Shown piece after piece: positions 1-64,000 of a stretch of DNA of 64,000 nt; the stretch's first letter is position 1; each line of letters starts with the position of its first letter. Made by a program: the position numbers and the translations under genes. The notes beneath the pieces were generated by a model. That model was not told the origin of the DNA and did no database searches. It saw only the letters and a program-made list of their open reading frames with translations. Source of the DNA: Carettochelys insculpta (taxonomy: Eukaryota > Chordata > Testudines > Carettochelyidae); the NCBI RefSeq assembly GCF_033958435.1, contig NC_134147.1, forward strand, positions 43,456,001 to 43,520,000, in the 5' to 3' direction.

Positions 1-201
1 ATGGGAGCCCTCTGCTGGACTTTTTCCACCTCTCCGATTCCTGACCCTGTGTTTCAGGCCATGGCTCCCATTGTTTCAACTATCTACTCCAGAAAGGAAG
101 GTAATTGGTTTTCATGTTTATGTGGAAAGCAGGGCAGTGGCAGCACCCACCAGCATCAGTGGGGTTTCACCCAGCCCCCAAGCTAACCCTCTATTAGCTA
201 T

Positions 202-470
202 ACCACATTCATCAATCACATTTGTTCTGATCCTACTGACAGAGACCAAAAACTACAAGATCTTTACCAAATATTCATAAGCCCGAATTACTCGCCAGGA
301 GAAATAAAAAAACAAATCGACAGGGCCAGACAAATACCCAGAGACCAACTACTCCAAGATAGGCCCGAAAAAGCCAAGAACAGAACATCACTGGTCATCA
401 CCTACAGCTGCCAACTCAAACCACTGCAATGCATTATTAAAGACCTACAACCGATCTTGAATCTGTTCTG
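202..470 (+). pseudogene. Penelope-like element ORF remnant
   Basis: An open + frame reads through this stretch and contains TSLVITYSCQLKPLQ and IIKDLQPIL, which resemble the segment between the reverse transcriptase and the GIY-YIG endonuclease of Penelope-like retroelements (typically a V-P/T-L-V-x-T-Y motif followed by an L-xx-I-I-xx-L-x-P-I-L helix). No RT catalytic motif and no endonuclease domain are present; the frame passes straight into the terminal-repeat sequence and stops at 541-543. It is therefore a short broken remnant. The assignment is by recognition, and its position directly before a PLE-type hammerhead repeat supports it. Confidence 0.5.
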
Positions 471-606
471 GTCTGGCTTTGGTCTGAAGAAGTGGGTCTG
501 TCCCACAAAAGCTCACCTAATAAATTATTTTGTTAGTCTTTAAAGTGCTACTTGACCGCTTTTTTGTTATGATAGTATATAGACTAGAACGGCTCCCCCT
601 CTGTTA
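471..606 (+). mobile_element. PLE terminal repeat with decayed hammerhead motif
   Basis: This follows the ORF remnant in the same orientation. It carries CTGAAGA (484-490), a perfect 5 bp stem II (GTGGG at 492-496, CCCAC at 502-506) and then AAAA where the hammerhead core needs GAAA. The TTAGTCTTTAAAGTGC block (about 531-550) and the ACTAGAACGGCT block (about 583-594) are the conserved tail also seen in copies at 9.3, 21.1, 35.5, 45.9 and 60.3 kb. Confidence 0.65.
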
Positions 607-919
607 CATTCATCACTGTTATGTCTGAGTGCCTCCAAGTAACACGTGAAGAAGTGTGACTAACATCTGTCTCTCATTGCCTCCCTCGGGGAAAAGTGTG
701 CTGGAATTTTTGCTCTCTATAGATTAGAATAACTGATTTTTCAGCTCATTGACCCAAGCAAAAGGTTTGGGAGTAGGGGGAGGAGAAAGGAATTGTTTTG
801 GGTCAGGCCAAAACGAGCTTTTAAAAAACTCTTTTATGAATGGAAACGAGTCATCAGAAAATGGAAGCGAAATAAACGTTTGCTCCGAATGAAACATTTT
901 GTTTCATTTTTGAATTTCA

Positions 920-1206
920 GGCTGTGTCTGCACTACAAAAATAACTTCGAAGTTGCTTACTTCAAAGTACAACTTCAAAGTAAGCAACTGCGAAGCTGAG
1001 CATCTACACACGCCCTACTTCAGAGTTAAACTTTGAAACAGGGCTCTCTGTTCCTGGGAATGGAGTAAGGACTTAGAAGTTGGGCTCCCTAAACTTTGAA
1101 GTAAGGGGGAAAAAAAAAAATGCGTGTCGACTCTCTGCTGGCTACTTCGACGTAGTGCCTAACTTCGAAGTTAACTTCTAGGTTAGCTCCTAGTGTAGAC
1201 GCACCC
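920..1206. mobile_element. MITE-like element with CTTCGAAG-rich interior
   Basis: The left end GGCTGTGTCTGCACTA and the reverse complement of the right end (GGGTGCGTCTACACTA) form 16 bp inverted repeats. The interior holds several AACTTCGAAGT-type short palindromes. Flanking trinucleotides are TCA and TCC, so a 3 bp duplication is only approximate. It looks like a non-autonomous DNA transposon related to the palindromic elements at 23.6 and 27.9 kb. Confidence 0.6.
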
Positions 1207-1893
1207 TCCCTTCTTTCAGTAAAAGAAGAGTGAAAAAGAAGTCTCAGCACAGCCTTGGGGATTACTGGAGAACCTGGCATGGGGTGGCAGCAGGGGGTCA
1301 GGTCTCCAGAAGCTGTGGGGGAGTGGAGCAACGCAGCAGGCTCTGCTCTGCCTCCATTTCCCAGGCCAACCCAGTCACTCCACTTCACCACGGCGGCGGG
1401 AAGTAGGGCAGTCCAGTTCCAGCGCGGGCTGGCTTGGGAGGTGACATCACAGCAGAGCAGGCTGCTGAGCAGCTCCACTTCCCTGCATCTCCCACTGTCA
1501 CTGGAAGCATGCGGGGGCTGACCCCAGCTGCCAGCCCCAGCCTGCCCACGGCCCTGCCGCTAACCCAAGTATGGATGGTTGGGGTGGCTGCTGTGTTCCT
1601 CCCCCTCACACATACCAAAGCGCAGGGCCCATGGCAGCCACGCTGAACCATCCAATGGACAGGCTGGTTCTGAACACACCTCCCCCAGCAACGGTGCAGA
1701 GCTAGTAGCCGGCAGCCACTCTAGCCCCACTGTGCTAGCAGTGGCGGGGGCGGGGCATATAAATCACCCAGAGGCTGCAGGTGGGACCAGAAGATGCACA
1801 GTGGGGAGAACCTGGTGGGCCAACAGATGCATGGCCAGAGGGATGCACATGGAGGACTCCCACTACCCCTGCCAGAGATGGGTGCCAGCTGCC
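1207..1893. other. GC-rich non-coding stretch
   Basis: No gene is supported. The sequence is GC-rich and open in several frames on both strands, but none of the peptides resembles a protein family and codon structure is lacking. It may be part of a dispersed GC-rich repeat. Confidence 0.4.
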
Positions 1894-2280
1894 TAGGGCG
1901 ACCGTATCTCCCTGTCCCAAATATGGGGCAGGGAGATATGGGGGGGAGGAGCAGCTCCTCCCAGCTCCACCAAGCCCTGGGGAGCTGGGAAGGAGGCAGC
2001 AGCTGATGGCTCAAGCCCTGGGGAAGCAGCAGCCACTGGCCCTCCCCAGGAGCCTCAGAGAAGCAGCAGGGATGCGACAGCTGCCCACGTTCCCCTCGCT
2101 TCCCTGAGGCTCGGGGGCGTGACCTGCATGCTGTCCGGCCAGCAGCTGCTGGAGGAAAAGGTCAGCGGGGGAGGGCCCAATACAGGACAATTAGTCCCTT
2201 TTAAAAAAAAAGTAGGGACACCTTTTTGGCATCCCAAATATGGGACTGTCCCGCCAAATACGGTATGGATGGTCACCCTA
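1894..2280. mobile_element. TIR element (TAGGGYGACC ends)
   Basis: The left end TAGGGCGACCGT and the reverse complement of the right end (TAGGGTGACCAT) are terminal inverted repeats, and a TA is present at both edges. CCCAAATATGG-type blocks occur just inside both ends in inverted orientation. The core is GC-rich. This matches a widespread amniote DNA-transposon family with GGTGACC ends. Confidence 0.6.
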
Positions 2281-3685
2281 CCACTGGCCCACTAGGTGGA
2301 TTTGAGGACTGGCACTGGCCCCAAGGTAAACTGAGTCTGAGATCCCTGATGTAAGAGAAGTATGCAGTGTAACTGTAGCTGTGTCAGTCCTGCTCTAGCT
2401 AGGATATGGTAAAGTCAAAGAAATGTGAACAGGATAACAAAGGGGAACTAAGATCCATTTGGTGAAGTTACTGGGGGGTTTTGCCCTTACCCCCAGAGGG
2501 CCCGGAGTTCACCCATTTCAGTAACGCTGACAATGCTCCTTTAAAAATCAAAGCATGTGCTAGGTTCAAGGAACAAAAGTAAATGTCTTACCTCCACAAG
2601 ACGTTATCCTCTATTTACTGCTCCCATGCCCTAGCGATCTGTGCAGACACGTTCTGCTTTACAGAAGCAAATGCGTAACCCACATTTCTGCTTTCCTCTT
2701 TAAAAAGAAGATTTGAGTAAAACACAGGATTGGAGAGCTGCGGTTTGATTGCACTGGTTCTGAGTTCAAGCATCCTGTTGGCATTTTTCAGCTATCAGAG
2801 AAGAAATCTCTCCTGGAGCCTGCTGGGGGCTTGGAGATTTACAGCCAGATTTCTGCAACACGTGTGGGTTTTTTTCCAAAAGGGGAAATTCTTAAGCAAA
2901 TAGCTGAGTGCTGCTCTATTTCATCCACCACACTGTCATCTTTAGGTCTTGAAGCCTACAGCCTTGTATGCATATCGATTTCAGTGAGGCAGTCATACGC
3001 AACAGGAGTCAGAATGCAGTTTAGGCTTTTATCTTAGCATACATGGGATTCATACTATTTTCCTTTGAGAATCTGAGTTACAATTCAAAGTGGGGCAGGG
3101 CTAGGAAACAGGCCACACATTGGCAATGCAGAACCACGTAAATGAGCACCACAGGATGCATTTAAGAGGCAACTAAAAGAATATCTTACAAAACAAATTC
3201 AAAGGAGGATCATGTAAAATCATTGGGCACATCTGGCTTACAAGAGCAGCCTCCAAATGTGCTCCAGGGAGGCAGCCAGGAAGCCAAGCAATATGGTAAC
3301 AGTTTGTTATCTGCATATACTGTATATAGGTTATGGGGTTTTATCACTAGCCTGTATAGGAAGCTAATGAATAACTTAAGTCATGTTCAGTAACAGCCCT
3401 GTGAGAGACAGGGCTGTATATTTAAGCTCCAGTGAGCTATTAGACCAAACAAGAGAAGTAAGAGATCAAGAATGAATTTAATGTTATACCATCTGTTTCT
3501 CAAAGGAGGTCCCTTAATTATTATCAATTTTCTTGATGATACCTTAATAGACCAGGGTGGAGATTCAAGTTTGGTCACAAACACGTATATTCAAACAAAA
3601 TTATTTTACCACTGAAACTTTTGAAACACTTTTTTGAATGGGAGTTATCAAGACTAAATGCAATATTATCAAACTACAATGCAAT
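2281..3685. other. Non-coding stretch, nothing recognised
   Basis: I found no gene, RNA or clear repeat here. Base composition is mixed and open frames are short. Confidence 0.4.
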
Positions 3686-3689
3686 CTTT

Positions 3690-3925
3690 ATTATCTGGTA
3701 TCCCCAGGGAACCGGGGATGCTGGATAATAAAATGTCCTGGTTATTCAAACTGGGGCTGGCATCCAGCACCACTCTGCCCCCTGTCCCCCGGGTCAGGAA
3801 GCAGACTTCTGACCCTGCTCCACTGGCCACAGCTGGTCAGCTAGCTCAATGGCAGCCAAACTGGCCTGCAGCTCGACAGTTAACCTAATGTGCCGGTTAT
3901 CCAGATGTTGGTTAACCGAGCTTCC
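3690..3925. repeat. Dispersed repeat with GGTTATCC / GGTTAACC ends
   Basis: The ends contain TTATCTGGTATCC and GGTTATCCAGATGTTGG with TTAACCG motifs, and the middle is GC-rich. It resembles a turtle dispersed repeat, but complete termini are not defined. Confidence 0.35.
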
Positions 3926-5529
3926 ACTGGAGCTAATCTAAAGTATTCTCCTAAGGAAATGAATCATTAATTGTGTGAACATAAGTTTCCAAGTTCCAGT
4001 AATGGCATTTCCCCTCCTTCCTGCACCAGATGACATGGGGTTGTTCATCAGTAACATAACAAATAAACAGCAGTTGATAGTAGAAATAGATGGTCTGATT
4101 GCAAAATTGATGATTTACCCAAATTTCAGTTCAGGATATTAGCATGATTCAGGTGCCCTGAAACTGTCAAAAAGCTGACTGCACGCCTTTGGACAATGAC
4201 TCTAACTAATACAAATTCAGTTATTCTTCTGTACGTTAAAATACACTTCGGCTTGTTTGATTGACGAAATAATAAATTGATCCAGTAATCCATAGGTTAA
4301 TGAACCAGTAAAGCACACACTCAAAAGAGCCTACCAATTATCATCACTATGGCATTCAAAACAGAATGTAATTTGCCTTTAAATCATTGAAATAATAAAG
4401 TTTGTTTAGGTTACCAACACTGATTCCCTCCCATTGCACATGGGATGACCCTTGAGGTTTTGGAAACAAGATGAATTCTTGGAGATTTTCTCCCATCCCA
4501 AAACACTTCCATATTCCATTTTTAACTCACATTGAGCTGGTGCTTTTCCAAGTTAGAGGAATGAAGTTCAGAGTCTGGGTCTTACTCTTAAATTGGGGAT
4601 TTTCTGTCTTGTTGTGTGGTGTGTCCCTTAGCCTTCCAATCCCTTCTCTTCCACCTGCCCCACACCTCCCTGTGTGGTGACAGCCTTCTATTTCTAGCAT
4701 TTCAGAGCGGAAGTACCTCCTGCATGGTTCAGCACTGAAGGATGAAAATCTTTCTCTCTTTGCACTGTGGACATGAAGGAGCTGCTTTCTCACTGTATGT
4801 AAAGTTAGATACGAACAAAGGTCATATTGTCACACAAGACTGCAGGGATTGGGGAAAAGATGGAATTAGGTCATTGTTGTGTCACATCTAATTCTGGCCA
4901 GCTTGTCACTAGACTAGTCTCTCAACAGTGAGTAGAGCACCCTGAAGGCTGCTCTGCACTACCCTAGCTGCTAGCCTTTGGACAGCCAGAGCCCTTCAGG
5001 GTGTTTAGACCATGCCCCCTTTTCCCAAGATATGACTCCTCCACTGAGGCAGGAGAAACTGTTTTGAAGGTACTCAAACCTCTGTGGAAGTTTTTTTGAA
5101 TAAGGAGTGAAAAATTAGGCCATGTAATCAACATACAGGGACACAAAATATTGCATAACACTATTTGTTTTGATTCTTTATGGCGCTATTAACGAAGAAG
5201 ATTTATTTTGCAATCTGCCATTGGTCCACAATGTACATTAGGTTGCCATAATAGTTGTACAATGATCATTGGAAAATCAGCTTTTCTTTCTGTATGGAAG
5301 GCAACTTCTTCTGAAACTGGAGGATTTTTCTAACTCTTATGCAATATGGATGGGATTTTCAAAAGTCTTCCACACTGGCTTAATTCTCTCCCCTTTGAAA
5401 GCCATAGGAATGGAAGGGAGTAGTGCTGTGAATTGCTGAAACTACATCAGAAAAATCCACATAGCTGCGTGGCTTAAGATGGTTGATGCTTTGTACAAGA
5501 TCTGTGAAAAATTATGCGTCAGCAATAGT
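3926..5529. other. AT-rich non-coding stretch
   Basis: No gene, RNA or recognisable repeat was found. Open frames are short and without family resemblance. Confidence 0.4.
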
Positions 5530-5852
5530 CTGATGCTCTCTAATGTGGAACTCTCTCGTCAGGCAACATCCTTAACCGGGTGTGATTTTAGTCAGCCGGC
5601 CGATCACTTATCATGGGTGTGGCCAAGTTTTCTGCGGTCCCTCTAAAGTTTGTTTCCAGCCACCGGTCCTGGCTCTCAGTGTTCTGTGCTGTTATTTAGC
5701 TCCAATTTACCTCTAAATGTCTTCTAAGAGCCCAGTAAGCAGTGGAAGAGTTGGTAATGCTGCTTGACAATATTGACCTCCTGTGGTTCGGCAAATTCAT
5801 TCGGCATCTGTCAGTTCCTGAGAGTGCTGAACTAAAGAGGTTCAACGTCTAT
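5530..5852. mobile_element. TIR element sharing a family with 49.1 kb
   Basis: Much of the interior (CACTTATCATGGGTGTGGCC, GTGTTCTGTGCTGTTATTTA, AGAGCCCAGTAAGCAGTGGA) recurs at 49178-49290. The right end AAAGAGGTTCAACG matches AGAGAGGTTCAACC at 49.37 kb. The left end with AACTCTCTCGTCAGGCAACA is degenerate. Confidence 0.7.
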
Positions 5853-6430
5853 TTTATATAGCCATAAGCCTTTTCTAAAGTGAAGCTTGAGATGCAAAAT
5901 TACCCTCTCAATGCAGCTTCCCAGCCCTCATATTCCAGGACTGTGCAGATCTGGGATTTTAAGTCTAGCCCAGGAAACAAGCCGGGGAAAGGTTCAGAAG
6001 TTGAATCTGGGTTTAAATTTGGGACATCCCCCGAGATGCTAAGATCTGGGGGTTTGGTTTGAACCAATCTTTAAATGAGAAGTTGGACTCTTTTAACGGA
6101 GCCAGTCCAATCCATCTGGAAAATGACAGCCTTCCGTGTGAGCTTCTTCTAAGCCAGATAGCCAGTGTTCCATGAATGTTGTCTTTTGTGAGTTACTGTT
6201 CATCTCTGAGGTAGCAAGTTGGCTTTACAGTTTGAAAAGCTGCTCATGGGTAATAAATGCTTCCTGCCTGCATCAGGAGCAGCATCACTTCTGCAGTGTC
6301 ATTATCACTCATCCTTAAGAGACCACAGGAGACAGAAGTGGTCAGTTAAATACCGTTGGGAAAGGAATCATTGCCTAGGCTTCACAGCCAGGCTCCAAAC
6401 AGCTAAACATAGCTCAAGGCCACAGTTTCT
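5853..6430. other. Non-coding stretch, nothing recognised
   Basis: No gene or repeat signature is supported here. Confidence 0.35.
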
Positions 6431-6740
6431 ATAGTCAGGCCCACTGACGGGGTGGTGGGGGGCTAAAGGGGGCAACTGAACTGGGGCCAAGAAGCACCAA
6501 CCACTGCTCCTGCTCCTGCTCCTGGCCCCTCTGAATTGCCACCAAGTGGCTCTGAGGGCAGGAGGGGGCATGCTACTATCTGGGCAGTGCTAGGGGCTGA
6601 TTGCCCTCAGCCTGCCCTTTCCGCCCAAACCCTGTCCCTTCCAGAGGCACAGAGCCACCCTCCCACTTGCCCCGGGGTCTGCAGTGACTGTCAGCCCTAC
6701 TGCCTACTGTTAATACAGAGCTTCTCTTACTGAAGGGGCA
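6431..6740 (-). repeat. GC-rich dispersed repeat, copy 1
   Basis: Read on the minus strand it shows the order seen at 33.9-34.3 kb: a CCTGGGG-TAAG-GGGGAGG block, a GGCAGAA/GGAAAGGGCAGG block, then CTCAGAGCC and an AATTTAAAGGGCC-like block. A (CTCCTG)n run lies in the interior. Confidence 0.5.
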
Positions 6741-6910
6741 CAAATTTATGATGTCATTATTGGTCATTGGTGTCTCTGAAGGACTGAGTTGGAAGAAGGC
6801 TTAAAAGACAATTTGATGACCAACCACACACTCCTTGTTTGCACAAAATTGCCATTGTGTCAAGGCCCCGTGTCAGCAAACCAAGCAGGAATGTGGGGAT
6901 GAACAAAAGA

Positions 6911-6994
6911 CCAGATCCTCAGCTGGTGTGAATTGGTGTAATTCCGCTAAAGTCAAGAGTATGGTTCAGATTTGCATCAACTGAGGATCTGGCC
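6911..6994. repeat. Small palindromic MITE
   Basis: CCAGATCCTCAGCTGGTG at the left is mirrored by the reverse complement of CAACTGAGGATCTGG at the right, around a short core. This is a known type of old amniote hairpin repeat; a diverged relative is at 50187-50277. Confidence 0.65.
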
Positions 6995-7489
6995 CATAGT
7001 GCTCAGTAGAGAATGTCTCTTAAAGAGATGTCCAGTCATGGCTGGCCACGTAGGTATGTGTTATGAGTCGGTTTGCCTGTCAAGCTACTAAGAGCAAAGG
7101 AGGGGGTCGTTCCCTCATAAAGTGGCTAAGAGGCTCCAGCACCTCTCAAGGACAGGGGATTTAGCAAAGGGAGGCATGGTGCTTGGTCAGAACAACGGGG
7201 GAAGGTCGATAGCAAGGCCAGAGTGCACCTCCAGATGGGATGATGGTGCACCAGCACAAGTCAGTCACATGTCTCTCAGGCCAAGGAGCACCAGCGAACA
7301 CTCACTCTGAGACCTCTGGTGGGGAGACTGCCACCCCCAGGGGTGGGATGCAGGCGTAGGGGAATGCGGGCTCACCTGACTCCACTGCATTTCAGCCCCG
7401 GGCCCTAACAGCGCTGAGGTGTCTTGCCACCAGGTCAGTGGGATCCTCCTGCAACACCCTGACCCTCTGTTAAGCCACAAAACAGTTCA
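6995..7489. other. Non-coding stretch, nothing recognised
   Basis: No gene or clear repeat was identified between the palindromic MITE and the 51 bp tandem repeat. Confidence 0.35.
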
Positions 7490-7695
7490 TCAAAATCCCC
7501 TGGGCTACTTCCTTCCCATGCTCCAGCTCCGGCTCCGGCTCCTCAGGTCTGTCCAGGTACTTGGGCACCAGCAGTCCCACCAGCTCCAGCTCCTCAGGTC
7601 CCTCTGGGTGCTCGGATGCTGGTAGTCCCACTAACTCCAGTTCCTCAGGCTCATCCAGGTATTGGCCACCAGCAGTCCCAGCTTCTCCTTGGCTT
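7490..7695. repeat. 51 bp minisatellite, about three units
   Basis: CCTCAGG recurs at 7541, 7592 and 7643 with a 51 bp period. Each unit carries an AGCAGTCCCA-type and a CAGCTCCAGCTCC-type block. Because 51 is a multiple of three, a Ser/Pro/Gly-rich frame stays open, but it has no other protein signature. Confidence 0.75.
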
Positions 7696-9285
7696 TGGGT
7701 CTCTCCAGGTCCAGGGCAGTGCCTGGCTCAGCAACAGCTTGGGGGAAGTAGCCCTCAGCCTGTGTCTGTTTCCTCCTATGGTGCTGCCCTGACTGAGTTA
7801 GAGGCCCTGCCTCTCCTACTTTCTGTTCCACCCTGGCACTTATGGGGTCAGAATAAGCTTGGGCTGGCTTGACACACTCAGGCAGGGTGATTGGCGTCTC
7901 ACCCTCTCGCCAGCCAGGAGGTCACACTGGCTCCCTACAGGCTGAAACAGATTAACATTTGCTACTTCCAAGTTCCTACAAAGTTCAGGCTGTATTTGGC
8001 AAAATGTTCACTGACCTTTGGCTGCTTTTAATTATGCTCAAAAACTAGCTCTGGCTAATTTTGTAAGCAAATTTTGCCCAGCTTATGACTTCTGGAAGTG
8101 TAACTTCTCCTTCCCCAGCATTTGCTCGATCTCCTGTGAACCAAGACAATTAACTTCCATAAGACTTCATTCACAAGTGAAAATTAGTTCAGTAGCATCC
8201 AGGTCCCCTAATGCTGTTTGCATAGAAGAGGATGGATAAAAATCACAGTGAATGTTGTATTTTAGATAAATGTAATTTAGATATTTAAAGTTTTCTCCCT
8301 GTTATCGCATCTATTAAAAAACCCAGGTGGCCTTGTAACAGTGTATGGTAATAATTTACATGTCTTTTTTTCTGAGCTCCCTTTTGTCCAGCTGCTACAG
8401 ATTTCTGGTGAATGTAGTATTTTGTTCTTCATGCCTCCAGAGATGAACATGAAATGTGCTGTATATAAAAGGATGGTTCTCCTCTTGTCTGCAAACAGAA
8501 ATAACAGTTTGCAGCTTTGGTACAACTTATTTTCTGATCACAGCTGAAATTTGGATTCTGAATGTCTGTTGAATGTCAAGTAAAAAGCAGCAGTGCTCTG
8601 TATCTGACAGAGGAACTGGCTTGGATTTAGGATCATCCCTACAGAAGACGTCTTTCGGCTTTGTTTGTTTTCCGAGCAATGTCTTATTTTGAAGCATGGG
8701 ATTTATTCTTTGTTGTATTAGGAAGAACAAAACAGCCCCCTTCAACTAGTGGTATAATGGGATAATTTACAGACAAATATCACCCTTCACTGTCAGATGA
8801 TACAATGAAACTAATTCGCTCCTGTGAACAGAGGAAATAAATGCAGTTCAGTAAATAATAACTTCTTAACAAGTTTTCTGAGAACTTCAGTCAAATTCCT
8901 GTGTTATTTCTCTTGAGTGATAAGCCCATATATTAGCATTTTTTCTAAGCAGTCTAGATCAGTACTCAGATAAGCTTATATTTGTTCATGTACAACTGCA
9001 TGTACAAAACTATAGGTTTGTGCATGCATGTACCTAAATAAATATATACCACACACAGGCCTGGCCCCACAGCCTTTTCTTACCTGGAAGATCAGAACAC
9101 ACACGGGAGGTGAAGGTCGGCATTTCTGCATTTACCTGAATGTAAGGAGCATGCATTGCTGAGCAGTTGTGGCTCTAGACACTGTTGTCAGGCTGTTTAG
9201 GAGGCTGTTTCTCTAGTTTGCATATGACTTCCTCCTTGCAAGAACACCTGCAGTTCCTGTGAAAAATCTCACCCTGGGATCTTCC
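7696..9285. other. Non-coding stretch, nothing recognised
   Basis: AT-rich towards the right. No gene or clear repeat was found before the PLE fold-back. Confidence 0.4.
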
Positions 9286-9466
9286 CAAACAACAAGCAGT
9301 CCCATAGCACCTTAAAGACTAACAAATTTATTTACTGGGTAATGAGCTTTCGTGGGTAAGATCTGCTTCTTCAGGAAAGCTCATTACCTAATAAATACAT
9401 TTGTTTGTCTTTAAGGTGCTACAGGACAGCTTGTTATTTGTGAAGCTACAGACTAACACAGCTACT
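9286..9466 (-). mobile_element. Fold-back PLE terminal repeat, older copy
   Basis: The left arm 9286-9351 and the right arm 9375-9440 are inverted copies matching at about 58 of 66 positions. They are separated by a 23 bp loop and followed by an antisense head segment (CAGACTAACACAGCTAC, 9450-9466). On the minus strand the loop holds CTGAAGA (9368-9374), a damaged stem II and GAAA (9348-9351), the order of a hammerhead core. No clear target-site duplication was found. Confidence 0.75.
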
Positions 9467-10147
9467 GAGGGCAGTTCTATGCTAGGCAGGTGAGCCGATT
9501 GGAGATACACAGTTCTAGCTACGGCAATTGCGTAGCTGGAATCAACTTATCTACAATCAACTTACCTGGCCGTCTTCACAGAGGGAGGTTGATGAGAGAA
9601 ACTCTCCCATTGACGTCCCTTACTCCTCACAAGATTGAGGAGTACCAGGGTCAACAGCCGACCCAGACAGTTCAATTTCGTGCCTCTCTACCAGGCACGC
9701 AAAACTGAACCCCAGAAGATTGACCTGACCAGGCTGATCTTCCACATACTCTAGACATATCCTGAGCCCATTTTCTGAGATCTTATGATTCCCTGTCTGA
9801 GCTATCCTTGCCACGCAAATGATAGGCAGCGTGAGTGAAATGTCCTAACACTTGCATTATTTGGCATGAGCCATGGATAGATGCTAAATATTTCCTGGGC
9901 CTGAGTGGCAAATTTGAATGGAAAGGAATGTCAACAACCCTCCTGAAAGGATTATCACATATCTGTTTACTGGGCTTTTCCTTCAGATGTTTCCTGTTTC
10001 TTACAATGAGTTAAATTCAGGGAGGGCAATGTTTATGCACAAAGCAAAGGGAATCCCAGGAGGACAGGACTGTCCATCTCAAAACCCTGGAGAGGATCTC
10101 TGTTCCGGGAGATATATAGAAGTTTTCAGGGCAGGCGTTGGAAGGGG
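9467..10147. other. Non-coding stretch, nothing recognised
   Basis: No gene or clear repeat was found. Confidence 0.35.
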
Positions 10148-10195
10148 TGTGTGTGTGAGAGAGAGAGACAGAGACAGAGACAGAGACAGACAGCA
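10148..10195. repeat. Compound GT / GA / GACA microsatellite
   Basis: Short GT and GA runs lead into repeated GACAGA units. Confidence 0.9.
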
Positions 10196-10454
10196 AGCAT
10201 TACTCATGTGCTAATTACTTAAGATAAATCAGTGCTGTCCCCTTTCCAACTCAATTTCTGTTGCTTTGACTTGAAATGCAGCACAATATTGCAACATCAT
10301 AGCCAACCCCATTGAAAATAGCCCAGTTGTCTTTCCCAATTCATTTAAGTGACCTGGATGGAAAAAGACACTCAATAAAATCTGGGTCCAGTCCAGGAAA
10401 TGCATCATTATTACAGTTAATTACTTCTGCTATTTCTTTGCAATTTTCAGCTAC

Positions 10455-10520
10455 ATGTGTCACATAATTATCCCCATTTTTCAGATGAGACAACTAAGGT
10501 CAAAAGATTAAGGATTATAT
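10455..10520 (-). mobile_element. MIR-like SINE fragment
   Basis: TTATCCCCATTTTTCAGATG followed by AGACAACTAAGG matches the MIR core region in antisense (consensus TTATCCCCATTTTACAGATG then AGGAAACTGAGG). Only a short piece is recognisable. Confidence 0.5.
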
Positions 10521-10579
10521 TTTTAAAGGAATTTGATTCCAGTGGGGGTTAGGCATAATTCTGTCCCTAAGTGACTTAA

Positions 10580-11483
10580 AGTCACTTTGGGCTTACCATC
10601 AGCCTAAAGAAGACGAACGTACTTTGTCAGGATGTTGTTGAATCCCCATCAATCACTGACAACTATACGTTAGAGGTCATCCACGAGTTCATTTACCTTG
10701 GGTCCACCATCACTGACACCCTGTCGTTGGACACTGAGCTAAATAGGAGGATTGGAAAAGTGGCCACAACTCTGTCCAGACTCAGCAAGAGAGTGTGGAA
10801 TAACAACAAGCTGTACACTCACACCAAAATGCAAGTCTACAGAGCCTGCATCCTCAGCACCCTCCTTTATGGCAGCGAGACTTGGACCCTGTATGCCCGC
10901 CAGGAAAAGAGGCTGAACGTCTTCCACTTGCGCTGCCTCAGGCGCATCCTTGGAATATCATGGAAGGACAGAGTGACCAACACCGCTGTCCTCGAGCAAG
11001 CTGGAATCCCAACCATGCACACCCTCCTCAGGCAGCGTCGACTCCGCTGGCTTGGCCACGTCCACAGGATGAACGATGGAAGGATTCCAAAAGACATCCT
11101 GTATGGTGAGCTAGCCTCTGGCAAAAGACCTCCCGGACGCCCCCAGTTGCGTTACAAAGATGTCTGCAAGAGAGACCTCAGAGAGGTAGACATCGAGCTG
11201 GACAACTGGGAAGAACTAGCAGATGACCGCAGCAGATGGAGGCAGGGGTTACACAAGGGCCTTCAGAAGGGCGAGATAAAGATCAGACAGCTAGCAGAGG
11301 AGAAGTGAGCGCACAGAAAGTACACTAAGGACTTGCCAGACACCCACTACATCTGCAAGAGATGCAGCAAGGACTGTCACTCTCGTGTGGGTCTTCATAG
11401 TCACAGTAGACGCTGTAAATGAAGTCCTCAATTGAAACTTTAAAGGGCGCGATCCATAGTCTATGCAGACCAAAGGATGCCTA
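10580..11483 (+). mobile_element. 5'-truncated LINE with 13 bp target-site duplication
   Basis: The insertion is flanked by the direct repeat CTAAGTGACTTAA at 10567-10579 and 11484-11496. It consists of the 3' part of a reverse-transcriptase ORF, a short 3' UTR and the end GGATGCCTA. A second copy of the same 3' end, about 95 percent identical, is at 56591-56790. 5' truncation plus a 13 bp duplication is the normal outcome of target-primed reverse transcription. Confidence 0.92.
10586..11422 (+). pseudogene. LINE ORF2 C-terminal fragment (RT thumb region to zinc knuckle), one stop
   Basis: The frame is open from the truncation point and codes for the part of a non-LTR retrotransposon polyprotein that follows the RT catalytic motif: FGLTISLKKTNVL, then FIYLGSTI, LLYGSETWTL, FHLRCLRRILGI, LRWLGHVHRM and KRPPGRPQLRYKDVCKRDL. 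An in-frame TGA at 11306-11308 interrupts it. Past that stop the same frame continues to TGA 11420-11422 and encodes a C-terminal CKRC-x12-H-x4-C zinc-knuckle-like motif. The catalytic YADD region and the endonuclease are missing, so the copy is dead. The element type is RTE/Nimb-like by overall look; I cannot fix the clade. Confidence 0.85.
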
Positions 11484-11530
11484 CTAAGTGACTTAACCAG
11501 GACAAGTAAGATGTTGGTGTCAGAACTGGA

Positions 11531-12290
11531 TGTGACAGAGTCTGGCCAGAGGACTACAGGAAAGTAGCAGAAGGGTTATCCCCAAATTAAACAGGCCCCT
11601 GTTCCCAGGGTAAACTAACAGAGGCAAATCCAAAATGAGCAGGAGCTTGCAGACTCAACCAGGCCAATCAAGCCTATTAAAGCAGCTGAAGCCTGTTAAG
11701 ATGTTTCCAGAGTCCAGTGAGTCAGATTAATCAGAACATCTGGGGACAATTAAGAACCAGTTGAGACTGGTTAAAAAGGAAAGGGCTCATCTCCTGTTAG
11801 CTCGGTGTGTGCAAGGAGATGAGGAGAGAAGGTGCTATGAAAGATCTGGGAGGAGCATGTGCAAGAAAGAAGTACCAGAAAGAAGAACCTACAGTAAGGA
11901 GGTGCTGGGGTGGGTTTTGGGGAAGTGGCTCTGGGAATCATAGCTGTTACACATGTATTGGAGACATTTGTTGACAGCTGCTTTAATAGGGTCCCTGGGC
12001 TGGAGCCCAGAGAAGAGGATGGGCCCAGGCTTCACTCACTGCCCTCTTCCCAATTAGTTGCAGAAAAAGGATTGGTTTCAGTAAAAGGGTTTTTCCTGAT
12101 CTATACCACTTGGAGGAGCCACAGAGACTGTGGAATTTGGTTTTCTTTCTTTTCCCCATGCTGGCCAATGATGAGAGTAACCCAACAAACAGCTAACTGG
12201 TGCCTAAACTCAGGTCCACTGTGAGCTTCTGAAGCAAGCAACCTGCCTAAAAGCATAGGATCCACTGAGGCTGAGGAGGTCTTTGTCACC
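11531..12290 (+). mobile_element. LTR-like repeat (TGTGAC...GTCAC)
   Basis: The block starts TGTGACAGAGTCTGGCCAGA and ends CTTTGTCACC, with near-inverted termini, and its internal order (GGGCTGGAGCCC, GATGGGCCCAGG) fits a turtle LTR repeat that I recognise. No matching 5 bp flanks were found, so this may be a decayed solo LTR. Confidence 0.45.
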
Positions 12291-13829
12291 CAGAGTTAAA
12301 AATGCAGGAATCCCATGCTAGTAATCCTGTGCATAGTCCATGCTGCTGGAATTAGCTGCAACAGCCCAGTGGCTCCTACACAGAAGCTTGCAGAAATCCT
12401 AGTAACATCAGCAGCATCCAGAGGCTTCACAACCACTAATAACAATTGTACAGAGGGATTGGGGAACTCTAAATAATTGTTGGGATTTAGGGAGAACCAT
12501 TGAGAGAACTTCTCACCCAGTGACTGGTTTATGTTTCTAACATCATCTCTGCCAATATTGCTAAGGATTCACTGACATATAATGAGTGCAAGTCCATATT
12601 AGCCACGCCTATCTCAAAACTCAGGTTGTCCTGAAGGTGCAGCCTCTGGGGACCCCAACAATCAACTGTAACAAGTAAAAGCCATTCCCTGAAATCACGT
12701 GATGGGCTATTTATCCCCTGTCTCAATCAGGATCCACATTTACCTCTTTGGTGAGCTGTTACTCTGAGTACCACTTAACTAAACCAGCTAGTTGAAACAA
12801 CTAGCACAAGATTGTTGCTGCAACCCAAGTTTTTAAAGCAAGCATGCATTGCTTGTGAGTGTCTACCATTCCTGCAGCTTCTGATTGCTATTAGGATATA
12901 CAGCTGACATGACAGAAAACTCTTTGATTTAGCCCTGCTGGACCTGTAGCCATAGATTTACTTGCCATGGATTATAAGTATAATATATGTGTGTGCTTTA
13001 CAAAAGCGAATGTTATCAGTATCTCTCTTTGTGTAATTCTGCATCACTTATTTGCTTTGATCTCATGCTCCCACATTTAGCATAAAACATAAATCAGCTG
13101 GGCAAATTAATGATGCTGAGAGTGCACTAATGTTTCCAAGCCTTTAAATGTCTCTTTTAAATAGGTAGTCTATGAGTAGCATCATGGCCAGCCATGTGAA
13201 ATGCTCATTTAAGTCCTCTAATGAAATGGTGGTGGAGCTCATTGTTTATTTATGTGATGGCAGGAGTCTGCCTTTAAATTCTAACTTTGTCTCCAGCCAG
13301 CCATTCATTGTAGGCCAGTGGCTGTAATGACTGGCAAAGAAATTTGCTCTGTTTCAGACAGAGCTATTAAAAGAAAATTATTCTAAAGTAATTATTTTCT
13401 CCTGATGGGGTGACTAAATTACTTTGTATTATGAGAAAGGAAATTGCAAATGTTCCCAGCTCTTCTTTTGATTGGAACTATTGTTTTAATGCAACTCATG
13501 TAAAATGTACACCTATTTTGGAAACTTCTTTTAAAATGCGAGGATAAATGACGACAAAACTAAAGAGAAAAATGCACTGGCATGGCTGCATTGAAATGGG
13601 AAGCTAATGATTTCCTCCTCTGCCCATGCACACAAGTCTTCTGAGAAACAAGAAGCAGAAGGACATAGATAGGATTAAAAGCCACTCCAAAAATCTGGAG
13701 CTACTGAGCTCTAGAATGCATCAGACAGGACAATTTTGTCATGAAGAAAAATGATTCGTACAGTCCCGCATTGGTAAAGACTCCCTGCAGAAGTCCTCCA
13801 CAAGGTTTCAATCCATGATCAAAGCACAG
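12291..13829. other. Non-coding stretch; AT-rich, repeat-poor core 12.9-13.7 kb
   Basis: No gene is supported. From about 12950 to 13690 the DNA is AT-rich, free of repeat signatures and has homeodomain-like cores (TAATGA, TAATTA, TTAAAT). It is a candidate for a conserved non-coding element. Confidence 0.4.
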
Positions 13830-14150
13830 GCCTCTCCCACTTGAGCAGTGGGACCCATAGTCTCTATGGACCCTAGGGCGAGCTGGGGGTAGGGGGGAGC
13901 CAGCTCTGAACACTTGGAAAAGGCATGGCCTTGGGCAAAAGAATTGGGCAGTGCTTAGCACTGCCTGGTCTGTGGTATGCCCTCCCTCCCCACAGCCCTC
14001 AGAGCTGCATGGAGCACCTAGCTGAAATTCAAAGAGGCCTAGAGCTCCAGCCACCACCATTGCTGCAGCAGCAGCAGTAGCAGCTGGGACCCTCAGAACC
14101 CTTTGAATCACTGGACCCTGGAGCAACTGCATCCTTCCCCCTCCCCTGTT
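13830..14150 (+). repeat. GC-rich dispersed repeat, copy 2
   Basis: It shares block order with 33.9-34.3 kb: a GGGG-TA-GGGGG block, then AGAGCTGCATGGAGCACC, ATTCAAAGAGGCCTAGAGCT, and an alanine-type GCAGCAGCAGCAGTAGCAGC run. The long open frame across it on the minus strand comes from that trinucleotide run. Confidence 0.5.
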
Positions 14151-15018
14151 CTCAGGCCTGCACTTGAGCTAGAGGAATACGAACACATGCTGGTAGCAGT
14201 AGTTGGCTATCTTCCCTGAAGATTAGTCCCTAGGAGGGATGTCACACACCCAACACATGATTTAACTCTCTCACAGTGGCAAAAATTCTTCCTGTCACTA
14301 AAGAGAAGCCAAGAGCTCCATGAAGAGCAAACCAGCTGATCTCACCCCCAAAGGGATTTTTAGGTGCAAAAAATTCTCCCCCGGGACTCTACTGCACAAG
14401 AGGGCTCAGATCTCTCGTGCTGGTTTGGGCTCATCTAGGATTCTTTCTGATGCACTACCCACCTGCCGTGGCTCAGACCATCTAGAAACAGCCTTGTTAA
14501 AGGGCTATGTAATGCAGGAAAAGACTGGCGGGTTCTCCCTCTGCTAAGTTGGGTCTGGGGTGCCAACAGGCATGAGAACTTGCAGAAGTGACTGAATACC
14601 TAGGCACCGCTGCTGAACCACAAGCTGTATTCATCTAGCCCAGCTTCCCCTCAAATGCATTTCCATTTCAAGCACCATGAAGCTGGTGAGAAAATATTAA
14701 ATAGGAAAAATGCCATCCAGTGGCTCTTGGGTTTCAGGGGCTATTGCTCCAATAGTGACTTCCTGCAGAATGTAATTGTATCGGGTGTTCCAAATCCTTC
14801 TCAATTTTTTTTTTTTTTTTTTAACAACCACCTTGAGTTTCACTGGTACGCTACCACCTGAGAAGTAATGTTGTTGCTAGGTCAGTAGTGAGGGCCCACT
14901 TCAACCCATCTGTGTTGTTGTTCCTTGATGCAGAGAGCAGGTTGGCACCACTGCCTGTGACAGAGAATTTGTCAGTCTGCAAGCTGGAGTAAGCCACGCT
15001 TCAAAATTCTTCCTGTTA
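14151..15018. other. Non-coding stretch with poly-T tract
   Basis: Nothing recognised except a T tract near 14805-14822. Confidence 0.35.
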
Positions 15019-15019
15019 C

Positions 15020-15188
15020 ATTTCATAGAGCTGGAAGGGACCTTGAGTCCAATCCCCTTAGCAGGGCCAAGCACCATTCCTTTTCCTCTCTCAGTTGATT
15101 TGCCTCAGAGCCTTAAACGGTCCCCTCCAGGGCTAAGCTCACAACCCAGGGTTTAACAGGCTAATGCTCAAGCCACTGAGCTATCCCT
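15020..15188 (-). mobile_element. Cry-type tRNA-derived SINE, antisense
   Basis: On the minus strand it starts GGGATAGCTCAGTGGCTTGA, a tRNA-like A-box region, followed by a B-box-like region (GGGTTGTGAGC), and ends in the CR1-like tail GACTCAAGGTCCCTTCCAGC. This is the layout of the tRNA-Lys-derived Cry SINE described from hidden-necked turtles. Confidence 0.8.
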
Positions 15189-15544
15189 TGTCTGGCTGTA
15201 GCGTAGAGTCTCTTGCCCCACCTTTAACATTCCCTCTGCTGAATGTTTCCTGATGACCACTATTATGAAGCGAGGCAGGGAAGGTGTGGGAGATCAGAAA
15301 ACTGAGCAATGGGCCCCAGCGGACCAATAAGTCCCCAAAGCTGTGGTGATGTACCTTGGAAAACAATGGTGCTACTTCCTCTTCCTCTTGTCTATCTCTT
15401 CCAAAATCTTTTCTTTTGTGCACTCAGAATTTGGGCCTTAACTTTCAATTCCTCCCCTCGCAACCTCCCTGCAACCTGTAGCTGGGAGTCAGAGTGAGAA
15501 AGCAAGTCTCAGTCTATACCAGCAAATGGGAGTGTTGCTGAAAA
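15189..15544. other. Non-coding stretch, nothing recognised
   Basis: No gene or clear repeat is supported. Confidence 0.3.
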
Positions 15545-15975
15545 TTGCACTGGCTGGAAAGAAACAAGGAATTGTTGTTTACTCCTTCTCACAACACAAG
15601 AACGAGGGGTCACCAAATGAAACCAGCAGGTTTAAAACAAACAATAGGAAATATTTTTTTCACACAATGCACAGTTAACCTGTGGGACTCCTTGCCGGAG
15701 AATGGTTTGAAGACCAAGACTATAGCAGAGTTTAAAAAAGAACTAGATCAATTCATGGGGGATAGGTCCATCACTGGCTATTAGCCAGGATGGGCATGGA
15801 GGGTGTTCCTAGCCTCTGTTTGCAAGTAGCTGGGTATGGGAGACAGGGAACTGATCACTTGATGGTGACCTGTTCTGTTCATTCCCTCTGGGGCACCTGG
15901 CATTGGCCACTGTCGGAAGACACGATACTAGGCTTGATGGACCTATGGTCTGACCCAGTATGACTGTTCTTATGT
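15545..15975 (+). mobile_element. CR1/L3-like LINE 3' end, sense
   Basis: The frame at 15545-15784 reads a LINE RT C-terminus (VNLWDSLPENG, then FKKELDQFMGDRSITGY and a stop). The 3' UTR follows with CCTGTTCTGTTCATTCCCTC, GACCTATGGTCTGACCCAGT and the terminal GTTCTTATGTT. 5' truncated; no target duplication resolved. Confidence 0.85.
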
Positions 15976-18900
15976 TAAACAGGAAATGAAAATCTAAGGG
16001 CCACATTCTCCAATGGCACAATTACCTTGGCTACAGAAGGGTCTCCCCAGCTGGGAACTGAACTGCAAGTGGCTTTCAACAAGATCCCTTGCTACAAGTT
16101 GGTCTCAGTAAAGGTAGAACCAGTCATTGGACCACACAAAACCATAGCAGAGGAAAGTCCTGGGGAGTTATTCATCAGGCTTGAATGTCATGTGAGCCTC
16201 CAGTTCTGTCCTTGTCTGAGCACATTGTTCAGGGAGCAGGAAAGAAGAGTTTGTGGGGAAAAGTTAGGGGAGACTGAAGTCAAGTGTGGAGGGAAGGTAT
16301 GGCTGAGGGAATGGAGGGCTGCAACAGTAACTTCCTGGGAGGCTCCAATATCGTAAATTGGGCCTTGACAAATCATTTGTGGCATTGACGACAAAGGCAG
16401 ACTGTTCATTGGTCCACTGACTAAAGACCTGGAGGCCCAATCCTGCAAGGTGCTGATTGCTCACAGCTGCCATTGTGGTCAGTCCTGAAAACGCCAGTTT
16501 GGAAATCTTGGCCCAATAATCACTATCTCCATAGGGGTTCTTCCTCTTTGCCTTCTGGCTTCTCACCTTGCATGGGTATTCGCCTCACCTTCTCAAGCTT
16601 TCTTCCCCAATCACAAGTGGTAGAACCATTTTTTTAACCTTTTTAAAACAAAAGCTGAGCTAGCCCCCCATTTATGACTCCAGGAGCTTCAGCTTTACAG
16701 AAAAACACAAAGATTGGCCAAAAGTTTGGGTCACTCTGCTGTAAGGACCAGAGTTCCTACAGTAACCCCTTGGAAACACGTTCCTTCTACAATAAGGCAG
16801 TGATTCTGTGGCAGGTATTCATAGTAAAAGTCAGGGAGAAGTCACAAGCGATGAACTAAAATTCAATGAACACTGCAACCTGTCGCTGGGCGGAGACAAA
16901 CAGAGAACTGCGGTGGCTTGCCGCTGTTCCAGCCCTCCTCTGCTCATGGGGCAGCAGCTGGCCACAGCTGCTCCAGTGGCATGTGGGCGACCCCCACCCA
17001 GCTGCTGCTCTAGCAGGCCTGGGACTGGTGCTTTGACAGTGAGATGCCAGTAAGCTGCATGGCCATCCCAGGCTGTTCAGCAGCCAGCTGTTCAGGTGGC
17101 CCCTGCTCCAGCAGCCCCAAGGCTGACTACCAGCCAGCTGTTTGAATGGCTGCTGCTCAGCAGCAGGGGCTGGCAGAGAGTCAGTTGCTCCAAGGGCCCC
17201 CGGGCTGACCACTGGCCTGTTGTTCTGGCAGCCCAGAGGCTTGCAGCTGCTCCCGCTCTGCTCCAGAAGAAGTCATGGAACCTGTGACCTCCATGACAGA
17301 ATCATATCTTTACCCCTAATTAAGAGAATAAGAGTGGTCTGATTCCATGTCAGTCCTGCTTCTGATTCGACACAAACTGCAAACAAATCAGCTTCTGTAG
17401 CCACTTCCTGTTGCATGGGAATAACTGGATACAATGTGCTGATTCTCAGGTACTTTCTTCTTTTGCTGAAATAAAAATGGGGCAGGCGGTGGCTTCAAGA
17501 CAGCTTCATGCTCCCTGTATTCTGGGACCGGGCACCAGGGGTAATCTAGAGCAGTATCAGGGCTGCTCTGATTTCCATTCCGTTTCCCTACAGGCACGGG
17601 AAAGCAGAAGATAGCTGTAGCGCAGTGTGTGCTAGGCACGCAATGCTTCTCCTGATCTGCGCAGGCCAGCATAGAACCTCTTCACCTTCCTGGCAGCTAC
17701 CATGGTGAAGAGAACAGACAGGGAGCCATTAGCACGAACCTTGAGGGCGTAGTAGCGTTTGTAAGTAATTACTGCATGTGGTGTTATTAATAATATTTAT
17801 TAAGTGCTGATAATATTATATTTCAAGTGGGTGAAATGCATACCACAAAGCACCGTGGGAATAAACTAGTCTTTTAAATTCACTCATTTAATCTTCAATT
17901 TTATAGCCACATCCCAGTGTTATAGTTTTAATCAGGCTTTGGTCTCTTCATGGCTTAAAATTACATACAGCAGCTAATGATTTTAATTTAAAGTATGCTG
18001 TATTTAAAGGATAACAACAACATTTTTGCCTAGTCCAGGCAAAATGTGAACTTTCTACTGTAAAGCAATTAATCATTGTCTTCTGCAGGAATGGAACTGA
18101 ATTAAGGCAGGGAGTTCTTTCTGTTATTTATAATAGTTGTGTAGAAACAGCATGCCAAAGGTTACCAAGCCAGGATTTCTTGTTTAAACGGGAACCGATG
18201 GGACTAAATTACTTTAGACAACTGGGTTTTCTCCCTATTTTGAGGGAAGTCAGCAAAAGTCACTTTCAAAAGTGAGCTGCAACCACAGAAAAACACGTCA
18301 ATAGAATTTGGTATTCCTTGCTCCCCTTAATTTGCATCAGATTAGCCTGGAGGCAGGAGGGGGGCGGTGTAAGAAAATCAATCCCAAACCAGACTTTCTG
18401 TTGCATTTTTCTCAGCCTGGATTTTTTTATAACTAATCAAGTCAGATTTTGATTGCTCACCTTGATTTCAAGCTCGCTGGAATGGGAACTGGTTTTTGCA
18501 GCTTGTTTGTATAGTGGCCAGCCCAGGGGATTTTTTCTAGACTAGCACTTGTGGTCCTGTTTTAGCTCAAATTGTTTTCCAGACACGCCCCCACAGTGTT
18601 TCTTCCAGGATACAGGTCAGCAACAAACATGTATCCTGGAACAAAAAACACGGAGTGCCCAGACTGGCACTTACAATGACACGTGTCAACTTCAAATAAC
18701 TGGCAATCAGTAAACTGAAGTGAAAACAGGACCACCAACTCTAGTCTACACAGAACTACATTGGTTGAAAGCCTCCTAGTCTGAAGAAAATTGATAATGA
18801 ACAGCTAAAACTTTCCTGACTTCCATGTCTCTCTCAAAGTGACCTCAGTGGAAATCTTGCCCACATGCAGCTGCTGGATTGAGCTGCTTGGTACTAGCTA

Positions 18901-19453
18901 GCATTATTTTGGTCCTTTGTCTTCATTTCTAGATTATTACTTGGCTGTAGAGATGAGCTGTCATAATAGAATACAATAGGAATGAGTGCATATGCACATT
19001 AATAAGATACCATTACTCTTCATATACACATAACAAAGCTTTTCAGAATCTGTGGCAGTGGTGTATATCAGATACATTATTCTGGGTAATTTGATGAAGA
19101 CCCACAACTCCTGAACATACTGAGCTAGCTGTACCCTGTTGCTATATGAGTGTGCAAGAAGTAAAGTGTGCAAGGATTGAGCACAATCATAGTCCTTGTA
19201 CTAGCAGGGCTTAGAGAGATGCCTAAACAAAAGATGATACTGTCCTTGCAGGAGGTGCTTGAAATTGCAATGCAATGTAAAGGTTTGATAACAAGTGAAT
19301 ATGGCCTAAGACGACTAGGATATCTTGAAGTAGATCTGTGGGGTGTCCCCCAACCCTTGGAGCAGAGGTATCCGGTTCAAAGCTAAACCCATTGGTAAAT
19401 ATGGGACTTACTGCTTCTCCATTGACCATACAAGGGGAATGCATTTATACAGT
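15976..19453. other. Repeat-poor non-coding stretch
   Basis: No gene is supported. The part near 16930-17280 is GC-rich with CAGCTG-rich short repeats. The part near 17730-18300 is AT-rich with many TAAT/ATTA cores and no repeat signature, a candidate conserved non-coding element. Confidence 0.4.
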
Positions 19454-19594
19454 AGGATCTCAACATTCATAAACCTAAGGTTGCCAAATTCAATTATTCA
19501 CAGAGCACCAGCAGCCAGGGTCTACCATATTTGCGAAATTCAACATTCCTGAGGGTTCTCAACACAGAACCCTCGCAAACGTTGAGACTCTACA
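19454..19594. mobile_element. Small TIR element (Tigger-like ends)
   Basis: ACAGTAGGATCTCAAC at the left and the reverse complement of GTTGAGACTCTACA at the right are inverted ends of a short element with a GCGAAATTC/GCAAACG interior. Ends of the CAGTAGR-TCTC type suggest a Tc1/mariner-class (Tigger-like) MITE. Confidence 0.55.
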
Positions 19595-20716
19595 ACACAC
19601 ACTGAGGACATAGCGGGTGTAAACTACTACTAACTACCTTAGTACAAGACAGGTGGGAATTGGGGCCTTTAATCCAAGATACGCTATTTGTACAACTCAC
19701 ACTGGTAGGCATCCACTTTTCACTCTCTTGATTTGCCTTAGGTTCTGTTCCACATGTCATCTGAGCCTGAGCAGCTGTGGTATCTATTACCAGACAATCT
19801 TTTTATCCTTATCAAGTAGCAGTCGAAGCTTGGCTGTAATAGGTTGCCTCTACATTACAGTCAATAGAAATATAATAAAAGGCAGCAGGGGACAGGGCAG
19901 GTTTCTTAACTTAAAAAAACCCCCAAAAACCTCCAGAAAAGATGGGATTTTGTAGAGGTATGTACGGTGCACTGGCAGCAAACGAACCAATCTTAGTCTC
20001 ATGAAAGGACAATGTCACACCCACTTTTTAACAGTGCAACATTTGAAACTAATTTCTTAGCCACAATCTGAGTCAGAGCAGGTGCAGGGTTCCTTTCTGA
20101 AGTGATGTGCTACTTCAGGTTTAATGTTAAAGATGGACCAGCTCCTAAAAGTGTGCTATGAAGGACTTCTACCATTGACAAGGCAGTATGACCATGGCAG
20201 GAGCTGTCCCAGCACTCCAGGTTAATCACCTCCATGGGCGGAGTAGGTCACTGTGCTGGGAGTACAGATCTCAGAGCTGTAGCCTGGTTTACACTGATGC
20301 TTTACATTACTGTAACTTGCTGCAGTTGTTTTGGTTTTTTTTGAGGGGGGGGGGGGCATGATTTTTCACATTCCTGAGCCAAAAAGTTGCAGTGCAGTAA
20401 AGTGCCAGTGTAGATGTTCTGCCTCTGTTCTCTGCCCTCAGCTGATCCTGAAGGTAGGGTAGTAAGCTCCAGGAGCATAATCCCAGCACAGGAGATCTTC
20501 TAGTCATCTGGACCTGACTGATCTACATCCTGCCCTGCTACCAGCCTAAAGGGCATGGTCAAGGTTTCCCTTCTGATGTGTGGCACTTTCTCCTTTGGGC
20601 CATCGGCAGTCAGCAGAACTTAAAACAGTGTTTTGGTGACATCAAGAGTCAGTCCAAAAACAGAGTCCCTAGGGTGGGGGTGGAGGGAATATGCAAATGA
20701 CATGACAGAGACTGAG
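19595..20716. other. Non-coding stretch with G tract
   Basis: Nothing recognised except a T run followed by a long G run (about 20336-20357). Confidence 0.35.
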
Positions 20717-21073
20717 TGTCAAAGCTATTCCCCGCTCTGACACTCCAGGTGCAGAAGGTGGGAGCCCACAAGAGACCTTAAAAATACCTTGTCTCTTTAG
20801 ACTTCTGTTTAAAAGCTTCCCAAGGTCACAGAGTCCTTGACCCAGGGAGGAAGCTGCCACCACACAAGTGAGAAAACCCCTCTTTAAAACCCAGGCAGAC
20901 ACATCTGGGAAGTCTCCCTGTGGGGTAACCCCAAGATCTTAACCCTCCCGTAGGAGAGAGCTTGAGGAAGAAATTAAGCTGGAATCTGATAGCTGACCTT
21001 TCAGTCCTAGGCATGCATATTCACAGGCCCTTCCCTAGGACACAGAAATCAAATCATTACCTTAAAAATAAAG

Positions 21074-21271
21074 TATCAGAGAGGCAGCCACGTTAGTCTG
21101 TAGCTTCAAGAACAGCAAGAAGTCTTGTGGCACCTTATAGACTAACAGATATTTTGGAGCATAAGCTTTCCTGGGCAAAGACCTGCTCTGATGAAGCAGG
21201 TTTTTGCTCACGAAAGCTTATGCTCCAAAATATCTGTTAGTCTATAAGGTGCCACAAGACTTCTTGCTGTT
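21074..21271 (+). mobile_element. Fold-back PLE terminal repeat, nested in LTR copy A
   Basis: Flanked by CTTAAAAATAAAG at 21061-21073 and 21272-21284; the last three bases of the right arm overlap the duplication. A 34 bp head (TATCAGAGAGGCAGCCACG...) is followed by a left arm (21108-21170) that is a perfect 63 bp inverted copy of 21212-21274. The central loop carries a + strand hammerhead-like core. The arms are identical, so the copy is young. Confidence 0.88.
21188..21225 (+). ncRNA. Minimal hammerhead ribozyme-like motif, stem II damaged
   Basis: In order: CTGATGA (21188-21194), a 17 nt stem-II region, GAAA (21212-21215), a two-pair stem III (GC-TTAT-GC) and TC. The core and stem III match the minimal hammerhead reported from Penelope-like elements, but stem II keeps only about three of five pairs (one wobble). 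Self-cleavage is doubtful. Confidence 0.6.
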
Positions 21272-21339
21272 CTTAAAAATAAAGATTTATTAACAAAACA
21301 AAAGATTTGTGATAAAGCGTGCAGGTGTAGTACCCACAG

Positions 21340-21680
21340 GCACTGAAACCTCATCTGGGATAAGTGAAGCCTCTGCTCTACAGGCTCAGCTGAGCACTAT
21401 TTGGCCTGTAGCTCACATGGTAGAGTGCAGTGCTTTAGACCCTGTGCTTTTACAGGTTCTATTACAACTGGTGCATTGGCTGGGAAGAACTGCTGGAAGG
21501 TCTCAGAAGTTTGGGACATGCTCCCTCAGCCCAGGGAAGCATGTAGTACTGACACCTCATCTGGGGGGAGTGAAGTCTCCACTCCTTAGCTGAGAGCAAG
21601 CTGGCCCTTAGCTCATGTGGTAGCATACAGCATTTTAGCCCCTATGCTCATGGGTTCTATCCCTTGGGCCAGCAACCCAG
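21340..21680 (+). repeat. Tandem pair of tRNA-like SINE units, 206 bp period
   Basis: ACCTCATCTGGG recurs at 21348 and 21554. Each unit contains a Pol III A-box-like block (TAGCTCACATGG at about 21406; TTAGCTCATGTGG at about 21608) and a B-box-like block (GGTTCTATTAC; GGGTTCTATCCC). The duplicated unit lies inside LTR copy A and is absent from copy B. Confidence 0.6.
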
Positions 21681-22072
21681 GTTTGTTGGTATCACACCTG
21701 TTTGCTAGGTGTTACCAAGCAACTAAAAAAAAGGGGGGATGTCAGGTAGGTTAAAGCAGAGAGAATTACCTCCTAGAGGTTCAGTTTAAAAGTTACAGTG
21801 TACAGGGGGATACATCAGCCAGCCTGAAGTTACACACCAACCCCAAAATAAAAAATAACCTGCTTCAGTTTAAAAATTCCCCTATCTTTCCATTGTCTCA
21901 CCTGGCTGCTTGCAAACATACAACCAGCTCTCTCTGGGTTTAACTGTTTACAGGCATTCATTCAGGACACCGAGCCACACCATGAGCTCAACTGAGCTGT
22001 CAGTTTCATTTTTCTCTTTCTGGTGTGATCACAGGAGCCAGACTGAGCTGCAGCCATTGAAGATCTGGTCCT

Positions 22073-22735
22073 TAGAATCATAGACTCAAAGAATCACAGG
22101 GCTGGAAGGGACCTTGAGGGGTCATCGAGTCCAGCCCCCTGCTTCAAGCAGGATCAACCCCAACTAAATCATCCCAGCCAGGACTATGTCAAGCTGGGAC
22201 TTGAAAACCTCTAGGGTTGGAGATTCTACCACCTCGCTAGGTAACGCATTCCAGTGCTTCACCACAGGCCTGGTGAAGAAGTTTTTTTCCTAATATCCAA
22301 CCTACTCCTCTCCTTCTGTAACTTCAGACCATTGCTCCTTGTTCCACCGTCTGTCACCACTGAGAACAGTTTCTCTCCCTCCTCTTTAGAGCATCCCTTC
22401 AGGAAGTTGAAGGCTGCTAACAAATCACACCTCAGTCTTCTCTTCTGCAAACTAAATTAGCCCAAATCCCTCAGCCTCTCCTCTTAGGTCATGTGCTCCA
22501 GCTCCCTAATCATTTTGGTTGTCCTCTGCAGGACCTGCTCCAGCACATCCACATTCTTTCTCTACTGGGGGGGCCCAAAACTGGACGCAATACTCCAGAT
22601 GTGGCCTCCCCAGTGCCGAATAGATGGGAACAACAATTTCTCTAGAGCTGCTCGAAATGCTCCTCCTCATGCAGCCCAATACGCCGTTGGCCTGCTTGGC
22701 TCCAAAGGCATGCTGTTTACTCATATCCAGCCGTC
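22073..22735 (-). mobile_element. CR1 LINE 3' end, antisense
   Basis: On the minus strand the RT C-terminus is readable: FGAKQANGVLGCMRRSIS, RPHLEYCVQFWAPP and, further on, LFSVVTDGGTRSNGLKLQ, separated by indels. The 3' UTR ends in GACCCCTCAAGGTCCCTTCC and the repeated ATTCTATGA-like tail, here GATTCTTTGAGTC. 5' truncated near 22735, directly against a PLE fragment. Confidence 0.9.
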
Positions 22736-22736
22736 C

Positions 22737-22820
22737 CCATGAAGTAGGTCTTTGCCCACAAAAGCTTATGCTCCAAAATATCTGATAGTCTGTAAGGTGC
22801 AACAGGACTTTTTATTGTTT
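22737..22820 (+). mobile_element. PLE terminal-repeat fragment
   Basis: It begins inside the hammerhead box (ATGAAGTAGG...), keeps CCCACAAAAGCTTATGCTCC (GAAA mutated to AAAA) and runs on through ATAGTCTGTAAGGTGC to about 22820. The CTG of the first box is missing. Confidence 0.7.
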
Positions 22821-22859
22821 CTGGTTTACTGTGTTATCCTGTAACCCTTCTATTAATGC

Positions 22860-23515
22860 CAGGTGCCTGCCAGAAGGGTCAGGTTCAGCTCCTAGGGGGT
22901 TCCTGTCAAGGATACAACCAGCCGGCTCGAGCCCCGACCCAGTGGCCTGGGACTCTCACCCCACTTGCTGGGTGCCTGTAAGGCAGTTCTTCCTGCCCCC
23001 CCCCAGCTCGCAAGCACAGAGTCTAAGATGGAAACAGTTTATTTAATGAGAATAACCTGCCCCAAGTTTACGGTGACAGATGCAGTGTATCTAAGCAAAG
23101 GAGAGACAAACCCCTTGAACAAGATACCATCCCCAGACGCTAGAGAACCAAGTCTCTTGCTAGGGGCTGTTTGCCCTTTTCCCACACACAGTTACAGGGT
23201 GCACCTCTCGCGGTGCAGTCCCGGACCCAGAGCCCACAGATGCATCACCAGGGCGGTATTAGCTGTCCACTTGTCTGCAGCATCCCACTGACTGCCACCT
23301 GCTGCCCACTGGCTACTCCTTCTACCAGCCGGTCTGCCAGTCACGCCGCCTGCCTGTTGTCATCGTCCGCTGTATCTGCCTGGGATCACCCTGTGGTTTC
23401 ATCTCTGCACGGCCTCAGCAGCCACTTAATGATTTCAGCTCTTAATAGCTCCAGTGTGGAGTTTCATGAAAACCCTAGTACCCAGCTCTATCTTTCGACA
23501 GGTGGGGAGGGCTAG
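22860..23515. repeat. Possible LTR-like segment
   Basis: ACAGTTTATTTAATGAGAAT and the CAG-rich, CpG-poor sequence that follows resemble LTR-type turtle repeats in antisense (TTTATT as a reverse polyadenylation signal). No termini or target duplication were found. Weak call. Confidence 0.25.
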
Positions 23516-23567
23516 TCAAGCCAGGCTTATAGCTAGCTGGCCAAGGCACTCGGCAAGTTGACTCAAC

Positions 23568-24004
23568 GGCTGGGTCTACACGTGCCCCTTTCGAAAGGGG
23601 CATGTTAATGAGCAGGTTTGAAATGTGCTAATGAGACACTGCAATGAGTATGTAGCACCTCACTAGCATAATGGCAGCCACAGCAATTCAAAAGTGCAGC
23701 TTTTTGAATACCACACCACCGGTGGAGACCGCACCTTCCAAAAGGACCCCCCCCCCCCAGGTTTGAAAAGCTCTTCTTCAGATCACCAGATAGGAAGAAG
23801 GGCTTTTGAAAACTGGGGGGGGTCCTTTTGGAAGGTCTCGTCCCCACAGGTAGCATGCCATTTGAAAAGCTGCACTTTTGAATCACTGCAGCTGCCATTA
23901 TGCTAATGAAGCACTGCATATTCGTTGCAGCACTCCATTAGCATATTTCAAACCTGCTCATTAATATGCCCCTTCAAAAAGAAGGAGAACATGTAGACCC
24001 AGCC
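23568..24004. mobile_element. Palindromic MITE, nearly complete
   Basis: Left and right halves of about 215 bp are inverted copies of each other. Both ends read GGCTGGGTCTACAYGT, and AAC flanks the element on each side (23565-23567, 24005-24007), consistent with a 3 bp Harbinger-type duplication. Inner blocks TTAATGAGCAGGTTTGAAAT and CCTTCCAAAAGGACCCCCCC occur in both halves. Confidence 0.85.
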
Positions 24005-24235
24005 AACTAGTACACCTCCCCTCCTCTCTCACAATGCTTTAAACCATGGAGCCCTGTGTAATCAGTCTTATGCAGCTATGGCGACTGCCCTGTCCCCCAC
24101 AACAACCCAGAGCATTGGTGAGATCCCACTACTCCCACACTGAGTGTCAGCATAAATTGTGATTTTTACAGCAATGTGTTTACAATAGACAAAATCTCAT
24201 GCTTACTTGCTACCCATTAGGCTTTGCCAGAAAGG

Positions 24236-24374
24236 TATCACACATGCATACCTTTGCATTCTTATGCAAATGATCTCCAGGAGACACATTCCTCCCAGCC
24301 TCAGTATCACACATGCATCCCTTTGCATTCTCATGCAAATGATCTCTGGGAGACACATTCCTCCCAGCCTTCAG
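24236..24374. repeat. Tandem duplication of a 69 bp unit with octamer motifs
   Basis: Two adjacent units (24236-24304, 24305-24374) share TATCACACATGCATMCCTTT, GATCTCYRGGAGACACATTC and CTCCCAGCC. Each holds ATGCAAAT, the POU octamer, preceded in inverted orientation by TTTGCAT. Confidence 0.9.
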
Positions 24375-24579
24375 AGCATTGCGTTCCTGCTGCCACATTC
24401 CTTACAATCCTAATAGACATCTTGTTGTTTTTCTACCTTAACATGCCTGTATCTTAAGCTGTTGACTGATGCAGAGGGAAGGATACTACAGAGAGGCCAC
24501 CTACAGTGAGGTAAATCTTAGAATACTGCCATACCCACTCCAGAAAGGGGCAGTAGAGAAGTCCTCCAAGCTCCAATCA

Positions 24580-25000
24580 GGGCCCAGTGGGCTAGTATAA
24601 GAACTTCAGGGCTAGCAAGTGTGCTTAGTTGGCTGAATGAGTAGTAGGACCCAAACAGAGCAGTGCTGGCAAAGGGGAGTATGGAGCTCTGGCTACTGGT
24701 GCTACAGGCAGACTAGGGTCTGAAGTAAGCACAGAGAATGTGCTGGTGCTACTGGATAATGACCTAGGGGATTACTGCAGTGGTGTAGCTTGGATAAAGG
24801 GGGACAGCCTGACTGCTCTCTATGGGGTCCCTAGGCTAGGACCTGGGGTAGGGGTTTGGCCTGTGTGTCCCCCACCAGCCAGTGGGGAAAAAGGCCTGGA
24901 CTTCGATATACCTCAGAAGAGGAACTGAACACGCAGCCCAGTGGAAGAGCTGGGACCTGACAGGCCCTGGCAGGGCAAAGATGTTGCTCTAAAGATAAAA
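24580..25000 (+). mobile_element. LTR-like repeat fragment
   Basis: CAATCAGGGCCCAGTGGGCTA, a TATAAGA box (about 24596) and GGGGTCCC-rich blocks resemble the promoter half of a turtle LTR repeat. Termini are not resolved. Confidence 0.35.
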
Positions 25001-26174
25001 TCTGGGGCACTGCTTTATATTGGAGCAGGAACACCATGAGAGGTGTTGGCCCTGTTGATCCCCCACTTGAAAGATTAAATTTAAAAGGATCTGACAAAAT
25101 TTCATGAAGAATTTTTAGATTAGCAATTAGCTGGATAGTCATCCCTCGCACTGTAGCGGAGAAGATGATATCGGCAGGGATCAGGAAGGATTTACATTCT
25201 GTACCATCGTGTGCAGTGTAGGACAACTGGCAACATACTTTATAGGGATTTTCACTTTCCTCCATAGTACAAGATTTTGGCCACTGTTGAAGGCAGAATC
25301 GTGAATGAGACGGGATAATGATCTAATCTGGGATAGTAAATCTCTTTTGTACCATTTGTAACAAACCTCCTCCCCAAAACCACATCAAGAAAACATAATA
25401 ATCAACATGTGACCATCCATTCCTACGGCAGCCCCTGGTTTGTATTAAGAGAGCATGTTCGTGCAGCGTACCGCGTACAAAAGAGGGGAGGAAAGTCCTT
25501 AATCTTTTGAGCTCTATGGCTGTTGCTTTTATTTGATAAATAAACAATGGCTGCTGTAAGCCAGGGAACAGAGATAATGATAGCATTAACACCCTGAGCC
25601 GCTAGCAAACAAATTGCTTGATGAAAATGGCTGGTAATGGGGGATTTTTTTTTTTTTTTAAGGGATTACGGCTTAATTAACTCTGTTTAAAATATGGCAG
25701 CTGAGGTTTTAGAGTCCAAGTCATAACAATAGAATAGAACATGCAACCTTGATGCAGACTTCAGTATATTAATGGGAATGCTACACCGCTGCTCAAGGCT
25801 GTGAAAAGGGCCTGGCAAGTGAGGCGCTTGCTGAGGGTGTTCAACTTTACTTCTTTTTCTACGCAACAACTTTCTACAAAATAACTACTATGGATATATA
25901 AACGTGAGGGGGAGCAATTTTATAGTCTTGCTTCAGGCGCAAAATTAGCTAGTTACGGCCCTGCCACTGCTAATTCCAAGCCAGGAAACGTGGCTGCCAC
26001 TGTTTTGTCATGAGAATCCCAAGGCACATTCACAGCAAGATGGAAAGAGACAGAAATAAGGCAAAACCAGCCTTCCACATGGAAGGCAAAGCAAGTTTTA
26101 ATTGCAGGACGAAGTGGAATTGTGCCATTTAACAAACACGGTGACTCAAGGCCAGCGTTCCTGCTGATCTTCCC
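25001..26174. other. Non-coding stretch
   Basis: A minus-strand frame at about 25060-25265 is open but resembles no family. CGGGATAATGATCTAATCTG near 25310 may be the decayed end of a LINE. The 25430-25620 part carries no repeat signature. Confidence 0.35.
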
Positions 26175-26347
26175 CATCCGTGTGTGGAATAACTTTTTAT
26201 GTGCACTGAGGCGTGTGTGAATGAGCACCAGCATTCACCGTAATCTCAGTGATTGGGCAGCCACCCAGGAGAGATTCAGATGCCAGGTGGTGCCCATCCA
26301 CACATGGCTCAGTGCACGTTACAAAATTTATTCCAGATATGGATTGA
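26175..26347. mobile_element. MITE with GGAATAA-TTTTATGTGCAC inverted ends
   Basis: TGTGTGGAATAACTTTTTAT at the left is mirrored by ACAAAATTTATTCCAGATAT at the right. The interior GGGAGAGATTCAGATGCC-like block is shared with 30.0 and 56.1 kb. Confidence 0.65.
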
Positions 26348-27920
26348 AAAAATAGAGGGAGTATTGATGTGCACCCCTAGCAGAAACAGAAGCCTTAGCT
26401 GTTGGCTCTGTGCTAATAAGCTTGGTAGCAGTGGAGTCTCTCCTGTGCAGCTGCACAAGCACACAGTTTACAGAAAACACTGCTCCAGGTTGGTTTTGGC
26501 TGGGACAGTCCACAGCAATAGCTTTGGCTTTTGTATTTGTCATTATTTGACTTTGCTGGGGTGTGTGTTTGTCTCTCTTTAAACCCAGGCTGCCAGCTGC
26601 ATCACACACCACAAAGCTCAGTTTCTCACCTGAAGTTCCTCTATCAAAGAGTGATAAGGGCCTGAATAGCCTTTGGTGCCATGCTGTTGTATCGTTCCCT
26701 GCGACCAGCCATGCCCCATAGTGTGTCTGGGTGGCCTCAAATATCCATGTAGGAAGGTCTGCCACAATTAAAGTCCATAGGGGTTTAGCTTCTGTTCTTC
26801 TTCTCTTTCTCAGGCAATGCCATCATTTTTTTTCAGCTATGTGAGGTATGGGAACAGATGTTCCTGCTTTGTGCTGTTGGATGTGGTCAGCCTATGGTGA
26901 CTACAAGAGATGGACAACCTGCTGGGTGATGGTGGGTCTTCCCTATATGCGTGTTGGCTGCCTTGATCCTTACATTGAATAGAGATCAGTGACCTGCAGA
27001 TAAAAGCCACAGTGGGAAAGCGTGGGGGAAAAAAAGTACTACACTGTAAATGCTTGGATTTCCGATGAGGTATCCAAAGGATTTCAGATGAGCTTTCCAA
27101 TTTAAGCCTTCATGTGGGAATTTTAATCTCTCGTCCATTTTGATTTGCATGAGGTGCCGTTTAGTATTGCTGCTATTTTTAATGAGTGGCAGTTTTATTG
27201 CTAGAATTGCTTGAGGGTTTTATTTGTTTATAAAGCTATATTTTTAAACAGGGGAAGGGCATGTAAAATGGCATGGTCATCTTCCTATTTTTTCTGGTGA
27301 GTTTATTTCAGAGCAAATGTCTGAACAGTTAGACTTATTGCAGCAATATCTTCAACTATTGCCGGCAAGAATGGTTGAAATACTAATTCTGAGGGTGGAC
27401 TATTGTTCTCAGCCTAGGTTATTTTTCCTTTTCCCTTGCCATGAAGTCAACTGAGACTGAAGTTCCACCTAGATCCTAGCTAAACGGGAGGAGAGCAGGG
27501 GTGGTGGGGAGGGAGGTTTCTATGGAAAAAGTTGAGAACCACTGAATTATTGAATAAATCTACTTCACGTTGCCAGTTGTTCACTTGAATTAAAGTGGGC
27601 CAAACTCTTCTGCATTATGTCTGTGTAAAGGAGCAGAATTTGACCCAAAGCTGCTGAAGCAATTGATTACAAATGTAATTGCAAGTTTTAGGAGATTATG
27701 ATTCAATCTCAGAACACTCGGTAGACCTAAATTTGGTAACCCTGTGTGGCAGGAGAGTGAGGCTATCTTTATGTTACACAAGAGTAGAGTGAGGCAGAGT
27801 GAGTCACAGGCCTCCAAGCCTTGTGTCTAGAATACGAGCGACCCTCCTTCCCCAGTCCTGCTGATGTCAATTTCACCCAGTGTCAAACTGCAATGAGAAA
27901 ATAGTTTCTAGACACTCAGT
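26348..27920. other. Repeat-poor non-coding stretch
   Basis: No gene is supported. 27100-27420 is AT-rich and free of recognisable repeats. Confidence 0.35.
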
Positions 27921-28140
27921 GGCCGTGTCTACGCTAGCCCCAAACTTCGACATGGCCATGCAAATGGCCATTTCGAAGTTTACTAATGAAGCGCTGAAAT
28001 GCATATTCAGCGCTTCATTAGCATGCGGGTGGCCGCGGCACTTCGAAATTGACGCGCCTCGCCGCCGCGCGGCTCGTCCCGACAGGGCTCCTTTTCAAAA
28101 GGACCCCGCCTACTTCGAAGTCCCCTTATTCCCATGAGCT
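27921..28140 (+). mobile_element. Half of a palindromic MITE
   Basis: It starts GGCCGTGTCTACGCTAGCCC, has an internal hairpin (GAAGCGCTGAA...TTCAGCGCTTC, about 27989-28018), TTCGAA blocks and a CpG-rich core, and stops at TTATTCCCATGAGCT, which I take for the centre of a full-length palindrome. The second half is missing and a PLE fold-back begins at the break. Confidence 0.7.
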
Positions 28141-28295
28141 CAAGGTAACATCTTTAGTTAGACCAACTTCTACTGGTGAAAGGGAAGTTTCCAAGCTACA
28201 CATGTTCAGAACCTGAACCCCGAAAGCATGTCTCTTCCACCAACAGATGTTGGTCCACCGAAAGATACTACTTCACACACCTTGTTGCTCTAATG
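28141..28295. mobile_element. Fold-back of a second PLE terminal-repeat family
   Basis: The left part (GACCAACTTCTACTGGTGAA) is an inverted, diverged copy of the right part (TCCACCAACAGATGTTGGTC), with the outer ends CAAGGTAACATC and ACACACCTTG also inverted. On the minus strand CTGAACA (28209-28215), a short stem and GAAA (28188-28191) follow the hammerhead order; the right arm also has CGAAAGC. This matches a widely distributed vertebrate PLE-type repeat and is older than the copies at 21.1 and 35.5 kb. Confidence 0.55.
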
Positions 28296-29974
28296 CCCTC
28301 AGCAGGACTGACAGAAGTGCTTCACCAGTGTGGGGGAGAGCCCCCACAGGTTGCCCCCACGGTGGGCCCACTGCTTCCACTGCCCTCTATCCCTGACCCT
28401 CTATCCTCACACCACCTCTTCCCTTGAAGTCCTCTTCCTGTACTGTCCTTCCCCCAAAACTCCACTCACCCCTGCTTGCACCTAGCTCTTCCTTCCCCCT
28501 CCAGCCTTAGCTGTAAAATGTTACGGGGCTCCTGATTCTGGGATCACTATGGCTACAATGTTACTTTCAGTCTATTCGCCTAAAGGAGCACACACACACA
28601 CTGCTTCTTGGACTGGCCCTTGCAGTCTAGGGCTGAAGCTGGTCCAGCTACAGACATTACTTCCCCCACTTTGACCCTCCGCACACTGGTCACCGAGATT
28701 CTTCCTGCATCCCATCACACAGCGATTCCCAGACAATGAAAAATGCTGTTGACATCCAGTACATGATAAAAGCGTCAATAAATGAGACGCTGGTAATGTT
28801 TTCAAACTTTCTTAAGGACCTTTCCCCAAAATGGAATATCCACACACAGAAAAGCTATTAATGTACTGAAAAACCTAATTGAAGTTTGAGTCACATTGAA
28901 GCCATTATAAGTCTCTCTCATGTACCCAGCATTGATTTCACTCCTGACTCAAAGGATGTGTAGTTTGATACGTCCTGAATCCCATTAACAGAGCCCTATG
29001 CATGCGTGCCATTTGTGAGGTTTGAAAACAAGAGTACCCTTTTAATCCATTTTAAATCCACAGGACTTATATCTTATTGAGTCTGAGCAAATGATGGTGG
29101 ATGGAAACAGTATGTGCCACCAGGCAGATGGCTTTTTAAATGCAATCGCTAGATTTTGGCTATATTTCTGAACTGGCAGGAAACTTCAGTAGATTACTTT
29201 GTTGGGTGGGTAATGTATTGTTAATAAAGCCTAAGGGCTAGAGGAAGAGAACCTTCAGTTTAATCATTTAGTAATATACTTACACTGTCCATTATAGATT
29301 TGTCAGTGGTCATAAACAAACTGCAGTTTTATGCAGAACTAACTATACTGATATTTTCTCACCTACAGCTTAAGCAATCTGTAGATGAGATACAAGTGAA
29401 GAGCTCTTCCATTCAGGGAATTCCTGGCTGCCTTGATGTAATAAGAAGCAATCTTTATGTAGAGGACTTTAGATAGTGAACATATTCGGAGCTACACTGC
29501 AAGTTTTCAGAAAGCCGCTTAAGATGCAAACTGCAACTAGAGGAATTCTGTTTTGTAATTTATATCTTGTTCAGTCAAGAGCAACAAGCTTCCAGGAACA
29601 TCCTATCATGTAATGTTTTTCTTTTTACTTTCATTTAAAAAAAAAAACTTCTGTCCTATAACATTTCAAATTCCTTTCAGAAGACGCACACTTTCTCTTT
29701 CTCTCTACAAATTCCGGCGTGTCTCAAACAAAGAATATGCTTCCCCTCTGTCGAGTCACATTGCTTTCTCATCTGAGTCTCCCAGCAATGTCACTCTGCA
29801 TGGAGCCCTGTGCTGGAAACTGGATCACCAATTAAGGCTTGAAAAACTGATTTGTTGCTACTCTGATCCTGAAGAAGAAATGTTTTACTTTGTTTTCCTT
29901 TTGAAAAAGGACTTAACTTAAGAGGAGCCTGAAGAACTTATGTGGTGGTGGTGGCAGTCAATGTTCCAGCTATT
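28296..29974. other. AT-rich non-coding stretch
   Basis: No gene or clear repeat is supported. Open frames are short. Confidence 0.35.
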
Positions 29975-30135
29975 CTTTTTCATCCATGTGCAGAATATTT
30001 TTTTCTGTGTACAGAGACATGCAAATGTGCATCCTCAATGGAAACACAACTTAGCTGTGGCCACTCTGCTAACCAGCTGGGTGGCATTTGAATCTCTCCT
30101 CAGTGGCCACACAAGTGCACAGCTGACAGGGAATA
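29975..30135. mobile_element. MITE fragment, family of 26.2 kb
   Basis: CCATGTGCAGAATATTTTTT, GACATGCAAATGTGCA and GCTGGGTGGCATTTGAATCT align with 56.05-56.16 kb. The right inverted end is not present. Confidence 0.55.
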
Positions 30136-31194
30136 CTGGTAGCAGTTATGTTTCAAATATTCTTACTTTCTTACTTGTAATTCAGTCTTGACTTTATTTG
30201 TGGAACCTGTAGGGGGCTTTTTGACTCCGTCCCCATTGTTGTACCTCCAAAATGATGATTGGTGATTTCGGGAAGAAAGACCTGCCGTGTCTTCATCTGC
30301 AGCATTTACCTATGGAGTGAATACTAATTTCTACAGAAAAAAGCAGTCTAGCCTTGCTGCAGGATATGTTCATTTATGGACCATGCATGTGTCTCACATA
30401 CCAGTTCCTGTAATGCAACGGATACCTACATTCTAGCAAAACCCAGGGAAGTCTTTAGTTTTTAATAAACCACATGCTGCCTGTGGGATATTTGCTAATG
30501 AATGTATAATGAAGCCAGAGAAATTACTCTTCCCATCAAGGCATATTCTGAGTGCCTGAGACCATCATCTCCCTCATCACACTGAGAGAACTCCCCCTCA
30601 TATCAAAGCCTTAGTAAGGACAGCCTCAGAAAGTTCAGATATATGTGTGTACCTACACAACAGTAACAGAGAATGGAAAGCAAGTCCCATAAAACCCTAA
30701 ATGAAAATCCTCCACAACTTTGCTTTGTAGTTAGCAGCTTTAACTTTAACCTACTAAATCTAGATTGGCCAAGCCCTGATGTGTCTCAATTGTTCTGTGT
30801 ACTCAAGAAACAACTGATCCTGTAGATATGTTATATTAGGACATGATTCTGGTACACTTCCTCACAGTGAGTTGTGCCCAGCTCTGGGGGAAATCCTTCT
30901 GAAATCTGAGGAAGCTGCAACTCCCAGTAAAGGTCTCAGAATCCATCGCTGAATATCTGTGCATGTGATAGGGTGGTTAACTTCTAAGTAATCTATTTCT
31001 CAGACTGTTAGCAGCAGAGAGACTGGTGATGAAGCAAGAATGTTATTGTGTCCAGCAAGAGAACAGTGTGCTGCTTTGTTCAGGGAGTGGGCGCGTTTAA
31101 ACAGGAAAAGGGTTGTTAGAGGAGCCACCTGACATGAATGAGTGACTTGGGGTGACTGGGCCAGGACTAGATAATTATCATACACTACCATTGT
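30136..31194. other. Non-coding stretch, nothing recognised
   Basis: No gene or clear repeat is supported. Confidence 0.35.
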
Positions 31195-32336
31195 TGTGGG
31201 GCGAGGTCACAGAGGACTCCTTGGGGTGTTCCCCCAGTATGTTGATCATGGCACTGACACCCACCTTCTTGCTCTTTGGGGCTTTGCATCACCCTGTCCT
31301 GCTGAATCAGATCCTCTGATCTCCCGCAGCTGAGACACAGAGTTGGAGTTACTGTCCCCTCTGCAATAATTCAGGCAGTGATTTACTTCAGGTCCAGGAA
31401 AATGCAGTTCTAGGGCATGGCACCCAGGAAATCACCCCCCAAAAGGGATCAAAACCCCAAGTAAATCTGTCTCTTCTCTCTCTCTCAGTGAAAAAGATTT
31501 GCAAAGCGACGGCTCATTAGCCCCATTGATCGATGAAATGGAGATACGCACAGAAGTAGCCTCCCCAGGTAATAACTGCATACACTGGGCTTGATTATAA
31601 ACAAAAGAGCTTTTATTAAGCAAAAACAGCAGGCTTTAGGTGGTTATGAATAAAAACAGGCAGGTCAAAGTGACTTATCAAATTAAATTTTAAAAAATGG
31701 ATAGCTAGTTCTATTCCACTAAAATCTAGTTACTTGAATTCTTCTCCTAAACAGCTGTTCTGGTATCAGATGAAAGTTTAAGATCAGAAAAGATTTTATC
31801 CTGACCTGGGTCTTCAGTTCACTGTAGAAGTCTTCTCTTCTCCTTAAAGTGTGTCAGGCAATTTCCAAGGCAGGCGGAAGACTAAGGAGCTGAAATATTC
31901 CTCTTGCTTAAATAGAATTTCCCCAGTGTGAGAATCCTTTGTTTTAATGTTTTCTTCTTATGGAAAAAAACTGAAATGCAAAATGGAGGCTTGTACCAGG
32001 TGGCATGGCCACATGTCTTTATAGACCAACCACCTCCCAGACACACAGGACAAATATAGCCATTTAAAAGCCAGCAGGCTGATTGCCCTGTCATTAAGGT
32101 TGGGGAAGCACCAATGGTCCTCACTGGCACTTTAAAAACTGTAAACAGACAGACACTTATATTTCTAACTTCCCACACAAGAATAATACATGCACAAAAA
32201 TATGCACTACAGATTTAGCAGGTTATAACAGTAACAATTATAGGTTACAAGAAGCATTTTGTCCAAAGCATCTCTAAGTTATGTAAATTTATATTCATAA
32301 CCTATTTTCCATAAAGCATGGAGGGGGTCCATCACA
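31195..32336 (-). mobile_element. Endogenous-retrovirus-type LTR, minus strand
   Basis: On the minus strand the block starts TGTGATGGACCCC and ends GACCTCGCCCCACA, as TG...CA termini. A TATAAA box lies at 32018-32023 and an AATAAA signal at 31612-31617, in the correct order for U3-R-U5 at about 1.1 kb length. No internal coding region follows on either side and no direct flanking duplication was found, so it is best read as a decayed solo LTR. Confidence 0.65.
31612..31617 (-). terminator. LTR polyadenylation signal AATAAA
   Basis: TTTATT on the + strand, about 400 bp downstream (minus sense) of the TATA box at 32018-32023. Confidence 0.5.
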
Positions 32337-33909
32337 ACAATGAAGTACATTGTTTTAAGTGTCTTGAGCATATGTCACCATGCACATGGGGCTTCCAATA
32401 GTGAGGCCCAGTCCTAGGACCACATCTTTGATACTCATTCACAGCAATGGGAAGACTCCAGGGATAGCGTGAAGACTGTGGGGTCTGGCTTGTGGAGCAT
32501 AATGAGCATCTGGCCTGCTTTCTTCTTCTGTACTCCGGAAACATGCCGCTGCAGGGAGGCATTAAGCTGAGAGCAGCAGTAAGTCCCAGTTGGCTATCCA
32601 TGGGATCTCCAGTGGAGTCTCCCATTTTATGCTGTTGCATCCCTTCTTCTGCCAGGTTCCCCTCCCACTGGCAGGTGTGGGGGTATGGGCAGCACACCTT
32701 CCCAGGTCCATCTGGCTGTGCCCCTAGCCCAAGAGGGTTTGATGAGAACAGAAAGGAGAATAATGCCCTGACCTGCTGAGCAATACAAAGGAATTCACTC
32801 ACCAATGTTCCAGCACATTGCTCCAAGGACTAGGTCCTTATGGAATGTTTCACAGTGTGTATTATGGGTAACCTCCATTTTAAGGGTTAAACCAAAATAT
32901 GTGGGGGATGCCTTGCTGAAAGCTGGTCCAGCAGTGGGTCTAACTTGTTCTCTAGTTCTCATAAGGCCTGTCTATCCCATTGTCGGGATAAGGGCACGGC
33001 TGCAGGCTCCCCGTTGCTGTGGAGGGATCCCACTGCAGGAAAGAGACACCTCACCTGTGGAGTCATGAAATTAACAAAAATGACAGCCAAGAGCCAATGT
33101 AAACAACATGGTGGCTACACTGTCTGCATCACCCTGACTATACCAACATAAACCCAACGCCTCTCGTGGAGGTGGAGTTGTTGTCTTGGTGTAGCAGGGC
33201 ACTCGCATCACCGGAAGCAAAGCTGGAATGTAGCCACTGACAAAGTTAGGTTTGTAGCGTAGACTGAGCCTAATGATATTGTGGAAAGGTCACAGCTAGA
33301 ATGCGTTCACACCTTGAGGTTAGGTACGGGTAATGCAAAAAGCCATGTGTATGTATTCCTTGCTGCTACAAGTTGCACCTGCCGTTATCAGGAGACTGTG
33401 AGTAGCTTGTCCTGATGGCATTGTCAGGCTTAGCTGTTTGCAAGTCAACTGCTCTCCTCCAATGAGAAATGTCCTTTTAGTCTTGACCCCTTTTCCCTGG
33501 CAGGATCCTTTTCGCGTTTGGGCTTTGATTAGTATGCTGCCAGGGTTCCCTATCAAACGGAGCTGACTACGTTAGTGATCGCACTGTCTGTCATGGCAGG
33601 TTTGCTCTGAGCTACGCCGCAGGGGGAGAGGAAGGGCTTGTCTGGCATGTTGGCACACAGTTCGACTTGCTCGCCATGCCTGGGGAGCTGTCAGGGCAGG
33701 CTTCATGGGATCAGGTGCACAGGTGCCAGCTCTCTCCATCCTCTGCTTTGTCCCAGGCCTGCTCCCACGTGTCCCCTTCCCCTGAGGGAGGAAGGGATGC
33801 GTTGATTGGGGTGGCAAAGTGGTGGGGAGGAATTGACGTAGGGGCTCACCGGTGGGCAGATGGTGCTGGAGGGAGGGAAGAGCTGGCTACCAGTGGGTTC
33901 TAGGCATTC
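32337..33909. other. Non-coding stretch, nothing recognised
   Basis: No gene or clear repeat is supported. The 33560-33900 part is GC-rich. Confidence 0.35.
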
Positions 33910-34290
33910 ACTAATTATTTTCCATGGGTGCTCCAGCCTCAGACCACCAACATAGTTGGTACCTATGATCAAGTCTCAAGATCAGCCACCCCACCCTTCC
34001 AAAAGCAGCTTTCATCCTCAAAAGCAGCAAACCCACAGCCTCGCTGGGCCCCTGGGTAAGGTGGGGGGACCTGGCTCCACACCCAGGAAAGGGCGGGGCT
34101 TTGGGCAGAAGGGGCAGGGCTGGGGGCAGCCTGCCCTCAGTGCTCCCTGGATCACACTGCACAGAGCTCCAGCAGCAAATTAAAGGACCTGAGGCTCCAG
34201 CCACTACCACCGCCATGGTTGCCATGATAGTGGCAGCTGGGAGCTCCGGGCCCCAGGAAAGTTGCCTCTTTCATGCCACTCCGCCCTTGT
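33910..34290 (+). repeat. GC-rich dispersed repeat, copy 3
   Basis: CCCCTGGGTAAGGTGGGGGG, GGGCGGGGCTTTGGGCAGAA, then AATTAAAGGACCTGAGGCTC and GTGGCAGCTGGGAGCTCCGG give the block order shared with 6.4 (inverted), 13.8 and 38.4 kb. Confidence 0.6.
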
Positions 34291-35492
34291 AGCGGGCCTG
34301 CTCATGAGACTTGGCTGAGATGAAAAGAGCGCAGAAGGCATTTCCTGTTACATTTTACATTAGCCATAGAGCCAAATCCTGCCCTGATTTACACCTTGTG
34401 CCATCGCAGCTAAGTTGCTGGAGACAAGGACAAGGCACTCCACTTTTCTTTGACCCAAAGTAACCTCTGGCTCAGCCCTAACCTGAGCCCTGTGGGGCTT
34501 TTCAGTGCTGCCAGAATTGTCAGGGAACAAGGCCACCCTGGTCATGCCCCTGACCGCATATCAACTGCTCCCTCTTTCTACATACAGCCTGCTCCAGGCC
34601 TCTGCAGAGTACCCCTTATGGCTGGCACTGCTGCAAAAGTAGCGTACAGCTGGAGCACCTGATTTGTCTGTGCTACAGGCCCCCTTTGGGGTCATTCCCC
34701 ATGGGTTGTTAAATCTCCTTTATGCCTCAGTCTAGCTGACTCAAAGAGGTTGCAGGGTAACAAGGAATTTGGCCCTTTGTCCCAGCTCACACACCTTTTC
34801 CACTGATGAAATACTCATCTCCATTGCAGGGTTATTCAGGGGCCTAATTAAATTAATAGCTTCTAATTAAAAGGCTTTGAGGTCTGGAATGAAAAGTGCT
34901 TTGAGAGAAGGCAATATTAGCCTTTCTTTAAAATATTATGTTTGTTCCGCCAACAACCTTTTGTGGCAGGCTAATTTTAGCACGTTGAAAGCAATAAAGT
35001 ATGATTCACCCTTTCAAAGGCTTTTGTGACATAAGTTAAAGCATTTCCTAATTTATCCTAATCAAAGAAACAATCAAAAATTGCTAATCACCTTTATCAC
35101 TTCTTTTATACTGGAACAAGCTACATGGCAATCAGGCATATAATAAAAACTGTATATATTAGAAGGAAATAAAGTTGATGGTCCCACAGCTCATGGGAGA
35201 CCTAGATTTGAATCCCACATTTCTATGGTCAAACTTTGGGTGAGGAAGAAACATTGATAACAACAGCGATCCTCTGGGTAATGAGCAAGTAGCACTGATA
35301 AGCTCCCAAAGGAAGTTCATTCAGCCCTCTTCACCTGGGATGAAGGTATTAGAGTATACATGGAGAAGGAGCAAATTATGCACAAGAATCAAGAGGTAGT
35401 AAGAATTTTCCTTGTTCCGACTTTTACTCACCTTGCTCCATGAGTCGTCTTGCTGAAGTCAGTCAGGTTGCTTCTGAGTAGTAGGTATTCAT
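34291..35492. other. Repeat-poor stretch; candidate conserved element 34.8-35.2 kb
   Basis: About 34840-35170 is AT-rich single-copy-looking DNA with several homeodomain cores (TTAATTAAATTAAT-like, CTAATTAAAAGG) and no transposon signature. No gene is supported. Confidence 0.4.
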
Positions 35493-35504
35493 AATCATAG
35501 TATA

Positions 35505-35697
35505 CAGCAACGAAGGGTTCTGTGGCACCTTATAGACTAACAGAAAAGTTTTGAGCATGAGCTTTCGTGAGCACAGACTCATCATGTGCTCACGAAAGCT
35601 CATGCTCAAAACTTTTCTGTTAGTCTATAAGGTGCCACAGGACCCTTCGTTGCTGTTACAGATCCAGACTAACACAGCTACCTCTCCGATACTTGAC
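35505..35697 (-). mobile_element. Fold-back PLE terminal repeat, young copy
   Basis: The direct repeat AATCATAGTATA flanks it (35493-35504, 35698-35709). The left arm 35505-35575 and right arm 35585-35655 are inverted copies matching at 70 of 71 positions around a 9 bp loop (GACTCATCA). An antisense head (TACAGATCCAGACTAACACA...) follows on the right. On the minus strand the first hammerhead box reads ATGATGA instead of CTGATGA; GAAA and the GC-TCAT-GC-TC stem III are intact. Confidence 0.9.
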
Positions 35698-35709
35698 AAT
35701 CATAGTATA

Positions 35710-38369
35710 ATCACACTATTGTGCATAGCCTTCATTCAGAAGAAGTTTGCAGTGTGTTCCATTTCAAGATACTGAGAAACAATCCAGACACAATCAGCAA
35801 AATCCAAGCAGTTTTGATGAGCTGTTTTTAGGGTTTCTCTGTTCTTTCTGTACCCTGCAAATGAGCCAAATGAGCAGTGGTTTGCCTTTCCATGGAGCAA
35901 TGGAGGTGGAGTGTGGGTGGGACCTCCGGGAGGAAGCCAAGTGGGGGGTGGACCTTGGGGTGAAGCTGGATCAGGTCACAGTATGGCCCCTCCCACTTCT
36001 GTGGAGCTTCCAGGGCTCAGGCACGTCCTCCCCAAATGTGGGAGTCATGCATTATCCTTGCCCACAGCAGCCCATGCGTGGTGGCCATAAATCAGCCATC
36101 TCCCCAGTGCTTCGTTAATCTGTGCTGGGGGCTGTATGGGCCCCATCCAACAGTTAAGAATGCACATGACACAAAAGCAACAGAAAGCCTCTTTTTATCA
36201 TCCTCCCCTCTTTTCCCGTAACCTGCTTTTCTCTGCTGCACTTCCCCAGGGAGACAGCACAGAGGTCGGTCCTTTCTGCCTTAACATCATTTGAACATTC
36301 TGAATTTACAATTGATTGATAGCTTCTCAGGCCATTGTGATCATCTTGTTTGACCTCCTGTGTCACAAAGGCAACTGAAACCCCCTAAAAAATCCTTAGA
36401 GCAAATCTTTTGGAAGAACATCCAAACTCGATTTTAAAACTTGAAAATGTACGGAGGCCAAAGTTAGCATTATCTGTCTGACACATAAAAGCTTACGAAA
36501 ACAATTTCAAAATGTTCTTTTCCTATGCTGAAAATGTTACCTTGTTAATCAAACCAGAACTCTAGCAGTACCTCTCTCCCCTAATGGATGGCAAGCACGC
36601 ATTAGAGATACTTCTGCTACATCATACGAGAATCCTTGAGAGTTATGCAATGCCATTCAAAAGTACAGAACGATCAGCTGACTTGTTGCAGATCCTCCTT
36701 ATGTAGATCCAGGTTAAGATGTTTTAAAAATGAGTCCTGATTTGGAGCGGCTCAGTTGATGTGCCAATCACAAGCACTTTTGAAATCCTTAGCCCCAGCT
36801 ACTTTGTTGGTTAAGGTTCTGGGTCAGGGTCAGGGTAATTTCCTCCACATGGCAGTCAATGCATAGTACCTAGAAAGATTTCATTGAAGTCCACTACCCA
36901 GGCCGTTTTCCTTAGAAGAATTTCCTGAATGTCTCGATTTCTTTGTTTTATCACTGGAAGCTGTGGGGATTCCTACAACAAGGTACGTCTGTGTTTTGCA
37001 AGCCAAAGTGCCATCTGGAGAAATGTTTCTAATATGTACCAGGGTTACGTTTAACAATGTTCACTTTGCTTGAAGGTAAGGATGAAACCATAAAAGAATT
37101 TAGCCTGGTTTTTGTGTATCGCAAAAGTGTTCATTTTATTCTACCAAATCAAGATCTAAGAGAAGACAGTATTAACCCTTACCATGTCATGCATTCTAAA
37201 ATCCACTCAGCAAATTCCTGTTACAGCTTCTTCACTGCACTTGTGAAATTAGCAGGTACGCTCATGTGCCTGTACAAAACTCCCTTTTTTGTGCTTTGGG
37301 GATACTGTATGCAGGGGTGGAGTAGGAACAGGATAAGATATGGGCAAAGAGGTTTTTGCATGCAATAAATAAGACTTGTTGGAAATTTTACTCCAAAATA
37401 CACTCAATCAATAAATATGCAAAAGATATTTAAAATAAATAATTAAAATACAAAGATCTCAACTATTTGCTGATTTAGATTGCATTGAAATTAAGATCAC
37501 AGGGTAAGGAAACCACAATGTCTTATTTTCTGTAGTTAACTTTCACTAAGCCACTATTTCAGTCACAAAGTGCCAGTTCCTCAGCTGGTTAAAATCAGCA
37601 TCGCTCTATTAAGCTCTCCGGAGCTACACAGTTGAAGGCCAAATGCAAACTCCACCTTCATAGATTCTTTAGTGCTCAATTCTCCGTTCTTGTAAATGAA
37701 GCCAGACCAGCCAACTTTAATTCAGGAAATATAAGCTTTGTTTAAAACAACTGACCAACAGGGTGGTCGGATAAGAAACCGTGTTGATGTGGATCACTCA
37801 AAGAGCAGAGTATGTTATAGTACAACAGCAGGCTGCCCAGACGATGACCAAACTGGAGCAGACTGAGAAGGAAACAGCTCCAACTATGATTCCGTCTGTC
37901 ACCGAAACAGCAGTAAAACCTTTTCAAGGAGCAATCGCAAATGCCTAATGAGAATCAGATGCAATGCAGTATAGGCTACAGGGCATATTCTTATCCAGAT
38001 GCACAGGGAATTACATCCATTGACAGAATGTAATTTGGTTTCTTATTGTATTGTTCATGATCGGTGCACGCCAAAGAGCTTTATAAAGGAATTAGTTAAT
38101 TGCTGGCTGCAGCAGGTAGAGAAAAATCACCTTTATGTACTCAGTACTCATTCACACATGGTTGTGGATGGCAGAGTGCTCGCTGGAGTGATGGCTGCTT
38201 ATTCTCAGCCACTTGTAGAAAATGCTATGGGTGCTGTAACTTTTACCTGGACAGTTATTAGATGAGCGAAACGGACTTAATGATAATCTGCAACGGGGGC
38301 GGTGGGAATGGGTTTGTACTCTCTTTTGTGTCTTTCTGACCTAGGGCATACGTACACTACACTACGCAA
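35710..38369. other. Non-coding stretch, nothing recognised
   Basis: No gene is supported. The 36400-37560 and 37560-38290 parts are AT-rich and repeat-poor. A short TACACTACAC fragment of a TIR element lies near 38350. Confidence 0.35.
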
Positions 38370-38830
38370 ATGAGGCCACCCTGCCTGGCACAGCTTCTGC
38401 TGCGGCCGGGGGTTTCCCTCCATCCTCCATCACTCCCCACCTCCCCTACGCAGTTTCTGCCAGGAGGCCTGGGCAGTGGTGCTGACAGCTTTTGTGGGCC
38501 TGGGGGTAAGGTGGGAGGGGATCTGTCTCCCTGCCCCAAGAAGGGGTGGGGCCAAGGGCATACAGGGGGGCTTAGAAAAGTCAGCCTGCCCACCCCCACC
38601 CCCGGTTCCCTCAGAGCCGCATGCGGAGAAGGGGCACCGTGCTCCGTGGGGCTTCAAAGTGGCCCAGAGGCAAAACTGCCCCTTTTGCCCCCCGGTGGAG
38701 GGCCTGGGCCTGGGCCTTCACACCACACACACACCCTGCAGCCCCCGGCACAGCTCCTCTCAGGGCTCAGGGGCTCCCTGGGGCTGGAATGGAGACGCAG
38801 AGGCTGACAGCTAGTTTGTCAGGAAGGAGC
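38370..38830 (+). repeat. GC-rich dispersed repeat, copy 4
   Basis: GGGCCTGGGGGTAAGGTGGG, CCCAAGAAGGGGTGGGGCCA and CTCAGAGCCGCATGCGGAGA match the block order of the 33.9 and 13.8 kb copies. The long open frame across it reflects GC-rich composition. Confidence 0.6.
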
Positions 38831-39439
38831 CCTGAGTGAGCAGCCAGCTGCTGGCTGAGAAGAGCACGTTTGGGGGTGGGAGGGGAGGGAGAAGCCCTGC
38901 CTCTGGCAGGAGAGAACAGCCAGGCAGCAGAGGTGGCACGGGGCCACCCTTAGGCGTATGAGAACACATGGCTCATAGGTGCATCCAGTAATTTGGTGCT
39001 CCAAATCTGGGGGCCCTACACGGCTGCGTGCTTCACGTATGCCTAGGGATGGCCCTGCTGGGAGGGGGAATGCTCATGAACCTACCTGTGCTAGGTCAGC
39101 TGGAGCTAGTGCGTGGGCAGTGGCTTAAGGTAACTGTCCGGGTATGTGCCTGGGACAGCGGCAGGCAACCTGCAGCTTGTGGGCTGCATGCAGCCCACTG
39201 GGGCTCTACCTGCAGCCCCGGACCCTCTCTGTGCCCTCTCCCCCCCACGCTTCTTGTGCACTGGGGCACCAGAGCCCTGCATGCCCTACTCTCCCAGCAC
39301 TTCCCGAGTACCACCATTCAGCTCTTTGCTAACAGCCAGCTGACTTTTACCTCAGGCATAGGGGAAAAGCTGCAGAGTTCCCAGGTTCCGTTCTGACTGG
39401 GGTCTGCTGGCTTTGTAAGAGCAGCCAGCCTGCACTAGG
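38831..39439. other. Non-coding stretch with possible hAT end
   Basis: CGGCAGGCAACCTGCAGCTT near 39160 resembles the end of a hAT element, but no partner end was found. Confidence 0.3.
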
Positions 39440-39620
39440 GGAGAGCTGAATTAAATTCCTGCTCTGGCACAAACATCCTGTGTGACCCTGGGCCAGTCGC
39501 CTAGTTGCTGGGTCTCAGTTCTCCATTTGTTACCTGGGGTAAGAGGCCTTCCCTCTTTCACAGGGGTGCTGAGAGGACAAGTAGGCTTGAGGTTGGGAGG
39601 CACTGAGGGGTGAAAAGGGC
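39440..39620 (+). mobile_element. MIR SINE, sense
   Basis: The core motifs CTGTGTGACCCTGGGCCAGT, TCTCAGTTCTCCATTTGT and GGTGCTGAGAGGACAAGTA occur in MIR order and spacing. MIR is an old amniote CORE-SINE. Confidence 0.75.
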
Positions 39621-40370
39621 CCAGAAGTTCCTAAACTAGAAATATGAACATCTACAACATTATGCATCCTGCTACCAGAATTCACATCCAAATGAATAGC
39701 AAGACACATGTTAGAGGCAATTACTTTCCAATTACCGCTGTTGCATTCAACTCAAACATGGTTTCTAAGCTCTCAGACTGAAGCAGGTATTATTGCTACA
39801 AGTAATGACAATTTGCTGAAAGAGAGAAGCAAGAGCTGGCTTTGTACTCTGCTATTGCTACAGACCGCTCAGCTCCTCCTGAACATGTTGCAACCGCTAG
39901 AGGCCCTGAGGTCAACAGACCTTGTGCTACAGCCAAACTTCGTGCAGGCTTTTCTTACGGAGGTCTGTTAGCTGTGCAGAACTTAATAGCTGCAGGCTCA
40001 GCAATAACCTGAGACAAACAAACGATGCTGTTTGAATGCGTGATGTGCCTCACTTCAGTGTAGATTCTTGCTTTCTGGTGAGGTCTGTCATACCTGAAAA
40101 TATCATCATTTATTGCAAAATAACATGGCTGACAGGTGTCTCTCCTACCCAGAGAAGGACGTTAAGGAAGCGACAGAAGAAATGAAGAGCATTCAGAAGG
40201 ATGGATGGGTCTAAACAGGTCAGCCAAGAACCCAAATGTGGGCAGTGAGTGAATGTACCCATTGTTCACACTCAGCAGAGATGAACTGGTCCAGCCCCTT
40301 GCTTCTGATCAGTTTAGAGAGTCTGTTGTTTAATTCTTGTTGCCTTTTTCAATGTTCACTTTCGATACGT
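39621..40370. other. Non-coding stretch, nothing recognised
   Basis: No gene or clear repeat is supported. Confidence 0.35.
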
Positions 40371-41151
40371 TGTCAAGGTTGTTCCCACTTTGGCACCTCA
40401 AGTGAGCCTGCAAGAAACCTTAAAAATACCCTGCCACTAAGTCTTCTAACATGCCAAGGTCACAGATTCCCTGATCCTGGGTGAAACGCTGCCACCACTG
40501 AAGTGCAAAAAACTCCTTTGTGACCCCAGGCAGACACACTTGGGACTGTCTTCCTGCGGGGTAACCCCAAGCTCTTAACCCTTCCTCAGGAAGGGCTTGA
40601 AAACAAACGGCAATTTCTCAAAAGTCAACCCTTCAGGCTGCAGCTGGTGCGCACACAAACTCCTGCGTTCTAGGCCACCAAAAATCAGATCACCGTCTGC
40701 CAAATTATTTTAGTAACTAAATAAAGACGACACGCTGGATTGCTAGGTGTTACATATCAACTAAAAAAAGGTAGAGTAAAGCACAGATAGTTGCTTGCCT
40801 AGAATTCAGTTCAAAAATTAGTGTCCAGCAGAGGTTTACGTCAGAGAAATCCCACGAACCAACCCCCAGATTAAAGGAAATAACTTGATCGTATCTGGCT
40901 GAACATCCCCTTTCTGCTCAAATCTTTTGTCTCAAGAGCACCACTGGAAATTCTGGGCCTGGTTCCTGGCTTTACTCATCTCTCCGAGCTCAGCTCTGCT
41001 CCCATAAAAGACTGCAACAGGCACATTACCACTTACAGTTCAGATCTCACATTGTCTTCCCATTGGCTCTTTGCCAGCACTTCCTGGCTAGTTTCAGGGA
41101 CCCACTGTCTCTGGGTTTAACCCTTATGGGTAAGTTAGTTCACGGAATGAC
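40371..41151 (-). mobile_element. LTR repeat, family TGTCA...TGACA, copy B
   Basis: It starts TGTCAAGGTTGTTCCCACTT and shares CTTAAAAATACC, GGCAGACACACTTGGGA, CGGGGTAACCCCAAGCTCTT and TTGCTAGGTGTTAC blocks with copy A in the same order. The right end is degenerate, placed near GGAATGAC, and no flanking duplication was found. Confidence 0.65.
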
Positions 41152-41699
41152 TGGGATGTCCAGAAAAGGGCAGCAGCCCTTCCATCCATCACACGTGAAT
41201 AAAGTGATTTTTTTTCAGAGGAGCCAAACTCCAGGGAACAAACATGGAAACTTGGCACTTTGGGGATGAGAGGAGCATTCCCAGCCAGGAAAGCACATGT
41301 GCCGTTAACGTGCTTGAGAACAACACACTATACAAACTCCCTGGGGTGGGGCAAGCTGTGCTCACTGAAAGATCAGGGTGGTGATGGGAAGGAAGGTCTC
41401 TGTCTGCTTTATTCAGCTTTGACTTGAGCTGCTCTAATTTATGCTGGGAACAATGGCTCCTAGAACTATCGTACCAATATCAGCTTGCCAGCCACCTCAC
41501 CACACCCTGTCTGTCAGGAATGGGTAGTGCTAAGACATTAGGTTGGCTCACTGCCACTCTATGCAAAAGGAACCCCCAAGTGTCACTTTGGATACCTTTG
41601 TGGCTGTGTGGGAGATGGGCTTTTTTTGTGCAGGTACAGCCCAATACCCTGTACCAGAACCTTGACAGCTCCAGCCACAGGATCACTGGCAGGAGGGCA
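41152..41699. other. Non-coding stretch, nothing recognised
   Basis: No gene or clear repeat is supported. Confidence 0.3.
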
Positions 41700-42100
41700 G
41701 GGGTCCCTGGCAGCCCCGCAGTGGGGTGCTGGCTGGGGCACAGAGCCTTGCTGGCAGCTCCAGCCCTGAGAACCTGGCCAGGGGAACCCCAGCAGCCCTG
41801 TGGCTGGGAGCTCTGCCAGCAGCTCCAGCCACCAGGGACCCTGCCAGGGCAGGGGGAATCCCAGCAGCCCTAAGGCTGGGACCCAGTCAGGGTGCGGAAC
41901 TGTGCTGGCAGCTCTAGCCCTGGGGACCTGGCCAGGGCCTGGAAAATCCCAGCAGCCCTAAGGCTGGGACCCAGTCAGGGTGCGGAACTGTGCTGGCAGC
42001 TCTAGCCCTGGGGACCTGGCCAGGGCCTGGAAAACCCCGGCAGCCCCAGGTCTGGAAGTCGGCTGAGGCACAGAGCCCCACCAGCAGCCCCAGCCTGGGA
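41700..42100. repeat. GC-rich minisatellite, 72-88 bp units
   Basis: AAYCCCAGCAGCCC-type starts lie at 41785, 41857, 41945 and 42033. The units 41857-41944 and 41945-42032 are 88 bp and nearly identical; the outer ones are diverged. Open frames across it are Ala/Gly/Pro-rich and not credible as protein. Confidence 0.85.
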
Positions 42101-44334
42101 ACCCCCGTGGAAGGAGGGGAAGTGGGGTGAGGAGTCTTCTGAATACTGGCTCCTCTTTTTTTTTTTTTTAAACAAAAAAGGCACTGGTGGTGGGTCTTTA
42201 GTGTCTGATATCCGTATACATCCTCAATGCAAATAGGACAATGAGGGTCAAGGAGAAACAGTCAAAAGGAAGATGTCATTTAACATTTCACAAAGCTGGA
42301 TCTGAACCCCAATTCTGCCAATGGCTTCCCTCCCTGGGCGGCTGGAACAATGTCTATAGTGGGCTGCTGAGAGCCACTGAACTGAGCTGCATATCTTGTA
42401 TGTGATGAAAACTACTTCAAGTCTGGGGGTGCAACAGCACCCCTAGCACCCCAGTTCCAGCTCCTGTGTTCCCGCCTGTGCTTTTTTCTATTACCACTCT
42501 GGAGAAACATTGGAGCCCACTCCCCACAACCTAGGGATACGTTCCATCAGTAAAACATCAGACTAATGCACTCATTCTACACTGACATCCTGGGGAAACA
42601 TACGTATGATGGGAAAGATTTTATTTTTTCTCATCTGCCTTTTGAGGAATCATTCTAGGACTCAGAAGAATTGTCGTGCCGCATCTGAGATTCAGGGAAA
42701 CTAAACAATGATTAGAAAGTTTGTCTTTATTGCATCCATCTGCTTGGGTAGGATAAGGAGCAGTTCCTTATGATATATAGACGATAACACATCTGCCACT
42801 GGGAGTCCCAGTCCAGAGTGCTAACCCTCTTTAGTTTCTTTCTATTAGGCCCTAGACCAAAACAAAACAAAAACTGAAAATAAAAACAAAACCCCTGTAA
42901 CTGTGTTGCCTTTGCCAGGTCAAGTTCCCAGCACTGCAAGTTCCCAGCACTGCAAGCCAGATGAAAAATCCACACAGTCATGGCACCGTACGACATGTGT
43001 TTAAAAACATTCCAGTGTTTGTAATGGAGAGGTCATCCTTCATTATCCAGAGGCTTTAGGGACGAGACAGCAGTGAGCTATAGAACAAACACACCAGCCA
43101 CAAAAGAAAAAGGAAGCAGAGAAACATTTGAAACACTGAACAGCAATTAAAACCAGGAAGATTAAACTGCGGGGAATTTCAATAGCCTCAGTCTGAGGAC
43201 CTGCACTGGGCACCATTGAAATCAGGGGCAAAATCCCCCTAGGCTGGTAGATGGATTGGGCCCATGTTGTGCTACAATAAGCAAATAATTTTCTCTCTGA
43301 AGAGGGTGAAAGGGCTGTTTCTGGAGAAGGATGTAAGGGTTGCAAGAGCATGAATGCTGCATTGTAGGATGAGCAACAGTAGGGAGGGGTCTGATTCGAG
43401 GGGTGGGAAGGTGAGCAGACACCAGCTCGGAAACAAAAGGAAATTGGACTGCCCAGCCGGGTGATCCTAATGACCCCTCCTGGCCTTAAGATCTAAGCTG
43501 GTAAGTCTATGAAAGAGTCAGTTCACAATTAGCAGGCTCACTCAGAACTGCGAGCAGCAGTAGCCAGTGTGTGACTGCAGAGCCAACAGGCTGGGAGTGG
43601 GGCACGTGCAACCCTCCGGAAATGCTTCCGTGAGCACAGACGCTTGTCCAGTAACAACACTTCCTGGGGAGTCCTGCTCTTGCCCTGCTTTTCTGATCAG
43701 TCGAGCGTTTTGCATCTCGTCCCTCTTCAAAGTCCTTCTCCCTTGGAAATCCATTCAGAGGAACACTGCTTACACTCCAAGGAGTTTGACTTGTCTGTAT
43801 TGACCTTGCCCAGAGGCAACCGCTCGGTGTGATGCCAACACTTAGAGTAATGCCTTGCAGGAGGTGGATGAACAAACAGATGAATAGTCCATGGCTGGGC
43901 TGTGGACACTTGCATGGAACTGATACTTTTCCTCCTTTGATGCTGTTTGGCCCCCATCCAATGAGATCAGCATGCCTGGGGCCTCGGTGACTGAGGCTGG
44001 GGTTGAGGCCTCTGATTTTCTCACTACCATCCAGGAACCAGCAGGTTGGACTCACTTCTATGGATCCCAGAACCTGCCCTCTCTTTGGGGCCCTTTTAAA
44101 ATGCCAAAACTAATCTTCCCAAGCTTTTACAATACTTACAGGCCTGACTCAGAACCAGTGAGGTCTTTCCACTCAGTTTAGAGGGCTTTGGATCAGGCCC
44201 TGTGGTACTGGCATTTCTCAGTGCACAGGTCACCTTCACAAGAGACATTTCACTGTTTCTTACTACAAGTTGCACCACTGAAAATGGCATTTTCTTGTCC
44301 AGTAACATCTGTGGTCCAGTAGGACAGGAGGATC
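42101..44334. other. Non-coding stretch
   Basis: No gene is supported. A 182-codon minus frame at 43507-44055 has no family resemblance. CAAGTTCCCAGCACTG is duplicated in tandem near 42919-42955. Confidence 0.35.
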
Positions 44335-44632
44335 AGCTGGGACCAGGTTCAGCAACCTGGCTTGGGGAAGCAGGGAGCAGGCCAGAGCCACTTGGCAAAC
44401 CCCCAGCCTACAGCAAGCAGGACCAGCGCCAGAGCTCCCAGCAGTGGACTGCAACTGAAGCGCCATAGCAGCCCCTGGGAGCATGGAGCCAGGGTCAGAC
44501 CCCTGTGGCAGTGCAGGGCTGGGGCTGGAGCCCCATGGCAGCCCCACAGCAGCCTCCCCTGTTCTGGCAAATTCTCTCGTTTCGGTCCGGTCGGGTCCTG
44601 ATGGTGCCAGACCAGGGAGGTCCAACCTGTAT
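44335..44632. mobile_element. GC-rich block ending in a TIR-element terminus
   Basis: The right end (GGCAAATTCTCTCG, then GGTCGGGTCCTGATGGTGCC and AGGGAGGTCCAACC) matches the right end of the 49.1 kb element. The GC-rich interior is not shared, so this may be a variant or a chimera. Confidence 0.5.
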
Positions 44633-45010
44633 GATCTTTCTGAAAACCAAATGGTTTTCAATTTCCACACCTCAGTGCCCCCATCCTGAGCCTTTGAGCC
44701 CCTGAAGCCCACAGCTTCTAGTCCCCTGATTTTGGTGTAGGGCCCTCTTGCACCCAACTCTCATCTGTGAAGGTGTAAGCCCCACCACGCCAGCCACTGG
44801 AACAACAGTGAGAGGCAACCAGTATTGCAAGCAGGGGTTTCCTCAAAGGTATCCAGCCTGAGTCACTGACATCAGGCTTACCCCTAGCCCCTGCACAAGG
44901 AATCCACCCCCTGGAAAAAAAAATCAAAGACCCATTAAGGCCTCCCCCAAAAGGCACAAATTCCATATTTCTCCCACCTCCCAAACCCATCCTCACCCCC
45001 AACCCCCATC
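44633..45010. other. Non-coding stretch, nothing recognised
   Basis: No gene or clear repeat is supported. Confidence 0.3.
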
Positions 45011-45018
45011 CTCTAACC

Positions 45019-45192
45019 CATGGGTGTCCAACCTTTCGGCTTGCCTGGGCCGCATTGAGTGAAGATAGTCTTGGGCCGCGTACAAAATATATAATATAGT
45101 TAATGTATATAAATCACATAATAATGTTAAAAGTTTACGATCTTGTGGGGCCGCATTACTGGCTGTCCAGGGCCGCAGGTTGGACACGCCTG
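45019..45192 (+). mobile_element. Non-autonomous hAT element with perfect 8 bp duplication
   Basis: CTCTAACC flanks both sides (45011-45018, 45193-45200). Ends CATGGGTGTCCAACC and GGTTGGACACGCCTG are inverted. The left GGGCCGCATTGAGTGAAGAT and right GTTTACGATCTTGTGGGGCC blocks resemble the mammalian MER30-type hAT-Charlie MITE as I remember it. Confidence 0.9.
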
Positions 45193-45200
45193 CTCTAACC

Positions 45201-45847
45201 TTTCATGCTTCCCCCACACACACCACGCCCAGCATACTCAAAGCCCTCCCTGACTTTTCATGATCACTGCTGGCCACAGCAGCAGAGTTCTCCTACGCTC
45301 CTACACAGGCGTGCAGCCTGAGGCACAGCCTAGGCCATCAAAATGACAAAGTAACGTTTGTGGCTTCAGTCTGTGAAGGCTCTGGGTTGAGCAGCAAAAC
45401 ACCAAGCACGAGGGCATGCCGCTGGGTACCATTAAAGATGATGTCCCGTGGTGACTAGATATTAAAGGCTTGATTCTTCATTCTGAATTTCCACCCGCAC
45501 TTGGGCTCAGCCATTTCTTTTAATGTAGAATTTTATGGGCATTTCCAGGGGGATTTTTCTGTTTATGTTTTATTTTAGTGCTGATGCTGAATCATCTAGA
45601 AACTGAGGCCTGGGTTGGGTTTCAATGTGCTTTTAGAAATTATCTGCATGCACAGATCAACCGGAATTAGAAGTGAACCTTATACCTGTTTTTTAATTAT
45701 TATTGTTTTTGGTTAGTGTCCCTCCAATTCACTCCCAGTCATATTGCATGGAACTAAAAGTATCTGGCCCCTCACGCTCCTGAGCCACTCAAAGTTTGTT
45801 ATTCTCTGTATCTCTCAGTCCACCCTTGTACAGAAAGGTCCTTGGGG
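45201..45847. other. Non-coding stretch, nothing recognised
   Basis: No gene or clear repeat is supported. Confidence 0.3.
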
Positions 45848-45936
45848 TTGCTGTTCTTCAGTCTGTTAGTCGATAAGGTGACACAGGACTTCTTGTTGTC
45901 AAAGATGCAGACTAACTCGGCTACCTCTCTGATACT
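45848..45936 (-). mobile_element. PLE terminal-repeat fragment (head and outer arm)
   Basis: On the minus strand it reads TATCAGAGAGGTAGCCGAGT, then AACAAGAAGTCCTGTG and CACCTTATCGACTAACAGAC, and breaks off before the hammerhead part. Confidence 0.7.
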
Positions 45937-46029
45937 AGTCTACAAAGCGTTGCAGCGGTTTGCCTTACTTTGCATTCCATGCTATGGGTTTTGGGACAAA
46001 TAAAAGTTCCTGTGCGCAGCAGATAACTT

Positions 46030-46440
46030 CTGGTGGGCAGCTCACCTCCAGTTTTTCTACACCCTTTCTGTATGTTGGTGACCAAAACTGGACAGCACTA
46101 GCTGAGGCCTAATCAGCGCCAAGTAGAGCAGTGCTATCACCTTCGGTGACCTGAAAGCTAAGCATCTACTAACGTAGCCAAAATTGCATTTTCCACCCCC
46201 CACCCCGCCCCCCCACAATAGCATCACGTATCTGACTCATGTTGAGGCTGCGATCCATCACAACTCCCAGATCCTTCTCAGTGGCTACTGACTGCCCACT
46301 TATCCCCCATTCTGTATTTGTGGACTTGGTTTTTCTTCCCAACAAGCAGCACCTCACCTTTGTCTTGGTGGAATTTCATGTTGTCTGCAACACAGTTCTT
46401 CATTTCATAAAAATCCCTTTGAATTTTAGCTCTCTCCCCC
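46030..46440 (-). mobile_element. CR1 LINE fragment, antisense
   Basis: The minus strand reads MKFHQDKGEVLLVGKKNQ and EKDLGVVMDRSLNMS, the region after the RT catalytic motif in CR1/L2-type ORF2, then a CR1-like 3' part with an interrupted frame. A hAT element is inserted at its right side. Confidence 0.75.
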
Positions 46441-46444
46441 CAAG

Positions 46445-46754
46445 CAGTGGTTCCCAACCTTTTCGGTAGTGAGAACCCCCAATCACACCCCCAAACTGTT
46501 TGGGGACCCCCATCAAAGCCAACACTAGCTGCTATGTACACTTTATTAAGTGAAAAAGGAACCCACAACAGATTTTCAGACAGCAATTAATATCATTGGA
46601 AGATATTTAATTTAAAAATAATAATCGATTGTAACTTGGCAATTTATTTAAAACTTATTTGCTATGATCATTTTTATTTATCTTTTCCACAAATGCCCCA
46701 GCACTACCCTCATGGACCTCTAGGGATCTGCAGACCCTGGCTTAGGAACCACTG
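46445..46754. mobile_element. hAT element (CAGTGGTTCCCAACC ends) inserted in CR1
   Basis: The left end CAGTGGTTCCCAACCTTTT and the reverse complement of the right end (CAGTGGTTCCTAAGCC) are hAT-type inverted repeats. Flanking octamers CCCCCAAG and CTCCAAAA match at six of eight bases. The AT-rich interior carries no transposase. Confidence 0.75.
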
Positions 46755-46762
46755 CTCCAAAA

Positions 46763-47166
46763 CACCAACTCCATGGGTGCTCTGGGACTGGAGCCCCTTG
46801 ATGTGGAGTCCCTCTAGTTATTATCACATCTTTTAGGACCTTTCAGCCCCTGAGGGCTCCCTTTCTTCCTAACTGGTCTCTCCATGTACCTTGCCTTTTA
46901 TTTCTGAGTTGGTTGAAATCTGCTTTTTTGAAGTCCAGTATCCTTGTTCTGCTCTTCTCCCATCCCCCTTTCCTCAGGATCTTGAATTCCATCAACCCAC
47001 GGTCACATCCTTCCAAGTTCCTGAACACCTTTGCATTTGCTACTAATTCATCCCGGTTGGTCACAGCTAGATCCAAATCAGACGATCTCCTCCTTGTTTC
47101 TCCATCTTCCTGAATCACAAAATTGGCCCCTACATATTGGTGGAAAGAATGACTCCTTGTGTTCAT
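46763..47166 (-). mobile_element. CR1 LINE ORF2 fragment, endonuclease end, antisense
   Basis: The minus strand 46843-47166 reads SSDLDLAVTNRDELV, RGLMEFKILRKGGWEKSRT and LDFKKADFNQLR, which match the CR1 segment that joins endonuclease and RT (DLVLTNKEELV... EFKILR... LDFRRADF). It may belong to the same element as 46.0 kb, with the RT core lost. Confidence 0.75.
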
Positions 47167-48479
47167 AACAAAAGCTCACTAGGTACAGGAAAAGACTGAC
47201 TCATTGGTTTTGCAGCAGTGCCTGGGGACATCAGGTCATAGACCAACACTCCATGGCGTTAGGTACTGTGCAAACACAGAATAAAATGTCAACCTCTGCC
47301 CAGTGCAGTTTAGAAACAGGCAGTGGGGCACAAGGAGACCATGAAAAACTGTGGTTGCAACACACCAACTGCCTAATGCTAAGGCATCAACATTGAAGAG
47401 AGCTCATAAATATTTCTTCACAGCAAGTAGTACAGCGATCCCCAAAGTGTGGGGTTTGCCCTGCTAGAGGGCCAAGGTCAGCCTGGTAGGGCCTGGGCCA
47501 GCACCCCATGGCCTGTCTCCAGCTCCACTCCAGTCTCAGTTCCAACCCTGGCTCAACCTGCTGCTCAGCTCCTGGCCCCAACCTCAGCCCCAGCTCCTCA
47601 CCACAGCCCAGGCACTAGTCACAGCTCCCAACAGTGGCTCACAGGAGGACACCGGCAAATTCCACTAGGGACGAGACGTGGGCATGATTTACAAAGCTGG
47701 AGAATCCCTGCACACCCTGCTGCCACCATGTTTGTCTACTGCTCTTGTACCACCTCACTCTAGCCCATACATCAAGGTCTCTTCTTGACAGTCAAAGCGC
47801 ACTTCCTGTAAATAGAGTGGTAGGGGCCAAAGTACTTTGTGTTCACTTTGATATCTGGGTAACCTTGAAGTGAAATGTGGAGCCAGATCCTCAGGTGCTG
47901 TAAATCAATGTAATTCTAGGGTCTAGCCAATGATATTCTCCACGATGCCAGGAAACTGTGCAACAAGCAATGCTGAAACAATAAATTAGCCTACATACAA
48001 TTTACAAGCCCTGTAACTGTTCCCATAATGTTTCCTTAAATCTTCATTTAATTTAGAAGACAGAACAGGCTGGCAGGTGATACAGGGACTTAGTTTTGGA
48101 GTTATTTCTCAGAAAATAATTAAAAACATATGTAGACAACATGATCTACTGGATCTGAGAAGAAAGTTCTGGGGTACATACCTGAGGATTCACCAGGCCT
48201 GTCCTCGGCCAGGGTAACTCATTCAGTAGCTATGACTACACTATTTTTAGCACACTAGGTCAACCAAAGCTGGCATGAATACTACACCCAGCTCCAGTGT
48301 ACACATGTTCTTAGAGCAGTGATACTCAGACTGAGGCTTGGGAGCCACAAATGTCTCTTATGCCCCTTTGCAACACATATTAAAACACAGTATGGATTTA
48401 CATTGTTAACCACTCTAAGATATTAACAGTAAGAATGCTTTTATTCTATTATTAGCCAATTAAGTTATTAAGGCTTACA
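47167..48479. other. Non-coding stretch
   Basis: No gene is supported. A GCCAGATCCTCAGGTGCTGT piece near 47880 resembles the 6.9 kb MITE. A possible hAT fragment starts near 48318 (GCAGTGATACTCAGACTGAG). Confidence 0.3.
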
Positions 48480-49830
48480 TTAAATTATTAACTTATTTGC
48501 TGTTAAAATAATCTATATGCTTTGTACTGTATGCAGATTCCACAACTTCCCGAGGCAATTTATTCCAGTGCTTTAACCTAACATTGACAGCTGGGAAGTT
48601 TTGTCTAACGTCCAAACTGCAACTCCCTTGCTGCAATTTAAGCCCATTTCTTCTTGTCCTATCTTTAGAGATTAAAGAGAACAACTTTTCCCCACTCCTC
48701 CTTGTGACAATCTTTTATGTACTTGCAAACTGTTATGCCTCCCAGTCTTCTCCCCTCCAGGCTACACAAACTGATTCCTCCCCCCCTACCCCCATCTTCC
48801 CTCGCATGGTCAGGATTTCTAAACGTTTGATCATTTTTGTTGCTCTTCGCTGGCATTTCTCCAATTTGTCCATATCTTGCCTGCAAAGTGGTAGGCAGAA
48901 CAGTACACAGTACTCCAGCTGTGTCCTAATCAGCTCAGAGTGGAGTGGAAAATTTATGTCTCATATCCTATTTACCACATTCCTGCTGATAAATCTCAGA
49001 ATATTTGCTTTTCTTGCAATTGTGTTACACTGTAGACTCATTTAACGTGTAATGAACTCTGACCCCTAACTCCCTTAATGCAGTACTCCTTCCTAGTCTT
49101 GGTTAAATCTCCCTACTCCACTCTCCTGGCCGGCAACATCAACAATCCAGCATGATTTTAGTTAGCTGGAGGAACACTTATCATGGGTGTGGCCAAGTTC
49201 CCCATGGTCCCATAAAGTTTCGCAGCCAGTGTTCTGTGCTGTTATTTATCTCTAAGAGCCCAGTAAGCAGTGGAAATATTGGTAATGTTGCTAGACAATG
49301 TGCCCTCCTGTGGTTCAGAAAATTCTCTTACACAGCACGGTCAGGTCCCAAGGATGCTGGAATAGAGAGGTTCAACCTGTAGTCATTTCCCATTTTGTTC
49401 GTGTGCAAGCAACTGTACCTTTCAAAGTGGAAAGGCATTTCTCCAGTTTGTCTCGATCATTTTGAATTTTAATCCTGTCCTCCAAAGCACTTGAAACCCA
49501 TCTCAGCTTGGTACCGTCTGCAAACTTTGTAGTGTACTCTCTATGCCATTATCTGCAACACTGATGAAGATATTGAACAGAATTGGACCCAGAACTTGAT
49601 CTCTGTGGGGCCCAAGAAAAATGCCCTTCCAACTTGGCTCTGAACCACTGATAACTTCTCTCTGGCAAAGGGTTTCCAACCAGTTATGCACCCACCTTAC
49701 AGGAGCTACATATAGGTTGCATTTCCCTTGTTTATGAGACGATTGTTGGGGACAGTATAAAAATCCTTGTTAAAGTCAAGACATACTACAAGTGCAGCTT
49801 ACCCCCTGTATTTCATCAGTTCCTGGTGAC
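48480..49830 (-). mobile_element. CR1 LINE, antisense, split by a DNA transposon
   Basis: From right to left on the minus strand: the RT palm (HNWLETLCQREVISGSEPSW, then VLGPILFNIFISVADNGIE near 49503-49691, catalytic FADD not intact), then the 3' part ([28 protein letters not shown] near 48500-48690). The CR1 is interrupted at 49100-49377. Frames are broken by indels and stops. Confidence 0.9.
49100..49377. mobile_element. TIR element inserted in CR1
   Basis: CR1 sequence breaks at CTTCCTAGTC and resumes at AGTCATTTCCC, with a TAGTC repeated on both sides. The ends GGTTAAATCTCCCTACTCC and (reverse complement) GGTTGAACCTCTCTATTCC are inverted repeats. The same family is at 5.5 and 44.6 kb. 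Confidence 0.85.
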
Positions 49831-50186
49831 ATGAAAACTGAACTTGTTTAGGTAATTTTTAATTTGTTCTTTCTGTGTTTCTTAGTCTCCCCTTGTGTTT
49901 CATTTTCATGCTTTGCATTTGCCTTTATTTTGCACTGTTTCACTGGTATACGTCCACTGTGAAACACTATGTCCTCAAATCCTACCTGTAGGGGAGGTTG
50001 GGACATTTGTGCTGTAAAAGCCCAAATGTCCCCAGTTACGCAGGGTGGATCCCTGGTAACCCATTGAAAGAGAGGGCCTTGCCTGTAATGCTGACTGGCT
50101 TGACAGCACACCCAGACTGTCATGTTCTTCACTATCTGCTCTAAAGCTGCAACAACAGGAGCCTCCCACTCTACAGACCCAAGGGG

Positions 50187-50277
50187 AGATCCAGATTCTC
50201 AGCTGGATTAAATGGACAGGTCCTGGGACTTCAATGGAGCTATGCTCATTTACACCCTCAGTCTGCAGCATCTGGCA
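50187..50277. repeat. Decayed palindromic MITE
   Basis: GATCCAGATTCTCAGCTGGA at the left is mirrored in decayed form by ACACCCTCAGTCTGCAGCAT at the right, with ACTTCAATGGAGCTATGC in the core; related to 6911-6994. Confidence 0.45.
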
Positions 50278-50841
50278 CGGCAGAGGTATGTGGTTGGAGA
50301 GAGTACAGGATGCACAGTGAAGCTCAGCTTGCTTCCTGTGTCCTCCCAACTTCTGGATCCTGGGAAACTCCCATCCCCTCTTGCCTCTGCCATTAGGGGT
50401 GAGTTGAAATGCTTCCCTGCTCATGGGAATGGAGGGCAGCATTTAGCTCTATAGTTAGTCGTACTTAACCGAGAGGCAGTGAGGGACAGTGTTGGTTTAG
50501 CCCAGACAAAACTATAAAAGGCGTTTCTTCCTAGTATTTGTGGTTTCCAATCCAGGCAGTGCATTTGAAGCACCCATGGTACAGCCAATACATCCACTCC
50601 TTTCAACACTTCGTGGCCCAGCTCAAGCATTTTTAGTTGCATTTCCTCCCTCCATCCAAAGCTCCCAGAAGCTATTCCTTGGCTGTGGTGTTTGTCTTAT
50701 ACAGAGAGTAGTTTTGCAGAGTGGGATTATTAAGCCTCTCTGAGCATTGACTAGCCAGCTTTCTAGTTGTAAGACACACACACTTGGCACAGTGATTTAC
50801 ATTTCAGACAAGACTTCTGAAAGATTATATCATGGAGATAT
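50278..50841. other. Non-coding stretch, nothing recognised
   Basis: No gene or clear repeat is supported. Confidence 0.3.
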
Positions 50842-51038
50842 GTATATCTCAGAGCTGGAAGGGACCTTGAGAGGTCATCGAGTCCAGTCCCCTGCCCTCA
50901 CAGCAGGGCCTATCACCATCCCTGACAAATTTTTTTTTTAATCTAACTTGCCCCAGACTCTTGAAAACGCCCCCTGCCCCCGCAAAGGCTGAGCTCACAA
51001 CTCTAGGCCAATGCTCTAATCACTGAGCTATCCCTCCC
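50842..51038 (-). mobile_element. Cry-type tRNA-derived SINE, antisense
   Basis: Minus strand: GGGAGGGATAGCTCAGTGAT, then TTAGAGCATTGGCCTAGAGT (tRNA-like head with a deletion), and a CR1-type tail GACTGGACTCGATGACCTCT with CAAGGTCCCTTCCAGCTC. Confidence 0.8.
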
Positions 51039-52576
51039 CACTTCAAACTTTGCTTCTACTTTATGGTGTGGTTCAGGCAACTTTATTGCAAAAATACTCC
51101 AGGTTTATGAGCATCTGTCTCCCACAGCTGATGCTGTGACAATTATCTAGTTCAGCAGGCTGTGTGTTTTTTGTGGGATTCTCTTAGGCAATGAAGGACG
51201 GATTGAAAGAGAAGTGGTCAGCAAGGCCAAAGAAAAACAAAACAGTGTTAACGTTTTCTCACCAAGATGCAGTGCAAGACAGAAAAGGCAAGGGGAAGAC
51301 GTGAGCCTGATGGACCCCCTATAACTGTAGCACGCCCATGTCATTCCAGTGTGTAGGATCTAATACTTACTGATCAATGCTTAAACCAGAGGAACCTTTG
51401 TTATGGCAGCAGCAGAGCCAATGTTCATCTCATAGGTTTGGAAGGAACTGGGAGGACGTGCCTATCACTTGTAACAATGCAAGTCACTGTACTAGCAGGT
51501 GCTGTGGGAGTGTGGGAGTCTCCTGTCTGGCCAGATCAATTCTGTTCCCTCAGTTTACCAAGGCGGTGTGTCACCAAGGTGGAACGTCTCATCCAGGCTC
51601 TAAGAGCTCCCCTTTGGAAGTGATTGGTTGCAATTAGGAAGACCCACATACAACCCCATTGTGTTCCATACAGGATAATGTGCCCAACCAAACCAAACTA
51701 GGATGGTATTTGTGGAGGCTGCTCATGCGGTTGCCCTGGGTCGAGATGAGGAAGGAGTACCGTCCCCCCACCATGGCTCTCTGGGATACGTGACGGACAG
51801 ATTACAAGGGGTGAGTGAGGCTTTGTGACTGGCTAAGTGTGAGCCCCCCTCTCCCCCCCACCTGATGGATAGTTGGGCTGGAGTTATCCCGGTAAAGCTG
51901 TCAGGTCTGAAGGGAACCACACAGGCCCTGGTCAAGTAGCCCTGAGGCAGAGGCCTCTTACTTTAGCAGGCTCAGATTATGATGTACATGAGAAGGAAGG
52001 TCCAAGGAACTGGCTGGGCTCAGACTGAAGGGAAGCAATGAGCTTGTGTGGAGCCATGGAAAACTAAAAACCAGAGTGGAGAGTTACATGCTCACCTGGG
52101 AAGGGTATTTGTTGAGAGCACAGGAAAGGGAGGAATTTGAACTTTGGGCTTCTCTTCTCTTTTGCGGTGACTCCTCCTGCCCCACTGCTGATGCGGAGAG
52201 AGAGCTCATCCTGGTAAAGAGCCTTTTAAAGGCAGAAATGTCACTTTTTAAAAAACTTAGAAATGCATTTTAAAAGCTAAGGAACAAGTACTCCAGAGCC
52301 TCATCCTCATTAATAGTAACCAGTAAAGTTGAGTAGAAAACTAATGAATGCTGCAGCTTTGAGTCAAAAGCTCAGAGCCAGGCTGTTGTGAGTGAGCTGT
52401 AATGTGAGGCAGGCTGGCAAGCTCAATCTGATCTTTAATGTAATCAATAGGGAGTGCCCTATCCCCTCAGAGCCTTTTAAATGTTAGAAAGGAACCAAAT
52501 TTTGTGGTTGCCCATAAGGCCACACCCATGGAAATAATGCAGCCTTTAAAGCCACTCAATTATGAGAAGGAGACTC
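51039..52576. other. Non-coding stretch, nothing recognised
   Basis: No gene or clear repeat is supported before the CR1 fragment. Confidence 0.3.
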
Positions 52577-53029
52577 ATGAAAAGAGCAACAAGAATGATA
52601 AAGGTCTAGAGAATACGGCCTGTGAAGAAAGGCTGAAAGAACTGGGCTTGTTTAGTTTGGAAAAGAGAAGATTAAGGGGAGACATTATAGTGGTTTTCAG
52701 GTATCTAAAAGGGTGTCATAAAGAGGAGGGAGAAAACTTGTTCTTCTTGGCCTCTGAGGATAGAACAAGAGGCAATGGGCTTAAACTGCACCAAGGGAGG
52801 TTTAGGTTGGGCATTAGGAAAAAGTTCCTAATTGTCAGGGTGGTCAAACAGCGGAATAAATTGCCAAGGGAGGTTGTGGAATCTCCATCGCTGGAGATAT
52901 TTAGAACAGGTTAGATAGATGTCTATCAGGGATGGTCAAGACGATAGCTGGTCCTGTCATGAGGGCAGGGGGCTGGACTCAATGACCTCTCGAGGTCCCT
53001 TCCAGTCCTAGTATTCTAGGATTCTATGA
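52577..53029 (+). mobile_element. CR1 LINE 3' end, sense, nearly intact frame
   Basis: The frame ending at 52914 reads the CR1 RT C-terminus ([68 protein letters not shown]). The 3' UTR ends AATGACCTCTCGAGGTCCCT then TAGTATTCTAGGATTCTATG, the CR1 tail. Well preserved, so relatively young. Confidence 0.92.
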
Positions 53030-54850
53030 AAGCCAGCAGACTAGTGCTCCAAAATTCCTTCAGGATATTTAAAAAAAAATCTGTCCTATAATAATACTAA
53101 CAGCTATTGTATTGCAGCATAAGACTTTTCAGGTTGAGCAGCCCTAGTAGATTACATCTGTTGCCAGCTGGCTATGACTCTTTGTTCCCTTGCCTTATAT
53201 TTGCATGAGGCACTAGGGAATGACCCCAAAATACACTGTGTGTTATTTAAGCCATAAGACATGGCAGAATGTTTTATGGGGCCATTAATTCATGCTGCTG
53301 CTGACTTTAACCACTAAAGAAGTGTATTAACGGCCCCATAAAATCACATCCTGGAGTGTCTTCATATGATTAGGAGATTGATCTTCAACTTTAAATTTTG
53401 TTGTATATGTAAACTGGGTTTGAATGAGCTCTCTCCTCTGACATGCTGGGAGAGAGAAGGAGCAGATCATATTTGCATAGACACACCCCATTGGCCTCTG
53501 CGTTCAGCAAGCTAAGCTGCATGGCCCAGGTGATCAGGTTGTGGCTTACAGTTCATGTAGTGCAGTTGGACTCACTCCTGTGGCACCTTCTGCAGGTCAC
53601 ACCAGGAATCGGCTCAATTCCTCAGCAGGGTGCCTTCTTCTGGCCAACGTCTTCCCTGTCCTCTTCAGGGCAGTGTCCAGCACTCCATTATACCCGTTTC
53701 TGGGAGTAACAGCCGTCCTCAGGCCCATCTGTCGCTGTGGCAGATTGCAGCCCTGAAGTCTAGCCCTTTATCTCAGGGACAAGCTGCAGGCTGTAAAGAC
53801 CATGCTTCAGTGTGGCTAAGTGAGATGCAAGGGGGTGGGGACCCAGGCCTGGCCCACAGACCCTCTGGCAGCAGCTGTGCTCTGCCCTCCTTCACTCCCC
53901 TCTACTGCCTCCAACGTTCCCTGGGCCACTTCCCCAGGATGTCTTGGTCCTTGTACCAAGGGCACAGGCTGGACCCTCTCTGCCCAGTTCTGCTCTCTCT
54001 CCTGATGCACCTACTCTCTTCCTAGCCAGGGCAAAAGCAAGCTCCTTGCAGCCTGGCAGTCTTTGATCTGGCTCAGCGTGGCTCTGATTGGCCAGGACTG
54101 CACAAGCTTCCTCTGGCTTGCTTGTAAACCTCTCCCTGTTAGAGTGGGGTAGAGCACTATTACAGTTCACTTTGGTACTGAATGCAGGGGTGTTGAAATA
54201 CTGTTATCCTTACTGTACGGATAAAGGGTTGTCCCTGACTGAAGATGCTACCTGTACCCCCCGCCCCTTCCTGAGCAGGTGCAAAGGGTACCAAATCCCT
54301 TTGATCGTTATACGAGAGTTCCAGTGAGAAAAAACAGAGCTGGTTGGACTCACTTGAGCATCCATGGTTCTTCTTCAATGATTGCTAGAACTGAAATCCC
54401 TGAGGAGCAGGGCTAAGCCTTAGACCTGGTGTGGAGCCAATGGTGGAATGAAAGCCAGTGTAGAGGCAGCACTGCAGAGGTTCTCTGCTGCCCAGTGTAA
54501 TCCCGGGCAGAAGGTTACACAGAAACTATTGTCCAAGTAAATGGAAGGGGAAGGGGACCTAGTGGGTTCTGTCACTGAGAGCTGGTTTATTCTATGGTCC
54601 ATTGATCACCCAATGCCTTTGTTAGTCTCCATGCCACGTGACAAAAAATGAGGCAGTTTTGTTGAGAGAGGCCTTTGTTTGGAACAAAACGGGTGCCGGG
54701 GGCGGGGCGGGGGGTGTTGCAAGTCAGGATGGAGCTTCCCTGGCAGATCTCTGCATACCAGCCTAGGCACTGCTTGCAACAGCCTGTCCTTGGCGCAGGT
54801 CCTGAGATCTGACATTAGAAGCAAACAGCTGTGTATGTCAGAATAAAGGG
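53030..54850. other. Non-coding stretch, nothing recognised
   Basis: No gene is supported. 53.6-54.0 kb is GC-rich and open in several frames without family resemblance. Confidence 0.35.
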
Positions 54851-55727
54851 TGTCAGGGCTGCCTCTCCAAGCTGACACTCTGAGTGCAGAAAGTGGGGGC
54901 CTGCAAAGACCTTAAAAATACCCACTTTAAACCCAGGAAGACAAGCTTTACTATCTTCCTGTGGGATTACCTGCGCAAGCTTCATCCTTTCCTACGAGAT
55001 AGTTAGAAACTAAGGGCTGTAATCCAATACCTGACCTTTGTGACAAAGTCAGTCCTAGTCCTGGGCCTCTGTTCAGTCCATTAGGACCACTTAAGGGCCC
55101 TGTTGCCCTCACTGGGGCAAGGAGGGTCTGGGGGGAACACAGCCCCCACCCACTCATATCAGGTTCCAGCCCAGGGACCTTGTGCAGCTGCCAGTGGGAG
55201 GAGCTGACTCCCTTAGCCCTTAGCACAGCAGCTCTCCCCCTTGGGCCACTTCCCTAGATGATTCCCCATGGTACCTCTTCCGGGCTGTAGCAGTCACAGG
55301 TCCCCACTCTTGATCTGCAGAAGTTCCCACTCTCCCTCTGTGATCTCTGGTGTTCCTGCTGCTTCCCTGGGATTCAGCTTAGACAGTACAGAGTACAAGG
55401 GGGAAAAAAATCAAGGAGCCTGAGATAGTTCCACACCAATTCAAAGGAAACATAAGCTGCTCTTATTTAACTAAACATTTCCTTCCTACATACATATCTA
55501 TGTGCTGATTATGAGACAGCCAGGATACTTACTGGACTCATTCAAGCAGCTTAGGATCAATCATTTTTGTCTGTCTTCTCTGTATCAGCCACACAGACAA
55601 AGACCCCTCAGACTGCAACTATTCTCAGTTCAGATCTTTTTTTTTTCCTCCTTCCCACTGACTTACCTGGCTGCCTCCCACAGAGACCCTCTAAGGGGTA
55701 ACCGTTTACAGGCATTCATTCATGACA
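54851..55727 (-). mobile_element. Solo LTR, family TGTCA...TGACA, copy C
   Basis: TGTCAGGGCTGCCTCTCCAA to GGCATTCATTCATGACA, flanked by AAGGG on both sides (54846-54850, 55728-55732). The 877 bp length, TG...CA ends with a TGTCA/TGACA inverted pair and 5 bp duplication define a solo LTR, and blocks shared with copies A and B extend that reading to them. Confidence 0.88.
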
Positions 55728-55732
55728 AAGGG

Positions 55733-56044
55733 TTAGGCCAGCATCCTGAAATTTACATCTGTTGTTATTGGACTCTACACAGAGGGCCAACCGGAAGAAA
55801 TGGAGGCCGTAGTTGGCTGGTATTCTTATTTAGTAAATTCATTATTACTATAAAGCTATATTGCTTCTGCACATGCATGGATATAGGGAACATTTTAGCA
55901 CTACTCAGCATCTGCGCTCTGATATAAGTTAGTGACTAGTGATTGTTGGTTGGGAAGCATAAAGGTAAAATGATGTTCTAGTGGCCACTAGCAGTATCAG
56001 TGGAACAGAAATAACTGTCCGCCAGTGTTCCAATTTTTAAAATC
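55733..56044. other. Non-coding stretch, nothing recognised
   Basis: No gene or clear repeat is supported. Confidence 0.3.
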
Positions 56045-56215
56045 CAGGTGTGGAATAAATTTTATGTGCACCAAGGCACGCGCAGATGTGCACTGCCAAT
56101 AGAAACACATGCTGCCCCCTGTGGATACTCTTCTAATAAGCCGGGTGGCATCTGAATCTCTCCAGCCTGGCCACCCGAGTGCTCATCTTACAGGGAGCAC
56201 AGCCCAAGACAGGCA
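56045..56215. mobile_element. MITE fragment, family of 26.2 kb
   Basis: GGTGTGGAATAAATTTTATG, GCGCAGATGTGCACTGCCAA and GCCGGGTGGCATCTGAATCT align with copies at 26.2 and 30.0 kb. Confidence 0.6.
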
Positions 56216-56590
56216 GTGGAAATTCAAGGGATGCAGAGGAGGACAACATTTGCTAAAACACCTGATCAGAGCCTGTTCAACAGAGCAGCTGTTTATGTCC
56301 TGTAGCCACTGTGGCGTGCTTTGTAAAGAAAGAAAGCACAATCCCTGCCCGGGAGAGAGATCACAGATTAAGGACAGACAGAAAAGCAAGAAGGAAAGGT
56401 ACATGGGGCAGTAAACGTGAAGTTGGGTTAAACCTATCTAAATGGAACAAGAAATTTATAACTTAGTTGGACAATGTTTGGGGACTACCTAGCTAAGAGG
56501 TCCAAGACTAGCTATACAACAGCCTTTCTGTCATCTGTCTGAAGCCCCTGGGCAACACCCACCACTGTAAGGAGGGGATAAGCTGTATAT
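56216..56590. other. Non-coding stretch, nothing recognised
   Basis: No gene is supported. AAAGCACAATCCCTGCCCGG near 56335 has an inverted relative near 58255 and may be an old repeat. Confidence 0.3.
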
Positions 56591-56756
56591 AGAAAGCACA
56601 CGAAGGACTTGCCAGACACCCACCACATCTGCAAGAGATGCAGCAAGGACTGTCACTCTCGTGTGGGTCTTCATAGTCACAATAGACGCTGTAAATGAAG
56701 TCCTCAATTGAAACTATAAAGGGTGCGATCCATAGTCTATGCAGACTGAAGGATGC

Positions 56757-56790
<34 letters not shown>
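56591..56790 (+). mobile_element. LINE 3' fragment with (TAC)11 tail
   Basis: About 95 percent identical to 11315-11480. It encodes the same C-terminal CKRC-x12-H-x4-C knuckle followed by TGA, then the 3' UTR and eleven TAC units (56758-56790). The tail shows that this LINE ends in a trinucleotide microsatellite rather than poly(A). Confidence 0.9.
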
Positions 56791-56792
<2 letters not shown>

Positions 56793-57330
56793 GAGCTGAT
56801 ACACATATACTTGGAGAAGAGCAGCTGGCCGTTTCCTTACAGGTGGCAGTGAGCACAGCCAAGCAATGCAGCACTGAAGAGTGGACACGAGCTTGCATGG
56901 CTATCTGGCTAGGGTGTTGAGAGACTCAGTTCAGATCTGTAATGCTCTCTGAGGGTCTGTGCTGGAAGGAGCTGCTGCAGTGCAATGTGTTATCGCTACT
57001 CCATCCTCATTCCCCAAACTGATCAGGCTCAAACAGTCACCAGAGAGCCCTAAGCCAGCACACGGCAGCTCAGATGCCAGACCATATAGTTCTTGAACTT
57101 GCAAACAGTGCGTGAGCTTGTCCCTAGTGAGGTGGGGCCCCAGAAGCTGCAGGTTTGGTCGCATGTTGGAACCAGCCCTGAGACAAGAAACTGCTGAGTG
57201 CCTTGCTGCCCCAATGACATCATTTAACTATTTCCCATGGGGACCGTGAACCTTCATTAATTAATGTTTATCAAGGGCTTAGTGTCCCTTGCAAGAAAGA
57301 AAGTCCCATTAGAACTGCAGAAGTTCGAGA
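56791..57330. other. Non-coding stretch, nothing recognised
   Basis: No gene or clear repeat is supported. Confidence 0.3.
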
Positions 57331-58181
57331 TGTGTAGCAGCCCTGGATAGTAATGTATCTTTTAGTGAAAACTTTGTATTACTGCGTATCTTTGTATCAC
57401 CTTGTATTACCCTATATCTTTTTAATAGGCCACAGACTTTTACGTTACTCTTTAGATTTGTTATTTTATACTACTTTGTACCTTTGTATTACCCTTTTTA
57501 TTGGTTATTTCATATTCATAGGCTCTTTGTACCAAATTCCACATTGCATTTAAAACTCCATTTTAATTTTGTATTAGCCTGTAAACCTTGTACATCTGTG
57601 TGAGAGTGGGTGTGTATAAGAGCCACCTGGAAGTGTGAATGTGGATGCTTAAGAGAGTTACCCTCCGGAGCCAGGCTGTTTGGACAACAAAGGCTTGGTG
57701 GCTAAAGAACAATAAGAGCGGAACTCTACAGCAGTGACCCACCCACCCAGAGAGGAAGATTAAGTCTCACCTGTAGGTAATGAGTCATCCAGAAAACTGG
57801 GAGAGTGGGAAAGCATCAAACCCATCTGCCATTGACTGATGACTCATAGTTGCCTGGGGCAGTGGGACAGAACCAGAACTATGGACTAAGCTATAAAAGA
57901 TGTGTGCACCACTATAGAGCTGGGTTCCTCTTCTTGTCAACATTAGAGCATTGATCTGCATCAACAGAACCTGGCATCACACTCACCTCTAATTCATCTG
58001 GCCAATGGATTAGAGTGAGCCACCTTTGGTAACTATAAGCAACCACAAGATGGGGGGTGTGCCTCTGAGTAAATTATGTATATTATAAGCCTATAATATA
58101 ATGGTACTGTATTCTCAATAAAAGTGGCCTTCTTGCCTTGTCCCTCTAAAAAGATCCTGTGTGCTTCTTATAAGCATAACA
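57331..58181 (+). mobile_element. LTR-like repeat with TATA box and AATAAA
   Basis: The block from TGTGTAGCAGCC to AAGCATAACA contains CTATAAAAGATG (about 57891) and TCTCAATAAAAGTGG (about 58113), in the order and spacing of U3-R-U5 of a retroviral LTR. No flanking duplication was found, so the edges are approximate. Confidence 0.5.
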
Positions 58182-59562
58182 GGTGGAAAAGATCCTCAGG
58201 TCCTGTCTCCTGCAAAGGCTTTTCTACCTGCCTGTCCTTAATCAGTGATCTCTCTAGGGCAGGGACTGTGCTTTCTTCTCTGTTTAGAAAGTGCTTCTCA
58301 GGGGAGAGATCCAGAACTCATCTCCTGACTCATGCCAAGAGCCAGACCAAGTGAGCCCTGTTGGTCCTGGCTAAGGAGCATAAAAGTGTTTGGAGGAGTG
58401 ACTCTGCAGCAACGTAGTCCTGCAGAAAAACAGTTACTTTATTGTTATTTAAGTTAACAATAAGTGTGGCACTGGGAAGAGGCCATGTAGCACCCAAGAG
58501 TACTGTGAGGAGCAGAATGGGATGCCTGCCCACTTACATCAAGGTATTATAGCTTTGGTAGGAAAACACTCCTCCCCTAACCATATCTGTCATACTACAT
58601 AATACAGCACCAGAGTTGTTTCTACAGAGGTTTTCAATTTTTTTCCCCATGAGAGGTTCTCTCAGATCCATTTGCTAAGGGCAGCCACAACTCATGTGAT
58701 ATTCACATGGAGCCCAGATGAGTTTAGCCGGGGGAGGGTTCTCACAAAGAAAATCATGCAGACCAGTGCAGAGAATAACTAACACCCTGTTTCCAGCAGA
58801 AACAGTCTCTTCCCACATGTGGGTTCAGACTTGTTGCATGATTTTGATCAATTGGGTCTTACTTTTGATTAACAGCCATGCAGAAAATTGCACAAAAACT
58901 ATAAACCCTTCTCTCCTAGCTATGCCGCTGTGTCTCATGTTTAGCAGACCTATTTAGCATTTGATCTCTGGGGCATTTACTCAGCCTGGTCACTGATTCA
59001 GCCATACTGCACAACCCAAGACTGAGAGGCATATCGCAGCCCTATGACTGGCAGGTTGGACAGCCAATTGGAGGGACAGCTGAAGCAGATTAGCAAACGC
59101 TAGGCAGTTATTTGAAGGCTAAGACAGTGCAGTGCCACCAGCTTTCAGGTCAAACACAGAGCAGCTGCGGATTTTTGTAATAAAAATTCCCAATTAGAAC
59201 AGACAGGCAGAACGCTTAAAGAGATACAAATGGACAAAGTACTAGGCAGAAGAGTCTATGTGGCTATTTGAAGTTCTTTTGGGGAACTTGCTCACAATGT
59301 CAGCTGCCCTGCTGAATGTTGCCACTCACCCATTTCCAACTGCAGTCTATAGCTGGTGTTGTACCTCCCAAAGTTTGTTCCGGATCCCCAGGCCTCCAAA
59401 GAGGATGGATTTGGGCATTGAAAGTCCAGTTAGACCAGGACTCAGACCCTATCGCAGGACAGACTATTTTTTATTTATGTCTGTACATCACTTAACAAAG
59501 TGCCCCCCAACACCTCAATAGGGGATTTTAGACACTACTGTGATACAAATAAAGTTCCAAAG
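58182..59562. other. Non-coding stretch, nothing recognised
   Basis: No gene or clear repeat is supported. Confidence 0.35.
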
Positions 59563-59680
59563 TAACAAGCAGTCACATAGCACCTTACAGACTAACCAAT
59601 TTATTGGATTATGAGCCTTTGTGGGTAAGACCTCCTCCTTCAGATGACTGGAGTAGAAAAAATAGAATCCAGGGTTTATT
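59563..59680 (-). mobile_element. PLE terminal-repeat fragment with leader
   Basis: Minus strand: the 5' leader CCAGTCATCTGAAGG, then TTACCCACAAAGGCTCATAA and GTTAGTCTGTAAGGTGC. The hammerhead boxes are decayed (GAAA reads CAAA). Confidence 0.65.
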
Positions 59681-60338
59681 GCGCAAGCAGGGAGGAGAGA
59701 GGAAAGGTTAAAAAAAAAAAAAAGTTACCTGTTAGTAGTAGGATCAGTTGATTAAGCACATTAATTAGTATGTGTCCCATTCCTGTGAATATCAAAGGTG
59801 AGGAAATTGCCCTTGTAATGCATAAGATACATGAGATCTCTGTTGAGGCAGAGGCTAAGTGTATCAACTTTGCAAATGAATTCCAATTCAGATGTCTCTT
59901 GAAGTAAAATTCTTCTATAGAGGAATGGCCACTTTTAAATACATTCTTGATTGGCCAAGGAGGTTTGTGTTCCCATTCCTGATGGTGGATTTATATCCAT
60001 TCATCCAAAGTCATTTTAGTGGCCATACAACTATATCTGGGGAAAAGGAGCAGAGACAGGAAGACTGGATACAATACCTTTTACTCAGATCAGCTAATGT
60101 CTCCTGCACTTTTGGTACTAGAACACAAGCTTCATGGTGAAGCAAACCCCCTGTTCATTTGGGCTGTCTTTGGAGTTTAGTGAAACAAGTTTGGGTTCAG
60201 ATATCTCTAAGCAAGAAAACCATTCCAACAACAGACTGCTAGGGCATGACTGTAGTGATAGTCTGTCCATACCTTTCACAGCATTGGTTTCTGCACACCT
60301 TCTTCTATTCCAGTACCACAGGTTACCTTAGTATGCAA
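59681..60338. other. Non-coding stretch with A tract
   Basis: Nothing recognised except an A tract near 59709-59722. Confidence 0.3.
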
Positions 60339-60495
60339 GTATCAGAGGGGCAGCCGTGTTAGTCTGGATCTGTAACAGCAACGAAGGGTCCTGTGGCACC
60401 GTATAGACTAACAGAAAAGTTTTGAGCATGAGCTTTCGTGAGCACAGACTCACTTCATCAGATGCTGGTCTTGGAAATCTGCAGCATGTATGCAT
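60339..60495 (-). mobile_element. Linear PLE terminal repeat with target-site duplication
   Basis: CTTAGTATGCAA flanks it (60327-60338, 60496-60507). Read on the minus strand: a leader of about 34 bp, a hammerhead core (60424-60461), the TTAGTCTATACGGTGCCACA block and the head ending GCTGCCCCTCTGATAC. No inverted arm is present, so it is the unfolded form of the elements at 21.1 and 35.5 kb. Confidence 0.88.
60424..60461 (-). ncRNA. Minimal hammerhead ribozyme motif
   Basis: On the minus strand: CTGATGA (60455-60461), stem II of five perfect pairs (GTGAG/CTCAC, hexanucleotide loop), GAAA (60434-60437), two-pair stem III (GC-TCAT-GC), then TC. Every invariant core base of the hammerhead is present and the predicted cut follows the C at 60424. 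Stem I cannot be formed well by the neighbours, as expected for the minimal PLE type thought to act as dimers. Activity is not shown. Confidence 0.75.
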
Positions 60496-60507
60496 CTTAG
60501 TATGCAA

Positions 60508-62231
60508 AGAACCAGAGAGATCTGAAGCATGAGGGAAAAGAGTTAGAGGGCGGGTGGCAAGAGTCTGGCAGACTGTAACATAACATCTTACAGCAGGCTG
60601 TGCAGGAAGCAAAGAAGGTCTTATTTGTCTCAACTCCAGAATCCCAATCAGCAGCAGTATTCTGGGTGGTGAATGTTTTTCTCCATTTAGGAACCAAATT
60701 CAGTGTTTCTTGCTATTCACACTTCATTCATAGGTAAAAGCACTTGGACTGCTGAGGAAGAGCTCTTTGTAGCTCAGAAGCTTGTCTATCTTACCAACAG
60801 AAGCTGGGCCAATAAAATATACTGTTTCACCCACTGTGTCCCTCTGAAACCAAATTGGGCTTTCAGCTTCAGGGAGCAAAGAGCTTGTTTCCCGATCAAG
60901 TTTCATCTGGGGTCCGTTAATGATGGTCTGGAGATGCTGCAAAGTTTTGGCTTATGGAAAGCAAGTTAAGCCCTTGTCCTTTTATGGTGGGAAAATTCTA
61001 ACAGGGAGATATGTTGGTTTAGGCCTGTCATCACCTTTCTGTGGAAAGCCCGGGTGCTGGCTTCTCTTTAGGAGCTGGTTTGAAGAAGCTGTTTTTCATA
61101 ATCTCTTAAACAATAACATACATTGAAAACCTATGTCAAATGCCAGAACTAAGGATGCCCATGAAACTTTAATTTGCCCCATGTTTGTGTGCCTTATGAG
61201 CAAGTCTTTTTAATCACCAGAAGACCCCTGATTTATGTAGTGCCAGCTTCCAGCAAACCCCTACCTTGTAAGCATGAGCTGCATTTTCCAAGGCCTCCAA
61301 CTTAGCCAAAATGTGATGGTTTTTCTCTAAGGCAATAAAAGGCACAAACCTGACATGAGGGCAAAAACCTTACCAAATTTTGGCTGTGCAGCATTGACAT
61401 GTTATAACTTCTCAGTAAAACACCTGTGAAAAAGTGAGAAGTCCAAACTTTTAATTTTTTCCCTAAACTCATTCTGTGAAATGACTGGGCTCCTTTTGCT
61501 GTAACTAACTAAACAAATCGGCTAAAGGCACACGCCCTTCCTGGGAAACTTCAGTCTGAACAGTTAAAATTTGGAAGAGTTATAAGCAACTGAAAACAGG
61601 GCCTTATAATGGAAAGAGTTAGGCAACCTTGCTACTAACTCCACCTCTGGTAACTAATCAAGGAAACTATGAACTAGTTGCAGTTTGGGCAATTCAAAAA
61701 AGGAAAAGATTTGGACCTGCCATGGAAAAGATGGATATTGTGAAAAATGTTGTCAAGCAGCCAGAAGAGATTTGCTCACAGCTTCTCCACTGGCACTAGG
61801 TGGACAGCAGTTAGCCAGCGCATCTTCTTTCACTCCGGCTGTTCCCCTGGCTCAATGCAAAGTAGGCTGGGGCAGTCAGGAGGGGAACATTGAGTTGCCT
61901 CAGTGCCCAAGAAAGGGAGAACCGGCTGGGGCAGAGCAGGTAAGAGCTGACCCGTGAATAGCGTGGGGAAGAGAATAGGAAACAGGGCCAGAAGAAGGAA
62001 GGCTAACGGATATGAAGAAGAATGGGGGACTCTGCTCTAAGAGCTTTTGTCTTAACCACTCATGAGCTCACTGAACAACTTGCTCCCATGTTCTCTCAGA
62101 AGCTCCTCTCGCCATAGCAACTCCCCAGGCTGCCTCCAGCCTCTCTGTTCCCACCCTAGCACCCCAGATTCTTGTTGCTTTGGGAAGTAACATCACCATG
62201 AACTCTATAATTACCACAATACCTCTGTCTC
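60508..62231. other. Non-coding stretch before the C-rich repeat
   Basis: No gene or clear repeat is supported. Composition shifts from AT-rich to GC-richer near 61.8 kb. Confidence 0.35.
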
Positions 62232-62269
62232 TGTGTGTGTGTGTGTGTGTGTGTGTACACACACACACA
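62232..62269. repeat. (TG)n(AC)n microsatellite
   Basis: About twelve TG units are followed directly by six AC units, so the block is self-complementary. Alternating purine-pyrimidine runs of this kind favour Z-DNA and cruciform structures. A shorter AC-rich stretch follows to about 62297. Confidence 0.95.
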
Positions 62270-62829
62270 AGAGAGAGCGCACATGCATACACACACTACT
62301 GGGATAAAGGGCTGTCACACACGGAGCAGAACCTGGCAGCTATGCACCTCTCCTCCACCCCCAGTGCTCCATGCCAGCATTTCTCAGAGGTCTTTCCACC
62401 TTCCCTTCCCAACCAACTCCCAGCGGCATCTCCCTCCAACCCACCCCAGCAGTTATTCCTTCCCCAGCATCTCTTTCCAGGCACCAGCAGCTTGGACAGG
62501 ATGTTTTCCCTCCCTCCACCTCGCACTGGAAAAAGGGCCAGGCGGCCTTTCCTTCTGTCACTTCCTCCCCGAGCCCAGCTTATCCCCATCCTCCAAAGTC
62601 ATTCCTGTCCCACTTCCTCAGCCACCAGCCCAGCTCCTTCCACCCTCCGTCCATCCCCTCAGCTCTCCTCGTCTCCCACCCCCAGCTCCTTCCCCATCTC
62701 AGCTCCTCACCATCCCCATCCTCCTTCCCTCAGTGCAACTCCTTGTCCCTGATTCCCCTACCCCCTGCCCAGCTCTGCTCCTCTCCCCCTTGTTCCCCAG
62801 CCCCAACCCAGCTCCCCTCCCCCTTTGCA

Positions 62830-63300
62830 TTTCACACATCTCCCCCATCCCCAACTTCCCTCCTCCCTCTGCACCCCACCCAACTCGCCCACCCCATCCC
62901 AGCTCTCCTTCCCCTCCCCCACTGCACCCCACCCATCTCCCCCATCTAACTCCCCTCCCCCACTGCACCCCACCCAACTTCTCTCAGGTCCCAACTCCCC
63001 ACTCTGCACCCCCCAACTCCACTCAGCCCGCACCTCCCCTTTGCACCTCGCCCAACTCACCCACCCCAACTCCCCTCCCCCACTGCACCCCACCCAACTC
63101 TTTCCTGCACCCCCCAGCTCCACTCAGCCCCCACCTCCCCTTTGCACCTCGCCCAACTCCCCTCCCCCACTGCACCCCACCCAACTCTTTCCAGCTCCCA
63201 AATCCCCCCTGCACTCCCCCAAACTCGACTCAGCCCCCACCTCCCCTCTGCCCCCCGCCCAACTCCTCTGCCCCGCAACCCCTTTGCCTCCCCAACTCCT
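62830..63300. repeat. C-rich, G-poor tandem repeat upstream of the CpG island
   Basis: The + strand is almost pure C/A/T with long C runs. Three higher-order units of about 101-104 bp start near 63004, 63105 and 63209 (each CTGCACYCCCC... followed by a CAGCCC..CACCTCCCCT block). A shorter block, CCCCTCCCCCACTGCACCCC, recurs at 62911, 62952, 63072 and 63159. C-rich sequence of the same general character begins near 62400. The minus strand is correspondingly G-rich, with many closely spaced G runs able to form quadruplexes. Confidence 0.85.
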
Positions 63301-63375
63301 CCCCCCCTTTGACAACCCAACCTCTCCCCGGCCCGGCGGGGCGGGGCGGAGCGAGGCGGTGAGCGCGCTCGCAGG

Positions 63376-63386
63376 GCGCCTGCGCC
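63376..63386. promoter_or_regulatory. NRF1-like palindromic site in the CpG island
   Basis: GCGCCTGCGCC closely resembles the NRF1 consensus (YGCGCAYGCGCR). Its position inside the CpG island, about 280 bp upstream of the start codon, is typical for such sites. Binding is inferred only. Confidence 0.35.
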
Positions 63387-63427
63387 AGCACTGCCGGGGG
63401 CTGCCGGCTGGAACGGGACGGGCTGAA

Positions 63428-63463
63428 ATGGAACAAGCCCGCGGCGCCTTTGTAGCGGCTTAA
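63428..63463 (+). other. Candidate upstream ORF, 11 codons
   Basis: An ATG with A at -3 and G at +4 opens an 11-codon frame ending in TAA, about 200 nt before the MAGI-like start. It only matters if transcription starts upstream of 63428, which cannot be decided here. Confidence 0.35.
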
Positions 63464-63572
63464 AGGAGCCGCAGCCGCCGCGCGGGGTCGGTGCCGCCCG
63501 GGCGGAGGGGCGGCCCCAGGGCCGAGCCGCGGGCGGGGCGGGGCCGAGCCGAGCCGAGCCGGGCGCAGCAGG

Positions 63573-63581
63573 ATGGCCTGA
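63573..63581 (+). other. Minimal upstream ORF (ATG GCC TGA)
   Basis: A two-codon reading frame, Met-Ala-stop, lies 90 nt upstream of the main ATG. Its context (A at -3, G at +4) is as good as that of the main start, so scanning ribosomes should often initiate on it. A minimal uORF of this kind could lower or regulate translation of the scaffold. Confidence 0.45.
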
Positions 63582-63998
<417 letters not shown>

Positions 63999-64000
63999 CT

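Follow-up and report, generated by a model that had tools for sequence, protein, structure and literature searches.

Minimal type I hammerheads of Penelope-like elements were reportedly described by Cervera and De la Pena in 2014 and by Lunse et al. in 2017. Published Penelope-like hammerheads are without helix III (PMC6155905; PMC7761336). In PAc, a Poseidon element of Anolis carolinensis, an ORF opens at stem II and reverse transcription sets in 111-118 bp inside it; both target strands are cut and extended in vitro, and the start sites do not differ from one strand to the other (PMC11167929). The PAc hammerhead cleaves in vitro with protein and not without it; the single mutations C3G and G8C abolish cleavage, which the double mutant partly restores, and hammerhead mutants still insert in vitro (PMC11167929). 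In the Penelope elements of Adineta vaga an optional 31-bp tail is found at one of the inverted pLTRs, and self-priming on an antisense template has been proposed for the inverted copies; the paper never uses the word hammerhead (PMC3846280). Among tortoises, Testudo graeca is listed with 139,606 Penelope copies over 30.0 Mb (PMC11315351).

The DNA analysed here is a 64,000-nucleotide stretch of Carettochelys insculpta (NC_134147.1, positions 43,456,001 to 43,520,000), which we call the window. It holds a dispersed repeat, family A, whose copy A8 is an additional example of a type of self-cutting RNA already known from Penelope-like elements. We put the probability at about 0.8 that A8 is a now dead insert of the Penelope-like pseudo-LTR/ORF-start kind, with a minimal type I hammerhead that would have been cut as a dimer after C60430. 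Likened by description, A8 and the minimal hammerheads of Penelope-like elements have in common the core, the want of a usable helix III of their own and dispersed non-coding copies, and dimer action has been proposed there as it is here; A8 differs in having an extra A ahead of stem II. With PAc, by description, the repeat shares a hammerhead at the pLTR/ORF start, two end points bounding the tail, and a stem-loop, and in family A the tail ends about 115-119 nt from where stem II begins, a spacing that compares with the PAc start-site distance given above; PAc has an ORF, whereas none is recognised at the repeat copies. Head-to-head copies, target duplications and a tail that is optional on one copy are likewise shared with the Adineta elements. 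This reading of A8 shifts the likely cleavage site and suggests a reason for Rfam missing the motif, and the repeat provides a readable family for testing the role of Penelope hammerheads.

The hammerhead motif of copy A8

Read on the minus strand from 60466 to 60425, A8 contains a complete hammerhead core in the order AGCAT-CTGATGA-A-GTGAG-TCTGTG-CTCAC-GAAA-GCTC-ATGCT. Its features, all on the minus strand, are as follows.

60496-60507, target duplication, 5' copy, by flank comparison
60336-60463, tail-bearing repeat copy A8, by alignment to the consensus
60462-60466, stem I, 5' strand AGCAT, pairing at 5/5 positions with 60429-60425
60455-60461, catalytic core CTGATGA, by sequence
60454, extra A between CTGATGA and stem II, by sequence
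60438-60453, stem II GTGAG/CTCAC with loop TCTGTG, 5 bp plus a possible T-G pair, by covariation
60434-60437, catalytic core GAAA, by sequence
60431-60434, AGCT, self-complementary, proposed intermolecular stem III, by conservation of GCT
60429-60430, proposed cleavage site, after C 60430, placed by the stem I register
60425-60429, stem I, 3' strand ATGCT, pairing with AGCAT
60357-60413, stem-loop TGTTAGTCT...AGACTAACA preceding the 3' tail, 9 bp, in MFE and centroid folds
60327-60338, target duplication, 3' copy TTGCATACTAAG, by flank comparison

The sequence-only reading had reported CTGATGA, GAAA and TC in this order, and they are indeed found at 60461-60424 on the minus strand; it had also listed a perfect 5 bp stem II next after CTGATGA, and the stem holds, with the extra A at 60454 intervening. 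All core residues (CUGANGA, GAAA and UH at the cleavage site) are present together with one extra A, which recurs in A1, A2a, A3b, A4, A7 and B1 of the copies listed further below. A similar extra A, between A9 and helix II, is found in the plus-strand hammerhead of the viroid CChMVd, which differs from A8 in possessing a normal helix III where A8 has no usable one.

The loose primary core pattern occurs 4 times in the window against 4.43 expected, so the argument depends on the stems. When stem II of at least 4 bp was demanded and one optional A was allowed following CTGANGA, the site of A8 was the only one in the window, with one dimer-type and two hairpin-type readings; the same scan with no inserted base behind CTGANGA missed it. 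In the dimer-type reading, which takes a self-complementary A-xy-U as stem III, stem II scores 6 and stem I 5. When the window was dinucleotide-shuffled 1000 times and both strands were scanned, this register, which was picked after the site had been seen, gave 10 matches, 1 of them with stem I of at least 4 and 0 with both stems at 5 or more, and hairpin-type matches numbered 119 (4 with stem I of at least 4). IMG/VR viral contigs served as a further chance background: of 32 exact occurrences of CTGANGA-N6-24-GAAAGCTYATGCT there, 25 of them distinct, none had a stem II above 4 bp, or 2 bp if an A was skipped, or a stem I above 1 bp.

A search of the window with Rfam models, the check that the sequence-only reading had itself proposed and whose negative outcome it had counted in part against the motif, returned no hammerhead at the gathering threshold or up to E 10. 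The Rfam hammerhead models presumably expect a helix III. Up to E 10 there were 35 sub-threshold matches, several of them to miRNA models over the inverted dimers, where they probably reflect merely hairpins. Exact patterns for the family A repeat matched nothing in IMG/VR or GTDB genome contigs, that for the similarly laid out family B was likewise unmatched in the prokaryote and virus contig collections, and blastn of the repeat against phages, plasmids and E. coli genomes found none; these being prokaryote and virus collections, absence of the repeat from them is expected.

Stems I and II covary in the hammerhead register among the few copies that retain their own 5' flank (A8, A1, A4, A7 and B1, with loops removed); dimer arms, in which the junction takes the place of a 5' flank, were not included. 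In these five copies the two stems are paired in 72% of cells and two-sided changes affect 7/10 stem pairs, giving a covariation score of 0.450 against 0.183 when shuffled (0/500 shuffles as high) and at most 0.178 with slid partners. A second run dropped B1, which is not firmly homologous to family A, and the four family A copies still showed two-sided changes in 5/10 pairs, four of them in stem I and mostly due to A1, with a score of 0.317 against 0.155 shuffled (1/500) and at most 0.148 with slid partners. Stem I is unevenly kept: 13/15 positions are paired in A1, A7 and A8 together, which 1/50000 random flank sets reach, while A4 keeps 0/5 and B1 1/5, so that adding A4 gives 13/20 (equalled by 299/50000) and adding both gives 14/25 (equalled by 1781/50000). 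The rows being few, related and hand-delimited, covariation lends support rather than proof.

The sequence-only reading had made stem III a short hairpin and put the cut after 60424, an assignment that we abandon: it leaves stem I with 1 bp and shows no covariation of stem III. Among the same five copies the hairpin is 60% paired and fully kept in 2/5, with zero two-sided changes, and in the second hairpin-type reading of A8 stem I has 2 bp. With AGCU taken instead as a stem III that joins two RNAs, the length of stem I rises to 5 bp (AGCAU/AUGCU), with two-sided changes in 4/5 pairs, and the predicted cut moves to C60430; the cut would thus probably lie a few bases from the earlier assignment, after C60430 rather than 60424. 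The GCT of AGCT is unchanged in 8/8 aligned rows, and the two arms of the decayed dimer B2, outside that alignment, are without it. Helix III would on this reading have shrunk to AGCU, paired with its counterpart in a second copy, and the RNA of the parent element would have cut itself as a dimer, either as a tandem transcript or as two RNAs, after C60430. A stem III of AGCU with no helix of its own fits the published Penelope hammerheads that lack helix III.

Computed folding does not favour the dimer. The 167-nt transcript 60334-60500 folds no better than its shuffles (z 1.18), nor does the whole 80-nt fold containing the pre-tail stem-loop (z 0.34). The MFE structures of 60334-60500 and 60400-60500 contain neither stem I nor stem II, that of 60336-60507 contains both in full, and pair probabilities are 0.07-0.25 for stem I, 0.11-0.41 for stem II and 0.02-0.15 for the hairpin stem III. 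By energies that omit tertiary contacts and protein, a double-hammerhead dimer comes to -19.1 kcal/mol, against -20.0 for two monomers with stems I and II only, and is bettered both by two monomer MFEs (-24.0 kcal/mol) and by the best dimer fold (-27.4), and it accordingly has no advantage; the AGCU dimer form is possible but gains no backing from the energies.

A monomer hammerhead closed by the hairpin AGC-TCAT-GCT and cut after 60424 therefore strikes us as highly improbable: its three pairs and four-base loop do exist in A8 and A4, but the single base pair left to stem I, the poor retention among copies and the low pair probability all speak against it. Less credible still, to the point of being nearly negligible, is a chance arrangement inside a repeat, for which the random frequency of the bare core pattern and the missing Rfam match could be cited, and which the shuffles, the IMG/VR background and the covariation tests contradict. 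The hammerhead motif of A8 is beyond chance, and the earlier observation, taken as a whole, is partly confirmed.

Copies of the repeat, their ends and their decay

Iterated nhmmer recovered 11 family A pieces at 8 loci of the window, and family B was found at three places (60745-60851, 28143-28310 and 28632-28680). The loci discussed besides A8 are these, with the arms of dimers lettered a and b in the text.

480-607, plus strand, A1, tail-bearing, core intact save G12 to A
9279-9465, both strands, A2, inverted dimer of a tail-less minus arm (CTGAAGA) and a tailed plus arm, duplication not found
21061-21284, both strands, A3, inverted dimer, 13 bp duplication CTTAAAAATAAAG at either end
22733-22823, plus strand, A4, tail-less, core damaged
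35493-35709, both strands, A5, inverted dimer, 12 bp duplication AATCATAGTATA at either end
45860-45939, plus strand, A6, tail-bearing, begins downstream of the hammerhead, no core
59555-59647, minus strand, A7, tail-less, core damaged
60745-60851, plus strand, B1, family B, with CTGAGGA, a 5 bp stem II and AGAA replacing GAAA
28143-28310, both strands, B2, degraded family B inverted dimer with its junction in the corresponding region

An earlier count of seven further sites with the same core stands for those at about 484, 9348, 21188, 22737, 35555 and 59600, and fails for 28188, which belongs to family B. Within the window A8 alone combines an intact core with intact stems: the first base of GAAA (G12) is A in A1, A4 and A7, the latter two of which have further core changes (A4 and A7), and stem II has mismatches in A2a, A3a, A3b, A4 and A7. 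G12 is preceded by C, which makes CpG decay the likely cause of its loss. A6 had been considered as starting exactly at the cleavage site, an idea that was dropped when its alignment match proved to begin further on. The flank immediately upstream of A6 (45820-45861) includes TTGCTGTTCTT, which is similar to the end of another, tail-less copy and may mark a partial tandem.

Aligned to the consensus, the 3' ends of family A fall into two classes about 35 nt apart, in line with the optional 30-40 bp tail of Penelope-like elements. Six ends bear it (A1, A3a, A5b, A6 and A8 at consensus 129-133, A2b at 118), and all five tail-less ends (A2a, A3b, A4, A5a and A7) lie at about 91-100, those of A3b and A5a having been set by the target duplication where the local alignment had run on into the flank. 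At the 5' side of A8, 34 bases separate the duplication from CTGATGA, the final five being stem I, and blastn of the A8 stretch upstream of about 60472 found no match to other copies. Single inserts are about 75-160 nt long.

Ten insertions of families A and B were tested for exact shared flanks. The 12 bp duplication reported earlier at A8 was recovered, as long a match being seen in 5/3000 random flank pairs; a TTG at its margin could be part of the tail. Clear duplications flank 3/10 insertions (A3 13 bp, A5 12 bp, A8 12 bp), that of A4 is weak (7 bp, 217/3000 random pairs as long), and for A1, A2, A6, A7, B1 and B2 of the ten the shared flanks were not above chance. Target-primed reverse transcription would, on this layout, start in the stem-loop near the tail and stop slightly upstream of the hammerhead. 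A8 itself is most likely a dead copy, an insert with no host function at its site.

Inverted dimers joined inside the hammerhead

A2, A3 and A5 are head-to-head pairs with inter-arm spacers of 17, 7 and 9 nt respectively, and in all three family A dimers one arm carries the tail and the other is tail-less. The tail-less arm has CTGANGA (in A5 with its C missing and a short deletion), and the tail-bearing arm begins within the hammerhead, at GAAA in A2b, at stem II in A3a and in loop II in A5b, as judged from boundaries read by eye. Two of the three (A3 and A5) are flanked by 12-13 bp duplications, so each of these represents one insertion; A2 has none, and B2, similar in appearance but decayed beyond assignment, has none either. 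Neither arm contains all of the other in A2, A3 or A5, which disfavours the snap-back of a single cDNA as their source, a proposal that one trimmed outer end could rescue.

We entertain, at rather less than even odds, the idea that two-strand target-primed reverse transcription from two RNAs, one of them tailed, left these dimers as its fossils, with the cDNAs joined inside the hammerhead. Using two RNAs held together, the enzyme would prime on each cut strand of the target, starting with the tail on one RNA and without it on the other, and the cDNAs would then be joined head to head; the dimer-forming hammerhead would also mark, or help set, the joining point. Two separate reverse transcriptions so joined directly explain the arm structure of A2, A3 and A5, and self-priming on an antisense template would also suffice if one tail were lost on integration. 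The two arms of A2 are unlike at 11/76 sites; A7 sides with A2a at 8 of these and with A2b at 1, in a comparison made post hoc with the data already seen; this hints at two templates for A2. The remaining eight copies split between 3:4 and 5:2 over these differences, and the arms of A3 (3 sites) and A5 (1 site) differ too little to inform on templates. A limited literature search found no report of inverted junctions within a hammerhead. Such junctions can be counted genome-wide, and self-priming and two-strand priming predict different arm structures.

Probable Penelope-like affinity and other features of the window

From its anatomy, which agrees with published accounts of Penelope elements in 5' truncation too, the repeat is likely of Penelope-like origin. 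The sequence-only reading had seen a minimal hammerhead in a Penelope-like repeat, and the tail, the duplications, the inverted partners and the covarying stems bear this out, while a match to proteins or model libraries did not materialise; its interpretation, taken as a whole, is partly supported. Neither the ORF next to A1 nor 20/357 ORFs of at least 60 aa matched a reverse transcriptase or GIY-YIG domain, weak evidence of absence given that all copies are short pieces. The ORF beside A1 lies at 1-480 on the plus strand in the first frame, open from about 187 in the same orientation and through the A1 hammerhead; we took it to resemble the part of Penelope proteins that links the reverse transcriptase to the endonuclease, an assignment that domain and protein searches left unsupported, with no protein relatives among candidates of 0.55-1.75 times the query length. 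The abundance of the repeat would be in keeping with the Penelope load of Testudo graeca (PMC11315351).

Two other accounts deserve weighing, both of which we judge unlikely and about equally so. The segment might be a partly palindromic stretch kept for priming or joining in reverse transcription, its hammerhead likeness a by-product; the inverted-dimer junctions do fall inside it, palindromes at inverted junctions have been tied to self-priming (PMC3846280), and the insertion of PAc hammerhead mutants in vitro (PMC11167929) agrees. A by-product would, however, hardly be expected to have all CTGANGA and GAAA residues correctly placed and stems covarying in hammerhead register, and the PAc motif does cleave in vitro when protein is present (PMC11167929). 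The repeat might equally be a non-autonomous element of retrozyme or SINE type that carries a hammerhead and is mobilised by another retroelement. The shortness of its inserts and the want of a recognised ORF would suit such an element, and type I hammerheads are known in animal retrozymes (PMC7229834); yet the optional tail and head-to-head arms are those described for Penelope elements (PMC3846280), and Tandem Repeats Finder shows no tandem monomers at the repeat loci. An insert of Penelope-like origin with a dimer-acting hammerhead is the reading that we prefer to both.

The window holds several further features. An inverted repeat at 23588-23981 has 167-nt arms that are 80% complementary and 60 nt apart. 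One dispersed repeat occurs at 22078-22142, 50855-50910 and 52950-53029, which we take for a 3' portion of CR1, an element typical of reptile and bird genomes. A 242-aa open frame at 10580-11305, perhaps a retroelement remnant, has a sub-threshold match to DUF6451 (17.8 bits against a cut-off of 28). Minisatellites lie at 41816-42103 (88-nt units) and at 62910-63266 (39- to 101-nt units), the latter in a C-rich stretch, the GC content over 60001-64000 being 0.55.
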